DNA of 64,000 nucleotides, from the NCBI RefSeq assembly GCF_000221185.1, contig NC_015865.1, positions 124,001 to 188,000 of the forward strand, in the 5' to 3' direction. The DNA comes from Thermococcus sp. 4557 (GTDB lineage: Archaea > Methanobacteriota_B > Thermococci > Thermococcales > Thermococcaceae). The translations under genes and the position numbers were made by a program. The notes beneath the pieces are model-generated. The model was not told the origin of the DNA. It did not search any database and was given only the letters and a program-made list of their open reading frames with translations. Below, piece after piece: positions 1 through 64,000 of the stretch (positions within the stretch are counted from its first letter, which is position 1; each line of letters starts with the position of its first letter).

Positions 1-1337
1 ACGGCAGCGCCAACATCACCATGACGAGCGTCTGGCTGGGACCGAAGGAGGAGATCGAGAAGCAGATAGAGAAGATCCTCAACGAGACCCAGAACGGCAA
101 CATGACGATGGAGGAGGCCATAGAGAAGTTCGAGCAGGAGCAGCTCGCCAGGTACATCCAGGGACTCGCCCAGGCCGGGGTAAAGCTGGTGAACGAGAGC
201 ATGAAGTCCTACGGCATAGAGGAGGGCAACAACATAACCCTCGTCTTCAACGCGATAGCCCTCGACTATGCCAGGTACTACTCGTATGATCACTACTGGG
301 AGCTCTGGATCGACCCGACCAGGGGATACGGCTCCATGATGGTCCCCGATACGGGGTTCCCCTTTGGAATCGAGGCCAACAACACGTTCATAGTTGTCCT
401 TCCACCCAACGCGACGCTCCTGAGCTACCCCAAACCCTTCGTCAAGCAGTACAACCAGAGCAGGTTTGCGGTCGAGTCGAGTGCTGAGGGCGATACCGTC
501 ATCGTTCGCTCCCGCATATACCTCGAGCCCTGGCTGACCCCGGATGGGCTTAACTCCCTCTTCGGGGATTATGGGGACTACTACATCCGCTATAAGACCC
601 CCTACGAGGGAGTCGAGCACTATGAGAAGAGCATAACCAACGAGTACGTTACCCTTAACGTGTACTCCAACGGCACCGTCAGGCTGCACATGAAGGACGA
701 ATACGTGGAGCCCCTCAGGGACGTCATCGCCAGAAAGGTCGAGATAGTATCGTACGGGGTTCAGAACGTTACTGAGTACATACTCAGGACGTACTCCCTT
801 GCGCTCGGTTACCAGGGAGCCATAGTGGATGGTGGTAAGGTAACCATCCTCGGACTCAACGAGACAACCGCGCCCCTCGTCATCGACGCGGAGTACATGC
901 TGAGGAACTTCACGAAGTACGAGAACGGATCATACGTCTACACCTTTGATCCAACGATGGGAATGGCCCAGAGCCTCCAGGGCAGGAGCGAGTACGAGGT
1001 AAACAACACCCTGCACCTCACCCTCAACCTGACCGACGGCGGGGAGTTCATCGAGGTGCCCGACAACGTCAGCACCGAGGTCAAGGGCAACCGCTTTACC
1101 ATGACCGTTGTCCGCAGGGGGAACACCCTGGAGATAGTCTCCAACGTTTACATCCGCTACGGCGCCCAGCCGGAGGACGTGAAGGCCCTCCTCGCCAACC
1201 GCACCAGCGCAACGGTCAGGTACACCCTGCCGGCCGAGGAATCCAACGGGGGAATGAGCGACACCCAGAAGATGGCCGCGGTCATCGTTGCGGCGCTTAT
1301 CGTGGTCCTGGCGGTGGCCTTCTGGAAGAGGCGCTGA
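1..1337 (+). CDS. Surface-anchored hypothetical protein, 5' end cut off by the window
   Basis: The reading frame is open from base 3 and encodes G-S-A-N-I-T before the first in-frame ATG at 21, so the gene almost certainly begins upstream and only its C-terminal ~440 residues are seen. The visible part is a charged, Tyr-rich ectodomain with many N-x-S/T sequons. It ends in a single hydrophobic helix (AAVIVAALIVVLAVAF) followed by WKRR, the usual stop-transfer anchor of Thermococcales surface proteins. The bulk therefore faces outside, with the short basic tail in the cytoplasm. No enzymatic motif was recognised. A pyrimidine-rich run just after the stop (about 1339-1360) may end transcription. 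Function unknown; confidence is for a real anchored surface protein. Confidence 0.8.
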   Translation, partial: GSANITMTSVWLGPKEEIEKQIEKILNETQNGNMTMEEAIEKFEQEQLARYIQGLAQAGVKLVNESMKSYGIEEGNNITLVFNAIALDYARYYSYDHYWELWIDPTRGYGSMMVPDTGFPFGIEANNTFIVVLPPNATLLSYPKPFVKQYNQSRFAVESSAEGDTVIVRSRIYLEPWLTPDGLNSLFGDYGDYYIRYKTPYEGVEHYEKSITNEYVTLNVYSNGTVRLHMKDEYVEPLRDVIARKVEIVSYGVQNVTEYILRTYSLALGYQGAIVDGGKVTILGLNETTAPLVIDAEYMLRNFTKYENGSYVYTFDPTMGMAQSLQGRSEYEVNNTLHLTLNLTDGGEFIEVPDNVSTEVKGNRFTMTVVRRGNTLEIVSNVYIRYGAQPEDVKALLANRTSATVRYTLPAEESNGGMSDTQKMAAVIVAALIVVLAVAFWKRR

Positions 1338-1409
1338 GCTTCTTTCTTCCTTTCTTCCACGTTTCGATACCCATTTAAGGGAGCGCTCCAATTTTGGGTG
1401 GTGGTCAGG

Positions 1410-2051
1410 ATGACGCGCAAGCTCTACTACGAGGATGCCTACCTGAGGGAAGCGAAGGCGAAGGTTCTTGAAGTCAAGGAGAACGCCCTTCTCCTCGACC
1501 AGACGGTATTCTACCCGACCGGCGGCGGCCAGCCCCACGACAGGGGGACGATAAACGGCGTTGAGGTTCTGGACGTCTACAAGGACGAGGGAGGAAACGT
1601 CTGGCACGTCGTTGCGGAGCCGGAGAAGTTCAAGCCCGGCGACGAGGTTGAGCTTAAAATCGACTGGGACTACCGCTACAAGCTCATGAGAATTCACAGC
1701 GCGATGCACCTCCTGGAGCACGTGCTGAACGAGGTTCTCCCCGGCGAGTGGGAGCTCTACGGCAGCGGCATGAACGTCCAGAAGGGCCGCTACGACATAA
1801 CCTACCCCGAGAACGTGAACCAGTGGAAGGAGCAGATTATAGAGACCTTCAACAGGCTCGTTGACGAGGGCGGCGAGATGAAGATATGGTGGGAAGGGGA
1901 GACCCGCTACACCCAGATAAGGGACTTCGAGGTAATTCGCTGCGGCGGAACCCATGTTAAGGACATAAAGGAGATAGGCCACCTGAAGAAGTTCAAGCGC
2001 TCCAGCCTCGGAAAGGGGAAGCAGAGGCTCGAAATCTGGCTCGAGGATTAG
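1410..2051 (+). CDS. alaX: Alanyl-tRNA editing protein AlaX
   Basis: Free-standing trans-editing hydrolase that deacylates mischarged Ser- or Gly-tRNA(Ala). It corresponds to the editing domain of alanyl-tRNA synthetase without the catalytic and anticodon parts. The N-terminal part has the FYPTGGGQPHD loop (about residues 35-45). The zinc/catalytic motifs are HSAMHLLEH (about 95-103) and CGGTHV (about 180-185). At about 213 aa it fits the medium-length AlaX-M class. A GTG at 1398 would add four residues, but the GGTGGTGG at 1397-1404 is correctly spaced for the ATG at 1410, so that start is preferred. The 3' end overlaps the convergent surface-protein gene by four bases. Confidence 0.93.
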   Translation: MTRKLYYEDAYLREAKAKVLEVKENALLLDQTVFYPTGGGQPHDRGTINGVEVLDVYKDEGGNVWHVVAEPEKFKPGDEVELKIDWDYRYKLMRIHSAMHLLEHVLNEVLPGEWELYGSGMNVQKGRYDITYPENVNQWKEQIIETFNRLVDEGGEMKIWWEGETRYTQIRDFEVIRCGGTHVKDIKEIGHLKKFKRSSLGKGKQRLEIWLED

Positions 2052-3220
2052 CGTCTTCTCCCCACAACCACAGCCAGAACGCCCAGAAGCACCAGGATTA
2101 TTCCAATGGCCGCGGCGGGCCAGATTTTGTTCTTTTCTTTCCAGGGCACTGGATCCCTGGCGTAAATCTCCATGCCGTAGAGCCTTTTGCTGGGGAGCCC
2201 GAGGAAAAGCTCTGGGTATATACCGCTGCTCTGGAGTTCCAACGTCAGGAAATTCCTGCCCCGCTGCATTACGTAGAGAGTTCCATATGAGAACAGGATT
2301 TCAAAATGCGACGGTCCTGGTATCAGCCGCCCGCTGCAGGCCTCTCCACCGTTTAGTTTTGTGCAGACGAAGCCGTTCTTGACGTATATTTCTCCCTCTT
2401 TTTCATCGTCTGTTTTGTACCGGAAGAGGGTGAAGTTCTCACCCTCCCACAGAGCTTCTCCGTTTATTCTGAGGTAGCTCACCGGTCCGCAGCTCGGTGG
2501 AGGGTAGCCCTCTCCGTAGCTGGGTATACTTGGGAAGCCCTTTTGGGGTAGGAGGGCGAGCGCGTAGACTTCATCGATGTATTCCGCCCCTTCTCCTTCG
2601 AGCTTTACTGTGAGGTTCTTTGTTCTGATGAACCCACCCAACTGATACCACCAGAGCCCGCTGTGGAGGGGACGTGGTTCAACTGCGATACTCCCGTTTT
2701 CGGTTGTTATGATTGCCCTCAATGGAAGCTCCGTAACCTCTGTTCCATTGACGTACAGCCTGTTGGAGTCAAAATAGATGGCCTCGATCTCCAGGGGGCT
2801 TTGGATTTCATAGGCGGCTCTTTCCCTCTTAAGGGGCATTCTAACTATTCTGTATCTCCAGCTGGAGACGTAGTACTCCCTGCCGCAGACGTCAACGTCA
2901 TAGACGGGCTGGATTGAGATGTTGATGGGGCAGCGAGCCTCAAGGAACACTGTCACGTTTTTCCATCCAAGCGCTATTATCCTGGGGGATACGTTTTCCA
3001 GGCAAAATTTCTCCGTTCCGTTGAGGAAGAAAGAGGCTGTTCTACTTTCCTCCGGCCCGAAGAGTGTCATAACAACCCACTGGGGACAGGGGGAGCTGGC
3101 ATTGATGTGGAGGCTGTCGATAACATGATACGGCCTCTCCCTGATCTCTATCGTCGTGTTCCACGCTGAAACCGCGGGGAGGATCAACAGGGCAATGAGG
3201 AGCAGGGCGGCCGCTCTCAT
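2048..3220 (-). CDS. Secreted, C-terminally anchored hypothetical protein
   Basis: The 390-aa product begins with a signal peptide (MRAAALLLIALLILPAVSA, cleavage probably after VSA). It continues as a beta-rich ectodomain with eight or more cysteines and numerous N-x-S/T sites, and ends with one transmembrane helix followed by GRRR. This is the same architecture as the gene at the start of the window, so it should be displayed on the cell surface. AGGGGTAACC precedes the ATG at 3220 and a TATA-like TTTTTATCC lies at about 3242-3250, so it is probably transcribed alone. No domain was recognised and no catalytic residues can be proposed. Confidence 0.82.
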   Translation of the reverse strand: MRAAALLLIALLILPAVSAWNTTIEIRERPYHVIDSLHINASSPCPQWVVMTLFGPEESRTASFFLNGTEKFCLENVSPRIIALGWKNVTVFLEARCPINISIQPVYDVDVCGREYYVSSWRYRIVRMPLKRERAAYEIQSPLEIEAIYFDSNRLYVNGTEVTELPLRAIITTENGSIAVEPRPLHSGLWWYQLGGFIRTKNLTVKLEGEGAEYIDEVYALALLPQKGFPSIPSYGEGYPPPSCGPVSYLRINGEALWEGENFTLFRYKTDDEKEGEIYVKNGFVCTKLNGGEACSGRLIPGPSHFEILFSYGTLYVMQRGRNFLTLELQSSGIYPELFLGLPSKRLYGMEIYARDPVPWKEKNKIWPAAAIGIILVLLGVLAVVVGRRR

Positions 3221-3332
3221 GGTTACCCCTAAGCTGTTTCTGGATAAAAACTTTTCGCGTTAGTAATTGGTGGGAACTTGTTATTACTGAGCTAGAAGAG
3301 AGCCTGGAAAATAAAGAATGGAAAGCACAGGG

Positions 3333-5435
3333 TTAAAATAGCATCAGCTTCTTTTTCTCCTCTTTTATCCCCACTTCGCTGTCGTAGTCCACGTCAACGC
3401 CAAAAACCCCGAATCTTTCGTAGATGTCCTCGCTGTAGAGCCTTGCCTCCCCGAGCACCCATATAGGTACATTCACCGTGTGCTCCATCACGTAAACCGC
3501 CGCGTCCAGCCGTTTCTCCCTGGACAGTTCATCCCAGCGGGAGGCAAATTCTGCGGCCGTATTAATGAATGGCCGTGGAATCGCCGGCAGGGTCATGAAG
3601 GTGTCCCTCGTGGATAGCCAGTCTTCGCTCTTTTTCCAACGATTTATTGTCCTTAGAGTTTTTAAGAGCGGTCTCTCCTCGAGCTTGCCCTCATAGTTAT
3701 TCCATATCTCGTCATAAAACCTGTCGTTGAGCTCCAGAAGGTGAAGCTCACTCTCCATGCCTTCGAGTTCTCCAAGAAGGGCCAGGCTTGCCTTGAATGC
3801 ATCCCTGTCATATGGCAGATGCTTTCTTTTGCCCTCTGGCTGGAAGATGTACACCCTGCCTTTTTTCTGCCCCCTCCTGTTGACCCGCCCAAAGCGCTGT
3901 ATCAGAGAGTCCAGCGGGGCGGTCTCGGTGTACATCACATCGTAGTCTATATCAAGGGAAACCTCGACCACCTGGGTGGCCACGAGTATTCCCCTGTCAA
4001 TTTTTCCCACGAGTTCCATTTTATTTTCCTTGTCCTTATTGATGAACCTTGAATGGAAGAGGTACACGTCCTTTCTTTTTCTCCGGAGCTCCTCGTAGAG
4101 GTGTCTGGCCCTCGTTACGGTATTGGCGACCACCAGAACCTTACCGCCCTCGCCAGCGATCTCATCAACGGCGTTCATCAGCGGCTCGTCCCTCACCTTC
4201 ACATCCACCCTCTTCCTGGAACGGTAGCGCTCCTCAACGCTCTTTAAGGGGATTAGCGGCTGAAGCCCCCTCCCCTCCAGTTCCGCAATAACGTGCGATG
4301 GCAGTGTAGCAGACATTACGGTAACATGGGCTTTTAGGTATTTGATAGCGTATTCAATCGCGTCCAAGATAAGGGATAGTGTGAACGGGCTGTAGGCGTG
4401 TATCTCGTCGATTATCCAGTGCGCTCCTCTGAGTGCGAACTCCCTGACCGGGAAGCGTGGATAGTTCAGGAAAGCCAGCAGAACCTGGTCGATTGTTGAT
4501 ACGAAGATGGGCCTCATCGCGTAGCGGTGAATGAGACGCTCGTCCAGGGCACCTTTCCGGTAAAGGCTCAGGAACAGCATGCTGTGGGAAAACGAGACCG
4601 TATCCTTCCCAAACATGGATTCAAAGCGTTTCCTCATTGCCTCCGTGGTGGTTATCGTTGGGAGTGAATAGACCACTCTAGAGGCTCCATCAGGGGTTGC
4701 CAGGAGGCTGGTTTCCGTTTTGCCGTCTCCAGTCGGGAGTCTGAAGTATCCGCCTCCCCTGCCCAGCGCCACCCTTTGATATGGCCTGAGCGAGAAGCCC
4801 TTATTCTTCAGATACCCTGCGGTCAGGTCCCGGACGGCTCCTCCCCCCGGCAGGTGATACGTCTCCGCCGAGAAACCCCCGCTTTCAAGCCAGTCTGAAA
4901 CGCGGAGAAGACCGTTGAAGAGCGTGTACAGGGCGCGGACCTCTACAGGATCCATGTCATAGTCGTCCTCCAGATCCCCTCCAAGAATTCTTTCTCTGAG
5001 CTCCCAGACGAAATCAGCGGGCTCTGAAATAGTGGTTCCGTCAACTACCAGTTTCTCCCCGCGCTCTATCTCGTTGCTGTAAAGTGCTTGGTGAAGGTCA
5101 GAGTGATGGCTTAGTATTGAGGCTAGGGCTATCGTCCTGTAGGGTTCTTGGCAGTTCAGAAACCGCGAGGCCAGCTCGAGTCCGAGGTACGCGTGGGGAG
5201 GTGCCTTTCCCAGTTTTCCATCGAGTTTGGCCTGGAATCTGTCATCGAGCTTTCCAATGTCGTGAAGGAAGACGTGAAGGAGCAGGCATTCATCGAGCCG
5301 CTCATCGTGGGGGATTTTTGGCAGAAGTCCTCTGGCTATTTCTTGCGCCCCCTTGGAGTGGTCGTAGAGGCTCCTGTCAGGTTTGGCCTTGGCTCGCTTC
5401 CTCTTCATGAGTTCTATCAAATTGTCCCATTCCAT
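3333..5435 (-). CDS. cas3: CRISPR-associated Cas3 nuclease-helicase (HD + DExH)
   Basis: Target-degrading enzyme of type I interference: after Cascade binds protospacer DNA, Cas3 nicks it and unwinds it 3'-5'. The N-terminal HD nuclease domain shows the H-x-S at about residue 26 and LHDIGK at about 57-62. The SF2 helicase core follows with Walker A (TGDGKTE, about 235), DEIHAY, SATLP, and the late motif QRFGRVNRRG. HD and helicase are in one 700-aa chain, as is usual for this subtype. It is the last gene of cas1-cas2-cas4-cas3, three bases after the cas4 stop, so it relies on the upstream promoter. All key HD and helicase residues look intact, so the system should be able to destroy targets. 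Confidence 0.96.
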   Translation of the reverse strand: MEWDNLIELMKRKRAKAKPDRSLYDHSKGAQEIARGLLPKIPHDERLDECLLLHVFLHDIGKLDDRFQAKLDGKLGKAPPHAYLGLELASRFLNCQEPYRTIALASILSHHSDLHQALYSNEIERGEKLVVDGTTISEPADFVWELRERILGGDLEDDYDMDPVEVRALYTLFNGLLRVSDWLESGGFSAETYHLPGGGAVRDLTAGYLKNKGFSLRPYQRVALGRGGGYFRLPTGDGKTETSLLATPDGASRVVYSLPTITTTEAMRKRFESMFGKDTVSFSHSMLFLSLYRKGALDERLIHRYAMRPIFVSTIDQVLLAFLNYPRFPVREFALRGAHWIIDEIHAYSPFTLSLILDAIEYAIKYLKAHVTVMSATLPSHVIAELEGRGLQPLIPLKSVEERYRSRKRVDVKVRDEPLMNAVDEIAGEGGKVLVVANTVTRARHLYEELRRKRKDVYLFHSRFINKDKENKMELVGKIDRGILVATQVVEVSLDIDYDVMYTETAPLDSLIQRFGRVNRRGQKKGRVYIFQPEGKRKHLPYDRDAFKASLALLGELEGMESELHLLELNDRFYDEIWNNYEGKLEERPLLKTLRTINRWKKSEDWLSTRDTFMTLPAIPRPFINTAAEFASRWDELSREKRLDAAVYVMEHTVNVPIWVLGEARLYSEDIYERFGVFGVDVDYDSEVGIKEEKKKLMLF

Positions 5436-5438
5436 ATC

Positions 5439-5927
5439 TCACACCCAGCAGAAGTCCCTGTAAGCGCATCTTCTGCAGTATGGTTTTTTCTTAGCTGGAG
5501 GTGGTGTTTCAAGGGATATAACCCTTTCGATGTCCTCCAGAGCTTTTTCGAGGGCCAGTATGTCCTCGTCCCGCAGCTCTACTTCCTCGCGCCTCTTTTC
5601 TCGAGGATATGTCATGACGCCTTTCGCATCAACGCCCGCTTTCTTCAGCAAGTAGAGGTAGTATTTCAGCTGCCACCTGGCGGGCTCCTCCAGCCTGGAG
5701 CTTTTCTTGATTTCCACGACCTCAATGCCGTCACCCTTTATCACCACGTCGAGCTTCACGTCGCCCAGAGTAACCTCCTTCCAGTTCCGCTCATACGATT
5801 CCCCGTGAATGAGCCTTCCTATGAGCATGTCCTCGTTCTCCTCGTCAAACTGAAGCCCCCTAGAAAAGAACCACAGCTCCCTCTTGCATGTGAAATAGTA
5901 CTGTACCATGACGCCAGTTATCCTCAA
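5439..5927 (-). CDS. cas4: CRISPR adaptation exonuclease Cas4 (RecB-like, Fe-S)
   Basis: A 162-aa Cas4 that trims new spacer precursors and checks their PAM together with Cas1-Cas2. The PD-(D/E)XK core is visible: GRLIHGES (His motif, about residues 33-40), an LDVV segment with the metal-binding Asp, and EVVEIKKSS (E-x-K motif, about 73-81). The four Fe-S cysteines are one near the N terminus (FTCKREL) and three at the C terminus (YCRRCAYRDFC). The start ATG overlaps the cas2 stop as ATGA, so translation is coupled. Length and motifs are complete for the family. Confidence 0.94.
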   Translation of the reverse strand: MRITGVMVQYYFTCKRELWFFSRGLQFDEENEDMLIGRLIHGESYERNWKEVTLGDVKLDVVIKGDGIEVVEIKKSSRLEEPARWQLKYYLYLLKKAGVDAKGVMTYPREKRREEVELRDEDILALEKALEDIERVISLETPPPAKKKPYCRRCAYRDFCWV

Positions 5928-6181
5928 ATTATCTCCCCCACGGGGCTTTTATCAATCCCGATGACGTGGAGCGTGAAGTCCCCGCGCGGCAGTTCGTATA
6001 TCAGCACGGAGTCATCTCCCTCGATCATGCTTTCGAGGGTTCGTTTTATCTCATAGAGCTGGGCTTTGCCGACTTCTCCTTCAAAGACGCTGTTCTGGCG
6101 CCAGTGAAGGTGTGTCCTCAGAAAGCGGTGAACCTTGCCAACCCTCCTCACGTCAACATCGTAAACGATTATTACGTACAT
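5924..6181 (-). CDS. cas2: CRISPR adaptation protein Cas2
   Basis: Small (85 aa) ferredoxin-fold subunit that dimerises and bridges two Cas1 dimers in the spacer-integration complex. The first beta strand ends in the conserved aspartate (IIVYDV), followed by the helix RVGKVHRFLRTHLHW and the SVFEGEV strand typical of archaeal Cas2. A GTG three codons upstream is in frame. The ATG at 6181 is preferred because the end of cas1 supplies a perfect GGTGGTG before it and because the TGATG overlap with the cas1 stop is typical coupling. Confidence 0.95.
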   Translation of the reverse strand: MYVIIVYDVDVRRVGKVHRFLRTHLHWRQNSVFEGEVGKAQLYEIKRTLESMIEGDDSVLIYELPRGDFTLHVIGIDKSPVGEII

Positions 6182-7134
6182 CACCACCACGCCCGCAGTG
6201 ATCTGTATTTGCTGTCCCCCAGGAGGTGCCTCACAAGGGAGTATCCTTCCAGGCGAACCATGTATCGAATCGATACCTTCCTCTTGAATCGTGGATGGAG
6301 AACCTTCCTGTTGAGTTCTCCGTTGAGTTCCTCGATAAATATTCTGAGCCCCTCCCTGTTCATCATCACCCCAACGTCCCTATCGAAGTGTTCTTTCCGT
6401 ATCTGTCGCCTGTTGACGAGTCGGAGAATAACTCTGAAGACGATTATCGGCTTGAATATATCTGCAATGTCAAGTGCCAGCGAATACCTCCGCTCCAGAG
6501 GCTCGTGGAGGAAGCTGATGGCCGGATGGAGGTATGTCTTCCGAATCTCCGAGAGCACCACCGTGTAGAGAACCGAGTTCCCGTAGCTTATCATGGCGTT
6601 CACCTCATCGCGGGGAGGCCTTCTATTTCTTTCATTAAACTCGAAGTGTTTGAGCATGGTGGAATACACCCCGTAGAACTCCCTCCACAACTGGCTCTCG
6701 ACCCCCATCAGCTCGGTGGGCGTTTCACCCTTAACCTCGATTTCCGAGATGGTGCCATAATCCGCCCTCTGTGATTTCAGAAAAGCCACCATCGAGGCTT
6801 TTATCCCCCCCAGGAACTGAGAGGCTATGTAGATGCGCTTTTCCGGGTCGAGGTAGTGCTCGGCCTGTTTTATTACGACCGTTCCACTTATCTGCCCCTC
6901 AATCGGCATATACGAACCCCTATAATAGCCGTACTTGTTGTAGAAGTGGGCAGGGACATTTTTCTCTGAGAGAAGTTTTATAGCCCCGCTCGTTAAAGTC
7001 ACGGGTTTGAAACAGTGTATTTCGCTGGTGGAGTTTATGGGGATGGCTTTCTTGCCGTTCTCGTTCTCGAAGAATAGAGTATTGCCCCTCCTTTCGAGTA
7101 TCCCCATCTGGGTGATATACACCGGCCGTTTCAT
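6181..7134 (-). CDS. cas1: CRISPR integrase Cas1
   Basis: Metal-dependent integrase that inserts spacers at the leader end of the arrays. The 317-aa protein has the N-terminal beta domain (KRPVYITQ...) and the alpha-helical catalytic domain. The conserved Glu lies in VESQLWREFY, the His in AISFLHEP and the Asp in LALDIADIF. An in-frame TTG at 7179 would begin inside the terminal CRISPR repeat. The ATG at 7134 is chosen because GGTGGTTTC precedes it and the family starts here. It is the first gene of cas1-cas2-cas4-cas3. Only 33 bp separate its ATG from the last repeat of array 1, so it is either read through from the array or driven from within the degenerate repeat. Confidence 0.95.
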   Translation of the reverse strand: MKRPVYITQMGILERRGNTLFFENENGKKAIPINSTSEIHCFKPVTLTSGAIKLLSEKNVPAHFYNKYGYYRGSYMPIEGQISGTVVIKQAEHYLDPEKRIYIASQFLGGIKASMVAFLKSQRADYGTISEIEVKGETPTELMGVESQLWREFYGVYSTMLKHFEFNERNRRPPRDEVNAMISYGNSVLYTVVLSEIRKTYLHPAISFLHEPLERRYSLALDIADIFKPIIVFRVILRLVNRRQIRKEHFDRDVGVMMNREGLRIFIEELNGELNRKVLHPRFKRKVSIRYMVRLEGYSLVRHLLGDSKYRSLRAWW

Positions 7135-7167
7135 GAAACCACCAACCGGGGTTTTGCTTAAGCTTCT

Positions 7168-9209
7168 TATTGGACACAATTCTGTCCTACGGAAACCTAC
7201 AAAAGCCGGTTTGGGCGTCGTCGGTTACCCATAGCTTTCCACACAATTCTGTCCTACGGAAACGTCATACCAAAAGCAGTCGTGGGTGCGGGGGTCTCTG
7301 CTTTCCACACAATTCTGTCCTACGGAAACTATTCCTCTGACCCACAAGCACGGTTGTATGGCAGGTTATTCTTTCCACACAATTCTGTCCTACGGAAACT
7401 TCGAGGACCGCGAGCCTTTCCTTCTCCTCAAACTCCTCTTTCCACACAATTCTGTCCTACGGAAACAGAGGGTCCGAGGTTATCCCCATGTCATACGTTC
7501 CACTTTCCACACAATTCTGTCCTACGGAAACCCCGACCAACGACGAGGCAAAGGCCCTTTTCGCCAACCTCTTTCCACACAATTCTGTCCTACGGAAACC
7601 AAAAAGCGGTTTCTCCTCGCTCATTGGCTCCCGACCTCCTCCTTTCCACACAATTCTGTCCTACGGAAACAAGACGTTGGAATAACCCATTTCCGAACTC
7701 TCGAACCTCTTTCCACACAATTCTGTCCTACGGAAACCAAAACATGCAGGCTGTGGGCGCAGGGGGAGAAAAGTTTTCTTTCCACACAATTCTGTCCTAC
7801 GGAAACGGGAACCGACGCCGGAACCGGTGTACATAGTGGTGGAGATCTTTCCACACAATTCTGTCCTACGGAAACGATTTGCAAAAGGTCGCCTAACTCT
7901 TCAGCCACCTTGACTTTCCACACAATTCTGTCCTACGGAAACCCGGTGGCCTCGCTACTGATGGACCACATGAGCCTGGCTTTCCACACAATTCTGTCCT
8001 ACGGAAACGAACATAGTTCTAACGACAAAACTTCGGGGGTGGTACTTTCCACACAATTCTGTCCTACGGAAACCCTTGTCACCCACAAGTCGACATACGC
8101 TCCGGGCACTTTCCACACAATTCTGTCCTACGGAAACCTGGGATAACTGAAGGGTCCTCAGAGTGGACGGAGTCTTTCCACACAATTCTGTCCTACGGAA
8201 ACAACAGAGAAGAGGCGATTAGGCGCACGCTTGAGGAGCTCTTTCCACACAATTCTGTCCTACGGAAACTTCAGGAAAGCGATAACGCCGACCCGGACCA
8301 CCCAATCACCCTCTTTCCACACAATTCTGTCCTACGGAAACGCTTATGGGCGAGCTTGCGGACGATTAGCAACCACTTCTTTCCACACAATTCTGTCCTA
8401 CGGAAACCCGCGGCCGTCGTCGTGAGCATGAGGGAACACGGCGCTTTCCACACAATTCTGTCCTACGGAAACCCGCGGCCGTCGTCGTGAGCATGAGGGA
8501 ACACGGCGCTTTCCACACAATTCTGTCCTACGGAAACTGTTCACTACCGAGGAGGTTACGCCGATTTCGAGGACGGCTTTCCACACAATTCTGTCCTACG
8601 GAAACAGAGAAAGTTGAGCATTTGGAGGCACTAGACGACTTCCCTTTCCACACAATTCTGTCCTACGGAAACTACTCCTCCCACGGTTCGGGCGGTTCTG
8701 GGAAGTTACTTTCCACACAATTCTGTCCTACGGAAACAAAAGATGGGAGGTGAGGATAGGTGAATGAGGTTGTCTTTCCACACAATTCTGTCCTACGGAA
8801 ACATTGGCTGCATCGGACGACGAGGAAAAGAAGAAGGAGGTCCTCTTTCCACACAATTCTGTCCTACGGAAACCCGGTGTGTTTTTGCGGAGAGTATAGG
8901 GCGGCGGTCCTCTTTCCACACAATTCTGTCCTACGGAAACAGAACTTTGAGAAGCACCTGAATGTGAAGAAGGCCAACTTTCCACACAATTCTGTCCTAC
9001 GGAAACATGACAACAATGAAGTTTATTTTGGTCTAAGGGATAATCTTTCCACACAATTCTGTCCTACGGAAACCTACTTCCCTGAGGTCATCGGCCGCCG
9101 CCTGAGGAATTACACTTTCCACACAATTCTGTCCTACGGAAACTCTCGTAGTCCTCGCTTATGTTCTCGATGTAGTTCGCCTTTCCACACAATTCTGTCC
9201 TACGGAAAC
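7168..9209 (-). CRISPR. CRISPR array 1: 31 repeats, 30 spacers
   Basis: Twenty-nine-base repeats read CTTTCCACACAATTCTGTCC then TACGGAAAC on the plus strand. I counted 31, starting at 7168, 7235, 7301, 7371, 7438, 7503 and so on to 9181; spacers are 35-43 bases. All full repeats look identical. The leftmost one (7168-7196) carries four changes in its first six bases. A worn terminal repeat marks the leader-distal end, so the leader is on the right and transcription runs on the minus strand. In that orientation the repeat ends in GTGGAAAG, the expected 8-base crRNA 5' handle left by Cas6. Two neighbouring spacers (8408-8443 and 8473-8508) are identical. Confidence 0.98.
8408..8537. repeat. Tandem duplication of one spacer-repeat unit in array 1
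   Basis: The 36-base spacer at 8408-8443 (beginning CCGCGGCCGTCGTCG) is repeated exactly at 8473-8508, and each copy is followed by an identical repeat. A 65-base unit is therefore present twice in a row. This is most simply explained by recombination or slippage between repeats after acquisition, not by two independent acquisitions. Confidence 0.95.
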
Positions 9210-9670
9210 TTTCTCTTTTTCTCCTTGTATTGTACAATAAACTATCCTGAGACTCTCTATTTAATGTTTTCTCCGAGAATCCGTAACATCGCTGGCTGTT
9301 TATAAACCTGATACACAAACTAAAACGGCATGTGATCCAGTATCTTGGCCATTGAAGCCTCATACTGTCCTTATATTGCAATTGGTGTAATCGAAACTGG
9401 TCTGAGGGTTAAACTATTCCCCTTTGGCGTTTAATAACGTGATACCGCCCTCCAATGTGCGGTTGAGGGTTCAACCTCTCCCGTCCTAGCGTTGTTTTAA
9501 AAACTGGGGGATAGATAGCAGTATTCCCATTCTCCCCAATCCAGCGGACACCCGCAGAAGCCCCCCACACCCCACATTTGAAAAACCCGTTTTTGCCTTC
9601 TTACCATTAGTTCTCTGGTATGGTCGATTTATATAACAAAATAGACGCGACAAAGGTAAAACTGAAAAAA
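9210..9670 (-). promoter_or_regulatory. Leader of CRISPR array 1 (non-coding, 461 bp)
   Basis: AT-richer stretch between the first repeat of array 1 and the cas5 stop; it contains no credible gene. On the minus strand a TATA box, TTTATAAA, lies at 9299-9306, which predicts a transcript start near 9277 and about 68 bases of leader RNA before the first repeat. A second TATA-like element (TTATATAAAT, about 9627-9636) sits just after cas5. The bases next to the first repeat are purine-rich on the transcribed strand (AGGAGAAAAAGAGAAA). An imperfect direct repeat, TGAGGGTT(A/C)AAC, occurs at about 9403 and 9464. The leader role is inferred from position and from the worn repeat at the other end. 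Confidence 0.75.
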
Positions 9671-10357
9671 TCAAAGAGCGAACACAGGTTCTCCATCAAA
9701 GAGTAGCACATCGATGGGGTTGGCCAGCTCAACGTATCCCCCTGCAAACGCTACCACTTTCCTGTAAACCGCCCTTCGTCCTTTTCCCCTGCCGTAGGTG
9801 AAGTCGACGGGCATCCTATACTCCCTGGGGGTCAGATTGGTTCTCTTCATGAGGACAAACCTAGCACCTTTGGTGTACTCGTCGCCTGGTATAATGCTCC
9901 GCAGGATGGATTCTTTGCCATCATTGACTTCCACGATACGGACGTAGTCTCTCTTCGCTGGATACATGAGACTCTCGCTATCCCCAAGATACGGGGTGAA
10001 AACGGGATCGATGAGGGAGTCGTAGGCCCTCTCTATCAGATCATCGTCCCCGGCGAAAAACATGCGATACCGCGGTTTGTGGAAGAGGACCTTAGTTATT
10101 GGATAGAGAGGGGAGTCGGGACTTTTGAATATTGCTGCCTTTTCCTCAACTCTGACCCCTGGATCCTCTACTATTACCCCGTACCTCATTTCTTTAAGCA
10201 GTTCTCTGTAACCACCCTCTGGGAGCCCCATAGCCCCAGCCACTAGACCTATGGCAGTCGTCCTTGGTGGGAATGGGTAGCTGTCGAGGAGTAGGGAGTT
10301 ATAGGGTATCCTGAAATGTGCCTGCAGGGGTCTGACCTCAAGAACGAGGCCCAGCAC
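9671..10357 (-). CDS. cas5: Cascade subunit Cas5 (Cas5t / Cst type)
   Basis: RAMP-fold subunit that caps the crRNA 5' handle in the type I-B Cascade. The protein opens with LGLVLEVRPLQAHFRIPYNS and has FPPRTTAIGLVAGAMGLP, the Cas5 first strand and the glycine-containing helix. It is about 228 aa. An in-frame TTG at 10384 lies deep inside cas7. I prefer the GTG at 10357, because the end of cas7 provides GGTGAG four bases before it and the family starts at this residue. It is last in cas6-cas8-cas7-cas5. Leader 1 follows its stop directly. Confidence 0.9.
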   Translation of the reverse strand: MLGLVLEVRPLQAHFRIPYNSLLLDSYPFPPRTTAIGLVAGAMGLPEGGYRELLKEMRYGVIVEDPGVRVEEKAAIFKSPDSPLYPITKVLFHKPRYRMFFAGDDDLIERAYDSLIDPVFTPYLGDSESLMYPAKRDYVRIVEVNDGKESILRSIIPGDEYTKGARFVLMKRTNLTPREYRMPVDFTYGRGKGRRAVYRKVVAFAGGYVELANPIDVLLFDGEPVFAL

Positions 10358-10358
10358 G

Positions 10359-11342
10359 TTACTCACCGAGTTCAAGTTCTTCAAGCCTCTCCCTCAGCGC
10401 CTTCATGCTCAGTATCTCTACGTTGTCCATGTCGCTGAATGAATTTCTCAGCTCATCTACGTTGGCGAAGCGGCTCTCGAAGAGTCCTATGTAAAGCTTC
10501 TCGATGTTGTCCTCGAAGGTTTCTACAGTCTCCCTCAGCCTGTCCACGTCAATTACCAGCTTCCCATCGACGTAGCCTGGCTTCACAGCTAATGCATCAC
10601 CTATTGCCGGGACTTTCCTCTTCAGCAGGGCCACGACCATGATCTCGGGATAAACTTTGGTAAAGAAGTTGCTGAGCTTTGCACCCCCGTGGTACTGCAT
10701 TATGGCCGCAAGGAGCGCCCTCAGTCTCTTCTCACGTTCCAGCTTTGGAAGGATGTAGAATGTAACCTCTTTCCCCGTGGCGTCCTTTTCTTTCCTGACC
10801 TCAAGACCCTCAAGCTTTGGGACTTCGAGGCCCTCTTTGAAGACGCCAAGCCTGTCGAGCTCGATGAAGAAGTTGCCGCGCATGACGTTTGTGGTTATCT
10901 CTGTCTCGTATATGTTGTGGTTGTCTCCGCTCGGGTCGTAGCGAACTCCGAAGTCCCTGTCCTCCTGATAGGGGAATATGGATATCATACCGTTGGTTCT
11001 TACCACTGCGGTTCTCCTGAGCGTTGCGTTTTTATTGTTCACTTTCTTGGCTATCATGTAGCCGAAGATGTCGTCGTCTATGTACTTTTCCGGTTCTCCG
11101 AGGGATACTATGACCTTCTGCCCACCTTCGCTCTTTGGTACAACCTGGCTCAGCTCCCAGCCGAGCTCCTTCAGGAGCTGCCTTAGATGGTACTTGACGC
11201 TCTGGCCGGAGACACGGACATACTCTCGGCCATCAATGGGGTCGCGAATCTTCTTGAGGACCGCTATAACGCCCTCTGTTCCGTTGGAGTTCAGATTTGC
11301 CCCCTCCACCTTGGTCAGGGTCACAATCTCGATGGCTTTCAT
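10359..11342 (-). CDS. cas7: Cascade backbone Cas7 (Cst2/DevR family)
   Basis: Backbone subunit that polymerises along the crRNA spacer. At 327 aa it belongs to the Cst2/DevR branch. It starts KAIEIVTLTKVEGANLNSNG, the family's first strand, and carries VRVSGQSVKYHLRQLL near residue 45 and the RGNFFIELDRLGVF segment near 155. Its ATG overlaps the cas8 stop (ATGA), so the two are translationally coupled and can be made in matched amounts. No damage is visible. The Cst2-type Cas7 is what assigns the locus to the Tneap form of type I-B (called I-G in older Pyrococcus work). Confidence 0.92.
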   Translation of the reverse strand: MKAIEIVTLTKVEGANLNSNGTEGVIAVLKKIRDPIDGREYVRVSGQSVKYHLRQLLKELGWELSQVVPKSEGGQKVIVSLGEPEKYIDDDIFGYMIAKKVNNKNATLRRTAVVRTNGMISIFPYQEDRDFGVRYDPSGDNHNIYETEITTNVMRGNFFIELDRLGVFKEGLEVPKLEGLEVRKEKDATGKEVTFYILPKLEREKRLRALLAAIMQYHGGAKLSNFFTKVYPEIMVVALLKRKVPAIGDALAVKPGYVDGKLVIDVDRLRETVETFEDNIEKLYIGLFESRFANVDELRNSFSDMDNVEILSMKALRERLEELELGE

Positions 11343-12685
11343 GAGGATCCCCCCGTGCCCTTATCCTTCGGCTTCTTATCCGCCCCGTGAAGGGCGTTCA
11401 GCATTCCGTTCAGCAGTATGGCCTTCATGGTCTTCCACTCCTTCTGGTTTTCATAGATCGGCCTCAGGTCGAGGCTCTCCTCCAGCTTGGCCTGAAGCTC
11501 GACGAGCTTGTTCATGAACTCTTCAAAGCCCCTTGCCCTGAAGAGTTCCCACTGATAGCGCTCGAGGTTGGTCCCCTTCATCTTCATCCCCAGGCTGTAT
11601 CCCAGGCCGTTCACCTGTTCAAAAGTCTTGACGTCCACAACATCACCCCCAAATACCTCCAGGTAGGAGCGTGTCCACGCGTGGTAATACGGCGGTAGGG
11701 GGAGCTTGTGCTTGACCCTCTCCATGAAAATGCCGTTCAGGAGAACGAAATCAAAACTCCCCTCCAAAAGTTTCCTCAGGAATTCTTCCCGCTCAAGGAA
11801 GTTCTTGGAACGGTCCTTTTTGTTCCGCGGGACTTCAAGGCTCTCATAGAACATGACGACTGCCGAGTCCCATTTTTCGAGGTGCCTTTTTCCCCACTGG
11901 GTCTCCCTGCCTGCGTTCTGGAGCCTGTCTAGGAATCCTATGAGCTTCTCAAGCGTCGTTCCTTCGATTACATTTTCCCTGTAAAACTGGCCAGAGCCGT
12001 ATACCATGTAAGTTCTTACGGTCCTGCCTATCTCCACAGTCTCCTTCAGCATCCGTCTGTTTTTGAGGAACTTGACGAACTCGTGGAGAACTGCAAAGAA
12101 CGCCTCGTTTGGGTGGTATCTACTCAGGGCTAGACTCACTCTAAGGGAATACTTCTTCTTCCCGTTTTTTTCCTGGACTCCAACCCTGAACTTTTCCCTC
12201 CAGAAATCGTCCTTAAACGTCCTCTTGAACCTCTTGAGCTCCCTCTCAGGGGCGTCGAAGAAGAATCTCAAAGTTGCGTTGCCTGTGGGAACGGTATACA
12301 GGTATGCCATCCCGGAATAAATCTTGAATGCATGTTCTTGACAGAGTGCCAATCTGTTGTTCTCATCAACTATTGAGTCGATCTTTCTCTCGAACGGAAA
12401 TATGAACGCCCTGTTTGGAACTACCGTAGTTTCTCGCCCACAAAGAGAGCAGATGCCATTTTTACCACCTGTCAATCCCGGGAGGAGTTCTTTAGTCTTC
12501 CCAGATAGTTCAAACCCAAACCGTCTTAGAAGGGCAATGGCGTCTTTGTCGGATGTTATGGACACATCGTTTGCCATCTCTCGAATGGGCTCAAGATAAA
12601 CCCTTGAGATGGTTTCTGGGTCGAGGTCACCTATCCCGCTCTCCTTCAGAAACAGCTCTCCATTCCTTAGGTACGCGTCAAGCAC
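11339..12685 (-). CDS. cas8b: Cascade large subunit Cas8 (Cst1, CXXC-type)
   Basis: Large subunit expected to recognise the PAM and recruit Cas3. It is about 448 aa with the zinc-finger-like pair typical of Cst1: GICSLCGRE near residue 85 and LALCQEHA near 120. The second half-site is C-x-x-H here, not C-x-x-C. The rest is low in recognisable motifs, as usual for Cas8. A GTG at 12694 would add three residues. The GTG at 12685 is preferred, with GGTGGT spaced four bases upstream, and it overlaps the end of cas6 by eight bases. Family assignment rests on the finger, size, and position between cas6 and cas7. Confidence 0.87.
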   Translation of the reverse strand: MLDAYLRNGELFLKESGIGDLDPETISRVYLEPIREMANDVSITSDKDAIALLRRFGFELSGKTKELLPGLTGGKNGICSLCGRETTVVPNRAFIFPFERKIDSIVDENNRLALCQEHAFKIYSGMAYLYTVPTGNATLRFFFDAPERELKRFKRTFKDDFWREKFRVGVQEKNGKKKYSLRVSLALSRYHPNEAFFAVLHEFVKFLKNRRMLKETVEIGRTVRTYMVYGSGQFYRENVIEGTTLEKLIGFLDRLQNAGRETQWGKRHLEKWDSAVVMFYESLEVPRNKKDRSKNFLEREEFLRKLLEGSFDFVLLNGIFMERVKHKLPLPPYYHAWTRSYLEVFGGDVVDVKTFEQVNGLGYSLGMKMKGTNLERYQWELFRARGFEEFMNKLVELQAKLEESLDLRPIYENQKEWKTMKAILLNGMLNALHGADKKPKDKGTGGSS

Positions 12686-13403
12686 TGTTACCACCCCGAA
12701 TCGGGTTCAAAAAGCCGAACCCGAGACTGTTCTTTTCACCCAGGCCGGTGTCCATTATGAAGCGGTAAAAGCGCCTTTCAGAGGGCCGGATTCTGTCCCT
12801 CTCAAGGAGCTCCCAGTTGGAACCTATTACCGGGAATGGAACACCGTTTTTGACAACCTTGACGTACACGTCGAGCTTGCCGTTTTTTCGGACTTTTGGT
12901 ATCATCCTGTCGAATATCGGCCCCTCCAGTATGAAATCGTCGTCATAGAATGCGTTGTACTTCTTCTCTGCGTTTTCCTTGAGCCTTTCAAGGAAGAATG
13001 TGAGGTCACGGTGGGCATGGAGCTTGAAATACTCGTTTGCCTCTGCGTCCAGGTACAGAACCACCGGGGAACCCGTCTGAAAGCGATTCTTTAACGGGAG
13101 GTTGAACTTCCTGAGTTCGGCCAGATAAAGCTCGTGGGTGCCGATGTACAGTCTGTCCTTCTCCTTGATCGCCGAGTACAGGGCCCTTATGAAGTCTCTA
13201 TCGGGTGATGATACAAGGAACGTCCATCTGGAGTTCTCCTTGAAGAAGTCAGAGAACGTGAAGAACTTGAAACGGGGCTGATCGTGTCTGGCGCCGTACT
13301 CAGTACCTTTCAGCATGTTGTATATGAAGCCCTGCACCGCGTGCTTGTTGGGGCGGAGGGGGCCGGTATCAGAGGGTGCCCTAAAGGACACTTTGAGCCT
13401 CAT
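12678..13403 (-). CDS. cas6: CRISPR endoribonuclease Cas6
   Basis: Cuts the pre-crRNA inside each repeat to leave the 8-base 5' handle. The 241-aa protein has the double RAMP architecture. RLKVSFRAPSDTGPL is the first strand. A histidine in YGARHDQPRF (about residue 40) is the likely catalytic base. The glycine-rich loop GLGEKNSLGFGF sits at the C terminus. A GTG at 13412 is in frame, but AGGTG six bases before the ATG at 13403 favours the latter. It is the first gene of the effector operon and has its own TATA box about 55 bases upstream. One Cas6 probably serves both arrays, since their repeats differ at only three positions. Confidence 0.93.
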   Translation of the reverse strand: MRLKVSFRAPSDTGPLRPNKHAVQGFIYNMLKGTEYGARHDQPRFKFFTFSDFFKENSRWTFLVSSPDRDFIRALYSAIKEKDRLYIGTHELYLAELRKFNLPLKNRFQTGSPVVLYLDAEANEYFKLHAHRDLTFFLERLKENAEKKYNAFYDDDFILEGPIFDRMIPKVRKNGKLDVYVKVVKNGVPFPVIGSNWELLERDRIRPSERRFYRFIMDTGLGEKNSLGFGFLNPIRGGNSA

Positions 13404-13454
13404 AATATGCACCTGATGCTCATTGTAAGTGCAGATGTGAATTTAAACGTCCTA

Positions 13455-13462
13455 CTTATAAA
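13455..13462 (-). promoter_or_regulatory. TATA box of the cas6-cas8-cas7-cas5 operon
   Basis: TTTATAAG on the minus strand in the gap between array 2 and cas6. The predicted transcript start is near 13433, about 30 bases before the cas6 ATG. This lets the effector operon be transcribed independently of read-through from array 2. Confidence 0.65.
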
Positions 13463-13546
13463 CTTGTCTATGCACCGTGAGTCATTGAATCTCACTCTGC
13501 ACTGTAGGTGTGTAGAACCATAGGGGGTAATTATGTGGAGGGTTTC

Positions 13547-16105
13547 CTTTTCGCACAATATTGTTCTACGGAAACCTCACCATGTGCCAGGCCCCCAATT
13601 ACTAAGTTTTACTCTTTCCACACAACACTGTTCTACGGAAACGCCTCGAAACGCTCATCCTGTTCCTCTCGGACGAGTATCCTTTCCACACAACACTGTT
13701 CTACGGAAACGAGAACTTTGGAGTTGTCAACGCGAACGTAGGGGCGAGCTTTCCACACAACACTGTTCTACGGAAACTCCTTCACCGTGTACTCCTTCTT
13801 GCGAGGGAAGGCGTCTTTCCACACAACACTGTTCTACGGAAACTCCTTTCCACCCGAGTAAAGCACCGCTGGCCTCCTGCCTTTCCACACAACACTGTTC
13901 TACGGAAACTAGAGCATGCAAAGGGCGCGTTCCATCGGGTCATGCTTTCCACACAACACTGTTCTACGGAAACGAGCTGAGCCCAGCGCGTCATTCCTCA
14001 ATCCTCCTTAGAATCACTTTCCACACAACACTGTTCTACGGAAACAGGATAGGGCCGGGGAAAATCCTCACCGAGACGCTCTTTCCACACAACACTGTTC
14101 TACGGAAACACTACTGCGACGTTGAGAAGCTCGACGGCGAGCGCGTCTTTCCACACAACACTGTTCTACGGAAACCGCCCTGCGCCATGTGGAAGAGGCT
14201 AAGGAAACCTGCTTTCCACACAACACTGTTCTACGGAAACTCGATGCAGCGTACTCCAATTACTCATACGTGAGCTTTGACTTTCCACACAACACTGTTC
14301 TACGGAAACATGGTAGGGCATCAGACGGGGTTTGCAGGTAGTCCAACTTTCCACACAACACTGTTCTACGGAAACCATAGTATCAGTTAGGCCGAGGGCC
14401 TCAGTTAGGACTTTCCACACAACACTGTTCTACGGAAACCGCCCTTATCCGGCTGTAATTATTGTATAATGCTACGACTTTCCACACAACACTGTTCTAC
14501 GGAAACAGAGATACGGGCCGCTGTGTGGAATGCAATTGCAAAAACTTTCCACACAACACTGTTCTACGGAAACGGAAAGGAGCCGGCCGGTTATAAGCTC
14601 GATGTTTACACTTTCCACACAACACTGTTCTACGGAAACAACGTCGTAATGCTTCCGTTAGATGCACCCCACCCGCCTTTCCACACAACACTGTTCTACG
14701 GAAACTCGATGTGATGGAAGTCCACCCGGCGAGGCGGCCGTCCTTTCCACACAACACTGTTCTACGGAAACTGACGCGCCCGCTAAACCCACACCCAGTC
14801 AGATGGACTTTCCACACAACACTGTTCTACGGAAACTTCTTGACCTGCTGGCGTTCCTGACGACAAGGCGAACTTTCCACACAACACTGTTCTACGGAAA
14901 CAAAAGCAGCCCCCTGCTCGAGCCATCAGCGCCGGGAGGAGTCTTTCCACACAACACTGTTCTACGGAAACAGGCCGCCCGGTCAAGAAGCGCTACAAGG
15001 TGGGGGACATCTTTCCACACAACACTGTTCTACGGAAACGTGGGTGTTCGTGATGAATACGGCGGTATTCATTACTTTCCACACAACACTGTTCTACGGA
15101 AACTATGAGGGCGTTCCTCAGCCCTTCCCGATACCGGTCACTTTCCACACAACACTGTTCTACGGAAACCTTGCGGAAGTTCGCGAGGGTCTAAATGAAA
15201 ATTATGTTCTTTCCACACAACACTGTTCTACGGAAACATTATCATGTGCCCTGGGAGAGGGTGGATGATGTGGTCTTTCCACACAACACTGTTCTACGGA
15301 AACGGACCGAGGACCCGAGGACCCTCGCGGCCGAGTTCGTCTTTCCACACAACACTGTTCTACGGAAACAAAGACGTGTACGCGGAAGTGAACGCAGAGG
15401 ATGGGCTTTCCACACAACACTGTTCTACGGAAACTTCTTATTGATGAAAAGATAAAGGAAGGGTACTTTTTCTTTCCACACAACACTGTTCTACGGAAAC
15501 GGTAGTTGATGAGGCAACTCATTATCAATATGTGTTCCGCTCTTTCCACACAACACTGTTCTACGGAAACCCTCGACAAGACGATAGAGGCCATCTGCAA
15601 AGCGTGCGGTCTTTCCACACAACACTGTTCTACGGAAACTAGATTTGGGCGATTTCTGAATCGCTGAGGGCGCGCGTACTTTCCACACAACACTGTTCTA
15701 CGGAAACTCGGGCCGGCGGTAGCATCACACGGAAGGACCTTTACTTTCCACACAACACTGTTCTACGGAAACCCGTTCACTCCGGGTGGTGAAAAGATGG
15801 CGTCCCCGTGCTTTCCACACAACACTGTTCTACGGAAACCAAATAACTGCTCAAAGGCTGGGTCGACGAAGTATGCTTCTTTCCACACAACACTGTTCTA
15901 CGGAAACAGCTTACCGTTACTCAGGCCGACGTCTCCGCTATCACTTTCCACACAACACTGTTCTACGGAAACACATACATAAGTCGAGGGGTCCGCTCGG
16001 AGTTTGGATTTCTTTCCACACAACACTGTTCTACGGAAACTCGATGAAGGACCCGCGAGCATGGAGAGGGACCCCGCTTTCCACACAACACTGTTCTACG
16101 GAAAC
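13547..16105 (-). CRISPR. CRISPR array 2: 39 repeats, 38 spacers
   Basis: Repeats of 29 bases read CTTTCCACACAACACTGTTC then TACGGAAAC on the plus strand, at 13547, 13614, 13682, 13749 and so on to 16077. Spacers are 35-43 bases and I saw no duplicates. The repeat differs from that of array 1 at positions 13, 14 and 19. The leftmost copy (13547-13575) has four changes (positions 5, 7, 13, 15), marking the leader-distal end, so the array is transcribed leftwards from the leader at 16106 onward. The crRNA handle GTGGAAAG is the same as in array 1. Several spacers look like coding DNA: the one at 15571-15610 can encode a CKACG-type zinc knuckle. Confidence 0.98.
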
Positions 16106-16601
16106 TCTCTCTGATTTCTTTTATTTTCTCAAATATTCCCATCATAGAATGTGTATTTAAGCCTTTCTTGGGGAACCTGTGGCACTGTGTTTCATTTAAA
16201 ATCCTGCCCCGGAAACGGAGAAATTACGTGGTTGTCAGGACTCATTGTTTGGAACCTTATAGTGCTTAAAATCCCGAATCCTGCGATCGAAAACCTCTTT
16301 GAGAAAATCCGGGTCTTGAAATCTCCGGAAAAATAAATTCCCCTGCAACTGGGGCCATTCAACCGTTCAAACTGTGGTGTCATCGGAGATTTAGCCCCGC
16401 AGGTGCCCCTGGGGGCATCTCTGCAAAATGGATACATCCAGGGGACAGTTACTACCAGTAGGGTGAACCGGAGACAAAGACGGCTGGAGGGAACCAGAAA
16501 TTGTGATGGCCCCATGATATCATCTTGCAGCCGGAATAAAGCCAGACCAATAGTGTTTAGGCTGGATAAGAAGTACATGACCCCGAAAGACACCCTGTGT
16601 A
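16106..16601 (-). promoter_or_regulatory. Leader of CRISPR array 2 (non-coding, 496 bp)
   Basis: Stretch between the first repeat of array 2 and the stop of the tRNA methyltransferase gene. On the minus strand CTTAAATA at 16154-16161, preceded by GAAAGG, is a good BRE/TATA element. It predicts a start near 16133 and about 28 bases of leader RNA. Bases next to the first repeat are purine-rich. I see no similarity by eye to leader 1 beyond this. A 137-codon open frame (16192-16605, minus) is not supported by a start signal or recognisable composition, and is left out. Confidence 0.72.
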
Positions 16602-17597
16602 TCACTTCTCAAACACGTAGAAGTACCTTTCGAGGCTCTTGTGCACGCGCTGGTAGTACTTTCCTACCAGTTTGAAGCCCACCTTTTCAGCTTCCGCCTC
16701 CCCGTCGAAGCTCGTTGGGAATGCTATCGCCAGCCTTCCGCCCCCCTCAAGGACACCGTAGATGCTCTCCAGCACCTTCCTGTACAGCTCGTCCCTCTCC
16801 CTGCCTGCGAGGGTTGCGGAGGTCCCGTAGGGCGGGTCGGTGGCGACGGCCTCGAACTTCTTCCCCGAAAACAGCTCCTTCAGCCTCGTCGCATCGCCGA
16901 GTTTGAGCTCGTAGTTCCTCATCCCGTAGTGCCTGAGGTTCATCTCCGCACCTTCAACCATCTCCGGCCGTATATCGACTCCATAGACCTTAAGGCCGAG
17001 CAGTCCCGCCTCCATGAGGATTCCGCCGGCGCCCATCATGGGGTCGAGGATTTCCCGGGTGGCCTTCGTGAGGTTCACCAGCGCGCGGGAGACCCTCGGG
17101 TGGAGAGAAATCGGCCTGAAAAACGGCCTGTGGTGGGCCTTTCTGCCCTCAAAGTCCTTGGGGTCGAAGAAGCGGAGCCTTATCCCGGCGTAGACTTTCT
17201 CGCCGCAGTAAACCCGGACGAGCGTGTCCGGCTTCGAAAGGTTTACCCTGAAGCCCTGGGCGTGAATAACCGCGCCGAGCTTCCTGGGCAGGTCGAGAAC
17301 GTCGTGCCTGCAGTTGGCCATGGTCTCGGTGTCGACCTTAAAGGTTCCTTTAATCGGCCAGTCCACCTCTTCGGCCTTCCGGAGGAGCTCCTCTATGGAG
17401 TCGGCCTCCACAATGAGCTCCCCATATTCGTGAGAGAGGCCGAGCCGGTCGAGGTAGGGGAAGGCAGTCTCATCTGCATCGAGCTTCAGGAACAGGTAGT
17501 CCTGCCCGGCTATCTCTCCGCCGGCCAGTTCCAGCATGGCCTTCACTTCGTCCCTTGCCATCTCCGGAAGGTTTCCAAGGATTTCCAGGTAGAGCAT
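16602..17597 (-). CDS. trmG10: tRNA (guanine(10)-N2)-dimethyltransferase Trm-G10
   Basis: SAM-dependent enzyme that makes m2,2G at position 10 of archaeal tRNA. The N-terminal half is a THUMP-type RNA-binding domain ([19 protein letters not shown]...). The C-terminal half is a Rossmann methyltransferase with [17 protein letters not shown] (SAM motif I, about residues 185-200), YGVDIRP (motif II) and the amino-methylase motif TDPPYGTS (about 255). The 331-aa length fits the archaeal family. No ribosome binding site precedes the ATG. A TATA-like GCTTAAAAACC at about 17618-17628 puts the transcript start at the ATG, suggesting a leaderless mRNA. Confidence 0.93.
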
Positions 17598-17755
17598 GGT
17601 TGGAGCTTTTCGGGGGGGTTTTTAAGCTTGTTCCCCTTCGGCCGTTATTCCAGGGGGTGGGCCGGGCCGTTCCATCGGCGCGATTAAGTTTGTAAATCAT
17701 CTACCTGCGAAACGTTAATAGGGTGCTGGGTGAATGTTATATCGGTGAATTTCCT

Positions 17756-18280
17756 ATGGAGATAACTGACAAAGAGGTTTTTGAGATTGCCATAAACGCG
17801 GAGATACGGGCCAAGGAAGCCTACGAGAAGCTCGCTTCTCTCTCCACCAGCGACATAATACGCGACGAGCTGATGTTTCTGGCCCGGGAGGAAGACAAAC
17901 ACCGCGAGATAATCGAGAAGATGGCCGAGAAGTTTGAAGGGGCCAGGACGGAGCCCAAGAAAATAGAGATCGACGTCATGGGCGAGTTCAGAGTCATAGC
18001 CGAGAGGCTTGCGGAGCTCATTCAGAAGCCGGACTTCACCGTCGATGAGGTTTACGAGGTCTCCATGCAGGCCGAGCTGGTCAGCGAGAAGCTCTACCGC
18101 GAGCTGGCCGGCTACGCCGCCACCGAGAACACGCGGCTTATTCTGGAAATCCTCGCGGACATGGAGCGCAACCACTACAACATCCTGAAGAAGCAGTACG
18201 ACTACATAATGCGCTATCCCGACATATACAAGGAGGAGTTCTACGACCAGCTGATGAAGGACATAAACTTCAACTTCTAG
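17756..18280 (+). CDS. Ferritin-like (rubrerythrin-type) di-iron protein
   Basis: Four-helix-bundle protein of 174 aa with two rubrerythrin-type half-motifs. The first Glu is in EIAINAEIRAKEAYE, followed by REEDKHREI (ExxH). The second pair is EVSMQAELVSEKLYRE and DMERNHYNIL. The first bundle is complete, while the second pair carries E-x-x-H as ERNH. There is no rubredoxin domain, so any peroxide or iron oxidation would need an outside electron donor. An upstream GTG (17723) is in frame, but GGTGAA before the ATG at 17756 decides the start. It is a paralogue of the proteins at 22397 and 24976, sharing the HY-x-x-LK-x-x-Y segment near the C terminus. Confidence 0.85.
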   Translation: MEITDKEVFEIAINAEIRAKEAYEKLASLSTSDIIRDELMFLAREEDKHREIIEKMAEKFEGARTEPKKIEIDVMGEFRVIAERLAELIQKPDFTVDEVYEVSMQAELVSEKLYRELAGYAATENTRLILEILADMERNHYNILKKQYDYIMRYPDIYKEEFYDQLMKDINFNF

Positions 18281-18285
18281 CCTGC

Positions 18286-18300
18286 TTCTTACTCTTTTTT
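18286..18300 (+). terminator. Oligo-T terminator after the ferritin-like gene
   Basis: Pyrimidine run ending in six T (18295-18300) shortly after the stop codon and before the promoter of the next gene. Archaeal RNA polymerase ends at such T-runs without needing a hairpin. Confidence 0.5.
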
Positions 18301-18433
18301 CGTGTTATGATTACCTAGGTTTCTACGTGTTCATAATTGTTTTTTAAAGTTGTTTACAGAAAACTCCAGAACACCGAAAGCTTAATAAGCGGCATTGATG
18401 TAACATTAAGTGCAAAACCCCGTTGGGGGGGCG

Positions 18434-18847
18434 ATGCCAAGGAAGGTGTTGGCCCTGTTTATGTTGGGAGTTTTGTTCTTTGCAGGAGTAGCCGTGGCAC
18501 TGGACGGCAACGAGCCGGAGGCAATAACCAGGGACCCCCTTGTCCACGACGAGAACATCTACGAGCCCACCGACGATGGAAGCCTCTACTGCTGGATAAG
18601 CGGGTACGCGAGCCAGAGCCAGCCCGGTTACCTCTACAACATATACGGCGATGCAAGGGGTATAGGGATATGCGGGCTCTGGTATAAGAAATTCAGCCCG
18701 TCCACCGCAACCCCACCGGCCGGATACGCTTGGGACTCTGCCCAAGTAGCCGCCACCGGCTGGTGCCCCTTCTGGCCCAAGACCATCTACGCCGAGATAA
18801 CCTGGGTCCCTGGGGTTGCTTACACAAGTACAACTGAAGAAAGCTGA
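18434..18847 (+). CDS. Small secreted protein heading ABC module 1
   Basis: A 137-aa protein with a clear signal peptide (PRKVLALFMLGVLFFAGVAVALA-like, cleavage near VALDG). The mature part of about 113 residues is acidic at first and then aromatic, with three cysteines (LYCW, GICG, GWCPF). It has no transmembrane tail, so it should be released or held by partners. A GTG at 18410 is in frame. The ATG at 18434 with GGGGGG before it, and the signal peptide, favour the later start. An AGCTTAATAAG TATA-like element lies at about 18378-18388. It is followed after 25 bases by the ABC-module genes, which suggests it is their substrate or periplasmic-side partner. Family not recognised. Confidence 0.78.
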   Translation: MPRKVLALFMLGVLFFAGVAVALDGNEPEAITRDPLVHDENIYEPTDDGSLYCWISGYASQSQPGYLYNIYGDARGIGICGLWYKKFSPSTATPPAGYAWDSAQVAATGWCPFWPKTIYAEITWVPGVAYTSTTEES

Positions 18848-18872
18848 GTGAATCTTAATCGGGGGGAATCAC

Positions 18873-19925
18873 ATGGAGAGGGTTTCCAGGTTCTTCGTTC
18901 TCCTCTTTTTTGTTCTTTTGGTTCTAAGCCCGCTCGTCTCGGCAACACCCTACTGGTTCAAGGAAGGGATTTATGCGAAGTACGTCGCCAGGGGCTGGCT
19001 GTCAATCGACCTGAACACCTCCACTGGGAACGTGACCTATTACTGCCCCCGGGTGGAGTTCACGTGGCGCGTCCTCAAGGTTTCCGACGACAAAGCCCAG
19101 GTGTCCCTTCTGCTCAGGGGGTTCAACTGCACCCGGGAGGCTTACTCTACCCTCAGCCTGGAAGAAGCGAGGGTCCTTCTCCGGAAGTACCAGGGGCGCT
19201 ACAACTTCACCGGAGGCGACTGCCTGGAGGTGCCGATCGCTGGCGGCAACGTCACCGTGTGCGAGGAGAGCTACTCTGAACGGACGGCACAGCGCTCCTT
19301 TGGCTTGATGATTATGGAGGGAGAGGGCAGGCTGTTCAACAAGTCCTACGTACCGGAGAACTTCAGCAGGGCAGGGGTCGTTGAAATCGACCTGGCCACC
19401 GGGAAAATTTACGTGAACGGCACTCCCGCTGGAGGAAACTTCCTCTGGGCCGAGAACCCGGCCAACGTGACCGGGCTTGAGATACTGCCCGGGCTGAAAA
19501 TCGAGACGGTCAAGATGATAAACTCGACCGCGATGACATACTACGGCGACTTCAACGCCCCGGTTTACATGGCCCACACGAACATGATGAGCCTCGACAA
19601 TTGGACTATGGGAAAGGACGTTATCCTCTACGACGGCTCGAGCGGTCTGGCGATAGCCTTCTTCACGCCCTTCAGCCCGCTGTGGAAGGCCCTCGGCGTG
19701 AGCAGTACCATGATTCAGGACACCGAGTTTGCCAAGGAGCACGAGAAGGAGATTAAGGAGAGCAACAAGATGCCGCCCTTCGGCCTCGTCCTGGCCAGGA
19801 CCAACATAGACTTCACCAGGGCCGAGGAGCTTCCCGACGAAGGCCCGTCCAGGACGGCGGTCTTCGCCGTCGCTGGCATCGCCGCGGTTCTCGGTGTTCT
19901 CTTCCTCTGGAGGTGGAGGCGGTGA
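18873..19925 (+). CDS. Signal-peptide, C-terminally anchored ectodomain protein of ABC module 1
   Basis: The 350-aa protein has an N-terminal signal sequence (SRFFVLLFFVLLVLSPLVSA). The mature protein begins YWFKEGIYAKYVA. A long glycosylatable ectodomain with four cysteines follows. It ends with a TNIDF segment, one transmembrane helix and RWRR. It is homologous to the protein encoded at 59039-60058: both have W-(F/L)-(K/R)-E-G-x-x-A-x-Y right after the signal peptide and T-N-I-x-F before the anchor. The stop overlaps the start of the permease gene, so the surface protein, permease, small protein and ATPase are co-translated. It may be an extracytoplasmic sensor or a substrate-handling subunit of the ABC complex; function unknown. 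Confidence 0.82.
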   Translation: MERVSRFFVLLFFVLLVLSPLVSATPYWFKEGIYAKYVARGWLSIDLNTSTGNVTYYCPRVEFTWRVLKVSDDKAQVSLLLRGFNCTREAYSTLSLEEARVLLRKYQGRYNFTGGDCLEVPIAGGNVTVCEESYSERTAQRSFGLMIMEGEGRLFNKSYVPENFSRAGVVEIDLATGKIYVNGTPAGGNFLWAENPANVTGLEILPGLKIETVKMINSTAMTYYGDFNAPVYMAHTNMMSLDNWTMGKDVILYDGSSGLAIAFFTPFSPLWKALGVSSTMIQDTEFAKEHEKEIKESNKMPPFGLVLARTNIDFTRAEELPDEGPSRTAVFAVAGIAAVLGVLFLWRWRR

Positions 19926-20665
19926 GGGAAGTCCTCCGCTGGGAGCTCCGCTCCCCGCTTAATTTAGCCCTGGCCTCGGCCGGGGCGGTTCTCGTTGGAA
20001 CCGTTATGAAGAGGTACTACATGACGTGGAGCGAAAGTGCCCACGGCGGACCTCACGGGGTCGAGGAGCTTGGCTCCGTTTTCAGGGACGCCTTCACCGG
20101 CGACGTTTACCTGATTCTGGCGATACTGGTTCCCTTCATAATAACCCTGGCCGTGAGGCTGGAAAGGGACGAGGGCGTTGCCCTCTCGGTGTACTCCCTT
20201 CCGGTTTCGAGGGTTAAAATACTCCTCGCCAAGTTCCTGGCGGCTTTCCTCGCGCTCTTCCTCTTCGTCTTCTCGGTACATCTCCTTGTCTTTGGCCTGC
20301 ACTTCTCGGCCACGCCGGGCGCCGTGCTCAGCGTTCTGAAAACCCACACCCTCCAGATGGCGTTCTTCTACCTCTCCGCCCTGCTCTTCATGACCTCGGT
20401 CGCGGCCCTGATAGCGATAGCCTCGCCCAACACCTACGTCTCCATCTTCGGGGGCTTCATAGTCCTTTACCTCCCCGAATTTTTGGGGACGACGTGGTAC
20501 GGGCCGGTGCCGTGGAGGAATTTCCTGATAAGTTACTATTTCGCCACCATTTCGATTCGAATGGATCCGCTGTTCTCGTGGGCCTTCGTGAAGATAACCC
20601 TCCTCCCGGCGCTGGTGTTACTTGCCCTATACCTGCTCATCGGCAACTGGAGGGACGTGAGATGA
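19913..20665 (+). CDS. ABC-2 type permease of module 1
   Basis: Six-helix integral membrane protein of 250 aa. Its N-terminal amphipathic start (EVLRWELRSPLNLAL) precedes the first membrane helix. The cytoplasmic loop VYSLPVSRVKILLAKFLAAF is where ABC-2 permeases contact the ATPase, and SPNTYVSIFGGF follows. All three segments recur in the permease at 58273-59052. A GTG at 19922 has a good GGAGGTGG. I keep the GTG at 19913 because the paralogue starts at the matching residue and the same ~13-base overlap with the upstream gene exists in both loci. Predicted role: export or membrane-remodelling channel with the ATPase at 21096. Confidence 0.85.
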   Translation: MEAVREVLRWELRSPLNLALASAGAVLVGTVMKRYYMTWSESAHGGPHGVEELGSVFRDAFTGDVYLILAILVPFIITLAVRLERDEGVALSVYSLPVSRVKILLAKFLAAFLALFLFVFSVHLLVFGLHFSATPGAVLSVLKTHTLQMAFFYLSALLFMTSVAALIAIASPNTYVSIFGGFIVLYLPEFLGTTWYGPVPWRNFLISYYFATISIRMDPLFSWAFVKITLLPALVLLALYLLIGNWRDVR

Positions 20666-21099
20666 GGCTCTTCCGGGCGCTCCTCCTCGTCCTCATGCTG
20701 GTCTCGCTTGTAAGCCTCGGCCTGCAGTCCAACCTCAAGCCGAGCGACGTTCACTACAAAACGGCCTTCGTGTCCGGGAGGGACGCAACAGCCGTTTACA
20801 TCTCCTCCATGGCGTCGGTGAAGCTCTACGCCGTCGGCACCGGGGAGTTCTGGATAGAAGACCTGCAGACGGGGGAGACTATATTCACCGGCGAAGTGGA
20901 GGGCAACGGGGCCTTCGCGCTCGTCTTTCCCCACCCCGGATACTATGAGTTCGGCGGGAACTCCACTCAGGGCATCACGATAACGATAACGCCCGTTGAT
21001 GTTGGCTTCCCAGGGAAGCAGAAATCCGCCCACCTGTGGGCATCGGCGTTGTTCGGCGGGCTTCTGGCGCTGACGCTCCTTGGAGGTGGCAGGAGATGA
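20662..21099 (+). CDS. Small membrane protein of ABC module 1
   Basis: A 145-aa protein with an N-terminal hydrophobic segment (LFRALLLVLMLVSLVSLGL), a beta-rich middle of about 90 residues and a C-terminal hydrophobic helix ending GGGRR. Topology should place the middle domain outside. It starts at an ATGA overlap with the permease and its own stop overlaps the ATPase ATG, so the gene is embedded in the transporter operon. The equivalent gene at 57827-58276 has the same size and two-anchor layout but little sequence in common. No family recognised; likely an accessory subunit. Confidence 0.78.
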   Translation: MRLFRALLLVLMLVSLVSLGLQSNLKPSDVHYKTAFVSGRDATAVYISSMASVKLYAVGTGEFWIEDLQTGETIFTGEVEGNGAFALVFPHPGYYEFGGNSTQGITITITPVDVGFPGKQKSAHLWASALFGGLLALTLLGGGRR

Positions 21100-21791
21100 G
21101 CGCGGTAATCGAGGCAAGGGATTTGCACAAGTACTTTGGGCCGATAAAGGCCCTTAAGGGTGTCACCGTCGAGATACCCGAGGGCCTGACGCTCATCCTC
21201 GGGCCCAACGGCGGCGGGAAGAGCACCTTCATGAAGGTCGCACTGGGCCTCTACAAGCCGACTAAGGGGACCGTGAGGCTCCTCGGAAAGAACCCCTGGA
21301 AGCACCCAGAAACGAGGAAATCCGTTGGCGTGGCCTTCGACCCCGGAAGGTTCCCGAAGCTGACGACGGGGCGGGAGTGGCTGGAGTTCATTGCGCGGAC
21401 GCGGGGAGCGAACCCGGACGATGTTGAAAAGGCCGCCGGGCTCTTTGGCATCGAAGACGCCCTCGACAGGAGGATAGACGGCTACTCCTCGGGAATGGTG
21501 AAGAGGCTCAGCCTTGCGCAGGCTTTCGTGGGAGAGCCGGCTGTTGTGTTCCTGGACGAGCCGCTGGCCAACCTGGACTTTGAGAGCGTCGCCGAAATCG
21601 TGGGCATCATCGGGAAGTGGAAGGGCAGGGGCAGGAGCTTTATTCTCATAAGCCACATATGGGAGCCCTTTGAAGGGCTGGCCGACTACGGGGTGGTCAT
21701 CAGCGGCGGAAAGGTTTACCTGAAGGGCCAGTTCTCGGAGATACGTGAAAAGATTGAGGGCATGTTCCGGCCGCCCGCGGTGGGGGAATGA
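21096..21791 (+). CDS. ABC transporter ATPase of module 1 (Asp Q-loop)
   Basis: Nucleotide-binding subunit (231 aa) driving the permease at 19913. Walker A is GPNGGGKST (about residues 36-44). The Q-loop position reads VGVAFDPGRFPKLT, with Asp where Gln is usual. The signature is YSSGM, Walker B VVFLDEP, and the switch His is in ISHIWEPF. The FDP and HIW-x-PF segments are shared with the ATPase at 57156 but not with the ABC ATPase at 39108. The frame is open to 21036. The ATG at 21096 with GGAGGTGGCAGG upstream and a TGA overlap is the start. All residues needed for ATP hydrolysis are present. Confidence 0.92.
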   Translation: MSAVIEARDLHKYFGPIKALKGVTVEIPEGLTLILGPNGGGKSTFMKVALGLYKPTKGTVRLLGKNPWKHPETRKSVGVAFDPGRFPKLTTGREWLEFIARTRGANPDDVEKAAGLFGIEDALDRRIDGYSSGMVKRLSLAQAFVGEPAVVFLDEPLANLDFESVAEIVGIIGKWKGRGRSFILISHIWEPFEGLADYGVVISGGKVYLKGQFSEIREKIEGMFRPPAVGE

Positions 21792-21814
21792 GGCTTCGGC
21801 TTTTGATTTTTGAA

Positions 21815-22342
21815 TTATTCCCTTTTGAGCACCATGAACTCCTTGTAGTCCATCACCTTGACGAAGCCCTTTCTCATATAATATGAATAAGCCTCAAGCT
21901 CGGGGAAGGTTATCACGTAGGGCACCCTGCCGAGCTCGCGGAGCCTCTCAATCGCGAACTCCAGCAGCCGGGAGCCGTAGCCTCTGCCCTTGTACGAGGG
22001 GTCAACCATGAAGAACTCTATGAGTCCCGTCTCCTCGTCGTTGATTTCATCCGGCAACCACGGGACGTCCTTGCCTTCAAGGTTGTAAACCAGCGCCACG
22101 GTGCCGATTATTCCCCCGTCACTATCGCGCAGGACGTAGAGCTCGTCGAACTCCCTCCCCAGGCGGAACTCGAGGAACGGCTCATAGACCTCCCTGAATC
22201 CATCGAAGTCATCCGTGCCCGGCTTGTTCTCCACCCACTCCAGCGCGGGATACGCTCCGTTCGTGCCCCGATAGACCCTGAAAACGAAGCGAACCAGCTC
22301 ATCCTTCAGTGAGGGCGGCTCCCCGACCCTTTCAATACTCAC
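21815..22342 (-). CDS. GNAT-family N-acetyltransferase
   Basis: Acetyl-CoA-dependent acetyltransferase of 175 aa. The GNAT acetyl-CoA loop is visible as VDPSYKGRGYGSRLLEFAIE (about residues 112-131), preceded by the strand DEETGLIEFFM and followed by the YYMRKGF motif near the end. The start is a GTG with GGTGGACAG seven bases upstream. Substrate cannot be told from sequence; these proteins acetylate protein N termini, polyamines, amino acids or drugs. It is divergent from the ferritin-like gene at 22397, and the 54-bp gap must hold both promoters. Confidence 0.85.
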   Translation of the reverse strand: MSIERVGEPPSLKDELVRFVFRVYRGTNGAYPALEWVENKPGTDDFDGFREVYEPFLEFRLGREFDELYVLRDSDGGIIGTVALVYNLEGKDVPWLPDEINDEETGLIEFFMVDPSYKGRGYGSRLLEFAIERLRELGRVPYVITFPELEAYSYYMRKGFVKVMDYKEFMVLKRE

Positions 22343-22396
22343 CTCTGTCCACCAAAGGTTATTAGGGCCCGAAACCTAAAACATTTTGGTGATAGC

Positions 22397-22876
22397 ATGA
22401 ACGAACTCCAGGCTTTGGCCCTGGCCCTCGAAGTCGAGAAGGCTGAGTTGAAGTTCTACATAAGGCTGGCGAAAAAGGCCAGCGACGAACGGGCTAGGAG
22501 AATGTTTCTGTTTCTGGCAAACGAAGAGGCAGGCCACTGGGAGCTGTTCGAGGAAAAGTTCGTCGAAAAGCTCATAGAGAAATGTGAACTCCCCGCGGTC
22601 GACAGGGCTGCCCTTGAGAGCCTCTTGGTGGAGGCCGACGAAAGGAAGCTGAGCGAGGTGGACGCCGTAAAGATAGGAATGGAGCAGGAAAGGAAGACCT
22701 GGGAGTTCTACGAAAGGGCCGCGAAGGAGGCCGAACACGAGGACGTCAAGCGCGTGTTTGAGGAGCTGGCAAAGGTTGAGAAGGGCCACTACGAGCTCCT
22801 GAAGGCCCAGTACGATTCGGTGATGAAGACCGGCATCTGGATGGACTACCAGGACTTCAGCCTCGAGGTGGACTGA
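22397..22876 (+). CDS. Ferritin-like di-iron protein (rubrerythrin family, no rubredoxin domain)
   Basis: A 159-aa four-helix protein. Carboxylate and His ligands occur as EVEKAELKFYIR, NEEAGHWELF (ExxH), GMEQERKTWEFYE and KVEKGHYELL (ExxH), the pattern of a complete di-iron site. The C terminus (TGIWMDYQDFSLEVD) is aromatic and acidic. GGTGAT precedes the ATG. It is a paralogue of the proteins at 17756 and 24976. Likely role: oxygen or peroxide reduction, or iron handling, in the cytoplasm. The chemistry is inferred from the family. Confidence 0.86.
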   Translation: MNELQALALALEVEKAELKFYIRLAKKASDERARRMFLFLANEEAGHWELFEEKFVEKLIEKCELPAVDRAALESLLVEADERKLSEVDAVKIGMEQERKTWEFYERAAKEAEHEDVKRVFEELAKVEKGHYELLKAQYDSVMKTGIWMDYQDFSLEVD

Positions 22877-22936
22877 AGCCCTGCGAGAGGTGTTTTCTTT
22901 TATTCCAGCTATTGAAAGTGAATGTGGTGGTGCTGT

Positions 22937-23239
22937 ATGCTTGCAAAATACCCATTTGAACTGCCGAAGGATAGGCCCCTCTCAAAGAAGGAAATAGCCC
23001 AGGCCCTGCGCTGGGCCATCGAGGCCGAGCTCGACGCCATAAGCTTCTACGAGCAGCTGGCCGAGCTTATTGAGGATGAAAGGATAAAGCACATCTTCTA
23101 CGACGTTGCCAACGAGGAGAAGGAGCACGTTGGGGAGTTTTTGGCGGCCCTTCTTCAAGTCGATGAAGACCTTGTGAAGTACATGAAGGAAGGTTTCGAA
23201 GAGGTTGAGGAAGAGACCGGTATAAAGGTCGAACTGTGA
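22937..23239 (+). CDS. Small EncFtn-like ferritin-fold protein
   Basis: A 100-aa protein consisting of two long helices: LSKKEIAQALRWAIEAELDA (Glu ligands in AIEAELDAISFYEQ) and IFYDVANEEKEHVGEF (ExxH). One chain supplies half of a di-iron bundle, so it must dimerise or form rings, as in the encapsulated-ferritin (EncFtn) family to which the helix sequences are closest by eye. In Pyrococcus a similar domain is fused to the encapsulin shell. No shell gene is seen near here. The start is the ATG at 22937 after GGTGGTG; an in-frame GTG at 22922 is disfavoured. Confidence 0.82.
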   Translation: MLAKYPFELPKDRPLSKKEIAQALRWAIEAELDAISFYEQLAELIEDERIKHIFYDVANEEKEHVGEFLAALLQVDEDLVKYMKEGFEEVEEETGIKVEL

Positions 23240-23365
23240 CCTTTTCCTTCCCATTTTCCATTCCTTTCCTTCGATTCTCGTGCACTAAGCAGTATGTTAA
23301 TGTACCGTTGCGCTCAATGAAAAACGTTATTAAGGTTCGATGTTCATATAGTTCTGGTGATGTGC

Positions 23366-23809
23366 ATGGTTGAACCCCTTGTTAAGAGGGCCTATGAGAC
23401 TGAAAAGAAGGCTGCTGCGAGCTATACCGATGGTCTCGCCCTCGTGAGAGGCCAGGGACTCAGGTACACGAAGGTTGAGGAACTCGTTGGAAGGATAGCC
23501 GTTGACACGATAATTCACAAACACCTGATGAAGGCCATCCTCGATGCCCAGAAGGAGCTGGAGAAGCTCGCCGGCGAGGGACCAATATCCGAAGTCAAGG
23601 ATGTCGAACTCGCACCGGAGCAGAAAGCCCTAGTTAAGCGCTTCGCGGAGATGCACCTCGACATCGAGAAGGACATGATCGAGACCTACCAGAAGATGGC
23701 CGAGAAGATGACGCACCCGCTGTTCAAGGGCCTCGCGGAGGCGCTGGTTGAGAACGAGAAGGAGCACCACAGGATTCTGGCGGAGCTGATAGCAAAGTAT
23801 GGGGAATGA
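23366..23809 (+). CDS. Ferritin-like domain protein
   Basis: A 147-aa helical protein with the di-iron pattern spread over four helices: AYETEKKAAASYTDG, DTIIHKHLMKAIL (with His), MHLDIEKDMIETYQKMAEK and ENEKEHHRIL (ExxHH). It is more distant from the other ferritin-like proteins here and carries extra histidines. GGTGAT is spaced four bases from the ATG at 23366. Other in-frame starts (GTG 23357, ATG 23360) overlap that signal and are unlikely. It is probably transcribed alone from a TTATTAAGG element at about 23326. Specific role unknown. Confidence 0.8.
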   Translation: MVEPLVKRAYETEKKAAASYTDGLALVRGQGLRYTKVEELVGRIAVDTIIHKHLMKAILDAQKELEKLAGEGPISEVKDVELAPEQKALVKRFAEMHLDIEKDMIETYQKMAEKMTHPLFKGLAEALVENEKEHHRILAELIAKYGE

Positions 23810-23827
23810 ATGGGGGTTTAATCGGGG

Positions 23828-24868
23828 TCACCCGATGGTTCTCAGAAGGATGTTCCACTCCCCCTCGTCCCAGATATCTTTTTCGGTGACGATAATAAGG
23901 GCGCCGCCGTGGATGAGAACGCTGTCCCTCAGGGTTGCCAGCATTTTGACAACGCTTCTGAAGTCATTGTAAAGTTTGAGAAATTCAACCGCCTCTATTA
24001 TGACGATCCCTTTGTTTCCCATTCTCTCCATCTCCACGAGGTACATGTTAGCGGTCTCCGTAATCCTGTACATTGCAGTCGGGGGTATCACGTTGGGGCC
24101 CTGCACGGTGCTTATCCTGTAGCTTATCCACCCGTTCATCGGCTTTGAATTGCGGAGGAATGCCAGTGCGGGATATCCATCCAAACGGGCTGAAATCTCC
24201 CGGAAGTCTTTCTCGGACACTATACTGCTCCCGGAAACAACCCTCTCCGCTCCGCGCAGGGGTGCGAGGTTTTCCAGTCCCAGAAAGTGCCTGCTGTATA
24301 TAACGCTGTAGTACGCGTATGCAGTCATGGTGGCCAGCAGCAGGGAGGTGTACATGACAACGTTGGGTGTGAGGAAGCCGTTCTCATACGCCACAGGGTG
24401 CATCATGCTTGCAATGCCGGAGATACCCAGGACTGCCCCGAACAGAGCCGCGTTTCTTCTGTAGTACGCGGACATGAGTTCGGTGAATACAACCCCTGCT
24501 ATAAGCAGCAGAACCCCGCTGGTGACGTAGGTTCCGGTGCACGAGCTACCGATGGACGCCTCGGCTATACCGTACAACGCGGGGAGTGTGGGGAGGGTAA
24601 GGTGCATAGCCTTGGGCGATTTTCTGCCGCTCTCTTCCTCAATTAGAGTCAGTATACCCATAAGGGTGAATGCAGCCGCCGTCCCCATGAAGATGCATTC
24701 CACTCCGGGATTTGAGCTTATACCGATCGGAGACACGGGAATACTGCTTATCCATCCGGAGGATAGAAAGAGAGCTGATTTCCTGCTACTCTTTATGTAA
24801 GCCCTCAAAAACACAACACTGGCTGCTATTTTTAGCATCATGGTTAACCATTGAGGACTTATTATCAT
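23828..24868 (-). CDS. Membrane protein with C-terminal DUF835 domain
   Basis: A 346-aa protein. The first ~215 residues contain about seven hydrophobic helices. The last ~120 residues form a cytoplasmic DUF835 domain, recognised by GIVIIEAVEFLKLYNDFR, the following LRDSVLIHGGALIIV and the WNILLR end. DUF835 domains in Thermococcales are thought to be regulatory or nucleotide-interacting, but no activity is established. GGAGGATTAAAG precedes the ATG. Convergent with the ferritin-like gene on its left. Family assignment of the C-terminal domain is moderately firm; function unknown. Confidence 0.82.
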   Translation of the reverse strand: MIISPQWLTMMLKIAASVVFLRAYIKSSRKSALFLSSGWISSIPVSPIGISSNPGVECIFMGTAAAFTLMGILTLIEEESGRKSPKAMHLTLPTLPALYGIAEASIGSSCTGTYVTSGVLLLIAGVVFTELMSAYYRRNAALFGAVLGISGIASMMHPVAYENGFLTPNVVMYTSLLLATMTAYAYYSVIYSRHFLGLENLAPLRGAERVVSGSSIVSEKDFREISARLDGYPALAFLRNSKPMNGWISYRISTVQGPNVIPPTAMYRITETANMYLVEMERMGNKGIVIIEAVEFLKLYNDFRSVVKMLATLRDSVLIHGGALIIVTEKDIWDEGEWNILLRTIG

Positions 24869-24975
24869 CTTTAATCCTCCATGATGGGATATATTCCAGT
24901 GTAGAGGCTATTATTTAAAAACTTTAACGGCCAGGAGAATAATAAAAAGAATGGACGTTCTTGATATTCGGTGCT

Positions 24976-25500
24976 TCAAGGTCCAACGTGCATCATCTGG
25001 CTGTACATCTCCCAGTCGAGGAGAAGTTCGTACTCGGCCTTCAGGGTGTAGTAGTGGCCCTTCTCCATGTCGCTGAGGTAGCGCATGAGCCTCTTTTTGT
25101 CATCGGTATCGACGAGGTTCTCGATCTCGGCGTAGAATTTGGCCGCTATATCCTCTGCTCTGATGGCCCAGCGGATAAGCTCCAGGATATCCTCCGCACC
25201 ATGAAGCTCCCTCGCCACGGGCTGGAGCTCCGGCCCTATGTGCTCCTTCGGGTAGATGACTTCCTTTCCGGAGAACATTGACTCGTACATCTTCCTCAAA
25301 AGGGCCTCGTGCTTGCCCTCCTCCCCGGCGAGCCACTCTATCTTGTCCTTTAGGGCGTGGATCTCTATCCTCTCCGCGAGGCTCTCGTAGAACTTTCTCG
25401 CCCCAATCTCGGCCTTTATGGCCATTGCGAGGAGCTCCTCAAGCGAGAAATCCTTGACCTTCTCGAGGGGAAGCCCCTCGTCAAATTCCTGTCCAACCAT
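24976..25500 (-). CDS. Ferritin-like di-iron protein, last gene of a DUF59 operon
   Basis: A 174-aa rubrerythrin-type protein without a rubredoxin domain. Ligand segments are AIKAEIGARKFYE, GEEGKHEALL (ExxH), AIRAEDIAAKFYAEIE and DMEKGHYYTL (ExxH). GAGGGATGAG precedes the ATG and only three bases separate it from the DUF59 gene upstream. It is thus the last gene of an operon with a membrane protein and two DUF59 proteins. Closest relatives in this window are the proteins at 17756 and 22397. The operon context hints at a link between di-iron chemistry and Fe-S cluster assembly or repair (inference). Confidence 0.86.
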   Translation of the reverse strand: MVGQEFDEGLPLEKVKDFSLEELLAMAIKAEIGARKFYESLAERIEIHALKDKIEWLAGEEGKHEALLRKMYESMFSGKEVIYPKEHIGPELQPVARELHGAEDILELIRWAIRAEDIAAKFYAEIENLVDTDDKKRLMRYLSDMEKGHYYTLKAEYELLLDWEMYSQMMHVGP

Positions 25501-25503
25501 AAC

Positions 25504-25851
25504 TCATCCCTCTGCAAGTAGCAGACCAATTTCATTGTAAACCTTTATCTTATTAAACCCTTCCTGCCTTAAAACTTCAACTATATCACCCAGAATCTTG
25601 TTCTGCAGGTTTATGGCCAGCATCTGACAGAAGTGGCACTCGGGTGTTGCTCGGGCCATCAGAAGAAACAGCTCGACACTCCGCCCCTTGACCGTGATGC
25701 CGTAGAGAAGTCCTTCATCCACTATATCCAGCCCGGTCTCCGGGTCTTTCACCTTCCGCAGGATTCGAACCACGTTCTTGACGTCGAGAGGCAGGTCTTC
25801 CCTTGGCCCTGCTAGCGTCTGTTTCCGCATAAAAACGTCAAAGAGGCCCAA
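25504..25851 (-). CDS. DUF59/MIP18-family Fe-S assembly-like protein
   Basis: A 115-aa protein with the MIP18/DUF59 fold: VKDPETGLDIVDEGLLYGI (conserved D-P-E-x-x-x-D-I-V-x-x-x-L) and, in place of the usual LTMTTPxC, LLMARATPECHFCQML with two cysteines. DUF59 proteins (SufT, MIP18) help insert or mature Fe-S clusters. The start is probably the TTG at 25851, just past the upstream stop and after GAGGGT. The ATG at 25830 has no ribosome binding site. It has a paralogue immediately upstream. Confidence 0.8.
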   Translation of the reverse strand: MGLFDVFMRKQTLAGPREDLPLDVKNVVRILRKVKDPETGLDIVDEGLLYGITVKGRSVELFLLMARATPECHFCQMLAINLQNKILGDIVEVLRQEGFNKIKVYNEIGLLLAEG

Positions 25852-25854
25852 ATC

Positions 25855-26214
25855 TCAGACCCTCTCGGTGCTGATGTCCTCGATTGTGTAGCCCTTCTTG
25901 TTCTCGAAAACTCCCACTGGATTGTTCTTGAGGTCGTAGACGTAGACGTTCTGGAACTTCACGAGGGCGAAGCGCTCGATTATGTCCCCGATTATCTTTG
26001 AGTAGGCTATTGCGCTCTCGCCGGTTATGTTGTACTCCGCGTGGCTCTCGAAGTTGAGCCACACCTTTAGCGTGTCGTCCGCGACTTCCAGGCCGGCAAC
26101 GACGCCGGAATCCAGGATGTCCCCCCCAGTAACGGGGTCGGTTATTCTGGCGAGCTCGTCCAGAACCACCCTGTAGTGCTCAGGCCATTCCCTGTCTGGC
26201 ATGTAAACCTTCAT
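25855..26214 (-). CDS. DUF59/MIP18-like protein lacking the cysteine
   Basis: A 119-aa relative of the next gene. It keeps the DUF59 N-terminal motif (ARITDPVTGGDILDSG) and the ensuing strand (VAGLEVADDTLKVWLNF), but where the family has the T-P-x-C loop it reads ESHAEYNITGES with no cysteine. Metal or cluster handling by the usual Cys is therefore unlikely, and a partner or scaffold role is possible. GGGTGAG precedes the ATG at 26214. Its stop is three bases before the TTG of the next gene. Confidence 0.72.
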   Translation of the reverse strand: MKVYMPDREWPEHYRVVLDELARITDPVTGGDILDSGVVAGLEVADDTLKVWLNFESHAEYNITGESAIAYSKIIGDIIERFALVKFQNVYVYDLKNNPVGVFENKKGYTIEDISTERV

Positions 26215-26247
26215 TTTTCTCACCCGTGAGGGGGTTGGAGTGTTCGG

Positions 26248-26895
26248 TTATAAGCCTTCCTGGGCGGTTATGTGTAACGCGGGATAGTTTGAGGATAGTT
26301 TGAAGTACGTCACCGTGAGAACGCCAACCCAGAGGAGCACCGCGGCAACGTACGGCAGCACTATCGCGGCCTTTAGTAGTCCGTGGGTATCGTTCAGGGC
26401 GTACCGGGTCCAGGAGAACAGGACGATGAGCCATGAGGAGACCACTATCAGATGCCTCTGTATCCCCTTCTCAATCATCATGTGGGCGTTCATTAGGAGA
26501 AGAAGAGCCAGGAAGGGGCCGGCGTAGGCCACATCAACGGCGACCATTGAGTAGCTTCCCGCCAGGAACAGGCTCAGAAGCGTTAGAACGCTCTGAATCA
26601 TAAGCCTCCCGGTTATCTTCTCAACACCAACGTTGGCGAGTGCGTACCCGATCATTGCGGGGCCAATCAGGATGAGGGAGAGCACTGCAGTCGTCATCCC
26701 GCCGCTACCGAGAAGCCCCCATGTGAATCCTATGGATGTTAAAAGTCCCCCTAGCAGCATAACCGTTGGATAGGGGCTCCCGGCACCTTCCCGGTGCCTG
26801 TCAATCTTACGGAGAATTGCCCATGCAAGGAAAATGCCAAAGAATATAAGCACTCCCGTAACACTCATCACGATATTATACCACAGTTCGGCCAT
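26248..26895 (-). CDS. Seven-helix membrane protein of unknown function
   Basis: A 215-aa integral membrane protein of about seven hydrophobic segments, with short loops and no large soluble domain. Loops carry RKIDRHRE after helix 1 and EKGIQRHL before helix 5. It heads the operon with the two DUF59 proteins and the ferritin-like protein, with 33 bases to the next start. The N-terminal ATG has a poor ribosome binding site, and an in-frame ATG nine residues later is possible. Family not recognised. Confidence 0.75.
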   Translation of the reverse strand: MAELWYNIVMSVTGVLIFFGIFLAWAILRKIDRHREGAGSPYPTVMLLGGLLTSIGFTWGLLGSGGMTTAVLSLILIGPAMIGYALANVGVEKITGRLMIQSVLTLLSLFLAGSYSMVAVDVAYAGPFLALLLLMNAHMMIEKGIQRHLIVVSSWLIVLFSWTRYALNDTHGLLKAAIVLPYVAAVLLWVGVLTVTYFKLSSNYPALHITAQEGL

Positions 26896-27003
26896 ATTTT
26901 CCAGCGTCCATCTTGCTATGCTCTAAATTCAACGCTTCTCCAGATAAACCTTCCGGCCGGTTCCTGACGAATCATTAAAAAAGAGGGGGTTGGGGCAGGG
27001 AAA

Positions 27004-27351
27004 TCACTCAAGCGTGACCTCGTTCTCCCAGAGGCCGTGGATGTTGCAGTAGCTGAGGGCGTATAGCTTGCCCTTCTTGCCCGTCCTGAAGAAGAAGACC
27101 GCCTTTGGCTCGGTCAGCGGGTCGCTGTGGTTCGTGAAGGCAACCCTGCCGACGAGAACCGGGAAGTTCTCCCCCTCCGGGTGGAAGTAGAGCTCAATCC
27201 AGGCTATGTGGTGCTCAGGCGTGTTCGGGTGCGGTATCTCCTTGCCAACGCTGACCTCGACCTTGACGAGGTCGCCCTCCTTCTCGTACTCTATAACGGG
27301 GACGTGCTTCTCCCCCTTCCAGTCTCCACTCTTTATGGTTCCGCTAAGCAT
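27004..27351 (-). CDS. sor: Superoxide reductase (neelaredoxin type)
   Basis: Reduces superoxide to hydrogen peroxide at a mononuclear Fe(His)4(Cys) centre without making oxygen. It is 115 aa, the one-domain form. Ligands are visible at His16 (GEKH, after Glu14), His41 (IPHP), His47 (EHH), Cys102 and His105 (YCNIHGLW). The start is the ATG at 27351 after GAGGTGG. A GTG three codons upstream overlaps that signal. It follows rubredoxin by ten bases, and rubredoxin is its electron donor in Pyrococcus. The rubrerythrin that removes the peroxide is encoded just upstream. Confidence 0.97.
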   Translation of the reverse strand: MLSGTIKSGDWKGEKHVPVIEYEKEGDLVKVEVSVGKEIPHPNTPEHHIAWIELYFHPEGENFPVLVGRVAFTNHSDPLTEPKAVFFFRTGKKGKLYALSYCNIHGLWENEVTLE

Positions 27352-27361
27352 CTCAACCACC

Positions 27362-27523
27362 TCACTCTATCTTTTCAAACATGTCCTTGGGCGCACCGCA
27401 GAGCGGGCAGACCCAGTCCTCGGGGAGTTCTTCAAACTTGGTTCCCGGGGCTATCCCGGCGTCCTCGTCACCCTCATCCTCATCGTAGATGTAGCCGCAG
27501 ACCATACACTTCCACTTTGCCAT
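27362..27523 (-). CDS. rd: Rubredoxin
   Basis: A 53-aa one-iron electron carrier, read directly from the minus strand: it starts [13 protein letters not shown] and ends [20 protein letters not shown]. The two C-x-x-C pairs that bind iron are complete. The ATG at 27523 corresponds to the usual family start; another ATG lies two codons upstream. A CTTATAAG TATA box is 30 bases before it. It passes electrons from NAD(P)H:rubredoxin oxidoreductase to superoxide reductase and rubrerythrin, and very likely shares an mRNA with sor. Confidence 0.97.
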
Positions 27524-27553
27524 TTTCATCATCCTAATGTTATTAGTCCGCCC

Positions 27554-27561
27554 TTATAAGG
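27554..27561 (-). promoter_or_regulatory. TATA box of the rubredoxin-sor operon
   Basis: CTTATAAG, preceded on the minus strand by CAAAC. The predicted transcript start is near 27532, nine bases upstream of the rubredoxin ATG. Confidence 0.55.
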
Positions 27562-27599
27562 TTTGCGCCTCAAACTTGAGAAGTGGAAAAGCGAAAGGT

Positions 27600-28115
27600 T
27601 CACTCAAAGACCACGAACTTGTCCCTGGGAGCACCGCACACGGGGCAGTACTCGGGCGCCTCGTCAACTGCGGTATAGCCGCAGACCGGGCAGATGTAGA
27701 CCTTCTTTATCTCGATATCCGTTCCGCCCTCGGCCTTCTCCTTGGCGGCTTTGTAGAGCTCCGCGTGTATCTTCTCGGCCTCGAGGGCGTAGTGCGTCGT
27801 TCTCACGGCGTCCTTCTCTCCCTGGAACTCGGCGGTGTTCTTAAAGACAGGGTACATCTCCTCTACTTCGTATGTCTCGCCGTCTATGCCCGCCTGCAGG
27901 TTCTCTGGGGTCTTCCCGAGGTGTCCGAGCGCCATGAAGTGGTTCTTCGCGTGAATGAACTCCGCGTGGGCGATAGCCCTGAAAAGCTTAGCTATGTTCG
28001 GGAAACCCTCCTTCTCGGCCTGTTCGGCAAAAATCAGGTACTTCATGTGGGCCATGCTCTCGCCGGCGAAGGCGTCCTCCAGAAACTTCCGGGTCATTGC
28101 TCTCTTAACTGGCAT
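27600..28115 (-). CDS. rbr: Rubrerythrin (NADH/rubredoxin peroxidase)
   Basis: Reduces hydrogen peroxide to water with electrons from rubredoxin. It is 171 aa. The N-terminal four-helix di-iron domain carries DAFAGESMAHMKYL, AIAHAEFIHAKNH and HYALEAEKIHAELY. The C-terminal rubredoxin-like domain has CPVCGY and CPVCGAP. GGTG eight bases before the ATG at 28115 sets the start; an in-frame GTG lies at 28127. A TTATATAG TATA element lies at about 28146-28153. With sor and rubredoxin it completes the superoxide-to-water pathway of Thermococcales. Confidence 0.97.
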   Translation of the reverse strand: MPVKRAMTRKFLEDAFAGESMAHMKYLIFAEQAEKEGFPNIAKLFRAIAHAEFIHAKNHFMALGHLGKTPENLQAGIDGETYEVEEMYPVFKNTAEFQGEKDAVRTTHYALEAEKIHAELYKAAKEKAEGGTDIEIKKVYICPVCGYTAVDEAPEYCPVCGAPRDKFVVFE

Positions 28116-28218
28116 GGGATACACCATAAAAAGGAGGAAACGAAACTATATAACGGTTTTCTGAACCTTTGGTTTGCCCTTCCGCTTACTTCCATTGGAA
28201 GACAGTTCGCGGCTGGTT

Positions 28219-29448
28219 CTATGAGATCCAGTTAATGAGTTTCCTGACTGCCTCCCTCAACCGCTCCTCGTCCTCCTTTCTGAGCATTCCCCTGCCCTCA
28301 ACGGTGTCGACGTGATCAAACTTGCTCCTCGCTATGAGTGTCTCGATCTTCCTTCCAGCAACGCCGCCCCAGCCGTAGGCACCGACGATGAGGACGGGCT
28401 TCTCGTAGTTGGCCTTGTCGAGGAGCTCAAAGAGTGTGTACCTTATTCTGGGGTGGATATCGGCCTCAAAGGTCGAGGCGCCGATGATTATCGCCTCGCT
28501 GTCCGGAACCTCACCCAGTATGTCGCTCACCGCGGGGGCCTCCTTGTCCGTGAAGCGGTAAACGACCGGGTTCAGTCCGTTCTTCCTCAGCTCGTCGAGG
28601 ACTATCTCCATCCTCCTCTCAACGAAGCCGTACATGGAGTCGTAGAGCACCAGAACCTTGCCCTTCGTGACCTTTCCGGATCCAACCCTCTCGTAGTGCT
28701 CGAATATCCTGGCCGGATTCTTCTTCCATATGAGTCCGTGGCCGGGGAGTATCATCCTGGCATCATCAATTATCCCTAGATTTCTCAGCTTCTTTATGTT
28801 CTGGACGATGTACTTGTGGTAGTGGCCTATGACGGTCACTATGTACTTGGTCACGTGGGGCAGGTAGCGCTGAACGACCTCCTCGTCGCTGTCGTCTATC
28901 CTTTCCGGAATCCCGTAGCCTCCCCCTGCGTCGCAGCTGAATATGAGCCCCTCCTCAACGACGTAGGTTATCATAGTGTCCGGCCAGTGGAGCCAGGGAA
29001 CGGTTATGAAGCGGAACGTCTTGCCCCCTATGCTCATCTCCTCGCCGTCTTTGATCGTGTAAAAGTTCTCAACGACCCTCTCGCCGTAGAAGCCCTCCAG
29101 GAAGCGCTTCGCGAAGGTGGTTCCTATGAGCTTGGCCCTGTAGCCGTTGGCCTCAAGGAAGGCCGGTAAAGCGCCAGTGTGGTCGGGCTCGGTGTGGTGG
29201 ATTACGACATGGGTTATCTCCTTTGGATCAACCAGCTTTCCGAGGGCCTCCATGAAGAGGTCTGTGTATTCCCGCTTGCTCAGGTCAAAGAGAACCGTCG
29301 CACCATCGAGCTTCATCAGGTAAGCGTTGTAGGTTATCCCCTCGGGGATGCTCCAGGTGGCCTCGAAGTACCTTATCCTATCATCATCGACCCGGATTAT
29401 GTAGAGCTCCGGATCGTCGAGAATCTTCTCAACTTTCACATCGGGCAT
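28219..29448 (-). CDS. fprA: Flavodiiron protein (type A flavoprotein, oxygen reductase)
   Basis: Four-electron reduction of oxygen to water (or of NO), using rubredoxin as donor in related systems. The metallo-beta-lactamase-like N-terminal domain has the di-iron ligands H-x-E-x-D-H (HHTEPDH, about residues 85-91), and further His/Asp in FSCDAG and VIGHYHKY. The C-terminal flavodoxin domain binds FMN (VLYDSMYGFVERR, about 262). It is 409 aa, with GGTGATAG just before the ATG at 29448. It sits upstream of rbr-rd-sor in the same direction, so the whole detoxification set is clustered. Confidence 0.94.
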   Translation of the reverse strand: MPDVKVEKILDDPELYIIRVDDDRIRYFEATWSIPEGITYNAYLMKLDGATVLFDLSKREYTDLFMEALGKLVDPKEITHVVIHHTEPDHTGALPAFLEANGYRAKLIGTTFAKRFLEGFYGERVVENFYTIKDGEEMSIGGKTFRFITVPWLHWPDTMITYVVEEGLIFSCDAGGGYGIPERIDDSDEEVVQRYLPHVTKYIVTVIGHYHKYIVQNIKKLRNLGIIDDARMILPGHGLIWKKNPARIFEHYERVGSGKVTKGKVLVLYDSMYGFVERRMEIVLDELRKNGLNPVVYRFTDKEAPAVSDILGEVPDSEAIIIGASTFEADIHPRIRYTLFELLDKANYEKPVLIVGAYGWGGVAGRKIETLIARSKFDHVDTVEGRGMLRKEDEERLREAVRKLINWIS

Positions 29449-29564
29449 TTCTATCACCGAACCTATTTGGTGCGGAAGAATAAAAAGCCTTTCTTGACCA
29501 AACAGTTATACGGCCTTTTTCCACACCCGGTATGTAGGCAGGTGTTCATTGAGGAGGTCTCGCC

Positions 29565-30041
29565 ATGTCCCCCATGCCGCCACCGATAAGGGGAAGCCCC
29601 GACCGCTGGAGGGAGCTCACCCCGGAGCTTGCCGAGAGGGCGATAGAGACCGTGAAAAACGCCCTTCCCTTCTTCACGGCCGGAACGCCGATCGTCCATC
29701 ACGCACCCCACGGCATTCACGTGGATGTCCCAGTCATGTACCTGAGCTTTGCAGTGGACAGGATTCACTACAACCCTGAGACGAAAACCCCGGCTCCAAA
29801 GGGCCTGCCGCCGGAGTCTATGGTGGCCGAAGTCAATCCGGAGGAGGTTAGGGAGCGGGTTCAGGCGCTGTTGGGCGAACTCAGTGTTCTCAGTGGGGCC
29901 GAGTTCCGTGCAGAGGGTTGCTGGATCGTGCCGGTGGCGTGGAAAAGCTTTATAATCCTGCACGTCCGCGTCTCGGCCGATGGGGAGGAGCTCATCCCGG
30001 ATTACGGCCTTACAGAGGAGGTTAGGAGACACGGCGTTTGA
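29565..30041 (+). CDS. Conserved hypothetical protein, 158 aa
   Basis: Soluble alpha/beta protein of 158 aa with no signal peptide. Notable segments are HHAPHGIHVDVPVMYLSFAV and an Ala/Pro-rich loop (PETKTPAPKGLPPES). I do not recognise the family. The histidine-rich HHAPHGIHVD stretch could bind metal but this is a guess. GGAGGTC precedes the ATG. The 3' end overlaps the next open frame by about 60 bases. Confidence 0.75.
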   Translation: MSPMPPPIRGSPDRWRELTPELAERAIETVKNALPFFTAGTPIVHHAPHGIHVDVPVMYLSFAVDRIHYNPETKTPAPKGLPPESMVAEVNPEEVRERVQALLGELSVLSGAEFRAEGCWIVPVAWKSFIILHVRVSADGEELIPDYGLTEEVRRHGV

Positions 30042-31119
30042 GAGGCTGAAGGGCTTTGTAAGACGTGAGTGGTTCCTCACGGTGCTCCTGGTGCTTTACC
30101 TAGTCCTGGTTCTCAACGATCCCTCCCTCCCAGGCAGAACGCCCGACCTGGTGGACTGGAGGAGCCTGGCCCTGATAACGTCGCTCATACTCGTCTCAAA
30201 GGGCCTTGAGCTGTCGGGAATCTTCACCCGCCTTTCCATTGCGCTCATATCGCTCTCCGGCGGCTCCGAGCGGAAACTGATGCTTCTCCTGATTCCCATC
30301 ATAGCCCTCTCCTCGGCGGTGATAATGAACGACACCGCGATGCTCGTCTTCATCCCCCTGGTCGTCATCACCGCCCGGCTCGCCGGCATAAACACCGCCC
30401 GCGCCGTCACGCTCTCGGCAATAGCGGCGAACGTCGGCTCGGCCCTGACCCCGATCGGCAACCCCCAGAACATCATAATCTGGAACACGTACGGCCTCTC
30501 CTTCCTGGGGTTCGTGGGGGCGATGCTGCCCCCCGTGGCCCTGTGGCTCGTCCTCCTCGTCCTCTTCACTCTCACGATACGGGAAAGGCCAATATCCATC
30601 GAGAGGCTGCCCCCGGTGGCGATTAAAACGAGGCTCTTTGCCGCATCGCTCTCCCTTCTGATCGGGGACATACTCCTCGCCGAAACCGGAAGGCCGCTCT
30701 GGACCCTTCCGCTGACCCTGCTGGTTCTGCTCATCCTCGGCAGGGAGGCTTTGCTGGGCTTCGACTGGGCGCTGGTTTTGACCTTTGCCTTCATCTTCGT
30801 GGACTTCGGTGAGATTGCCCGCCTGATTTCCGGCTCTTCCTGGCTTCCCTCCGGGGGACTGGTTCTCCTCCTCGCCTCGGCCGGTCTGAGCCAGCTCATC
30901 AGCAACGTTCCCGCGACGGTGGTCTTCATAGGCTCGCGGCCGGAGTGGCTTCCCCTTGCCCTCGGCGTGAACCTGGGCGGAACGGGGATAATAATCGGCT
31001 CCCTCGCGAACCTCATAGCCCTCCGCATCTCCGGTATCGGCATTAGGGACTTCCACAGGTTTTCGATTCCGTACTTCCTCATTGCCCTGGTGGTTTCGAT
31101 TCTGATATTCCTGCTCTGA
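29980..31119 (+). CDS. ArsB/NhaD-like ion transporter (ion-transporter superfamily)
   Basis: Integral membrane protein of about 379 aa and ten or more helices. Diagnostic segments are SAVIMNDTAMLVFIPLV (about 110-126) and GSALTPIGNPQNIIIW (about 155-170). They match the two re-entrant N-D-T and G-N-P-Q-N motifs of the ArsB/NhaD/SLC13-like superfamily (arsenite, Na+/H+ or anion antiport). A late copy, ISNVPATVVF, completes the repeat. Substrate cannot be told from sequence. The start is uncertain: the ATG at 29980 has no clear ribosome binding site and overlaps the upstream gene by 62 bases. GAGGAGGT at about 30015 would suit a start near 30031, but no normal start codon is there. Confidence 0.83.
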   Translation: MGRSSSRITALQRRLGDTAFERLKGFVRREWFLTVLLVLYLVLVLNDPSLPGRTPDLVDWRSLALITSLILVSKGLELSGIFTRLSIALISLSGGSERKLMLLLIPIIALSSAVIMNDTAMLVFIPLVVITARLAGINTARAVTLSAIAANVGSALTPIGNPQNIIIWNTYGLSFLGFVGAMLPPVALWLVLLVLFTLTIRERPISIERLPPVAIKTRLFAASLSLLIGDILLAETGRPLWTLPLTLLVLLILGREALLGFDWALVLTFAFIFVDFGEIARLISGSSWLPSGGLVLLLASAGLSQLISNVPATVVFIGSRPEWLPLALGVNLGGTGIIIGSLANLIALRISGIGIRDFHRFSIPYFLIALVVSILIFLL

Positions 31120-31146
31120 CCCTCTGAGGGTTTCGAAATGGGAAGG

Positions 31147-31179
31147 TTTATAAGAACATTTGCACAACTGCTCAAATGT
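31147..31179 (+). promoter_or_regulatory. Promoter and ArsR-type operator of arsR-cadA
   Basis: A TATA box TTTATAAG (31147-31154) is followed at once by the dyad ACATTTG-N10-CAAATGT (31156-31179), centred between TATA and the expected transcript start. ArsR/SmtB repressors bind imperfect 12-2-12-type dyads in exactly this position. The next gene encodes such a repressor, so autoregulation by metal is very likely. Confidence 0.75.
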
Positions 31180-31192
31180 GGAGGTGAAGAAA

Positions 31193-31549
31193 ATGACCGA
31201 GGTCTGCAAGGTGTACGAAGAGCATCTGGACAGAATCCTGGAGGCCCAGGCTAAGCTGCCCGAGGAGGAGAGCATACTCGAAGCGGCGGACTTCTTCGAC
31301 GCCCTTGGGAACCCCACCAGGCTTAAAATCCTGCTCGCGCTCATGGAGGCCGGGGAACTCTGCACCTGCGACCTCTCTGCGATAACCAAGCTTTCCGTCT
31401 CGGCCATCTCTCACCAGCTCCGCATCCTCAAGGACAGGAAGATAGTCGCCTACCGCAAGGATGGCAAGAACGTCTTCTACCGCCTGGACGACGAGCACAT
31501 CAGGAAACTCCTGAGGACCGCCCTCGAACATCTCTCGGAGGCAAAGTGA
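31193..31549 (+). CDS. ArsR/SmtB-family metal-sensing repressor
   Basis: A 118-aa winged-helix repressor. The recognition part is LSVSAISHQLRILKDRKIV, followed by the wing YRKDGKNVFYRL. ELCTCDL in the alpha-3 helix is the classic ELCxCDL metal-binding box (two cysteines) of ArsR/CadC, used for As(III), Cd or Pb; the N-terminal C-x... residue in TEVCKVYEEH could add a third ligand as in CadC. GAGGTGAAG precedes the ATG at 31193. It is translationally coupled to the efflux ATPase that follows. Derepression by Cd, Zn or Pb is the best guess from the partner gene. Confidence 0.92.
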   Translation: MTEVCKVYEEHLDRILEAQAKLPEEESILEAADFFDALGNPTRLKILLALMEAGELCTCDLSAITKLSVSAISHQLRILKDRKIVAYRKDGKNVFYRLDDEHIRKLLRTALEHLSEAK

Positions 31550-33618
31550 TGCCGCAGAAGCTCGTCCTTGAGGGACTCGACTGCGCGAGCTGTGTATACG
31601 AGATAGAGGAGGCCCTCAAGAAGGAAGGCTTTGAGTTCGCGCTCGTGAACTTCACAACTAAGGAGCTGGTTATAGAGGGCGACGTCGAGAGGGCCAAGGA
31701 GATAGTGAAGAGGGTCGAGCCGGACGTTGAGGTTCTCGAGAAGGACGGACATGGTCACACTCATGACCACGGGGAGACTGACTGGGGAACGGTTTACTCC
31801 ATAGGTCTCTCGCTGGTTCTCTTTGCCGTTGGAATCGTGATGCGCTACCACTACGGCATTGACGATTGGGTGGTCTTCGGAATCTTCCTCGCGAGCTACC
31901 TGATGGCCGGCTGGCGCGTGTTGAGGAGTGCGGTGATCAACTCCCTCCACGGCAACGTCTTTGACGAGAACTTCCTCATAGCGGTCGCCACGCTGGGAGC
32001 CTTCGCCATTCGGGAGTATCCTGAAGGGGTCGCCGTCATGCTGTTCTACGTTGTCGGCGAGTTCTTCCAGGACCTTGCGGTGAACCGGTCGCGGCGCTCC
32101 ATAAAGGCACTGCTTGCGCTCAAGGCCGAGTATGCAAACCTGCTCAGGGACGGTGAGGTAGTCCAGGTGAAGCCGGAGGAGCTGAAGGCCGGCGACGTGA
32201 TCCTCGTGAAACCCGGCGAGAAGGTTCCCGTTGATGGCGTCGTTATGGAGGGCGAATCCACCGTGGATGCGTCCGCACTGACCGGCGAGAGCGTTCCAAG
32301 GGCCGTGCGGGAAGGAGAGGAGATCCTCTCGGGTATGGTCAACCTCTCCGGCCTCCTCAAGGTTCGCGTGACCAGAGAGCTTAGCGAGTCCACCATATCC
32401 AAAATCCTTGAGCTGGTGGAGAACGCTAGTGCCAGAAAGGCCAAGACCGAGAAGTTCATAACTCGCTTTGCCCACTACTACACGCCTGCCGTTGTGGGAA
32501 TAGCCGCCCTAATAGCGACCGTTCCTCCACTGATAACCGGGGACCCCTTCACCCCCTGGATCTACAGGGCTTTAGTCATACTAGTGATCTCATGCCCCTG
32601 TGCCCTGGTTCTCTCCATACCCCTCGGCTACTTCGGCGGCATCGGAAGGGCGGCCAGAGAGGGAATACTCGTCAAGGGTTCCAACTACCTCGACACCCTC
32701 AAGGAAGCGAGCATCGTGGCCTTCGATAAGACCGGCACGCTGACAAAGGGCGTTTTCAAGGTCACGAAGGTGGAAACCCGGAACGGATTCGGCGAGGAAG
32801 AGATCATCGGGTTCGCAGCTTTGGCAGAGGCCCACTCGAACCACCCGATAGCGAAGGCCATACGCGAGGCTTATGGGGGAGAACTCAACGAGGCAGAGAT
32901 AATCGAGTATGAGGAGATAGCCGGCCACGGCGTCAGGGCTAGGATAGACGGCGTCGAGGTCATGGTCGGAAACGACAGGCTCCTTCACAGGTTCAAGGTC
33001 GAGCACGACACCTGCCACGTTAAGGGAACCGTTGCACACGTCGTCATCAACGGAAAGTATGCGGGCTACATAATAATCTCTGATGAGATAAAGGACGACG
33101 CCCCGCTCGCTGTGAAGGAACTCAAGTGCCTCGGGGTCAAAAAGGTCGTGATGGTGACCGGTGACAGCAGGGACGTTGCCGAGGAGATAGCGAAGCAGCT
33201 TGGCCTCGACGGCTTCTACGCTGAGCTCTTGCCGGGGGACAAGGTGAGGGTCATAGAGGAGCTTGAGAAGGAGAAGGGCGATGGAAAGGTTGTCTTCGTC
33301 GGCGACGGCATAAACGACGCACCGGTGCTTGCGAGGGCCGATGTGGGCGTTGCGATGGGCGCCCTTGGAAGCGACGCGGCAATAGAAACGGCCGACGTCG
33401 TCATAATGGACGACAAGCCGTCCAAGCTGCCCGTAGGCATCAGGATAGCGAGGAAGACCCAGAGGATAGTGTGGCAGAACATAGTATTTGCCCTCGGCGT
33501 TAAGCTTGCCTTCATAAGCCTTGGAATCCTCGGGGAGGCGACCATGTGGGAGGCGGTCTTTGCCGATGTAGGGGTTGCCCTGATAGCGGTCTTCAACGCG
33601 ATGAGGATTTTAAGGTGA
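31549..33618 (+). CDS. cadA: Heavy-metal P1B-type ATPase (Cd/Zn/Pb exporter)
   Basis: A 689-aa metal pump. The N-terminal HMA domain carries GLDCASC (about residues 8-14). A His-rich linker, HGHTHDHGE, lies at about 65-73. The transmembrane metal site is SCPCALVLS, the P1B-2 (Zn/Cd/Pb) type. The phosphorylation site DKTGTLTKG, AHSNHPIA (HP locus), MVTGDS and GDGINDAP are all intact. It starts at the ATG of a TGATG overlap with arsR. Its 3' end overlaps the convergent acetyltransferase gene by 26 bases. With the repressor it forms a complete metal-resistance unit. Confidence 0.94.
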   Translation: MPQKLVLEGLDCASCVYEIEEALKKEGFEFALVNFTTKELVIEGDVERAKEIVKRVEPDVEVLEKDGHGHTHDHGETDWGTVYSIGLSLVLFAVGIVMRYHYGIDDWVVFGIFLASYLMAGWRVLRSAVINSLHGNVFDENFLIAVATLGAFAIREYPEGVAVMLFYVVGEFFQDLAVNRSRRSIKALLALKAEYANLLRDGEVVQVKPEELKAGDVILVKPGEKVPVDGVVMEGESTVDASALTGESVPRAVREGEEILSGMVNLSGLLKVRVTRELSESTISKILELVENASARKAKTEKFITRFAHYYTPAVVGIAALIATVPPLITGDPFTPWIYRALVILVISCPCALVLSIPLGYFGGIGRAAREGILVKGSNYLDTLKEASIVAFDKTGTLTKGVFKVTKVETRNGFGEEEIIGFAALAEAHSNHPIAKAIREAYGGELNEAEIIEYEEIAGHGVRARIDGVEVMVGNDRLLHRFKVEHDTCHVKGTVAHVVINGKYAGYIIISDEIKDDAPLAVKELKCLGVKKVVMVTGDSRDVAEEIAKQLGLDGFYAELLPGDKVRVIEELEKEKGDGKVVFVGDGINDAPVLARADVGVAMGALGSDAAIETADVVIMDDKPSKLPVGIRIARKTQRIVWQNIVFALGVKLAFISLGILGEATMWEAVFADVGVALIAVFNAMRILR

Positions 33619-34243
33619 GGCTCCCTTTGTTTTCCCCTTTCAGCCCCTTCACCATTCTATAGAACTCATAAGTCCTCCCTTCAAGCTCTACGGAGTGCTC
33701 CCTCTCAACGGAGTAGCCGAGCTTTTTGTATATGGCTATCGCCCTCTCATTGTCCCTCTCAACGTCTAGGACTATTCTCTCTGCCCCGCTCTCCTTGGCG
33801 AGTCGCTCTGCTTCGAGCATAAGGGCCTTTCCGATGCCCTTTCCGCGGAATTCTGGGTAAACGGCGACGTTGCTGACGTAGTAGTCTCCCCTTTCCAGTC
33901 TCCCAGAACCTGATGTGGAGCTTATGAACCCGGGAAGCTTCCTCAGAAAGTCAAAGCCGAGGCTCTTCATCATCAACCAGCCCGTTCTCTTCTCTTCCAT
34001 CTCCTTGACCTTCCAGTCGTAGCTCAGGAGCATTCCGGCTATCTGTCCTCTGTAAATCGCAAAGACGACGTGCTCGTGGCTGAAAAGGTTTGCTTTTTCA
34101 ATGTAGAGCCTTCTGAAAAGCTCGGAGAACCTCGGCCCGAGCAGGGCTGGGAAGTACTCGGGCGCGGAAATTTCCATGAGCCTCGCGAAGTGCTCGGCCT
34201 CGGTTTTCTTTCCCTCTCCGGCCTTTAGAACTATCTCTACCAT
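33593..34243 (-). CDS. GNAT-family N-acetyltransferase
   Basis: A 216-aa acetyltransferase with the GNAT core VSNVAVYPEFRGKGIGKALM (about residues 123-142; RGKGIG binds the acetyl-CoA pyrophosphate) and the following VLDVERDNERAIAIYKKLGY (RimI-like). Substrate unknown. There is no ribosome binding site before the ATG, and a GGGTTATAAAC TATA element at about 34264-34274 places the transcript start at the ATG, so the mRNA is probably leaderless. Confidence 0.85.
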   Translation of the reverse strand: MVEIVLKAGEGKKTEAEHFARLMEISAPEYFPALLGPRFSELFRRLYIEKANLFSHEHVVFAIYRGQIAGMLLSYDWKVKEMEEKRTGWLMMKSLGFDFLRKLPGFISSTSGSGRLERGDYYVSNVAVYPEFRGKGIGKALMLEAERLAKESGAERIVLDVERDNERAIAIYKKLGYSVEREHSVELEGRTYEFYRMVKGLKGENKGSLTLKSSSR

Positions 34244-34363
34244 GATTACGTTTTGTGGGTCAATGTTTATAACCCTGCTCCAGCCCTTCTAGTTTCCCGG
34301 ATCTATCTGCTTGGTGTGTCAAAACTCCTATTTTAAAAGTTCAGACGGCGTGGGTTTACATTC

Positions 34364-34390
34364 TGACAATAATAAGCCTATTAGGGTTTT
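34364..34390 (+). promoter_or_regulatory. copB promoter with motif shared with the SHOCT gene
   Basis: CAATAATAAGCC (34367-34378) serves as a TATA-like element about 45 bases before the copB start and is followed by CTATTAGGG. The same 12 bases followed by CTATAGGC occur at 36527 before the SHOCT gene. The placement between TATA and transcript start suggests a regulator site, most simply for the CopR-like protein encoded at 36889. Confidence 0.6.
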
Positions 34391-34418
34391 GGGTCAAATG
34401 TTGTGATAGGTGAGTAGG

Positions 34419-36470
34419 GTGAAGAAAGAAGCCGGCGGCCATGATGGTCATGATATGGGTGCAAATGAACATGGGGGTCACAAAGGCATGAAGCACGAGA
34501 AACACGAACATGAAGGCCATTCCCATGCAAAGCACCACGAGATGATGATGGAGGACTTCAAGAAGCGCTTTGTAGTCTCCGTGATACTGACGGTTCCGAT
34601 TCTGATTCTGTCCCCGCTGATACAGGACTTCTTCGGCTTCGAGCTGACCTTCCCGGGAGACCGCTACGTTCTCTTTGGACTTTCCGCGGTGGTGTACTTC
34701 TACGGCGGCTGGCCGTTCCTGAAGGGCATGGGGGACGAGCTGAAGAAAAAGTTACCCGGAATGATGACGCTGATAGCGCTGGCAATCACGGTTGCCTTCT
34801 TCTACAGCACCGCGGTAACCTTCGGCCTGTCCGGAAAAACCTTCTACTGGGAACTGGCAACGCTTATTGACATCATGCTTATCGGACATTACATAGAGAT
34901 GCGCTCCGTCCTCGGAGCTTCAAGGGCACTTGAGGAGCTCATAAAGCTCATGCCCACCGAGGCGCACCTCGTAACGCCCGAAGGGGTGAAGGATGTCCCG
35001 GTCAGTGAGCTGAAGAAGGGCGACGTGGTTCTGGTCAAGCCCGGCGAGAAGATACCCTCCGACGGCATCGTTGTCGAGGGGGAAACGAGCGTCAACGAGG
35101 CGATGCTCACCGGCGAATCGAAGCCCGTCTACAGGAAGCCTGGGGACGGTGTCATAGGCGGTTCCATAAACCTCGAGGGCGCGATAAAGGTCCGGATAGA
35201 GAAGACCGGAAAGGACACCTACCTGATGCAGGTCGTTGAGCTCGTCAGGCAGGCGCAGGAGACGAGGTCAAAAACGCAGGATCTGGCGAACAGGGCGGCT
35301 TTCTACCTCACGCTCATAGCCATAACCGCTGGAACGGTAACGCTTGGAGTGTGGCTCTACATCGGCAAGCCCTTCGTCTTCGCCCTTGAGAGGATGGTTA
35401 CAGTGATGGTCATAACCTGTCCCCACGCCCTCGGCCTGGCCGTCCCGCTGGTCGTCTCTGTCTCGACCTCGCTGTCGGCGAAGAAGGGAATCCTCATCAG
35501 GAACAGAGAGGCCTTTGAGAGGGCGAAGGATGTGAAGGTGGTCGTCTTCGATAAGACCGGAACGCTGACAGAAGGGAAGTTTGAGGTGACCGAGGTAATA
35601 CCCCTCGATGAGCTCGGCGAGGAGGATGTGCTGAGATACGCCGCCGCCCTCGAAGCCCACTCAAACCACCCGATAGCCCAGGGGATAGTGGAGAGAACAG
35701 AGGAACTCGGCCTTGATCCCTATAAGGTTAGGGAGTCGAAGGTCCTGCCCGGTAAGGGCGTCCAGGGCGTCATCAACGGCAAAGAAGTCCTCGTTGTGAG
35801 CCCCGGCTTCCTGAAGGAAAACGGCCTGTGGAGGGAGGACGAGCGCGTTAAGGAGGTTCTTGAGCAGGGTAAGACGGTGGTCTTCCTTGTAATCGACGGC
35901 AAGCTCGTTGGCGCTTTGGCACTGGCGGATAGGATAAGGCCCGAATCGAGGGAGGCCGTGAAGAGGCTCCACGAGATGGGCATAAAGGCCTACATGCTCA
36001 CCGGCGACAACGCCAAGGTTGCAAAGTGGGTTGCTGAGGAGCTCGGCCTCGACGGCTTCTTCGCCGAAGTCCTGCCCCATCAGAAGTCAGAAAAGATAGT
36101 TGAACTCCAGAAGCAGGGGTTGGTCGTTGCGATGGTTGGCGACGGCATAAACGACGCTCCAGCTTTGATTCAGGCCGATGTCGGGATAGCCATTGGAGCG
36201 GGAACCGACGTGGCGATAGAGAGCGCCGACATAATCCTCGTCAAGAACGACCCTAGGGACGTTATAACCGGGGTACACCTCGCTAAGGCAACCTACAGGA
36301 AGATGGTGCAGAACCTGGCCTGGGCGACTGGCTACAACACCTTCGCGATTCCCCTGGCGGCAGGTGTGCTATACAGCTACGGAATCCTTCTCAGCCCCGC
36401 CCTCGGTGCCCTGCTGATGAGCATGAGCACGGTAATAGTGGCAATAAACGCGAGGTTCCTGAAGGTTTGA
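34419..36470 (+). CDS. copB: Copper-transporting P1B-type ATPase CopB
   Basis: Copper efflux pump of about 683 aa. Instead of an HMA domain it has an N-terminal His/Met-rich tail (HDGHDMGANEHGGHKGMKHE and more, residues ~6-45). The membrane metal site is TCPHALGLA (CPH), the mark of CopB/P1B-3. DKTGTLTEG, AHSNHPIA, MLTGDN and GDGINDAP are intact. GTG codons at 34410 and 34419 are both possible; GGTGAG four bases before 34419 favours that one. The SHOCT gene and copR lie downstream. Confidence 0.93.
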   Translation: MKKEAGGHDGHDMGANEHGGHKGMKHEKHEHEGHSHAKHHEMMMEDFKKRFVVSVILTVPILILSPLIQDFFGFELTFPGDRYVLFGLSAVVYFYGGWPFLKGMGDELKKKLPGMMTLIALAITVAFFYSTAVTFGLSGKTFYWELATLIDIMLIGHYIEMRSVLGASRALEELIKLMPTEAHLVTPEGVKDVPVSELKKGDVVLVKPGEKIPSDGIVVEGETSVNEAMLTGESKPVYRKPGDGVIGGSINLEGAIKVRIEKTGKDTYLMQVVELVRQAQETRSKTQDLANRAAFYLTLIAITAGTVTLGVWLYIGKPFVFALERMVTVMVITCPHALGLAVPLVVSVSTSLSAKKGILIRNREAFERAKDVKVVVFDKTGTLTEGKFEVTEVIPLDELGEEDVLRYAAALEAHSNHPIAQGIVERTEELGLDPYKVRESKVLPGKGVQGVINGKEVLVVSPGFLKENGLWREDERVKEVLEQGKTVVFLVIDGKLVGALALADRIRPESREAVKRLHEMGIKAYMLTGDNAKVAKWVAEELGLDGFFAEVLPHQKSEKIVELQKQGLVVAMVGDGINDAPALIQADVGIAIGAGTDVAIESADIILVKNDPRDVITGVHLAKATYRKMVQNLAWATGYNTFAIPLAAGVLYSYGILLSPALGALLMSMSTVIVAINARFLKV

Positions 36471-36474
36471 GGCC

Positions 36475-36493
36475 CTTTTTACTTTATTTTTTT
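36475..36493 (+). terminator. Oligo-T terminator after copB
   Basis: Two T-runs (five T, then eight T within TTATTTTTTTG) directly after the copB stop and before the next promoter. Confidence 0.55.
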
Positions 36494-36523
36494 GCGAAAA
36501 TTTTTGTTCGTTTCTTTTCGTTT

Positions 36524-36546
36524 TGTCAATAATAAGCCCTATAGGC
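36524..36546 (+). promoter_or_regulatory. SHOCT-gene promoter with the copB motif
   Basis: CAATAATAAGCC at 36527-36538 repeats the copB promoter exactly and is followed by CTATAGGC, giving the near-perfect dyad GCCCTATAGGC. It lies about 45 bases before the start codon, as in copB, so both genes should respond to the same regulator. Confidence 0.6.
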
Positions 36547-36578
36547 TTTGCCACTGAGTAGCGTTCGAGGAGATCAAA

Positions 36579-36881
36579 ATGATGCTTGAAAACGTTAATC
36601 CGGACTTTCTGGTCCACATGGAAGAGGGAGAATGGGGGTGGCATGAGATGATGGGATTCGGCTGGTTTGGAATCTTTGGGGCGATATTCATGCTCCTGTT
36701 CTGGATTTTGATAATCGTCGGAGTGGTCTGGTTCATCAAATGGCTAGTGGAACAGGGCTCGGGCGGAAGCAACGGTACCTCAAAGAAGAGCGCCCTTGAG
36801 ATACTCGACGAGAAGTACGCGCGGGGCGAAATAGACGACGAGGAGTATGAGAAGAGAAGGAGAAAGCTGCTTGAGGCATGA
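36579..36881 (+). CDS. Single-helix membrane protein with SHOCT domain
   Basis: A 100-aa protein: an N-terminal acidic, Met/His-containing segment ([15 protein letters not shown]), one or two membrane helices ([20 protein letters not shown]), a Gly/Ser linker and a C-terminal SHOCT motif ([20 protein letters not shown]). SHOCT modules are short oligomerisation or adaptor helices with no known catalysis. GAGGAGATC precedes the ATG. The shared promoter motif with copB and the Met/His residues suggest a role in copper stress (inference). It is convergent with copR, with seven bases between stops. Confidence 0.82.
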
Positions 36882-36888
36882 CGGGCCA

Positions 36889-37467
36889 TCAGCCACTTTT
36901 CTGTTTTGTGGAGGCCTTTTCCAGGTTCTCCCGCGTTTTCTTAAACTCCCTGAGGCAGGTGGGACAGCAGAAGAAGTAGACCCTGTTGTGGTACTTGTAC
37001 ACTATCGGCTCGTCCACAATCTCCTTGCCGCAGTAGTCGCATTTGAAGGGGACCTTTACCTTCGGCGGGTTCGCCCGCTCAAAGCTCTCCAGGATTGGCA
37101 TTATCTCGATGACCTCAAAGCCGGCCCCCTCGATGACCCTTTTCAGTTCATCCATGCTCTCGATGGCGATTTTTATGAGGTACTTTCTGCTCGTGAAGCG
37201 GTTTATCTCGATTATCTCCTGGAACTCCTCCATTCTCTCGGGCTCGTCCGTTTTGACGATGAGCGCAACGATGTTGTGGCCCCTTACCAGCTGGGGGTTG
37301 AGCTTGATGGTGTATCCCTGTATAACCCCCTCTTTCTCAAGCTTTTCAAGCCTAGATTTAACGGTCGGCCTGCTGACGCCGAGCCTCTCGGCAAGCTCCG
37401 AGACACTCAACCTGGAGTTGTCCATTAGGAGGTAGATGAGCTTCAGGTCGAGGGCGTCGAGTTTCAT
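36889..37467 (-). CDS. copR: Copper-responsive Lrp/AsnC-type regulator with TRASH domain (CopR)
   Basis: A 192-aa regulator. The N-terminal HTH is of AsnC type (LSVSELAERLGVSRPTVKSR). A RAM-like middle domain follows. The C-terminal TRASH metal-binding module carries FKCDYCGKEI and FFCCPTCLREF. CopR proteins of Thermococcales control copper ATPases and sense copper through the TRASH cysteines. GGTGAAATAC precedes the ATG at 37467. Its own promoter has TTTTTATA at about 37499-37506 and CCATTAGGCCC at 37482-37492, which resembles the CCTAATAGG core (reverse of CTATTAGG) before copB. Autoregulation is plausible. Confidence 0.9.
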   Translation of the reverse strand: MKLDALDLKLIYLLMDNSRLSVSELAERLGVSRPTVKSRLEKLEKEGVIQGYTIKLNPQLVRGHNIVALIVKTDEPERMEEFQEIIEINRFTSRKYLIKIAIESMDELKRVIEGAGFEVIEIMPILESFERANPPKVKVPFKCDYCGKEIVDEPIVYKYHNRVYFFCCPTCLREFKKTRENLEKASTKQKSG

Positions 37468-37644
37468 GTATTTCACCACTTCCATTAGGCCCTCAAACTA
37501 TAAAAATTCTCTGTTCTCGTTGTGCATACATAACAACTTGCCAATATACAACTTGGTATTGAAACTATCTGCAACCGATGATCCAAGATGACCCTGACCT
37601 CCGTTCCCCGATAACCCAATAAGGGGTTAAGTTGTTCTAGTGTC

Positions 37645-38295
37645 ATGAAGCGCCTGAAAATCGCAATACCCTACGAAGGGGAGCTCTTCGCTGGCCTTGA
37701 ATGGTTCCTCGAAGCGATAGAATGGGCCTATGGGGACACGTACTTCACCATAGACACCGACGTCGTTAAGTTGGTGGAGATCAAGTTCAAAGATGGCGTG
37801 AACCCGGAGGAGATACTTGAAAGGCTGAGGGTTCTTCCCCATGTGAAGGACGTTAGGGCCTTTCCCCGGAATGGGGGGTATCTGCTCTACATTCGCGCTT
37901 CCTTTGAACCCCAAAGGGAGCAGGCCGATAGGCTCTTCGAACTCCAGAAGAAGGGCCTCGTTATTTTTGAGAGTGGAACTTTCGTCGGGGGCGAGAGCGT
38001 CCTCTCGGTCCTCTGCGAGGAGGGACTCGTTGGGAAAGTGATAAGGACATTCCGGGAAACCTACGGCGCAAGAGTTATCAGCGTTGAGGAAGCGGAAACG
38101 GAGAAAAACCCCCTCTCAAAGCTTACGAAGAGACAGGCCGAGGTTCTTCTTCTCGCCTACAAGAGCGGCTACTTTGACGAGCCTCGGAAGGTCACCCTGC
38201 GCGAGCTGGCGGAGATGCTGAACCTCAGCCCCTCGACCGTGAAGGAGCACCTGAGAAAGGGGTTGAAGGCAATGCTCGGTGAATTGCTGGAGTAA
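37645..38295 (+). CDS. Bat-type helix-turn-helix regulator (HTH_10)
   Basis: A 216-aa protein. The C-terminal HTH_10 domain typical of bacterio-opsin-activator-like regulators is LTKRQAEVLLLAYKSGYFD followed by TLRELAEMLNLSPSTVKEHL. The N-terminal ~150 residues form two ferredoxin-like halves (KRLKIAIPYEGEL and FESGTFVGGESVLSVL) that probably bind a ligand. Its targets may include the methyltransferase and the ABC exporter downstream. The gap to the next gene is 12 bases, so regulator and methyltransferase are co-transcribed. Confidence 0.86.
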   Translation: MKRLKIAIPYEGELFAGLEWFLEAIEWAYGDTYFTIDTDVVKLVEIKFKDGVNPEEILERLRVLPHVKDVRAFPRNGGYLLYIRASFEPQREQADRLFELQKKGLVIFESGTFVGGESVLSVLCEEGLVGKVIRTFRETYGARVISVEEAETEKNPLSKLTKRQAEVLLLAYKSGYFDEPRKVTLRELAEMLNLSPSTVKEHLRKGLKAMLGELLE

Positions 38296-38307
38296 TGGGG
38301 TGAAAGC

Positions 38308-39042
38308 ATGAAAAAGAACGTCATGGAAGAATTTTTCAACGTGGAGGCTCCGCACTACCTGAACGAGCCGTTTACGAAGAACACAGAGGAGGAAGTTAAC
38401 TTCATACTGAGCGAGCTCAAACTTCCGAAGGGCTCGAGGATTCTGGACATTGGGTGCGGTGTCGGCAGGCACTCCATAGAGCTCGCGAAGAGGGGATACC
38501 GGGTCACGGGAATAGACATTTCGGAGGGAATGCTCGCGGAGGGCCGAAAGAGGGCCGAGAAGGAGGGGGTAAACGTCGAGTTCATCAGGGCGGACGCCAC
38601 GAAATTCCAGCGTAGAAGGGAGTTCGACGCGGCCATCTGCCTCTGTGAAGGTGCTTTTTCAATTCTCAGCCACGGGGATAACCCGATAGAGCACGACCTC
38701 GCCATACTGAGGAACGTCTACGAGTCCCTGAAGCCGGGTGGAAGATTCATATTAACGGCCCTCAGCGCCCTCGGGAGGCTCAAGAACGCCACGGACAAGG
38801 ACATAGAGAGCGGGCTCTTCGATCCGGACTCGATGACGTTCCTTGAGGAACTAACCGCACCGAACGGGGAGCGGTTCACAATACGAGAGCGCGTCTACAC
38901 CCCAACCGAGCTCAAACTGATGCTCATGATGGTCGGCTTTGAAGTCGAGGCAGTCTGGGGAGGCACGGCCGGAAGGTGGGGCAAGAGGAAGGTGGACTTT
39001 GAGGACATCGAGATAATGGTCATCGCAAGAAAGCCGGGATGA
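38308..39042 (+). CDS. SAM-dependent class I methyltransferase
   Basis: A 244-aa Rossmann methyltransferase with SAM motif I RILDIGCGVGRHSIELAKRG (about residues 43-62), the acidic end of strand 2 (VTGIDIS) and the motif around FIRADATKF. Post-motif sequence CLCEGAFSIL resembles small-molecule methyltransferases. Substrate unknown. GGGGTGAAAGC precedes the ATG. It lies between a Bat-type regulator and an ABC-2 exporter, so a modified small molecule or lipid being exported is one possibility (inference). Confidence 0.86.
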   Translation: MKKNVMEEFFNVEAPHYLNEPFTKNTEEEVNFILSELKLPKGSRILDIGCGVGRHSIELAKRGYRVTGIDISEGMLAEGRKRAEKEGVNVEFIRADATKFQRRREFDAAICLCEGAFSILSHGDNPIEHDLAILRNVYESLKPGGRFILTALSALGRLKNATDKDIESGLFDPDSMTFLEELTAPNGERFTIRERVYTPTELKLMLMMVGFEVEAVWGGTAGRWGKRKVDFEDIEIMVIARKPG

Positions 39043-39107
39043 CTGACCCGCACATGTGCGGGGTTACCTATAACTATTCCGAATGCCTATCTTTAGCCGG
39101 TGAAAAC

Positions 39108-39959
39108 ATGCCCGTCATAGAGGTTGCGAACGTTAAGAAGTATTATGGCGAAGTCAGGGGCGTTGAGGGGCTGAGCTTCTCGGTCGAGAAGGGCGAAATC
39201 TACGGCTTCCTTGGGCCGAACGGGGCTGGCAAGACCACGACGGTCAAAATCCTGGTGAAAATCCTGAGGGACTACGAAGGGACCGTAAAAATCCTAGGAA
39301 AAGACCTCAGGGAATGGGGTAAGGAGTACTACAACAAAATCGGCGTCTCCTTTGAGTTCCCGGCCGTTTATTCGAAGCTCACCGCCAGGGAAAACCTCGG
39401 GTTCTTCGCGAGTTTCTACAGAAAGCACCTCGACCCCACTGAAGTGCTCAAGATGGTCGGCCTGGAGGAGAAGGCGGACGAACTCGTTAGTGGCTTTTCA
39501 AAGGGGATGAAGAAGAAGCTCGACCTCGCGAGGGCTTTACTGCCGGATCCGGAAATACTCTTCCTTGACGAGCCGCTCGAAGGCCTCGACCCGGCGAGCG
39601 CGAGGAGGATAAAAGACCTGCTCCTGGAGATGCGCGAAAGCGGGAAGACGGTCTTCCTGACCACCCACAACATGTACGTGGCCGATGAGCTCTGCGACAG
39701 GGTCGCCTTCATCGTGGACGGCTCCATAAGGCTGGTGGACAATCCCGGCGAGCTGAAGGTGAAGATGGGCAAGCGGCTCGTTAAGGTGGAATACGTCGCC
39801 AACGGCAGTGTTGCCGTGAAGGAGTTCCCGCTCGAAGGAATAGGCCGGAACGAGGAGTTCCTTAGGGTCATTAGGGAGCACGAAGTCAGGAGAATAAACA
39901 CCGAAGAGCCTACCCTGGAGGAGATATTCCTAAAGGTGACGGGGAGGAGGCTCGTATGA
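39108..39959 (+). CDS. ABC-2 exporter ATPase
   Basis: A 283-aa ATPase with canonical motifs: Walker A GPNGAGKTT (about 38-46), Q-loop position VSFEFPAVYSKLT, signature SGFSKGMKKKL, Walker B LFLDEP and switch His in LTTHNM. A C-terminal ~70-residue extension (KVEYVANGSVAVKEFPLEG) is typical of drug/lipid ABC-2 exporters. The frame is open to 39039. GGTGAAAAC before the ATG at 39108 sets the start. Two permease genes follow with ATGA overlaps. Confidence 0.93.
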   Translation: MPVIEVANVKKYYGEVRGVEGLSFSVEKGEIYGFLGPNGAGKTTTVKILVKILRDYEGTVKILGKDLREWGKEYYNKIGVSFEFPAVYSKLTARENLGFFASFYRKHLDPTEVLKMVGLEEKADELVSGFSKGMKKKLDLARALLPDPEILFLDEPLEGLDPASARRIKDLLLEMRESGKTVFLTTHNMYVADELCDRVAFIVDGSIRLVDNPGELKVKMGKRLVKVEYVANGSVAVKEFPLEGIGRNEEFLRVIREHEVRRINTEEPTLEEIFLKVTGRRLV

Positions 39960-40654
39960 GGAACATCGTCAGAACGAACATTGTTCTCGGGGTGAGGAGC
40001 TACGTCTACCCTATATACCTGCTCGTGGCCTTAGCTTATGGCCTCATGCTCCTTGCCTTCCCGGAGCGCTACCTCCCGACGATGGTGCCGATCTTCCTCC
40101 TCTTCGAGCCGGGGCTCGTTGGCTTCATGTTCGTTGGCACGGAGATATTCGCCGAAAAGAAGGACGGCGCGATAGGCACTCTGGCGGTCACGCCGATAGA
40201 CTGGAGGAGCTACATCTTAGCTAAAACACTCCTCCTGAGCCTGCTCTCAGTCATCGGGGCGGTGCTCATAATGGCGATAGGCACCCGCTCCCTCAACGGG
40301 CTTCCGTATGTGGTTGTTGGGACCTTTCTCGTCTCCATAGTTTACACGCTCCTTGGAATAGCGGTCTCGGCCAAATACCGCGACCTCGACGACTACTTCA
40401 TCCCTATACTGGGGGTTATGGTGGTCTCGCTCCTGCCCTTCGCGCACTACCACGGCTATCTGACGGGTGAAGTCTGGAAGGTCCTCTATGCAGTCCCGAG
40501 CTATCCAGCGATATACTTCTTCAAGGCGCCCTTCGAGGAGATAACGAGGAAAACGCTGGCCTATTCAGCGGCGGCCCTGCTCGCCTGGTCTGGAATAGCC
40601 TATCAGCTCGCTAAAATCCGCTTTTACAGGTATGCGGTGGAGGGATTGAGATGA
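39956..40654 (+). CDS. ABC-2 exporter permease A
   Basis: A 232-aa six-helix membrane protein with the ABC-2 layout. The coupling loop is VTPIDWRSYILAKTLLLSLL (about 80-99), preceded by EIFAEKKDGAIGTL. Both segments match fluoroquinolone/hemin-type exporter permeases. It is translationally coupled to the ATPase upstream and the second permease downstream, so the transporter is probably a heterodimer of membrane subunits. Substrate unknown. Confidence 0.87.
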   Translation: MRNIVRTNIVLGVRSYVYPIYLLVALAYGLMLLAFPERYLPTMVPIFLLFEPGLVGFMFVGTEIFAEKKDGAIGTLAVTPIDWRSYILAKTLLLSLLSVIGAVLIMAIGTRSLNGLPYVVVGTFLVSIVYTLLGIAVSAKYRDLDDYFIPILGVMVVSLLPFAHYHGYLTGEVWKVLYAVPSYPAIYFFKAPFEEITRKTLAYSAAALLAWSGIAYQLAKIRFYRYAVEGLR

Positions 40655-41355
40655 GCTTTGTGAGAAAGTTCGCTTCCATCTACAAGACCGACCTTAAGCT
40701 CCTCCGCAGGGACCCCATGCTGGTCTATTCCGTGGCAATGACCCTTGTGCTCCTCCTTATTGTCCGGTACTTCAAAGACCGCATTGGAGTTTACTACCCG
40801 CTGCTCGCCCTGCTGATGATGCTGTTCATCCCCATGATATTCGGCATGGTGCCCGGTTTCATGATGGCGGACGAGAAGGAGGACAAAACCATACAGGCCC
40901 TTCAGGTGATTCCCATCTCAAGCGAGGCCTTCCTCGCCTACAGGCTTACGGGGGCCTCTGTGGTTACGGTGGTAATGACCGGCCTCGCACCCACAATCCT
41001 CGACATTGAAATCTCGCGGAACGGCCTGCTGGCGCTCATGGTGCTCTTCGTGCTCGAGGTCTGGATTTACGGACTGCTCATCACGGTGTTCTCGGAGTCG
41101 AGGATGCAGGCACTGACTGCATCAAAAGTCCTGGGCTGGCTCCTCATGCTACCGCCGCTGATAAAGCTGGTCGTGGAGTGGAGGGACCTCTCAACCGACT
41201 GGAGCAAGTTCACAGCTTTCCTCCCCACCTACTGGCTCTACAGGGTCTTCGAGGGGATAACCCTCAACGATTACGGTGACTTTCCGACCGCTGTGGTTGT
41301 GCATCTGACCTGGCTCGTCCCGCTGGTGGTGCTCTTCAGGAGAAGGGTGCTTTAG
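40651..41355 (+). CDS. ABC-2 exporter permease B
   Basis: A 234-aa six-helix permease, sister of the preceding one. The N-terminal SIYKTDLKLLRRDPMLVYSV lies before helix 1. The coupling segment MADEKEDKTIQALQVIPISS aligns with EKKDGAIGTLAVTPID in permease A. It starts at an ATGA overlap and is the last gene of the operon, with a seven-T terminator right after it. Confidence 0.87.
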   Translation: MSFVRKFASIYKTDLKLLRRDPMLVYSVAMTLVLLLIVRYFKDRIGVYYPLLALLMMLFIPMIFGMVPGFMMADEKEDKTIQALQVIPISSEAFLAYRLTGASVVTVVMTGLAPTILDIEISRNGLLALMVLFVLEVWIYGLLITVFSESRMQALTASKVLGWLLMLPPLIKLVVEWRDLSTDWSKFTAFLPTYWLYRVFEGITLNDYGDFPTAVVVHLTWLVPLVVLFRRRVL

Positions 41356-41365
41356 CTCCTCTTAC

Positions 41366-41372
41366 TTTTTTT
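41366..41372 (+). terminator. Oligo-T terminator of the ABC-2 exporter operon
   Basis: Seven T in a row eleven bases after the permease B stop, in the gap before the convergent peroxiredoxin gene. Confidence 0.6.
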
Positions 41373-41416
41373 GTTAATGCGAGAAGAATAACCAAGAACT
41401 AAGAAGGGAAAGAAGC

Positions 41417-42067
41417 TCACTCAAGCTTCTTGTGGCAGAACCACCAGTCGTAGCACTCGATCTCGCCCTTGGCCTTGGCCTCCTCGCGCTCCTTGATGGC
41501 GTCGACGGTTCCGGCCGGCGGAACGATGGCGCGGTCGCCGATGAGCTCGTTGTTGGGCCACTTGTGCGGCAGGGCAACGCCCTTCTCGGTGCTGGTCTTG
41601 AGGGCCTTGACGAGCCTGAGTATCTCGTCCCAGTCCCTACCGACCTCAGCCGGGTAGTAGACTATCGCGCGAATGACGCCCTTGTCATCGACGATGAAGA
41701 CCGCCCTGGCGGTTATCGTGGCACCGCTCGGGATCATGCCGAGGGTCTCGGCGAGGTCACCGCGGTCGTCCGCTATAACCGGGAAGGTTATCTCCTCACC
41801 GAGGTTCTCCTTGATCCACTCCATCCACTTCAGGTGGCTGAAGACCTGGTCAACGCTCAGCCCGATCGGCTCAACGCCGAGCTTCCTGAACTCCTCGGCG
41901 CGTTTCTGCATTGCGTAGAACTCGGTCGTACAGACCGGGGTGAAGTCGGCCGGGTGACTGAAGAGAACGAACCACTTGCCCTTCTCAGTGAAGTAGTCGG
42001 GCAGCTTTATCCTGCCGTGGGTGGTGTTGACCTCAACTTCCGGGAACTTTTCTCCTATCACTACCAT
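41417..42067 (-). CDS. Peroxiredoxin (archaeal 1-Cys-like/2-Cys Prx6 type)
   Basis: Thiol peroxidase that reduces H2O2 and alkyl hydroperoxides. It is 216 aa. The peroxidatic Cys46 lies in the conserved [10 protein letters not shown]. Two further cysteines near the C terminus ([14 protein letters not shown]) match the resolving cysteines of Aeropyrum/Pyrococcus Prx, so it works as a 2-Cys enzyme with a Prx6-like fold, usually a decamer. GAGGTGATGGAAG precedes the ATG. Two TATA-like elements (GGTTTATAG near 42101, GGTTTATATATCC near 42123) lie upstream. Confidence 0.95.
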
Positions 42068-42289
42068 CTTCCATCACCTCATTTTTCTATGTTTTCTTCA
42101 CTATAAACCTTCCTGGTTCGGATATATAAACCTTTCGGTTCGTCTAACGCTATTAATTTTGTCGAATATCCAAGAATTTTAAGGGGCCGGGGGATAGCTG
42201 TGCAAAGAATGCCCATCATTGGTTGTCATAGTGAGAGATTGAATGGAAATGCATTGTCGAAAAGCTTGAAGAAAAAACCCATTTTTGCC

Positions 42290-44206
42290 TTAAACTTTCT
42301 TAACTTCGACCCATGTTGAATGGTATACAGAACCGTTCCCGTACTTTTTGACGGTTTCATCTCCCGTCAGAAAGTTTGCATTCCAGCCAAGGAGTCTAAC
42401 CCAGAATGCCTTGTAGAGCATTACAACCCCCTGCGGAACGTTCTCCGTGAGCCTGGCCTCCGTTCTGATGCTCCCGTTGTCGTTAAAGACCTCGACGGTA
42501 TCGCCGTTCGTAATCCCTCGAGCCGAGGCATCGGCAGGGTTGATGTAGAGGTTCGGGTCGATCATCCCATGTGTGTTATGGTACTGGCTCGTTATCGTCA
42601 TCCGGTAAGTTGGGGTGAGGAGCCGGAGTGGATACTTCCCCCTGAACTTCCTGTACTCTGGAAACGGGCTTAAACCCCTTTCAACGGCCATCCTGGAGTA
42701 GAACTCGATCTTTCCGCTCGGTGTCTCCCACCCTCTCGGTCCTTCCGGAATTTTAACGAAGCCCTTTGCCTTCAGCTCTTCCCAGCTCAGTCCGTTGAGT
42801 TCGAGAATCTTCCTTATGACCTCCTCGTCGCTCTCGTAGAGGTATGGGCTGTCAACCCCGAGCGCCCTCGCGAGGAGCCGCGTAACCTCGCTGTTGCTCT
42901 TTCCGTGAAGCCTCGCGACCGGCTCGTTTAGAGCTATGTAACGGTGGTAGTAGGAATCCGCTATATCGAGTCTCTCAAAGAATGTGTTCGCCGGAAGGAC
43001 AACGTCCGAGTACAGGGCCGTGTCGGTGAGGAAGATATCATGCGTGACCACGAAAACGTCGCTCTCAATCAGCGCTCTCCTCAGCCGGTTCTGGTTAGGC
43101 AGGCTCGTGAGTGGGTTGGAGTTATATACATAGATGAACTTTATCTCGCCCCGCTCGATGTACTCGGCGAGTTTCATCTGGGGAATCCTCTTCGCCGGCT
43201 TCGTCCTCAGGAACGCGCCTTCGGCGTAGCTTTTATCTATTGTCTTCATGTCGTAGATGAAGCCGAAGCGGTGACCTATTAGGGCCGGAAGGATTGCTAT
43301 CGCCCTGACCGCTTCTCCACCGGCTAAAGAGCGCTGAAAGCCATAGCCGATGTGGATTACTCCCCTCTTCTCGGCGAACTCTCGAGCGAAGGTCTCTATA
43401 TCCTGCACGGCAATGCCCGTCTCAGTGCTTACATAATCAAACGATAGTGTTTTTACATAATTCTTGAATTCTTCAAAGCCATAAACGTTCTCGCGGACGA
43501 AGGCTTCGTCGTAGAGCCCCTCCTCGATTATAACCTTCGCAACTCCGAGGGCGAAGAGGACGTCGGTGTCGGGCCTTATCCGGAAGAACCTGTCGGAGCG
43601 CTTGGCCGTTTCGGTTCTGACGACGTCAACCGTCCAGATTTCGAGGTCGTATTTCCTCGCCAGCGTGAAGCCGTGCAGGTTCGTCCAGAAGGCGTTTATT
43701 CCCCAGTAGACCACCAATCGATGGTTTTTGAGCTCCTCCGGGTCCATTCCAACTGCCGTCCCGTAGACGTCCCTCAAAGCCTCCTGACCTGCCCTGTCGC
43801 AGATGCCGTAGTCGAGCATCGATGTGTTCAGGTAGTGGAAGAGCCTCAGCGGGAAGGCGTAGTTCACAACTCCCCTGTCCCCGGCGTACTGATAGACGAG
43901 AACGCTTTCACTTCCATGTTCCTCAATCGTCTCCCTCAGCTTCTTGGCAACGAGTTCAATAGCTTCCTCCCAGCTCGTCTCCCTAAAGCTCCCGCTTCCC
44001 CTCTCGCCCCTCCTAACGAGCGGCCTTTTGAGCCTGTCCTCAGAGTGGAACCATTTTGGGAGAAGTGCTCCCTTGGGGCAGAGGAAACCGGCCGTTATTG
44101 GGTGTTCAGGGTTGCCCTTAACCCTGAGCCGGCCGTCCTTGAGTTCGCTCAGGATTGAGCATGTGTCGTAGCAGTCCCTCATGCAGACGGAGAAGGGCAT
44201 GGGCAT
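42290..44206 (-). CDS. Molybdopterin oxidoreductase (DMSO-reductase family, catalytic subunit-like)
   Basis: About 638 aa. The N-terminal Fe-S motif is CMRDCYDTC with the fourth Cys in FLCPKGALLP, a C-x3-C-x3-C spacing. The molybdopterin domains follow, with CDRAGQEALRDVYG offering a Cys as possible Mo/W ligand (about 137), WGINAFWTN, and the C-terminal domain THGMIDPNLYINPADA. No twin-arginine signal is seen, so it is cytoplasmic. No Fe-S or membrane partner genes are adjacent, so the electron route is unknown. In Thermococcales the metal would usually be tungsten or molybdenum. It overlaps the GINS51 stop as TGATG. Confidence 0.88.
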   Translation of the reverse strand: MPMPFSVCMRDCYDTCSILSELKDGRLRVKGNPEHPITAGFLCPKGALLPKWFHSEDRLKRPLVRRGERGSGSFRETSWEEAIELVAKKLRETIEEHGSESVLVYQYAGDRGVVNYAFPLRLFHYLNTSMLDYGICDRAGQEALRDVYGTAVGMDPEELKNHRLVVYWGINAFWTNLHGFTLARKYDLEIWTVDVVRTETAKRSDRFFRIRPDTDVLFALGVAKVIIEEGLYDEAFVRENVYGFEEFKNYVKTLSFDYVSTETGIAVQDIETFAREFAEKRGVIHIGYGFQRSLAGGEAVRAIAILPALIGHRFGFIYDMKTIDKSYAEGAFLRTKPAKRIPQMKLAEYIERGEIKFIYVYNSNPLTSLPNQNRLRRALIESDVFVVTHDIFLTDTALYSDVVLPANTFFERLDIADSYYHRYIALNEPVARLHGKSNSEVTRLLARALGVDSPYLYESDEEVIRKILELNGLSWEELKAKGFVKIPEGPRGWETPSGKIEFYSRMAVERGLSPFPEYRKFRGKYPLRLLTPTYRMTITSQYHNTHGMIDPNLYINPADASARGITNGDTVEVFNDNGSIRTEARLTENVPQGVVMLYKAFWVRLLGWNANFLTGDETVKKYGNGSVYHSTWVEVKKV

Positions 44207-44790
44207 CACGGGGCGATCCTTATCCTCTCGGCCGCGTCCCTCTCCACGAGAACCTTCCCAAGGCTCCTGGGAATAATAACGAGGTCTCCGGCCCGGAAGG
44301 GGCCGTACTCCCTAAGCTCCGGGTCGAGTATCTTCGGAAGGTCAACTTTGATTATGTACGCCTCGCTCGGGATGCTCTTCTTGAGCTCGGGAGCCTTTGT
44401 GGCGACTTCGGACACGGTCTGGGCGGTCTCTTTCCCGGGAGTGGGGACGCTGAGCCCCTCGAGCTCCTCGCGCTCTATGAACGCCCTCAGAACCGTGAAT
44501 ATCTTCTTCTCCTCGGCAGTCAGCTCGCCGGGGATTCCTTCGACCGCCAGATCAACGATTTTATGGAGCCTGATTTTGATTATCTCACGCATGAGCTTCT
44601 CAGCTATCCCCAGCTGGGCAAGGTAAAGTCTCTCCTCTATGTCCTCGCCCCTCTCGCGGGAGCTCTCCGCGCTGAGCTTTAGGGCTTTAATTAGGCTGTC
44701 GAACTCCTCGTAGAACTCTCCGTCTAGCTCCGTCAGTTCCGGCGAGGAAAGCTCTGCCTCGAGCAGTTCCCTGAGCTTGACGATGTCCAC
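44206..44790 (-). CDS. gins51: GINS complex subunit Gins51 (Sld5/Psf1-type)
   Basis: Subunit of the replicative CMG-like helicase (MCM-GINS-GAN). The 194-aa protein has the A-domain first (helical, LREIIKIRLHKIVDLAVEGI around residues 65-90) and the B-domain last (AYIIKVDLPKIL...YGPFRAGDLVIIP), the order that defines Gins51 as opposed to Gins23. The start is a GTG after GGTGGTAGC. Upstream lie PCNA and TFS on the same strand, with a 42-base gap to PCNA. This arrangement is conserved in Thermococcales. Confidence 0.92.
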   Translation of the reverse strand: MDIVKLRELLEAELSSPELTELDGEFYEEFDSLIKALKLSAESSRERGEDIEERLYLAQLGIAEKLMREIIKIRLHKIVDLAVEGIPGELTAEEKKIFTVLRAFIEREELEGLSVPTPGKETAQTVSEVATKAPELKKSIPSEAYIIKVDLPKILDPELREYGPFRAGDLVIIPRSLGKVLVERDAAERIRIAP

Positions 44791-44832
44791 GCTACCACCA
44801 GCCGGACTAAATGGGATGAAAGGGGGAAGAAA

Positions 44833-45582
44833 TCAGTCCTCGACGCGCGGGGCGAGGAGGAATATCAGCTTGCCCTCGTCCCTTATCGGGTACTCCATCT
44901 GGAGGGGCATCTCGTTGCCAAAGCGGATTATAACCTCGTCGGCCTTCCCGATGCCCTTTATCATGTCCGCGAGGTAGCTGATTCCGTAGGCGCTCCTGGT
45001 GTCCTCCTCAACCTCGAGGTCGAGAAGTCCCTCGTCCTCAAGGGTGAGCTTAATCTCGACCTCGTTGGTCTCTCCCTCGGCGCGCATTATGAACTCGTTC
45101 TCACTGGCTATGAACTTCATGGCGTCGCTGACGAGGGAAGCGTCCTTGACGGCCTCCTTGAGTACCTCGCCGAGGACGATGACCTTGGCGGTGAACGGAA
45201 GCTCCGGAAGGTCGAGCTCGAGCTCCTCAACCTCGATGAGCGGGAGCTTGAAGGTTCTCTTTGCCGTGCCCTCGAAGGTGACCTCGAGGAAGTTCTCGTC
45301 ACCCTTCCTGAGGATGAGAGTGTCCTTGTTCTTGCCGCGCTTGAGTATCTTCTTGAAGTGGTCCATGTTGATTCCGATGGTTTCCTCTTCCTCCACCTCG
45401 TACTTGGAGAAGATGCTCTCCGGGAGGTTGAGGTCGATGAGAACGACCCTGCTCGGGTCCATCGCGCGCATTCCAATTCCTTCCTCGGTTATCTTGAAAG
45501 CCGCCTCGTCGATGAGGTTGCTTGCGGTGGCTATAAGATCGGCAAAATCCTTGGCACCATCGAAAACTATTTCGAACGGCAT
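44833..45582 (-). CDS. pcn: DNA sliding clamp PCNA
   Basis: Homotrimeric ring that tethers DNA polymerases, ligase, FEN1 and others to DNA. It is 249 aa and starts PFEIVFDGAKDFADLIATAS. It shows the central RVVLIDLNLP and LELDLPELPFTAKV segments, the interdomain loop, and the C-terminal LIFLLAPRVED. GAGGGGTAAAG precedes the ATG. It belongs to the TFS - 57-aa gene - PCNA - GINS51 operon. Confidence 0.97.
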   Translation of the reverse strand: MPFEIVFDGAKDFADLIATASNLIDEAAFKITEEGIGMRAMDPSRVVLIDLNLPESIFSKYEVEEEETIGINMDHFKKILKRGKNKDTLILRKGDENFLEVTFEGTAKRTFKLPLIEVEELELDLPELPFTAKVIVLGEVLKEAVKDASLVSDAMKFIASENEFIMRAEGETNEVEIKLTLEDEGLLDLEVEEDTRSAYGISYLADMIKGIGKADEVIIRFGNEMPLQMEYPIRDEGKLIFLLAPRVED

Positions 45583-45584
45583 CT

Positions 45585-45758
45585 TTACCCCTCCTTCAGT
45601 ATATCGAGCATCAGCCTAACCCTCTCTTTTCCGCGGAATAAATAAGCTTTTCCGTTGTCGGTGTCTGGAATCCTGCGGTAGGCCTCCTCAAGCTCCTTCA
45701 GGGCCTTCTCCGCGAGCTTCCTTAGGGTTTCGCGCTCAAGCTCGGAAAGCTCCCTCAC
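45585..45758 (-). CDS. 57-aa helical protein between TFS and PCNA
   Basis: Very short gene. It starts at a GTG that overlaps the TFS stop (GTGA), so it is translationally coupled, and ends three bases before the PCNA ATG's upstream region. The product RELSELERETLRKLAEKALK... is charged and helical throughout and may form a coiled coil; the end reads RGKERVRLMLDILKEG. A longer in-frame start inside TFS is possible but unnecessary. Family not recognised. Position suggests a role in transcription or replication. Confidence 0.72.
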   Translation of the reverse strand: MRELSELERETLRKLAEKALKELEEAYRRIPDTDNGKAYLFRGKERVRLMLDILKEG

Positions 45759-46087
45759 TCGTAGGCCCTCCAGACGTGGCCGCACTTGGTGCACTTGTAG
45801 AATATGGTGCTCGGCTCATCGCCGGCCCTCGTCTGCATCTCCCACCAGTACGCAGTATCGTTGCCGCACTTCGGACAGGTGACCTTGGTGGTCGGCAGGG
45901 TCGTGACGTCCTGCTCGACGACGATGATTCCCTCGTCGGGCTTGTGCTCGACCTTCTGGGTAATCTTTGTTTTCTCCCTGTCCTTCTCTTCATCAAAGGG
46001 CTCCTCATAACCGCATGAGCGGCATACCCATACCTTCCTCTTCCTGTCCGGGAGCATGAGGTTACCGCACTTTGGGCAGAACTTCAT
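45755..46087 (-). CDS. tfs: Transcription factor S (TFIIS/RpoM-like)
   Basis: Stimulates RNA cleavage by backtracked archaeal RNA polymerase. It is 110 aa. The N-terminal zinc ribbon is MKFCPKCGNLM...CRSCGY. The C-terminal ribbon is VTCPKCGNDTAYWW...YKCTKCGHVW. The acidic cleavage tip is represented by TRAGDEPST (usually RSADEP-like). GGAGGTGA precedes the ATG at 46087; the frame is open to 46171 but those codons are untranslated leader. It is the first gene of the PCNA/GINS operon. Confidence 0.95.
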   Translation of the reverse strand: MKFCPKCGNLMLPDRKRKVWVCRSCGYEEPFDEEKDREKTKITQKVEHKPDEGIIVVEQDVTTLPTTKVTCPKCGNDTAYWWEMQTRAGDEPSTIFYKCTKCGHVWRAYE

Positions 46088-46177
46088 TTTTTCACCTCCT
46101 TCAGCCGAGGGTTCGGTATGTGGGAGGAGAATAAAAAGTTTTGCCAGATGATGGAGATCAGAAGGAGCCACTCATTT

Positions 46178-47578
46178 TCATTCTGAGAGCCTTGTGTTCT
46201 GGGCGTTGTGGGCTTCGAGCTCCTCTAGATCCCATACCAGCCAGGTTTCCTTCTTTAAAGCCTCCTTCCCTTCAACTCTCTTGGCAATCAGCCCGTAGGA
46301 TTTCTCCCAGCCTTCAAGCCCAACCAGCTCTGCTTTCCGCTCCAAGTCCTTCAAAATCCCTCTAGCTTCCCTCTCCCCCAGCTCCTTCCACTTCACCTCA
46401 ACGAAGAGAGCCCTCTTTTCCCGTTCGTTCAAAGCGATGAGGTCAATCTCTTCGCCCTTATGCCACCACCTGCCTATTTTCGTAAACCTGAAAGGCAGCT
46501 TTCCCTTTTTGTTAAGCCTGATTAGAAACTCCCTCCCAATCTCCTCGAAAACCCAGCCAAGGTATTCGTTCAGGTCCTCCATCACAAGCTCCACCAAAAA
46601 ATCGCCCTGTCCGGTCTCTATCAAATCCACGTTCGGGTGGACGTAGCGGAACCAGAAGGCAAAGTAGGGGTCCGCTATATAGTACCGTCCCTTCCGGCTT
46701 TTCCTGCTAGCGGTAACCGGAACTTCCCTCCTCACAAAACCGAGATCCGTCAGAATGCTGAGGTACTTGGCAACAGTGCCGCGCTCAAGCCCCGTCTCGT
46801 TCATTATCTCGCCGAGCGTCGTCTTTCCACCCGCCACCGCTTCCATCACCGCGAAGTAGTTCCTCGGTTCTTCAAGCTCCTCCATGAGGACGAAGCGAGC
46901 ATCGCCATACAGGAAGGAATCCGGGCGGAAATAATTCCTAAGGTTTTCCTCGATGCCTTTCGAGTCCTCGAACTCTAAGAGATAAGCTGGCGTCCCTCCG
47001 AGGATTCCGTAGGCCTTCACGAACTCCTCAAGCGAGTATCCCGGTAGAAACTCCCTCGCCTCGAAAAAGCCCAGCGGATTAATTTTAAGCTGAGCGGTTC
47101 TCCGCCCATAGAGCGGACTCTTGTAGCCGAGCAGTTTCTCCATCATTGAGACGCTTGACCCGCAGATTACGAGGAAGATTTGACTTTTGGAAAGCTTTAA
47201 ATCCCAGTACTCTTGGAGGATGGAGGGCAAGGCAGGGTTGGCCTTCACGAGATATGGAAACTCGTCGATGACGACGGCAAGTCTTTCATGGCTTTTCTGA
47301 ACCAAATACTCGAAAAAGGCGTCCCAGCTCTGGAAGGGATTTTTGGCAAGAAACTCGTCGTTGAAGTGCTCGGCAAGCCTCTGGGAGAAACGTTTGAGGT
47401 TTTCAGTTTCGCTAGTTTCCCTCGCGAGGAGGTAGATTCCGCTGTTCCTCCTCAGGAACTCGAGGAGGAGTGCCGTTTTTCCAACCCTTCGCCTTCCGTA
47501 AACGACTGTGAACTCGGCCTTTCCCTTTCTGAGTCTCTCTTCGAGCAGGCCAAGTTCGGCCCTCCTGTTGATGAACAT
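46178..47578 (-). CDS. Archaeal ATPase with DUF234 nuclease-like C terminus
   Basis: A 466-aa AAA/STAND-like ATPase of the archaeal MJ/PH family. Walker A is GRRRVGKTALL (about 28-38) and Walker B LAVVIDEFPYL (about 100-110), followed by FLVICGSSVSMM (sensor) and a winged-helix segment (TLGEIMNETGLERGTVAKYL). The C-terminal DUF234 domain has E-E-I-D-L-I...FVEVKWK, a PD-(D/E)XK nuclease signature. The ATG at 47578 has GGTGAG six bases upstream. A palindrome lies on its promoter. The role of this abundant family is not established; conflict or mobile-element functions have been proposed. Confidence 0.88.
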   Translation of the reverse strand: MFINRRAELGLLEERLRKGKAEFTVVYGRRRVGKTALLLEFLRRNSGIYLLARETSETENLKRFSQRLAEHFNDEFLAKNPFQSWDAFFEYLVQKSHERLAVVIDEFPYLVKANPALPSILQEYWDLKLSKSQIFLVICGSSVSMMEKLLGYKSPLYGRRTAQLKINPLGFFEAREFLPGYSLEEFVKAYGILGGTPAYLLEFEDSKGIEENLRNYFRPDSFLYGDARFVLMEELEEPRNYFAVMEAVAGGKTTLGEIMNETGLERGTVAKYLSILTDLGFVRREVPVTASRKSRKGRYYIADPYFAFWFRYVHPNVDLIETGQGDFLVELVMEDLNEYLGWVFEEIGREFLIRLNKKGKLPFRFTKIGRWWHKGEEIDLIALNEREKRALFVEVKWKELGEREARGILKDLERKAELVGLEGWEKSYGLIAKRVEGKEALKKETWLVWDLEELEAHNAQNTRLSE

Positions 47579-47620
47579 AATTTACTCACCAGTAATTTAC
47601 TTGCAAGTAAATTATTTAAA
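47578..47620 (-). promoter_or_regulatory. Promoter with 22-bp palindrome and extra half-site (DUF234 ATPase)
   Basis: A perfect palindrome, TAATTTACTTGC followed by AAGTAAATTA, occupies 47593-47614. An extra direct half-site TAATTTACT (47578-47586) overlaps the start codon. On the minus strand the TATA element TTTAAATA (47613-47620) abuts the palindrome, whose far end lies at the expected transcript start. A protein bound here would block the promoter. Confidence 0.7.
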
Positions 47621-47692
47621 GGTTGTGTTGAACTGGGGGAACATGGTGGAGTGAACACGCTGATCACGTGGAAGAGTTCTCCAAGGATGGTA

Positions 47693-48121
47693 TCAACCTT
47701 TGATCTCGAACTCCACGCTCGCGTTCCTACAGCCGGCGAAAGGGCCGCAGATTTCCTTGACGAGCCTGTACCTGCCGGGAGGAAGGTCAGGGTAGGGACG
47801 GGGCTCCCCAGGGGATTCATTTTCCGGCAGGTATTTCAGGGTAACGCCCTGCCTCCAGGAGTGAAACGGCGGGAGGTCGTAGAGCATGTCGATGAAGATA
47901 AAGGGAGTTCTTACTCCAACCCAGCTCCCGTTCTCCCACCGGTAGATGAGGTAGCCCTGGCCGAAGTAGACGGGCGTTAGGCCGACGTTCCTTATCGTCA
48001 GTTTCGGCTCCTCTCCGGGGGAATACGTGGACTTGTCGGGGCTCATCATGAAGTGGGGGCCGGTGAGTCCCCAGAGGAGGAGCATCAGGACGACGATTCC
48101 GGCGCCGGTCTTCCACCTCAT
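47693..48121 (-). CDS. Secreted Ig-like protein, copy 3 of a tandem family
   Basis: A 142-aa protein with an N-terminal membrane anchor or signal (GAGIVVLMLLLWGLTGPHF) and an immunoglobulin-like beta sandwich. The family pattern is DKSTYSPGEEPKLTIRNVG ... GYLIYRWENGSWVGV ... LPPGRYRLVKEICGP ... FEIKG. It matches the two proteins encoded just upstream. The ATG overlaps the stop of the preceding copy. Two cysteines (ICGPFAGC) may form a disulphide. Function unknown; the fold resembles intracellular-proteinase-inhibitor-like Ig domains. Confidence 0.8.
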   Translation of the reverse strand: MRWKTGAGIVVLMLLLWGLTGPHFMMSPDKSTYSPGEEPKLTIRNVGLTPVYFGQGYLIYRWENGSWVGVRTPFIFIDMLYDLPPFHSWRQGVTLKYLPENESPGEPRPYPDLPPGRYRLVKEICGPFAGCRNASVEFEIKG

Positions 48122-48588
48122 CCGACCACCTCGAACTCCGCCGAGAGAATTATCTCGTCACTCCTGCCCCCACAGCGCCCTCTGTCGATGATGACGGTCT
48201 TCGTAATCATGTACCTGCCGGGCGGCAACGGTTCAAGCTTCCTGGCACCGTCAGAAACGTGTGTAGCGAGGGGCACGGTTTGGCTCCAGTTGCCGCCGGA
48301 AGGTATCGTGTAGCCTATACCAGTGAACGAGAACCCGAGGTTGAGTTCTTCCCATCCTCCGTTTTCTAGGCGGTAGAGCCTGTACGAGGCACCCACGAGT
48401 AAGGTCTCGCTCCCGGTGTTGATTATTGTGAGGGTAAGGTCCTCACCCACGCGATACGTGCCTTTGTCGAGCCTCATGAGGGCGGTTCCGGCATCGGAGT
48501 GTGTGTTTTTGGCTGTCTCACGTGTTCCGGCGTAGAGAATTCCAAGAAGGAGAACGAAGACGGCGAAAGCGGCCAGGGTCCGATTCAT
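48118..48588 (-). CDS. Secreted Ig-like protein, copy 2 of a tandem family
   Basis: A 156-aa protein: N-terminal hydrophobic anchor (LAAFAVFVLLLGILYAGT), linker, then the Ig-like domain with LDKGTYRVGEDLTLTIINTG, SYRLYRLENGGWEELNL and LPPGRYMITKTVIID. The order of strands and the E-N-G-x-W and P-P-G-R-Y marks are shared with both neighbours. Its start lies 14 bases after the stop of copy 1 and its stop overlaps the start of copy 3. Surface location expected; function unknown. Confidence 0.8.
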   Translation of the reverse strand: MNRTLAAFAVFVLLLGILYAGTRETAKNTHSDAGTALMRLDKGTYRVGEDLTLTIINTGSETLLVGASYRLYRLENGGWEELNLGFSFTGIGYTIPSGGNWSQTVPLATHVSDGARKLEPLPPGRYMITKTVIIDRGRCGGRSDEIILSAEFEVVG

Positions 48589-48601
48589 CGGCCAGCCCCC
48601 T

Positions 48602-49093
48602 TCAGCCCCTCACGTCGAACTCGGCCCACGCTTCAATCCCCATGCTCATCTTGTTCACCGGGTCGGTAACCACTACGGTTTTCTCTATCCTGTAATGGCC
48701 CGGCTCGAGGTTGAGGTGGGCCAGGTTCACCCTCTGCTCCCAGCTCTTCCCGGGCTCTATTATGACCGCAATCTCTATGAACATCAGGTTCACCGGAACC
48801 TCCTTCCACGTCCCGTTCTCCAGTTTATAGAGCCTGAAGGCGTAGCCCGTCGTGAAGTTGGCGTTTCCGTTGTTAGTTATCGTTATGACCATCGTATCTG
48901 TGGGGGAGTAGACGGTCTTGTCGAGCTTCATAGGGTTTTCAGGGGGCGTTGTAACCGCAGGTTCGTCCTTTGGGGGAAGGTCCGAGGTCCCTCCCCCGTT
49001 GGGGGAGTCACTGACGGCGTTTCCCGATGAGGCAAGGTAGTATCCAACCGGAATCAGAAGGACTATCAGCAGAACGGGAATAATCTTCCTCAC
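48602..49093 (-). CDS. Secreted Ig-like protein, copy 1 of a tandem family
   Basis: A 163-aa protein starting at a GTG (49093) with GGTGGTGCG before it. The frame extends to 49150, but the signal anchor RKIIPVLLIVLLIPVGYYLA fits the GTG start. A Pro/Gly/Ser-rich linker (NGGGTSDLPPKDEPAVTTPP) precedes the Ig-like domain: LDKTVYSPTDTMVITITNNG, AFRLYKLENGTWKEVPV and LEPGHYRIEKTVVV. It is the first gene of the three-copy operon. Cell-surface role, function unknown. Confidence 0.8.
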   Translation of the reverse strand: MRKIIPVLLIVLLIPVGYYLASSGNAVSDSPNGGGTSDLPPKDEPAVTTPPENPMKLDKTVYSPTDTMVITITNNGNANFTTGYAFRLYKLENGTWKEVPVNLMFIEIAVIIEPGKSWEQRVNLAHLNLEPGHYRIEKTVVVTDPVNKMSMGIEAWAEFDVRG

Positions 49094-49181
49094 GCCGCAC
49101 CACCAGATAAGAGTGCGCAAAAATCCTTTTAACCCTTCCCAACGCTTCAAACGGGATTGCAGCGAAAAGGAAGAAAAGAAA

Positions 49182-50471
49182 TCACTCCCTGAGCGGGAGT
49201 CCGTGGTCGAAGGAGTAGTAAACCCTCTGGAAGTTCATCCTGAAGTAGAAGACGTCGCGCTCGACCTTCTTCGGGTCCTCCTTGTCGATGAGGACGCGCT
49301 TGATGAAGTGCGCTATCTCCTTCATGTCGTCCTCCATCATTCCAACGCGGGTCATCTCCTGGACGCCTATGCGCAGGCCGCTCGGCTTCTCGACCTTCTC
49401 GAGCGGGTCCCAGGGCAGGAGGTTCTTGTTGAGGATTATGCCGGCCTCCTCGAGGAGCGGAGCCGCCCAGCCTCCAGCGGCCTCGTGGAGGTCGCTGACG
49501 TCGACGATGACCTGGTGGCTCTCGGTGTAGCCCTTGTCCTCACCGATGACCTTGAAGCCCTCCTCGGCGAGGGCCTCGGCGAGGGCCTTGGCGTTCTTGA
49601 CGATCTGGGCCGCGTACTTCTCACCGTACTCGAGCATCTCCGCCGCGGTGATGGTCTTTCCGGCCATGTGGTGGAGGTGGTGGTTGCTGAGGACACCCGG
49701 GAAGATGGCCCACTGGAGCTTGGCTATCTCCTCGGTCTCGCCGAAGCGCTTGTAGACTATGACACCGCCCTGCGGTCCCGGGAAGGTCTTGTGGGTCGAG
49801 GCGGTGATTATGTCAACGCCCTCCCTGAGCGGGTCCTGGAACTGCTTTCCGGCGATGAGACCGAGAACGTGGGCACCGTCGTACATGACGTAAGCGCCAA
49901 CCTCCTTGGCGACCGGGGCGAGCTCCTTGACCGGGTGCGGGAACGGGAAGAGCGAACCACCGAAGACGACTATCTTGGGCTCGAGCTCGCGGATGAGCTT
50001 CTCGGCCTTGTCAACGTCGATGTTGAACTCCTCGTTGTCGAAGGGCCAGGTGTGGACCTCAAGGCCGCGCATTCCGGCGGCACCGAAGGGCATGTGGCTT
50101 ATGTGGCCGCCGTGGCTGGTGTGGAGAACGATGGCCTTGTCGCCCGGCTGGGTGAGGCCGAAGAAGACCGCCTGGTTGGCGTTGGTTCCGGAAATCGGCC
50201 TCAGGTCGGCGAAGTCGCTTCCGAAGAGCTTGGTGAAGAGCTCAACGCCGATGAGCTCGACCTCATCAACGTACTTGCATCCCTGATAGTAGCGGGCCCT
50301 CGGCCAGCCCTCGGCGTACTTGTGCATGAAACCGCTCGCCACCGCGCGGGTGACGCTCGGAGAAGTCACGTTTTCACTGGCGATGAGGTTTATCGTGTGC
50401 TTCCTCCACTTCTCGTGGTCCTCAAGAAAGTCCATAACCCTGTCGCGGTATGCTTTGTATCCTTCAGCCAT
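49182..50471 (-). CDS. glyA: Serine hydroxymethyltransferase
   Basis: PLP enzyme interconverting serine and glycine with a tetrahydropterin one-carbon carrier; in Thermococcales the carrier is a modified pterin. It is 429 aa. Landmarks are NLIASENVTSP, YAEGWPRARYYQGCKYVDEVE, HTSHGGHISH, VMYDGAHVLGL and the PLP lysine in TASTHKTFPGPQGG. The ATG at 50471 follows GAGGTG. A longer frame to 50531 is leader. A TATA element (ATTTATATT) lies at about 50506-50513, with the operator-like site at 50523 just upstream of it. Confidence 0.96.
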   Translation of the reverse strand: MAEGYKAYRDRVMDFLEDHEKWRKHTINLIASENVTSPSVTRAVASGFMHKYAEGWPRARYYQGCKYVDEVELIGVELFTKLFGSDFADLRPISGTNANQAVFFGLTQPGDKAIVLHTSHGGHISHMPFGAAGMRGLEVHTWPFDNEEFNIDVDKAEKLIRELEPKIVVFGGSLFPFPHPVKELAPVAKEVGAYVMYDGAHVLGLIAGKQFQDPLREGVDIITASTHKTFPGPQGGVIVYKRFGETEEIAKLQWAIFPGVLSNHHLHHMAGKTITAAEMLEYGEKYAAQIVKNAKALAEALAEEGFKVIGEDKGYTESHQVIVDVSDLHEAAGGWAAPLLEEAGIILNKNLLPWDPLEKVEKPSGLRIGVQEMTRVGMMEDDMKEIAHFIKRVLIDKEDPKKVERDVFYFRMNFQRVYYSFDHGLPLRE

Positions 50472-50522
50472 GTGGAACACCTCGATGGAGATTTGAGCGC
50501 TGGGAATATAAATCTTACCGCA

Positions 50523-50538
50523 TGTGTTCACGTGTACA
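50523..50538. promoter_or_regulatory. Operator-like motif upstream of the glyA TATA box
   Basis: TGTGTTCACGTGTACA, ten bases upstream of the glyA TATA element. It matches 13 of 16 positions of TGTGTTCATGAATACA at 51823-51838 in the promoter of the next gene upstream. Position upstream of TATA would fit an activator site, or a silenced site. Confidence 0.5.
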
Positions 50539-50600
50539 GAAAAGGACAGCCTGCTGCAGCTGATGAGGCAGGGATGGACCGGTTTAGAAAAGTTGGGGGG

Positions 50601-51797
50601 TCAGCGGCGGAGCTTCGCCGCCACCCACATCAGGATTGGAAGCACTATAAACGCCAGCATGTCCCCTGTGTCGCCCGCGAACGCGAGCACGTCGGCGAAG
50701 TTTCTGACGCCCGCGAAGTACACCGCGGCGGGGGGAACGACGGTCAGGGCCCAAGCCACGGGCTTCCTCAGCTTCACGAACTCCTCGGTGTTGCTCTGCT
50801 GTGCCAGTGCGATGCCTATGTAGCTCGTGGTTATAGCGAGGAGCGGGATGAGGTTGCCGATTACTCTGCCGAGGTGGCCGTAGAGCAGTTCGAGCCCCTG
50901 GGTGGCTATCTCCGGGGTCTCCTTTCCGAAGACCAGCAGGAAGGCCGCCATGAAGACCGCGTAGATGACCGTCGGGATGAGGAAGGCCAGCACGATGACC
51001 TTCTTCGTCTCCTTGTAGCTCCCCAGTCCCTTGTAAACGTCGGGGATTATCGTGTGGCAGCCGAGGGCGAAGATCGCCACACCGGTTATGCTGAGCAGTC
51101 CCGAGAGGTCGGTGTAGAGGCCGTTGCTGAGTTCGGCGTGGGGGACGAGCATCAGAGTGACGCCCATGAAGAGCGCCAGCATGACGTAGCTCATTATCAG
51201 CTCCGTCTTTCCGCTCGCCTCGAGGCCGCGGTAAACGACGAAGGATGCGAGGACCCAGAATATCGCCGCTCCGACTGTGTCGGTGACGCCAAAGAGGCTC
51301 GCGAAGACGCTTCCCATTCCAGCAATGTACGCCAGTATGGCCCCGAAGCTCATTATAAAGATGCTCAGGTACATCAGCCAGCCGCCGGCCTTTCCGAGGG
51401 TCCTGTTGGCGATGGTACTCATCTGCGCCCCGCCCATCTCCGCCGAGAACTTCAGCACGATAAAGGCCGTCGCGAGCATCAGGAGCATGACGCCCGTGAG
51501 AACCCCCAGTGCTGGGATGAGGCCGACCTTGCTCGCCGCGTAGGGCAGGCCGAGAACACCCGCCCCTATCTGGGTGCCGACGAGTATTGCCAGCGCCTCG
51601 TTCTTCGAGATGTGGGCCTTTTCAACCCGTATCGTGCTCGTCCTTATCGCCGCGGCCCCCTTTCGCTTCCTCATGAGCTGTATCAGTGCCGCCTTCCTCC
51701 TCAGCTTCTTCCGTCTCGCCAGTGCCTGCCTCTCGGCGTAGTACCTTCCGTGTGATGTGGTGACCTTTTTCCTTGGGGTTCCATCCGTTATGGGCAT
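50601..51797 (-). CDS. Amino-acid permease (aromatic/hydroxy amino-acid family)
   Basis: A 398-aa transporter with about eleven helices. An N-terminal ~60-residue basic cytoplasmic tail (RRKKLRRKAALIQLMRKRKG) precedes helix 1, whose ILVGTQIGAGVLGLPYAASK is the substrate-binding G-x-G-V-L-G-L-P motif of the HAAAP/tryptophan-tyrosine permease family. The long basic tail is unusual for the family. GGAGGTGAGAG precedes the ATG. A shared operator-like motif links it to glyA, so serine or an aromatic amino acid is a sensible candidate substrate (inference). Confidence 0.88.
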   Translation of the reverse strand: MPITDGTPRKKVTTSHGRYYAERQALARRKKLRRKAALIQLMRKRKGAAAIRTSTIRVEKAHISKNEALAILVGTQIGAGVLGLPYAASKVGLIPALGVLTGVMLLMLATAFIVLKFSAEMGGAQMSTIANRTLGKAGGWLMYLSIFIMSFGAILAYIAGMGSVFASLFGVTDTVGAAIFWVLASFVVYRGLEASGKTELIMSYVMLALFMGVTLMLVPHAELSNGLYTDLSGLLSITGVAIFALGCHTIIPDVYKGLGSYKETKKVIVLAFLIPTVIYAVFMAAFLLVFGKETPEIATQGLELLYGHLGRVIGNLIPLLAITTSYIGIALAQQSNTEEFVKLRKPVAWALTVVPPAAVYFAGVRNFADVLAFAGDTGDMLAFIVLPILMWVAAKLRR

Positions 51798-51822
51798 TCT
51801 CTCACCTCCCTGTTCCCGCGGA

Positions 51823-51847
51823 TGTGTTCATGAATACAATTTAAACC
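51823..51847 (-). promoter_or_regulatory. Promoter and operator-like motif of the amino-acid permease
   Basis: On the minus strand the TATA element GTTTAAATT (about 51838-51846) is followed at once by TGTATTCATGAACACA (51838-51823), an inverted-repeat-like site resembling the one before glyA. Because it lies between TATA and transcript start, a bound protein would repress. Confidence 0.55.
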
Positions 51848-51950
51848 CTCGCACGGAAACACGAAGTGTATTTCAAAGATTATTCGGACGGCGGCGGGAG
51901 GGCCCTAAACGGTGGGGAGAATTTTTAAGGATACCCGAGTAGGTTGGAAC

Positions 51951-52703
51951 ATGATAGAGGAGGCTGCCAAACTCCTGGCCCGTTCAAGGTTTGCGATTGC
52001 TTTTACCGGTGCTGGAATAAGCGCTGAGAGCGGCGTTCCCACATTCAGGGGATTCAACGGCCTTTGGAAGAAGCACAGACCTGAGGAGCTCGCGACCCCG
52101 GAGGCCTTTCGAAAGGACCCATACCTCGTCTGGGAGTTCTACCGGTGGCGCATGGGCCTGATACGAAAGGCCCGACCCAACAGGGCGCATTACGCGCTGG
52201 CGGAGCTTGAGGAGATGGGTATTCTGAAGGCAGTTATAACCCAGAATGTTGACGACCTCCACCGCGAAGCGGGGACGAAAAACCTCATCGAGCTCCACGG
52301 CAACATCTTCTGGGTCAAGTGTACCTCCTGCGGTTACGGCGAGTACCTCAAGGAGAGCGGAAGGCTGGAGGAGTTTCTCCGGGAGAAAGACCTTCCCAAG
52401 TGTCCGGACTGCGGCTCCCTCCTGCGGCCGGACGTCGTGTGGTTCGGGGAACCCCTCCCGAGGAGCGCCCTCGACGAGGCCTTCAGGCTCGCCGAGAGGG
52501 CGGACGTTGTTCTGGTCATAGGCACCAGCGGCGTCGTCTATCCGGCCGCGTACATTCCACAGATAGTGAAGGAGACCGGCGGGCGGGTTATCGAGATAAA
52601 CACTGAGGAGAGCGGGATAACGCCCATAGCCGACGTTTTCCTGCGCTGTCCCGCCGGCGAGGCCATGGAGAAGCTCATGACGAGGATCAAGGGGCTGGTA
52701 TGA
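51951..52703 (+). CDS. cobB: NAD-dependent protein deacylase (Sir2)
   Basis: Sirtuin of 250 aa that removes acyl groups from lysines using NAD+. Conserved parts are [17 protein letters not shown] (about 15-31), [13 protein letters not shown] (about 97-109), the catalytic His in IELHG, the zinc ribbon C-x2-C...C-x2-C (CTSCGY, CPDCGS), VVWFGEPLP and [12 protein letters not shown]. The frame runs back to 51912. AGGTTGG before the ATG at 51951 decides the start. Followed by a DUF3783 gene with an ATGA overlap. Confidence 0.94.
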
Positions 52704-53113
52704 TGGGCGGCAGGGTTCTGGTTGTCGGGTTCATGCCGGACGAGGTGGAGAAACTGAGAAAAGCCCTCTCAGTTCCTGTTTTTGAGGTTCCTGAGTACTG
52801 CAGGGACTGGGCCGTGAGCGAGGTGGTTGATAAGGCGGCGGAGCTGAGCGGCTCGAGCTACTGGCACCTGAGGAAGTTCGTGATAATGCACGCTGTTGAC
52901 AACGAGACCCTGAAAGAGGTAATCCGCTCCGTCAAGTCCCTCAACCTGGGCAGGGTTATCTTCGCCACGACCACCGGGACCTCGCTGACCTGGAAGCTCG
53001 AGGACCTGCTCAACGAGCTGATGGCCGAGGACGAGTACTTCAAAGCAGCGCGCTGGGCGCGCGAGGAGGCGAAGAAGCGGAAGGGGCCGTTCCTCGACAT
53101 CGGGAAGAAGTGA
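52700..53113 (+). CDS. DUF3783 domain protein
   Basis: A 137-aa soluble protein. The N-terminal ~60 residues ([20 protein letters not shown]) form a Rossmann-like strand-helix start. [20 protein letters not shown] and [11 protein letters not shown] near the C terminus are the DUF3783 hallmarks. It is translationally coupled to the Sir2 gene. No biochemical role is known for the family; a link to NAD-dependent deacylation is possible only by association. Confidence 0.82.
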
Positions 53114-53166
53114 ACCCTCCCGAAAGGTTAAATATCCCGAACGAGTAGAGTGCGGTGGGTGAAGGG

Positions 53167-53895
53167 ATGATAAAGGTCGTGTTCTTTGACCTGGACGACA
53201 CGCTCGTGGACACGAGCAGGCTGGCCGAGATGGCGCGCCGAAACGCAATAGAGAACATGGTGCGCCATGGGCTTCCGGTTGACTTTGATACCGCCTATCA
53301 GGAGCTCCTTGAGCTGATATCCGAGTACGGGAGCAACTTCAGCAGGCACTTCGATTACCTTCTCAGGCGCCTCGACCTGCCCAGCAATCCGAAATGGGTG
53401 GCCGCCGGTGTCATAGCGTACCACAACACCAAGTTCGCGTATCTCAGGACAGTTAAGGGCGTGAGGAGGGTTCTCCTCGATCTCCAGAGGGCCGGCTACC
53501 GGCTCGGGATAATAACCGACGGCAACCCGATAAAGCAGTGGGAAAAAATCCTCCGGCTTGAGCTCGATGCGTACTTCGACGAGGTTTTCATATCGGACTA
53601 CCTCGGCGTCAAGAAGCCTCACCGGAAGATATTCGAGAAGGCCCTGAGGAAGATGAAAGTGGAGCCCCATGAGGCCGTGATGGTCGGGGACAGGCTGTAC
53701 TCCGATATCTACGGAGCGAAGCAGGTGGGTATGAAAACCGTGTGGTTCAGATACGGCAAATACGCCGACAGGGAGCTCGAATACCTTGAATACGCTGACT
53801 CGACCGTGAACTCTCTGGACGAGATTCTGGATATAGTCAGGGGGTTGAACCTTGAAGAGGAAGAGCGTTCAGATAAGGAAGTTCATGCTGATTGA
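53167..53895 (+). CDS. HAD-superfamily phosphatase (TIGR02253-like)
   Basis: A 242-aa haloacid-dehalogenase hydrolase. Motif I is [13 protein letters not shown] with nucleophile Asp8 and Asp10, motif II IITDGN, motif III the Lys in [10 protein letters not shown], and motif [17 protein letters not shown] helical cap of about 70 residues sits between motifs I and II (C1 type). Substrate unknown; similar archaeal HADs hydrolyse small phosphate esters. GGTGAAGGG precedes the ATG at 53167, with GGTTAAATATCC as TATA at about 53126-53137. Confidence 0.9.
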
Positions 53896-54433
53896 CTCCG
53901 CCTACAAGTCGAGGATTCTCAGGGGCGACAAGGTGACGACGATACGCTACGGGGACTACGAAGCGAAGCCGGGGAGCGAAATCTACATGGTCATCACCCC
54001 GAGCGACACGGCTATAGCGAAGGTCAGGATAACCCGCGTTGAAAAGAAAAAGGTCAGGGAGCTCACCAACGAGGATGCAAAACTCGACGGTTTCTCCGAC
54101 GTCAAGGAGCTCCTCAGAGAGCTGAACAAAATCTACGGCGAGCTCTACGGCGACGACGAGGTCACCGTCATAGGGTTTGAAGTTATAAAGCGCTTTGAGG
54201 ACGGAATCCCGCTCAAGTGGCTCAAGGGCCTGAACTACCGCGAGCCGGCTGAAATAGCGCGCCTCTACCTCGAGAACCGGGAAAAGCTCAACCTCAACCG
54301 CGAGACGGACTTCATAATGCGCCGCATCTACAACGAGGGCCTCGGGAGGGCCGTGAGAACCTTCGGGCCGAAGAAGGTTCAGGGAGCTCTCCTCAAGACC
54401 TACCACGCCCTCTACGCGGCGGGGGTAATCTGA
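53852..54433 (+). CDS. ASCH-domain (PUA-like) protein
   Basis: A 193-aa protein with an N-terminal ASCH fold: [20 protein letters not shown], then [24 protein letters not shown] domains bind RNA or modified nucleotides. A C-terminal ~70-residue helical extension ([20 protein letters not shown]...) is of unknown role. The start is uncertain: the frame allows a TTG at 53852 after GGGGTTGAACC, 44 bases inside the HAD gene, or the ATG at 53885 with a weak signal. I keep the longer form because the first residues are basic and conserved-looking. Confidence 0.8.
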
Positions 54434-54480
54434 GTCGTGAGGGAAAAGCTTTTTTACGGCGTCATCTTTCTTTAAACGCC

Positions 54481-55044
54481 ATGGAGAAGGCTAAGTTCGA
54501 CGCCAAATTCACCGCGCTCACGGCCGGAGTTTTCATCGTTCTGGTTCTCCAGGCTACAGGTTTAATCTACGGAATAAACGAGTGGGTTAATTCGCAGCTT
54601 CCCCTCGTGGATACGTCCATCATGCACTTCCTGACGGGGCTCGGAGGGTGGGCACCCCTTGCCATCTTCTTTTCTCTGGCTGCTCTTAGCGAACACAGGC
54701 ACGGCGGCGTCACGGTTCGCACTGCTGCCTTCCTCCTCGCGGTGGCCTTTGGCCTTGCCGCCGTTGGGGCACTCAAGCTCATCTTTGCAGAACCGAGGCC
54801 GGGGCCGGACTACGGAACCTACGCCTTCCCCTCGGGCCACACCTTCCGTGCCGCGGTGATAGCGGCCTACGGCTCCGACAGGTGGAGGAAGTACGCTCCG
54901 GCCTTCTGGGCGTACGCCGTTGGAATAGCTCTCACGAGGCTCCTCCTCCACGTTCATTGGTTCAGCGACGTGCTCTTCAGCCTTCTCTTTGCCCCCTGGC
55001 TCTACCTCCTGCTCAAATCACTCCTCGGAGGGAAGTTCGAATGA
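54481..55044 (+). CDS. PAP2-family membrane phosphatase
   Basis: A 187-aa, six-helix membrane protein with the acid-phosphatase triad: KLIFAEPRP (K-x6-R-P, about 98-106), PSGHTFRAA (about 117-125) and TRLLLHVHWFSDV (S/T-R-x5-H-x3-D, about 157-169). Such enzymes dephosphorylate isoprenyl pyrophosphates or other lipid phosphates on the outer face of the membrane. The ATG has no ribosome binding site, and a GCTTTTTTACG element 25-30 bases before it suggests a leaderless transcript. Coupled by ATGA to the next membrane-protein gene. Confidence 0.9.
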   Translation: MEKAKFDAKFTALTAGVFIVLVLQATGLIYGINEWVNSQLPLVDTSIMHFLTGLGGWAPLAIFFSLAALSEHRHGGVTVRTAAFLLAVAFGLAAVGALKLIFAEPRPGPDYGTYAFPSGHTFRAAVIAAYGSDRWRKYAPAFWAYAVGIALTRLLLHVHWFSDVLFSLLFAPWLYLLLKSLLGGKFE

Positions 55045-55502
55045 ACGGCTTCATCGAGGTGTTCCTCCTCTCGCTGATTCCAACCTTTGAGGGGCGCTAT
55101 GCGATAGTTTACGGCATAGGCAGGGGCTATCCCCTGTGGGAGACGCTTTTGGCCGCTTCCCTTGGCGTTCTGCTCCTCTCGCTGGCCCTTCCGGCGGCCC
55201 TTCCCTACATAGACCGGCTGATGCTCTGGCTTGAGGGAACCTTCCTGAGGAAGATAGCCCACCTCTACCTCTACTACGTCGAGCGCGTGAGGAAGAAGGC
55301 CCACCCCTACGTTGAGAAGTGGGGTTTCATCGGACTGACGATATTCGTGGCGATACCTCTCCCCGGAACGGGTGTCTGGACCGGTGCTCTGGCGGCTTAC
55401 CTCCTCGCCATAGAGAAGAGGCAGACGGTTCCGGCTTTAATCCTCGGCGGGCTTGTGAGCATGGCGATAACCCTGCTGCCGGCTCTGGGGCTGTTTGGAT
55501 AA
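55041..55502 (+). CDS. Small multidrug-export-like membrane protein (COG2426)
   Basis: A 153-aa protein with four or so helices. The N-terminal FLLSLIPTFEGRYAIVYGIG (P-x-x-E-x-R) and the later VAIPLPGTGVWTGALAA are the re-entrant-loop motifs of the COG2426 'small multidrug export' family, distantly related to DedA/SNARE-assoc proteins. It starts at an ATGA overlap with the PAP2 gene, which suggests joint action on a lipid carrier (for example undecaprenyl- or dolichyl-phosphate recycling), an inference. Confidence 0.87.
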   Translation: MNGFIEVFLLSLIPTFEGRYAIVYGIGRGYPLWETLLAASLGVLLLSLALPAALPYIDRLMLWLEGTFLRKIAHLYLYYVERVRKKAHPYVEKWGFIGLTIFVAIPLPGTGVWTGALAAYLLAIEKRQTVPALILGGLVSMAITLLPALGLFG

Positions 55503-55513
55503 AAAGGAAACGG

Positions 55514-57145
55514 TCAGAGTTTCCGGGCAATAACCACCGCAACAGTCACGAGCGCGATGCCGCCGAGTACGTATACCACTGTGCCCGAGATGGGGAATTC
55601 CCCGGAATTCCCGTTGGTGGGATTCCCTTGGGGGATATCCTCATGGTTCTTTATCCGGGGGTCAAGCGTGTACCTCCTACCGCTCAAATCTGTGAGGGTC
55701 ACAGAAATAACCCCACTATCTCCTCCCTTTACCCTGACCGTGGTCCTGTAATCCCTGAAACCTTCCTTTTTGAGGACCAGGGTGTGAGTTCCGGGTGTTA
55801 GGGTGATGTTGCAGGGAGTTATGCAAGCGGTGGAATTCCCATCGATGTAGAGGTGGGCCCCCTCTGGAACGGATACCACCTCAAACTTCGGGTACGGTGA
55901 AAGCGTGAGGTTTAGGACTAATCGCTCTCCCGGTGCGAGGATCACCCTCCTGTTCTCCGCAACAAAGCCGTCAGCGCTCCCTGTGATTTCGTGCTCCCCT
56001 GGAGTTACGTTCAGAACGCATTTTCCAGCACACACGGTTTTGCCGTCTATAGCCACCTTTGCGTTTTCGGGGTACGTCGTTATAACGAGTGTTGAGTTCC
56101 GGAGGGTGCCGTTTTCTTCATTCTCCTGATTTTCTTCTGCCCCGTGGCTGACCTCAGATGTGCTTTCCAGTCCGTTGGGAAGGTTCCTGTACTCTGGAGG
56201 GAGACCGTAGACAATCTTCAGCGATATCGCCTGAGTTAGCGCGGTGAAGTTAACGCCAATCTCGGCTTTGTTCATAGAGGGATTCACGATAAAGCTGATA
56301 CGGGGAGCGAGTCCCTCAGTGATGGTAACGTTGGAGGCGAGTGTTATGTTGTACTCTGGAATCGGATCGAGCCTGAAGTCTACGCGCCTACCGTTCATAT
56401 CAAAGCCATACCCTTGGGTAACGTTGGTTATTATTGGCACGAACAGCTTTATGGGCGTCCTCAGCACGTTGTAGCTGGCGCCGAAGACGAGAACGGCCGA
56501 GTCCTTGGGGTAGGAGTCTATTTCAATTTCTCTGTACTCCGGAACGTAGGTTGTCCAGTTGAGAAAATGACCAACGGATGCCCATCCATCCTCTACCCCG
56601 TACATCTCCACGAGGTAGTACTCGCCACAGATTTCAACGGGAGTTCCGTTGGGCAGGAGGAAGTAGCCATCTCCGTTGGGGTTTTTCATGAGTTCAAACA
56701 CAAGTCCGCGTCCGTTTATCGGGCCGTAGGTTGCCACCATACATTCAAGGGCGGGTTCTGAGCCTTTGAGTTTTGGGGGAAGGCTGATGGGTGGACCGAA
56801 CTGCACTTCAACGGCGCTGGCCCCTCTGGTCAATAGGGAGTCCTCTATTCTCTCACCTTTCACCTCCACTATTGTGGTCAGCCCCTCTTTGATCAGAACC
56901 GGGATTCTTACCCTCAACCCGTTTATCTCCATGATAAGGGTGTAGTTCTCACCCTCTTTCGATGCGGGGAGCTCCACCCACGCCGGTGCTGCGAAGTTTA
57001 TCCGTTCTTCCACGATGAAAACACTCGCGCCGGAATCCGAGTCCACGACCAATAGGCCGTAACCGCTTTTCGGAAGCGCACTAACACTCCCAGCCGTGAG
57101 GGAGAGCAGAAACATCATGCTGAGCAGGATTGCGGTCTTTTTCAT
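55514..57145 (-). CDS. Surface-anchored protein with two PEGA domains
   Basis: A 543-aa protein with a signal peptide (KKTAILLSMMFLLSLTAGSVSA). A ~330-residue N-terminal ectodomain rich in N-x-S/T is followed by two PEGA repeats (TTYPENAKVAIDGK...TPGEHEITGSADGF and VSVPEGAHLYIDG...TPGTHTLVLKKEGF, about residues 360-500) and a C-terminal transmembrane helix. PEGA domains occur in S-layer-associated proteins. GAGGTGAGG before the ATG at 57145 sets the start, ten bases after the ATPase stop. It is therefore the last gene of ABC module 2 and probably its client or partner. Confidence 0.87.
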   Translation of the reverse strand: MKKTAILLSMMFLLSLTAGSVSALPKSGYGLLVVDSDSGASVFIVEERINFAAPAWVELPASKEGENYTLIMEINGLRVRIPVLIKEGLTTIVEVKGERIEDSLLTRGASAVEVQFGPPISLPPKLKGSEPALECMVATYGPINGRGLVFELMKNPNGDGYFLLPNGTPVEICGEYYLVEMYGVEDGWASVGHFLNWTTYVPEYREIEIDSYPKDSAVLVFGASYNVLRTPIKLFVPIITNVTQGYGFDMNGRRVDFRLDPIPEYNITLASNVTITEGLAPRISFIVNPSMNKAEIGVNFTALTQAISLKIVYGLPPEYRNLPNGLESTSEVSHGAEENQENEENGTLRNSTLVITTYPENAKVAIDGKTVCAGKCVLNVTPGEHEITGSADGFVAENRRVILAPGERLVLNLTLSPYPKFEVVSVPEGAHLYIDGNSTACITPCNITLTPGTHTLVLKKEGFRDYRTTVRVKGGDSGVISVTLTDLSGRRYTLDPRIKNHEDIPQGNPTNGNSGEFPISGTVVYVLGGIALVTVAVVIARKL

Positions 57146-57155
57146 TACCCTCACC

Positions 57156-57830
57156 TCACAGGGGAAACGCTTTTTCCAGCAATGGGTAGACGTCCTCAGG
57201 AGAACCCGCGGCCTGTACCTTCCCAGCTGCTATTAAAACAGCGTAATCTGCTATTTCCATGAAGGGGCGCCAGATGTGGGCGATTACTACAAGATTCAGG
57301 CCGTTCTTGTGTTCTTCCCTTATAACCTCCATTACGTCCCTCATGCCTTTTAGGTCGAGATTGGCCAGCGGCTCGTCGAGGAACACCACCTCCGGGTCTC
57401 CCACGAACGCCTGGGCGAGGCTCACCCTCTTCCGCATGCCCGCGGAGTAGTCCCGAATCTTTTTTCCAATGAACCCCCCGGACCCAAACATCTCCGCGGC
57501 CTTTTGGACGCTCTCTCCGTCACCCCCTCTAGCCTCTGAGATGTATTCCAACCACTCCAGCCCTGTCCTCAGCGGTGGGAGGGCCGGCGGGTCGAAGGAG
57601 ACGCCGATTCTCCTCTTTATTTGCTCGTTCTTCCAAGGGTCTTCTCCAAGGACCTTTATCCTTCCCGCAGTCGGCCTGTACGCTCCGGCGGCGATTTTCA
57701 GGAAAGTGGACTTGCCGCCCCCGTTGGGGCCAACTATGACCGTCAATCCCTCCGGAATCTCAACGTCAACGGAGTTCAGGGCGAGGACACTCCCGAAGCG
57801 CTTTGTAAGTTTCTCTGCCCTCACTATCAT
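57156..57830 (-). CDS. ABC transporter ATPase of module 2 (Asp Q-loop)
   Basis: A 224-aa ATPase, clear paralogue of the one at 21096. Walker A is GPNGGGKST (about 34-42). The Q-loop position is IGVSFDPPALPPLRT (Asp instead of Gln), the signature YSAGM, Walker B VVFLDEP and the switch His IAHIWRPF. The ATG overlaps the stop of the small protein upstream. Energy subunit for the permease at 58273. Confidence 0.93.
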   Translation of the reverse strand: MIVRAEKLTKRFGSVLALNSVDVEIPEGLTVIVGPNGGGKSTFLKIAAGAYRPTAGRIKVLGEDPWKNEQIKRRIGVSFDPPALPPLRTGLEWLEYISEARGGDGESVQKAAEMFGSGGFIGKKIRDYSAGMRKRVSLAQAFVGDPEVVFLDEPLANLDLKGMRDVMEVIREEHKNGLNLVVIAHIWRPFMEIADYAVLIAAGKVQAAGSPEDVYPLLEKAFPL

Positions 57831-58276
57831 TGCTTCACCCCCACCCAGAGTAGAGCGGCGAGAACAAACGCCACCGTTCCGCCGATCAGGTACTCAATTT
57901 TCAGAACTCCTCTAGATGGATACATCGCGAGGGTTCCAACGGCTATCCTCGCAGTGCCGTTTCCACGGTACACGAAATAGTACGTGCCGGAATCGGGAAG
58001 TTCCAGCTCCCGGTACATGTTCCCCACTGCGGTCAGGTTCGTGATGAACCTGTTCCGGACGCCATCGAACACCTCGATTTCATACCTGTCCTGATTTTCC
58101 GTTACGACGCTGATGGCAACCTTTCTCGCGGTCGGGACAAACACCGAAACGGAGGAACCATCATCGCTGAAGAACCCGTAGGCCGTTGGGGTCTTCTGGT
58201 AGTACCTGGGAAGAAGTAGCGATTCTATGGTGAAGAGAAGGAGGGCAAGGAGAAAGAACGCCGCAAACCTCTTCAC
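57827..58276 (-). CDS. Small membrane protein of ABC module 2
   Basis: A 149-aa protein with an N-terminal hydrophobic segment (FAAFFLLALLLFTIESLLL), a ~85-residue extracytoplasmic beta domain (ARKVAISVVTENQDRYEIEV ... PDSGTYYFVYRGNGTARIAV) and a C-terminal helix (GGTVAFVLAALLWVGV). It starts at a GTG overlapping the permease stop. Same size, topology and gene position as the protein at 20662. The PDSGTYYF/HPGYYEF turn before the last strands is the only clear shared sequence. Confidence 0.78.
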   Translation of the reverse strand: MKRFAAFFLLALLLFTIESLLLPRYYQKTPTAYGFFSDDGSSVSVFVPTARKVAISVVTENQDRYEIEVFDGVRNRFITNLTAVGNMYRELELPDSGTYYFVYRGNGTARIAVGTLAMYPSRGVLKIEYLIGGTVAFVLAALLWVGVKQ

Positions 58277-59052
58277 CGGGCATCCCTCCTTTCGCTGAGG
58301 ATTATCGATGCCGCCAACAGCGTGGATGGGAGGAAAAACCCGACTCTGACCACATTCCCGTAGGCGGCAACTGTGTGTACCATTCCATAGGCCACCGAAC
58401 TCAGATAGGATGACATGGCGGCAGAGATGCTGAACGGGGGCAGGCTGGATACCCCGAGAATAACCGGGACGTACAGTACTGAGAGTCCTCCCAGGATAGA
58501 GGCGAACGAATTGGGGGATAGCAGGGCTATGAAAAGGGAGACCGAGACCGTGTAGAAGACCGCAATCAGGAAAAACACCAGAACATTACTCCAAACCCCA
58601 TCTCCAAGTATCTCGGCGAGGAGAGAAGGAGAGCCGGAGAGGACGTACCCCACGGCCAGGAAATAGGGGACCACGAACGATAGGGCTGTCAGAAGGAGGA
58701 TTGAGGAAAATTTGATCAGGAACAGCTTCCACTTCCTTATCGGGAGTGAGTAAACGGTTAGAGCTGCCAGCGAGTCCATCTCGCCCCTTATTGAAAGAGT
58801 GGAGAGCATAACTGCAACGAAGACAAGAACGCTGTACGCTTCCTGGGACAAAACAGGTAGGGCGAGCCTTGGAATGGTCTTGGCGTAGTGAACGGCGGAT
58901 TCCTGGCTGAAGGGGCTCAACATGCCGGTTGCCCCCATACTGAGGGCGTCCTTCAAGAACGCCAGCCCCGTCAGCAGGAACCCGAAGAGGAAAACGGCGA
59001 GCTTCAGCGGGTCGTTCAGCTCCCATTTCAGCTGGGTTCTAACGGTGCCCAT
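58273..59052 (-). CDS. ABC-2 type permease of module 2
   Basis: A 259-aa six-helix permease. It shares with the module 1 permease the start LKWELNDPLKLAV (LRWELRSPLNLAL there), the coupling loop VYSLPIRKWKLFLIKF (VYSLPVSRVKILLAKF) and SPNSFASILGGLSVLYVP (SPNTYVSIFGGFIVLYLP). GAGGTGGTGG precedes the ATG, which lies 14 bases inside the upstream gene. Transported substrate unknown. Confidence 0.86.
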   Translation of the reverse strand: MGTVRTQLKWELNDPLKLAVFLFGFLLTGLAFLKDALSMGATGMLSPFSQESAVHYAKTIPRLALPVLSQEAYSVLVFVAVMLSTLSIRGEMDSLAALTVYSLPIRKWKLFLIKFSSILLLTALSFVVPYFLAVGYVLSGSPSLLAEILGDGVWSNVLVFFLIAVFYTVSVSLFIALLSPNSFASILGGLSVLYVPVILGVSSLPPFSISAAMSSYLSSVAYGMVHTVAAYGNVVRVGFFLPSTLLAASIILSERRDAR

Positions 59053-60058
59053 TATTCCACCACCTCACCAGAAGTGAAGCCATCAGTGCCAGAATCCCGG
59101 AGTACAGGTAGTACCTCCAGGGGTTATCGGGAGGGGAAGAGTCTCCTTCGTCGGGAAAAGCGATGTTCGTGTCGTACAGTTTGATGCCGTCCGGCCACAC
59201 ACCATCTTCTGATTTTCCACGGATTCTTCTGTCCATACTGTCGATACCGAAAACTCCAAGGGCCATCAGCTCGGTGGAGTGGCTGAAGGTTCCCGCTATC
59301 ATGACGCCGGTTAGGAAGTCGTAGGTGTATTCCTCCCTTCCACCCCCAGAGATTGACCAGTTCTTCCCGGCCTCGCTGAAGTAGAACCTCCGGGTTGTTA
59401 TCCCAATGTGGGGCGGCCTGAAGGGTCTGTAGTACGTCAGAACCGTGCTGTTGCCGTAGGCGCTGTAGGTGACGTTCCCCACCGAGACGTTGATCTCCCT
59501 TGAAAGCCCCTCAAGTCTGAAGAGCACCTTCCCGGGTCTCGGTGGATCCGATGGGTTGATGAAGAGGGTGGCTTTTCCGATGGGGGTTCCGTTATCAAAG
59601 TACGTCATGGTTGTCAGGTTAAGGTCCAGCACCTTCCATATCGTCAAATTGGGGATTATTTCGAGATAATTGCCCTCGAGGGTGGCATTCACAAACGTCA
59701 CGCTGACGTTAACGCGGGCAAGTTCTTTTTGGATAGTGACGATCTCAAAACGCAGAAATATTCTGGTGCAGTCTCCGATTACAAACGGGAATCCGTCTTT
59801 TTTCCACGGAGAATCGTCGCTCAAGCGGCTTATGATGTCGATTCTAACACTGGAAGGAAGCATTTCGGGATAAAGCTGAAACATGTACAGGTCCCTAATG
59901 TCCCTTGGGCCGCCTTCGGGTTCAGGGAGTGCATACGTTGCGTGGGTGCCTTCTCTGAGCCACCCGGCTGTTTCCCATGCCGAAGTGGTTGAGGGTACCC
60001 CTTGAAAAGCAATAATCAGTACGATTAGTGTAATAACTCTTCCGAGTTTTCCTCTAAT
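59039..60058 (-). CDS. Anchored ectodomain protein of ABC module 2, probable ATT start
   Basis: The first ATG in frame (59884) gives 281 aa without a signal peptide. The frame is open upstream to a stop at 60065-60067. An ATT at 60058, six bases after GGTGA and 13 bases after the predicted transcript start, would give 339 aa beginning with a textbook signal peptide (RGKLGRVITLIVLIIAFQG) and then AGWLREGTHATYAL, which aligns with YWFKEGIYAKYVA of the module 1 paralogue. The C terminus has the shared T-N-I-x-F, one membrane helix and a basic tail. No ATG, GTG or TTG occurs in frame between the stop and 59884. The long form is preferred. Function unknown. Confidence 0.8.
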   Translation of the reverse strand: MRGKLGRVITLIVLIIAFQGVPSTTSAWETAGWLREGTHATYALPEPEGGPRDIRDLYMFQLYPEMLPSSVRIDIISRLSDDSPWKKDGFPFVIGDCTRIFLRFEIVTIQKELARVNVSVTFVNATLEGNYLEIIPNLTIWKVLDLNLTTMTYFDNGTPIGKATLFINPSDPPRPGKVLFRLEGLSREINVSVGNVTYSAYGNSTVLTYYRPFRPPHIGITTRRFYFSEAGKNWSISGGGREEYTYDFLTGVMIAGTFSHSTELMALGVFGIDSMDRRIRGKSEDGVWPDGIKLYDTNIAFPDEGDSSPPDNPWRYYLYSGILALMASLLVRWWNNGHR

Positions 60059-60100
60059 CGGAGGTCACCAACAGGTGTGACGATTGAACGTCTTATAAAT
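60059..60100 (-). promoter_or_regulatory. Promoter and ribosome binding site before the ATT start
   Basis: On the minus strand: TATA box ATTTATAA (60093-60100), predicted transcript start about 60071, GGTGACC (60063-60069) and then the ATT codon. Spacing of each element is normal for Thermococcales; only the start codon is not. Confidence 0.7.
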
Positions 60101-60139
60101 GTTACCTTCAAAAATAAAAATTAATGGTCCGCTGATGCC

Positions 60140-61420
60140 TCAAGCGAGTGCCTTTCCCATCGTCTCCTCCCCTAACGCTAAGACGTCCAGCGCGCCGATT
60201 ATCGCCACCACGGCAATCACAAGTACTGCTAAAGCGCTCCCGCTCAGCTCCATTATCCTGCCGGCCAGGATCGGTGCGATTCCCCCGCCTATCCTCGCCA
60301 TCGCCCCCGCCCAGCCGGTTCCGGTGCCCCTGACGGCCGTCGGGTAGAGCTCCGGCGTGTAAGCGTAGATGGCTCCCCAGGCACCGAGGTTGAAGAAGCT
60401 GAAGGCTATCGCACTCGCGATTATCGCCGCCTCGTTCCCCGAGCTGGCCGCGAAGTAGAAGCCGACTCCGGCTATTCCAGAAAGCAGGAGGTAGTAGGAG
60501 AGGGTCTTCTTCCGGCCGATTCTCTCAAGCAGGTATGCGGCGCTCCAGTAGCCGGGTAGCTGGGCGATGGCGGTGATGATGAAGTACTGGAAGCTCTTGA
60601 AGACGGTGATTCCCAGCGTTGCCGAGAGGAACTTCGGAAGCCAGATGAAGAAGCCGTAGTAGGCGAAGGCTATGCTGAACCAGGCTATCGTGAGCATAAG
60701 TGTAACCCTTCCGTACTTTCTCCAGAGGTCCATGACCGAGGCTTTCTTTTCCCCTTTCGGAACCTCAAGCTTAACGCTCACTCCGAGGGCCCTTCTTATG
60801 GTCTCCTCGGCCTCCTTAACGCGCCCCCTGACGAGCAGGTAGCGGGGTGATTCGGGAAGGGTGAGGAGCAGCGGAATGATGAGTATTATCGCGCCGCCGA
60901 AGAGCAGTATGCCCCTCCAGTCGGCCTTCACGAGGATGGCAACCACTCCTATGATTATCGTTCCTATCGCCCAGAAGCTCTCGAGGATTGAAATCATCGC
61001 ACCCCTTATCGAGCGGGGCATGAACTCGGCGAAGTAGGAGCTTGCAACCGGCAGCGAGCCGCCGAGGCCGAGGCCGACGATGAAGCGCAGGGTTATGAGG
61101 GCGTCCAGGCTACCCGCGAAGGAGCTGACTATCGAGCCGATGGAGAATGTGGCAACCGCGAGGGTGAGGGTTTTCTTCCGCCCAATCCTGTCGGCTAGAT
61201 ATCCGAAGAGCCACGCGCCGAAGAGCATGCCGAAGAGCGCCGCCGAGCCGAGGGAGCCTAGCTTTGTGAGGCTGCCCTGGAAGGCGGGGTCGTTCTTGAG
61301 CAGGGCTATGACGAATCCTGCCGAGATGGTGTTCACGGCTATGAACGCCCATACGGTTCCGAGGATGGCTAAAAGCGTGTAGTGGAACTTATTCAACCGG
61401 GAGTTTTCGATGGCCTCCAT
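60140..61420 (-). CDS. MFS transporter (metabolite:H+ symporter-like)
   Basis: A 426-aa, twelve-helix major-facilitator protein. The A motif in loop 2-3 is GYLADRIGRKKTLTLA, its echo in loop 8-9 LLERIGRKKTLSYY, and the sugar-porter-like PESPRYLLVRGRVKEAEE ends helix 6. It groups with the aromatic-acid/sugar symporter section by eye; substrate unknown. GGTGGTTGGG precedes the ATG at 61420, and a GCTTAAAAAC TATA element lies at about 61453-61463. Confidence 0.9.
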   Translation of the reverse strand: MEAIENSRLNKFHYTLLAILGTVWAFIAVNTISAGFVIALLKNDPAFQGSLTKLGSLGSAALFGMLFGAWLFGYLADRIGRKKTLTLAVATFSIGSIVSSFAGSLDALITLRFIVGLGLGGSLPVASSYFAEFMPRSIRGAMISILESFWAIGTIIIGVVAILVKADWRGILLFGGAIILIIPLLLTLPESPRYLLVRGRVKEAEETIRRALGVSVKLEVPKGEKKASVMDLWRKYGRVTLMLTIAWFSIAFAYYGFFIWLPKFLSATLGITVFKSFQYFIITAIAQLPGYWSAAYLLERIGRKKTLSYYLLLSGIAGVGFYFAASSGNEAAIIASAIAFSFFNLGAWGAIYAYTPELYPTAVRGTGTGWAGAMARIGGGIAPILAGRIMELSGSALAVLVIAVVAIIGALDVLALGEETMGKALA

Positions 61421-61598
61421 TTTCCCAACCACCTGGTTTCATTTGCATGAAGAAGTTTTTAAGCGTTTTCTCGGTCGTTCCGTCTTGTTACACAGGTTTG
61501 GGGAATTTTCCGGGAGCCTTGGAGAATAACATGACCGGCTGTTCTGTTTTCAGCCCCATGTTTTCACAAGCTAACATCGAAGAAGAAAAGAGGGGAAA

Positions 61599-62921
61599 TC
61601 ACTTCGTCGCCCTCGTTATGCCAACATCCTCCACGAGAACGTAGGGCGTTGAAACCGGCGTGCTGACCTCCCACCAGTGGATGTGGTAGCTCTCCTTTCC
61701 GAGCGCCTTGATTCCCTCAAGGATCCTCTGGAAGTTGTCGCTGACGCGGATGTTCCTTATCGGCCTCAGCTCGCCGTTCTCGACGAGGAATATTCCGTCC
61801 CTCGGGATTGTGGAGAAGTCCCCTGCAACGTAGTTCTGGAAGCGGGTGTACCAGACGTTGGTGATGTAGATTCCCCTCTTGACCTCGCTGAACAACTCCT
61901 CCCTGGAGTAGTCGCCCGGCTCAAGGACGATGTTCCACGCGTGGGGCATTATGAGGCCCGCGTTGGCCGTTGTCTCGGTTCCGTACTTCTTTGCCATGCT
62001 CGTGTTGAGCAGGAACGTCTTGAAGGTTCCGTTCTCGATTATCGTTGTTTCCCTCGTGGGCACTCCCTCGTCGTCGAACTTCCTCGTTCCGTAGCCGTTG
62101 GGCATGTTGCCGACGTCCTTTATCGTGACGATTTCATTAGCGACTTTCTGGCCGAGCTTGTTCACCAGGAAGCTGAAACCGGCCTCCGCCGCGTAGGCGG
62201 ATGTCATAAAGCTCATGTAGCTCAGCAGGTTCGCAAACGCCAACGGGTCGAAGATTACGTCAAACTTCCCCTCCGGCCCCTGCTCCGGGTTCTGTGCCAT
62301 CTTGGCTATCTCGCCGGCCTTTCTTCCGGCGCTCTCGGGGTCGAACTTCTTGAGAACGCGAACCGAGTTCGTTCCGTGGCCGCTCTCAAGGTCTCCGATG
62401 AAGGCCCTAACGCTTATCTCTATCCCACTGCCCTCGTCGAAGGCCTCGACGCCGTTGCTCGTGGTCAGGTAAAGCCTATTGTGGTCGGTGTAGAGAACAC
62501 CTGCTACCCTCTTAGCTCCCTCCTCAAGGGCGGCGTTGATGGCCCTTTCCACGTACTCGTTCGGCTCGTCGAGTTCGACTATGGCCTTGTCGAAGGTCTC
62601 CGGGATGTCTTTATACTGGAACGGCCCCTCAGCGATGCCGTAGTAGTCCTCCTTCGGTGCCATGCCCTTCATGTTGCTCAGGAGGGTTTTCAGAGTCCTC
62701 TCGATGTTCTCCTCGCTCAGCTCGGTGATGCTCGTTCCGGCAACGCGTTTCTCAAGCTCGACGAACAGCTCCACCTTCCTCTCGTGCCAGTTCTTGGCAA
62801 CGGTTATCTCGTTGTTGGCGAAGCGAACCTGGCGCCTGTCCATCTCGTAGCCCAGAACGACGACATCGCCAAATCCAAGCTCCTTGGCCTTCTTCAGGAT
62901 GAACTCATTAACGTCGAACAT
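61599..62921 (-). CDS. tldE: TldE/PmbA-family metalloprotease subunit
   Basis: A 440-aa partner of TldD. TldD/TldE heterodimers degrade or trim peptides. TldE itself lacks the zinc-binding HExxxH, and none is seen here. Family features are VRFANNEITVAKNW at the start, DGIFLVENGELRPIRNIRVSDNF and the C-terminal SYHIHWWEVSTP. GAGGTGGTGG before the ATG at 62921 sets the start. It follows tldD after ten bases and belongs to the same operon. Confidence 0.92.
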   Translation of the reverse strand: MFDVNEFILKKAKELGFGDVVVLGYEMDRRQVRFANNEITVAKNWHERKVELFVELEKRVAGTSITELSEENIERTLKTLLSNMKGMAPKEDYYGIAEGPFQYKDIPETFDKAIVELDEPNEYVERAINAALEEGAKRVAGVLYTDHNRLYLTTSNGVEAFDEGSGIEISVRAFIGDLESGHGTNSVRVLKKFDPESAGRKAGEIAKMAQNPEQGPEGKFDVIFDPLAFANLLSYMSFMTSAYAAEAGFSFLVNKLGQKVANEIVTIKDVGNMPNGYGTRKFDDEGVPTRETTIIENGTFKTFLLNTSMAKKYGTETTANAGLIMPHAWNIVLEPGDYSREELFSEVKRGIYITNVWYTRFQNYVAGDFSTIPRDGIFLVENGELRPIRNIRVSDNFQRILEGIKALGKESYHIHWWEVSTPVSTPYVLVEDVGITRATK

Positions 62922-62931
62922 CTCCACCACC

Positions 62932-64000
62932 TCACGGCCTCCTCAGCGGTATGTCCCTGAGCCTCGCGTGTGCTCCGCCCATCCAGACCGGGACACCCTG
63001 TCCGGGTTCACCTTTGCCGCAGGTTCCCGGGTAGTACTCGACCTCTTTGCCCACTGCATCGACGCTGCTCCACAAGGCCCTGGTGGTTATCTCGAGGATA
63101 GGCCTCCTGACCGGGTGCTTTATCTCACCGTTCTCGATGAGGTAGGCCTCCCTGCCGATGTACCTCTGCTGATAGCGCCTGTCGTCGATGTTCCACTCGT
63201 TGAACGAGACCATGTAAACACCGAGCTTGATGTCCTCAATCAGCTCCTCGAAGGAGTGGTCACCGGGTGCTAGGTAGGTGTTGGCCATCCTGACTATCGG
63301 CTCGCGGTTGTAGTTTATCGCCCTCGCGGCCGCGTTGGAGCGCTGGCCGAGCTTATAGGCATACTCCCTGTTGGTGAGGAACTCGGTGATTATTCCGTCC
63401 TTGATGAGGTAGCGCGGCCTCGCTTTGACGCCCTCGTCGTCGTAGAGGTAGAAGCCCCAGCTGTTCGGCAGGGTCGGGTCCTCTATGACGGTGACGGCTT
63501 CACTTCCGATTCTCTCGCCGAGCATGTCTGGCTTGACGAAGCTCTCTCCTGCCTGCGCCGCTTCCCTGCCGAAAATCCTGTCCGACTCGTAGGGATGCCC
63601 GACGCTCTCGTGGACGGCTATGCCTGCCACCTCAGGGCTTATGACCAGGTCAACCTTGCCTTCGGGCGGCTTCTTGCCCTCGTAGATGAGCTTCTTCAGA
63701 GCTTCAACATCCTTAACCGCCCAGCTCCACGGCTCGTCCTTCTCGATGAGCTCCAGTCCACCGGAGAACGCCCTCTGGACGAACGGCGCCTGCTCCATCT
63801 GGCCGTTCTCGAAGACAACGAGGTTATAAGTTACCGAAACGCGCGGGATTTTGCTCTTCACGTAGGCCCCCTCGCTGTTGACGAAGACCTTCTTCCAGAG
63901 CTGGTCGGAGTACATTAGATAGCGCATGGGAACGTTCACGCCGGCGGCTTTAACCTCCTCCTCGATTTTCCGGAGGATTTCTAACTTCTCTTCCGGGGAA
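62932..64000 (-). CDS. tldD: TldD metalloprotease, 5' end cut off by the window
   Basis: Catalytic subunit of the TldD/TldE peptidase. The zinc motif HESVGHPYESD (HExxxH) is present, with DEGVKARPRYLIKDGI and NTYLAPGDHSFEELIEDI further on. The frame continues to the last base of the window (…EEKLEILRKIEEEVKAAGV before the GTG at 63939), so the true start lies beyond 64000. It is followed by tldE on the same strand. In bacteria the pair matures microcins; in Thermococcus the role is general peptide turnover or unknown. Confidence 0.93.
   Translation of the reverse strand, partial: SPEEKLEILRKIEEEVKAAGVNVPMRYLMYSDQLWKKVFVNSEGAYVKSKIPRVSVTYNLVVFENGQMEQAPFVQRAFSGGLELIEKDEPWSWAVKDVEALKKLIYEGKKPPEGKVDLVISPEVAGIAVHESVGHPYESDRIFGREAAQAGESFVKPDMLGERIGSEAVTVIEDPTLPNSWGFYLYDDEGVKARPRYLIKDGIITEFLTNREYAYKLGQRSNAAARAINYNREPIVRMANTYLAPGDHSFEELIEDIKLGVYMVSFNEWNIDDRRYQQRYIGREAYLIENGEIKHPVRRPILEITTRALWSSVDAVGKEVEYYPGTCGKGEPGQGVPVWMGGAHARLRDIPLRRP

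Follow-up and report, generated by a model that had tools for sequence, protein, structure and literature searches.

A four-half-site element in the promoters of DUF234 ATPase genes, most likely read by the winged helix of the ATPase itself

What reads the long palindrome in the promoter of a DUF234 ATPase gene of Thermococcus sp. 4557, and could the reader be the ATPase that the gene encodes? In the window (the whole stretch of DNA that was analysed, 64,000 nucleotides), the promoter of this minus-strand gene carries a perfect 22-bp palindrome, TAATTTACTTGCAAGTAAATTA, at 47593-47614, exactly as the original prediction had described it. It is the longest palindrome in the 64-kb window, the runner-up being 16 bp, and it occurs as a single copy in the 2,011,320-bp one-contig genome, even when three mismatches are allowed. 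By base composition, perfect palindromes of at least 22 bp are expected by chance 0.017 times per 64 kb and 0.53 times per genome, so that the length of the palindrome alone is weak evidence; the case for it rests on its position and on its conservation and relatives.

The original observation is confirmed, and it understated the element. As a whole, the element is a dyad centred on A47596 in which four A/T-rich half-sites of alternating orientation occupy ∼36 bp between the TATA box and the ATG, with the inner arms at offsets 1–5 from the centre and the outer arms at offsets ∼10–18. The palindrome comprises the left outer arm (TAATTTACT, 47606-47614, minus strand), the left inner arm and most of the right inner arm, and its 5′ end is overlapped by the TATA-like box of the ATPase promoter, TTTAAATAA (47620-47612, minus strand), whose TTTAAATA core is nearly invariant in 30 orthologues. 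The two inner half-sites form the dyad AGTAA-A-TTACT at 47591-47601, of which the fourth half-site, TTACT at 47595-47591, had previously been overlooked. The outer right half-site, AGTAAATTA (47586-47578, minus strand), is the third half-site that had been predicted at the start codon; it does overlap the A of the ATG (47578-47576), and its core is nearly invariant in orthologues. A Shine-Dalgarno-like GGTGAG lies within the element at 47585-47590 on the minus strand, and the distance from the TATA box places the predicted transcript start near 47590.

Among 30 orthologues of at least 65% identity, the TATA box and most positions of the element are identical in 26–30 of the 30, conservation being lower at the centre base, at offsets 10 and 14 and, on the sides, from offset 16 outwards. 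Further upstream, past about −32 relative to the centre, most bases are identical in just 10–17. Orthologues from public genomes retain the longer array beyond the palindrome itself. The genome of the window holds nine DUF234 genes, all chromosomal, and it had been suggested that the paralogue promoters be checked for the 16-mer of the palindrome. That 16-mer is absent from the other eight promoters and has a single copy genome-wide. The reason is that all eight paralogues carry arrays of their own in the same place, between TATA and ATG, alike in architecture and different in sequence. When whole elements were compared against dinucleotide shuffles, a long dyad was found in eight of the nine promoters at the lowest reachable p, 0.02, and in the ninth at p = 0.078. 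A search of this genome with a spaced pattern (17 fixed bases, up to three mismatches) returned only the window element, in four registers, and the element of one DUF234 paralogue. The elements of the paralogues are mostly distinct from each other; those of two of them, L003 and L004, share 18 of 22 scored bases, and cross-talk or cross-regulation between these two is possible.

Across the family, we surveyed 246 full-length DUF234 ATPase genes (kept from 251 candidates, with 15 further genes having no anchor) that came from 61 genomes of the genus, further Thermococcaceae and 28 genomes from different lineages. Clustering gave 126 groups at 80% identity and 85 groups at 70%. A significant long dyad was present in 56 of the 85 representatives at p ≤ 0.05 and in 39 at p ≤ 0.01, compared with 3 and 0 of 67 control genes of the window, for which the start was that of the longest ORF; the remaining 29 representatives had no significant dyad in this whole-element test against shuffles. 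The best dyad had on average 13.3 of 19 pairs, versus 10.4 in shuffles. By offset, complementarity among the representatives was 74–91% at 1–5 (versus 55–56% in shuffles), 40–54% at 7–9 and 71–88% at 11–16, with a baseline of about 55%. The half-site sequences themselves vary widely across lineages (AGTAA, GAGTA, GATTA, GATAAT, TTATCA and others), and the two arms of one element change together. At the outer offsets 11–16, the arms agree in 80–95% within a gene and in 28–51% when arms of different genes are paired, figures that were drawn from the 56 significant representatives only, which flatters the 80–95%. Inner and outer half-sites are also more alike within a gene than between genes (0 of 1000 permutations; 73 representatives, drawn from the 221 genes used for covariation below). 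In 118 of 176 scored genes a TATA-like sequence starts 23–25.5 bp ahead of the centre, and in 93 of 219 the ATG follows the centre at 5.5–7 bp, so that in such genes the element dictates the first codons. A simple test for a 6+6 dyad with one fixed 4-bp spacer, which kept 160 of 166 rows, was weak (fraction 0.23 of 40 representatives at p < 0.05).

DUF234 ATPases also occur on 161 plasmid records and on contigs classed as viral (18 loci, L332-L349). Seven of 13 plasmid loci reached p ≤ 0.05, those of M. jannaschii, Haloferax, Rhodothermus DSM 4252, Cetobacterium, Mesorhizobium, Phocaeicola and Vibrio, the Vibrio dyad lying far upstream; the bacterial plasmids of Rhodothermus and Mesorhizobium and the archaeal plasmid of M. 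jannaschii each gave p = 0.003. The six plasmid loci that did not reach p ≤ 0.05 were those of Haladaptatus, Selenomonas, Deinococcus, Rhizobium (0.060), Arcobacter and Rhodothermus SG0.5, the last of which is uninformative in this test as its annotated start falls inside the gene. For bacterial members the evidence for arrays is mixed, and arrays are absent or unclear in several. On the viral contigs, 5 of the 16 rows obtained from the 18 loci reached p ≤ 0.05. Exact matching of a 30-bp spaced pattern gave 0 matches to the window element in viral contigs, and the idea that viruses carry decoy copies of it found no support under this strict matching. The genome of locus L056, a Methanosarcinales MAG (G125), has 28 DUF234 matches, and head-to-tail pairs of DUF234 ATPase genes were seen at G056:C45:6984-9799, G035:C41:47756-50650 and G010:C1:609187-611932.

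The gene in the window (46178-47578, minus strand) encodes a protein of 466 aa, with its nearest relatives in Thermococcus, in which Pfam identifies ATPase_2 at residues 2–203 (PF01637, 135.5 bits, cut-off 33.2) and DUF234 at residues 309–408 (PF03008, 129.7 bits, cut-off 22.5), and whose AlphaFold model has a pLDDT of 97.2 and a pTM of 0.93. Both the winged-helix segment and the PD-(D/E)XK-like C terminus that had been predicted are borne out by Pfam and AlphaFold, the winged helix-turn-helix at residues 238–301 (codons 46676-46867, minus strand) and the nuclease-like domain at 46229-46669 on the minus strand. The latter has the core fold and the D...(D/E)xK motif of the PD-(D/E)XK superfamily, with fold matches to EndoMS, Card1 and Can2 that are weak by E-value (best 9.1e-3, probability 0.99), and its residues E377, D379, E394 and K396 are kept in 242–244 of the 246 proteins (D379 in 244, E394 in 243 and K396 in 242). 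The Walker residues K34, D105 and E106 are present in all 246 and, since Walker and nuclease residues are both conserved, the ATPase and nuclease activities are probably both in use. Residues 1–318 have the layout of SSO1545/NLR-type signalling ATPases, with an NTPase, a helical bundle and a winged helix in this order, and match the structures of PAB2304 (Z 22.3; 3.0 Å over 294), SSO1545 (Z 20.3) and RPP1 (Z 16.4); after the archaeal ATPases, the structural matches are plant NLRs and Orc/Cdc6 (Foldseek, VIA-align).

Over residues 2–398 the protein matches the PADLOC profile PDC-S27 (E 3.8e-52), which the available passages of its description present as an archaeal-enriched ATPase-PD-(D/E)XK fusion and a defence candidate, with antiviral validation pending for most PDCs (PMC12988326). 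This match to a candidate defence family supports the analogy to phage defence in the original prediction. The analogy to toxin–antitoxin control fared less well, as the gene has no partner of the kind in which a small antitoxin gene sits beside a toxin gene. Judged from the ORF list, no antitoxin-like neighbour lies on the strand, where a zinc-ribbon ORF follows the gene downstream and genes for Big_14 proteins precede it upstream; on this basis a type II toxin–antitoxin operon was rejected. The upstream neighbours, at 47693-49150 of the window, are three minus-strand genes arranged in tandem, whose small products look secreted and each have a Big_14 Ig-like domain.

In the AlphaFold model, residues 266–279 (codons 46742-46783, minus strand) form the third helix of the winged helix, its recognition helix, and it is here that protein and element vary together. 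Mutual information with background correction was calculated between protein columns and DNA offsets for the 221 of 246 genes with a good template fit (effective number 107), a choice that selects for symmetry and not for protein–DNA coupling. Out of 7,248 column–position pairs, the three strongest couplings all fall within this one helix: K271 with offset 4, I275 with offset 4 and R266 with offset 16, at ranks 1, 2 and 3. Across 111 clusters at 80% identity, K271 is accompanied by C at offset 4 in 47 of 58 cases and P271 by A in 21 of 22. When corrected for overall divergence, the 12-residue segment 265–276 ranks first of 442 in predicting element similarity, and it ranks second to third when inner and outer sites are scored apart. 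In the Thermococcaceae-only subset K271 stays at rank 1 while I275 falls to 39 and R266 to 40, and in the non-Thermococcaceae remainder I275 is at rank 2, R266 at rank 5 and K271 at rank 18. On a tree built without the winged helix there are five supported independent C/A switches, with which K271 agrees in 3.0 cases on average, disagrees in none and does not differ in two, although five switches are too few for a verdict from this independent-pairs test. The pair-contrast test was clean for offset 4 only; at the other offsets it was mostly columns outside the helix that came out on top. Residues beyond the winged helix (K112, A113, L117 and T55) were considered as readers of the outer half-sites and rejected, their signal being inseparable from shared ancestry in these data. 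From these patterns, the winged helix of the ATPase most likely reads the element of its own promoter, and we propose that helix and element diversified together, with each paralogue keeping a private element.

The architecture of the element, its conservation, the covariation of arm with arm and of protein with DNA, and its exclusivity to DUF234 promoters in the genome of the window are all direct observations. The best explanation, and in our view a likely one, is that the element serves as an operator through which the gene is repressed by its own product, the protein that reads it. Autorepression is the natural reading because a protein bound from the TATA box to the ATG should exclude polymerase. 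The ATPase would bind the four inverted half-sites through its winged helix, with residues 266–279 as the recognition helix, and four half-sites suggest that it would do so as two dimers or a tetramer. The bound protein would occupy the position of RNA polymerase between the TATA box and the transcript start or ATG, prevent transcription of the gene that encodes it and hold a possibly harmful ATPase–nuclease at low levels, until a trigger that alters its nucleotide or oligomeric state, perhaps infection, frees the DNA. Release of the DNA upon nucleotide exchange or oligomerisation after such a trigger is a speculation by analogy, drawn from the signalling-ATPase fold. As for the autorepression by the product that had been predicted originally, its autoregulatory part is strongly supported in silico by the family-wide architecture and by the covariation with the protein's own recognition helix, and from there we infer binding, its stoichiometry, repression as opposed to activation, and the trigger. 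A wider proposal, which we put forward tentatively as a possibility, is that a single protein makes up the whole defence unit, the ATPase being both the sensor and the repressor of its own gene. Throughout this large family of Archaea and Bacteria, each copy would read a private four-half-site operator with its own winged helix, operator and recognition helix having co-diversified, so that up to dozens of copies stay insulated from each other in a cell. A viral trigger would remodel the ATPase, unleashing the nuclease and lifting repression at once.

One observation counts against the ATPase as the reader of the site. The spaced pattern with at most one mismatch finds 25 sites in the 61 genus genomes, and none when the pattern is reversed; 20 of them lie before DUF234 ATPases and 5 before a carbamoyltransferase gene, as assigned partly from coordinates. 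At these five Thermococcus loci (L367, L370, L379, L381 and L386) the element directly precedes the carbamoyltransferase gene (the L367 product has Pfam Carbam_trans_N and _C) and the ATPase is absent, and at the same place in six other genomes (L111-L116) the order is element, ATPase, carbamoyltransferase. The orphan sites have kept the long dyad, with 11+2+11 bp in four of the five and a slightly shorter one in L367, and have lost the TATA-like AA. In three of the five orphan genomes (G008, G015 and G055), where six of the seven full-length copies were read, no ATPase turned up whose recognition helix matches. Either another factor uses the orphan sites or the loss of the ATPase is recent. 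Elements kept before a carbamoyltransferase gene would fit an operator read by another host regulator, with the ATPase genes among its targets, but a single regulator could not read the many different half-sites of one genome, the covariation points to the ATPase's own recognition helix, and the 25 sites stand before DUF234 ATPases or the carbamoyltransferase and nowhere else; we regard this explanation as decidedly unlikely.

Other explanations concern what the element does. Having bound it, the ATPase might activate transcription or act as a sensor on the DNA instead of repressing the gene, which we judge unlikely. MalT, an ATPase of the wider signalling-ATPase group, activates transcription. 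Activator sites usually lie upstream of TATA/BRE, and this element spans the TATA box to the ATG, where a bound protein should block polymerase. Activation would have a precedent in IniR too, an ATPase of the same wider group that activates transcription according to the available passages of its description (PMC5760070), and ATP-dependent release or bending is conceivable. Were the element to work as RNA, in a leader hairpin that hides the ribosome-binding site, the complementary arms and the overlap of its right part with the Shine-Dalgarno sequence and the ATG would be accounted for. This is hardly credible, however, for a dyad whose left half should precede the transcript start (which, judged from the position of the TATA box, should be at about the centre or beyond it), whose centre is followed by the ATG at just 5.5–7 bp in 93 of 219 genes, whose pairing reaches offset 1 (74–82%), too tight for a loop, and whose inner and outer half-sites repeat each other, as a hairpin would not need. 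It is also very improbable that the element is an origin-like or mobile-element binding site of a protein that resembles Orc1/Cdc6, itself a binder of repeats next to the gene encoding it. The Orc/Cdc6 matches in Foldseek and VIA-align and the family members on plasmids and viral contigs agree with such a role, but each gene has a single compact element, located at the core promoter in all cases, a second copy elsewhere in the window's own genome was not found, and the family has nine chromosomal copies here and up to 28 per genome.

In the open-licence literature searched, outside of which most subscription papers lie, no operator or regulation of DUF234 ATPases is described, and we did not find there a description of a signalling ATPase with a nuclease domain that represses its own gene, with private operators that have diversified along with the protein across a family. 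The DUF234 ATPases of Archaea and Bacteria that are counted as defence candidates run into the thousands, going by the PDC-S27 counts in the available passages of PMC12988326. If self-repression through the element is true, these proteins gain a directly assayable function, sequence-specific DNA binding, with specificity set by residues 266, 270, 271, 274 and 275 versus offsets 4, 11, 15 and 16. The family would then be a natural set of many orthogonal repressor–operator pairs, many of them from heat-loving hosts, and derepression of the ATPase's own promoter would suggest itself as a direct read-out for the unknown trigger.

Autorepression as such is an already known kind of control. In AbiE and other autorepressed defence or toxin–antitoxin modules, a winged-helix protein at promoter inverted repeats holds the defence gene down; the regulator in AbiE-type modules is a separate antitoxin, whereas in the window gene regulator, ATPase and nuclease would be one polypeptide. 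PDC-S27 is the same protein family as the window ATPase (PADLOC; a fusion of an ATPase with PD-(D/E)XK that is abundant in Archaea), and its description leaves operators and autoregulation unmentioned in the passages found, where antiviral activity is not validated for PDC-S27 (PMC12988326). The fold of residues 1–318 is shared with the archaeal ATPases SSO1545 and PAB2304, plant and animal NLRs, APAF-1 and CED-4. Unlike the SSO1545/PAB2304 and NLR types, the window ATPase has a nuclease-like domain at its C terminus as the effector, and its winged helix shows sequence-specific covariation with a site in the promoter. IniR and Rx1 are likewise ATPases related to SSO1545 or Cdc6/Orc1 that act on DNA, as far as the available passages of their descriptions go, IniR by binding the iniBAC promoter and Rx1 by bending DNA (PMC5760070, PMC4599002). 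By the same passages, IniR differs from the window ATPase in that its DNA-binding part is a separate C-terminal domain and in that it activates, and Rx1 differs in that its DNA binding is not operator-like.

Follow-up and report, generated by a model that had tools for sequence, protein, structure and literature searches.

The gene on the minus strand at positions 59039-60058 of the 64,000-nucleotide stretch of Thermococcus sp. 4557 DNA analysed here (the window) raises the question of where its translation begins. Gene finders applied to archaea normally accept no start codons other than ATG, GTG and TTG, and therefore genes initiated at AUU enter the databases without their N-termini and signal peptides. 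At this locus the first canonical start codon is an ATG at 59882-59884, and the frame remains open upstream of it through 58 codons that contain no ATG, GTG or TTG. The initial annotation had proposed that the gene starts at an ATT (60056-60058), six bases after a GGTGA motif and in register with a TATA box, and all of these coordinates proved correct. The comparisons presented below lead us to consider AUU at 60058 the likely working start codon of a gene of 339 codons (stop TAG, 59041-59039), initiation itself being what we infer from sequence.

Read on the minus strand, the region comprises the TATA box ATTTATAA (60093-60100), directly preceded by a BRE-like GGTAAC, then the Shine-Dalgarno (SD) sequence GGTGA (60065-60069), the spacer CCTCCG, the ATT, 338 sense codons and TAG, the ATT being in frame with the open reading frame that ends at 59039. 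Just upstream of the ATT, the main frame is closed by a TGA (60067-60065) that overlaps the SD. The latter pairs over five bases with the 3′ end of the 16S rRNA (...GATCACCTCCT), a short pairing that counts as a point against the AUU start; the published consensus, cited beside 5′UTR medians of 11-12 nt (PMC5316973) and 16 nt (PMC4247193), is GGDGRD. The spacing of 6 nt between GGTGA and the ATT lies at the long edge of the range obtained when SD spacing was calibrated on this genome, where the peak is at 4-5 nt, and the same spacer length is used by homologues of the gene, so that the ATT follows a ribosome-binding site at a working distance. This configuration is rare: among 7,413 ATT triplets counted on both strands over 464 kb of the genome (a single contig of 2.01 Mb), 62 have GGTGA or GGTGG 4-6 nt upstream and 24 have TTTATA 30-48 nt upstream, and the one triplet with both elements correctly placed (0.2 expected) is the ATT at 60058.

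A search covering 61 genomes of Thermococcus found orthologues in three other species (G032, G002 and G059; 92, 91 and 90% amino-acid identity, respectively). All three have ATT at the aligned codon and none has ATG, GTG or TTG there; they also share the TATA box, the 6-nt spacer and the leader, with GGTGA or, in G059, GGTGG as the SD. Identity of the ATT alone is weak evidence, because 20 of the 24 isoleucine codons common to the four species are identical anyway. The weight of the comparison lies in the fact that a canonical start occurs at this position in none of the four, this genome (G000) included, and that no canonical start able to yield the conserved N-terminus is found in any of them. 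In all four, the 339 codons are open, without stop or indel. Between G002 and G059 (L004 and L005; gene at 1501-2517), dS is 0.06 in the gene body and 0.30 in codons 2-58, a pattern that recombination confined to the body of the gene, sparing its start region, would produce. In another genome, the orthologue (G017:C1:1862003-1862807) lies in several pieces with stops and strand changes, and its sequence suggests either a pseudogene or a rearrangement of the region.

Over its first 58 codons the gene shows the substitution pattern of coding sequence. When the sister orthologues are compared with this genome, dN/dS is 0.24-0.44 in codons 2-58 and 0.14-0.18 (also given as about 0.15-0.2) in the gene body; signal peptides usually evolve at a looser rate. 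The hydropathy maximum falls at residues 7-18, after the basic RGKLGR, and the AlphaFold model (mean pLDDT 81) places a helix at residues 2-19 and a strand at 39-44. The signal peptide that was claimed to result from the ATT start, (M/I)RGKLGRVITLIVLIIAFQGVPSTTSA (59978-60058), was judged on hydropathy, on homology and on the structure model, all of which support it. Aligned homologues likewise have a hydrophobic leader, after which comes W-[LF]-[KR]-x-G-x-[YH]-x-x-Y. The segment WLREGTHATY, to which the initial annotation had drawn attention, is present in the product, its counterpart in the paralogue at 18873 is WFKEGIYAKY, and W-L-x-x-G-x-x-x-x-Y is near-universal in homologues; none of the 27 aligned sequences departs from G37 or Y42, and W33 is nearly invariant. 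A C-terminal helix (residues 314-337), modelled with low confidence, fits a membrane anchor, and the 339-codon product is predicted to be an exported, beta-rich protein with a C-terminal transmembrane anchor. Searches of Pfam and NCBIfam returned no family match for it, and sequence and fold searches of the PDB no reliable relative.

More distant homologues carry a canonical codon where the four species have ATT. In eight of them (L012-L015, L017, L019, L020 and L022; ~30% identity) the start region reads GGTGA-N6-GTG-CGG, to be compared with GGTGA-N6-ATT-AGA in the ATT clade, and in seven of these eight, aligned with the four ATT loci, the GTG sits exactly on the ATT without any gap, followed by Arg, then by Gly, Ala or Thr, and then usually by Lys. 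The ATT also aligns with the ATG or GTG start region of orthologues. A contig scan for further relatives gave a single match, to a relative already found. Taken as an interpretation, the AUU start is therefore supported by the orthologues, by the coding character of the N-terminus and by conservation within the family.

The surroundings of the gene differ among its relatives. In G058, G046, G022 and G003 it starts with ATG or GTG and is preceded by a small secreted-looking gene; in the ATT clade and in G020 this upstream gene is absent, and a TATA promoter stands directly before the gene. Such an upstream gene, of ~140 codons and with a TTG or GTG start, was observed in L006, L008, L009 and L010, and its product may act together with the anchored protein. 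The G020 gene (~75% identical) carries ATC in place of the ATT in its start region (L007 1459-1503), and 9 nt before this ATC comes a GTG in frame with it, near the predicted 5′ end of the transcript. The corresponding GTG of the four ATT species is 10 nt upstream and out of frame (GTG GCC in G059). Judged from these sequences, two histories can be proposed: either the GTG served the ancestor as a leaderless start and AUU came to the rescue after a one-base insertion in the ATT clade, or ATT/ATC was the earlier start and the in-frame GTG was acquired by G020.

Initiation at the AUU could proceed as follows. Given a TATA-to-transcription start site (TSS) distance of ~23 bp in Thermococcus kodakarensis (PMC4247193) and the rule of a pyrimidine at -1 and a purine at +1 (PMC5316973), the transcript directed by the TATA box would have its first nucleotide near G60069, so that a leader of ~11 nt would precede the AUU and the mRNA would open with the SD GGUGA. 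Pairing of GGUGA with UCACC at the 3′ end of 16S rRNA would then bring AUU into the P site, to be read there by the usual initiator Met-tRNA with a mismatch at the third position, and the protein would begin Met-Arg-Gly-Lys, with methionine as the presumed first residue, and carry a normal signal peptide. Since aIF1 in archaea acts against initiation at non-canonical codons (PMC6237735), SD-led initiation at AUU 60058 is expected to be weak, and probably is. The first 60 nt of the RNA fold no better than shuffled sequences in three species, and no structure of this segment is common to all four.

The most serious rival explanation is that translation begins at the GUG at 60068, leaderless or nearly so, where the mRNA is predicted to start, and that ribosomes shift by +1 into the main frame before they meet the UAG at 60056-60054. 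The out-of-frame GTG ACC TCC GAT TAG (60054-60068) is indeed present, as GTG ACC/GCC TCC GAT TAG, at the expected TSS in all four species. The predicted TSS is 0-1 nt from this GTG and ~11 nt from the ATT, an mRNA being counted as leaderless when no more than 5-8 nt separate its TSS from the start codon. In G020, moreover, the GTG that precedes the ATC is in frame, and its distance from the TATA box is about that seen in the ATT species. Against this, a slip from GAU to AUU is implausible for tRNA-Asp and a slippery run is absent, the GTG lies within the SD, which already explains its conservation, and 94.9% of the leaderless mRNAs of T. onnurineus start with ATG (PMC5316973). We regard this route as improbable.

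Translation might also begin further downstream, at ATG 59884 in this genome and at an in-frame GTG inside the signal peptide in the sisters, where such a GTG is found at codon 21 in G032, G002 and G059. These codons have the merit of being canonical; however, they differ between species, and their use would cost the signal peptide either its charged end and its core or its whole length. A start at ATG 59884 would delete, together with the signal peptide, W33, G37, Y42 and the strand at 39-44, no SD-like sequence immediately precedes it, and the codons upstream of it are under coding constraint. The chance that these downstream codons are the true starts seems slim.

A comparably slim chance attaches to the view that the common ancestor of the four species had already lost the start codon and that little or no full-length product is now made, the locus being an early pseudogene or a transcribed operon leader. 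The missing canonical start, the fragmented orthologue in G017 and the absence of the upstream partner gene from the ATT clade would fit such a decay, but the reading frame has been kept intact over its whole length in four species and the dN/dS of its body, at about 0.15-0.2, is that of a constrained gene. Finally, a sequencing or assembly error at 60058, hiding an ATG or GTG, has a negligible probability, since the independent genomes of three other species have the same ATT and flanks, which effectively answers that concern.

The AUU start thus remains the preferred reading, and it would be a rare event. That such initiation is rare had been asserted at the outset and agrees with published counts: in the ATGC genome clusters analysed by Belinky et al. 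(2017), AUU replaces 1 in 61,358 ancestral AUG starts and 1 in 5,080 ancestral GUG starts (PMC5622118). Those data resemble the present case in that a start codon has been replaced by AUU; they are counts only, whereas here a locus is described in which AUU is retained throughout a clade. Other non-canonical starts were sought in a genome sample of 207 conserved gene-like ORFs common to G032. After the 23 strongest leads had been checked and those inside other genes removed, the 59039-60058 locus alone was left, as the only checked, conserved and non-overlapping coding lead without a canonical start. Two further candidates were rejected: L036 19288-19581 has a stop inside it in G032, and the lead before 4050 in L052 is non-coding. 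A scan of the whole genome for GAGGTGA-N(3-6)-ATT gave 10 sites, versus 7 in the reversed control, and none of them is a plausible start; this lack of a second example, or of any other plausible ATT start with a strong SD, is a point against the AUU start.

Precedents are known from bacteria and from one archaeal lineage. The infC gene, encoding IF3, starts with AUU in Escherichia coli and with ATC in Streptomyces (PMC5472188). Like the case proposed here, it is a single gene with an AUU/AUC start, and its poor codon limits translation (PMC5472188); unlike it, infC is bacterial and autoregulated by IF3, while the archaeal protein at issue is predicted to be membrane-anchored. The product matched no initiation factor, which speaks against autoregulation through the start codon of the IF3 type. 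The sigR gene of Streptomyces shares with our locus a non-canonical start that gene finders misannotate, and its expression is kept low (PMC5472188), but its codon is GTC rather than ATT and its use in this bacterium was shown by experiment, whereas the AUU start proposed here is deduced. Closest is the atubA tubulin of the Asgard archaeon Kari, for which an ATT start was inferred from a missing N-terminus, alignment and the spacing of the ribosome-binding site (PMC13394414). That case was drawn from one gene, while here the ATT is common to four species and homologues have GTG. A literature search, which reached mainly papers outside subscription, found no demonstrated AUU start in Thermococcales; a comparatively supported one in this order thus appears to be new, the kind itself being known from infC and the Asgard tubulin. 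In a genus that includes the genetically tractable T. kodakarensis, a conserved AUU start would offer a natural substrate for studies of initiation, and the locus allows one to ask how strictly the eukaryote-like factors aIF1, aIF1A and aIF2 reject non-AUG codons in vivo.

On the same strand the gene is followed by an ABC-2 type permease (58273-59052), whose frame overlaps its end by 14 bases, a small membrane or secreted protein (57827-58276) without Pfam or NCBIfam family, and an ABC transporter ATP-binding protein (57156-57830). From this overlap, translational coupling between the AUU gene and the permease is possible, and therefore weak initiation may limit the whole operon. The poor start codon would then keep the protein and, via the overlapping frames, the ABC operon at a low level, or leave them open to control by aIF1 stringency. 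One may go further and view AUU as a selected throttle, by which aIF1 stringency sets the amount of the exported protein and of the coupled transporter, in an archaeal counterpart of infC and sigR; this we hold to be doubtful, though worth stating. A throttle of this type might also operate in G020, where the codon is ATC. A second copy of the operon, at 18410-21791 of the window, encodes a small secreted protein, an anchored beta-rich protein, a permease, a small protein and an ABC ATPase, and its anchored-protein gene has a normal ATG at 18873. Elsewhere in the window, at 14524-16105, there is a CRISPR array with at least 24 copies of the 29-nt repeat CTTTCCACACAACACTGTTCTACGGAAAC, spaced 64-70 nt apart, and the ORFs listed within this interval are artefacts of the CRISPR repeats.
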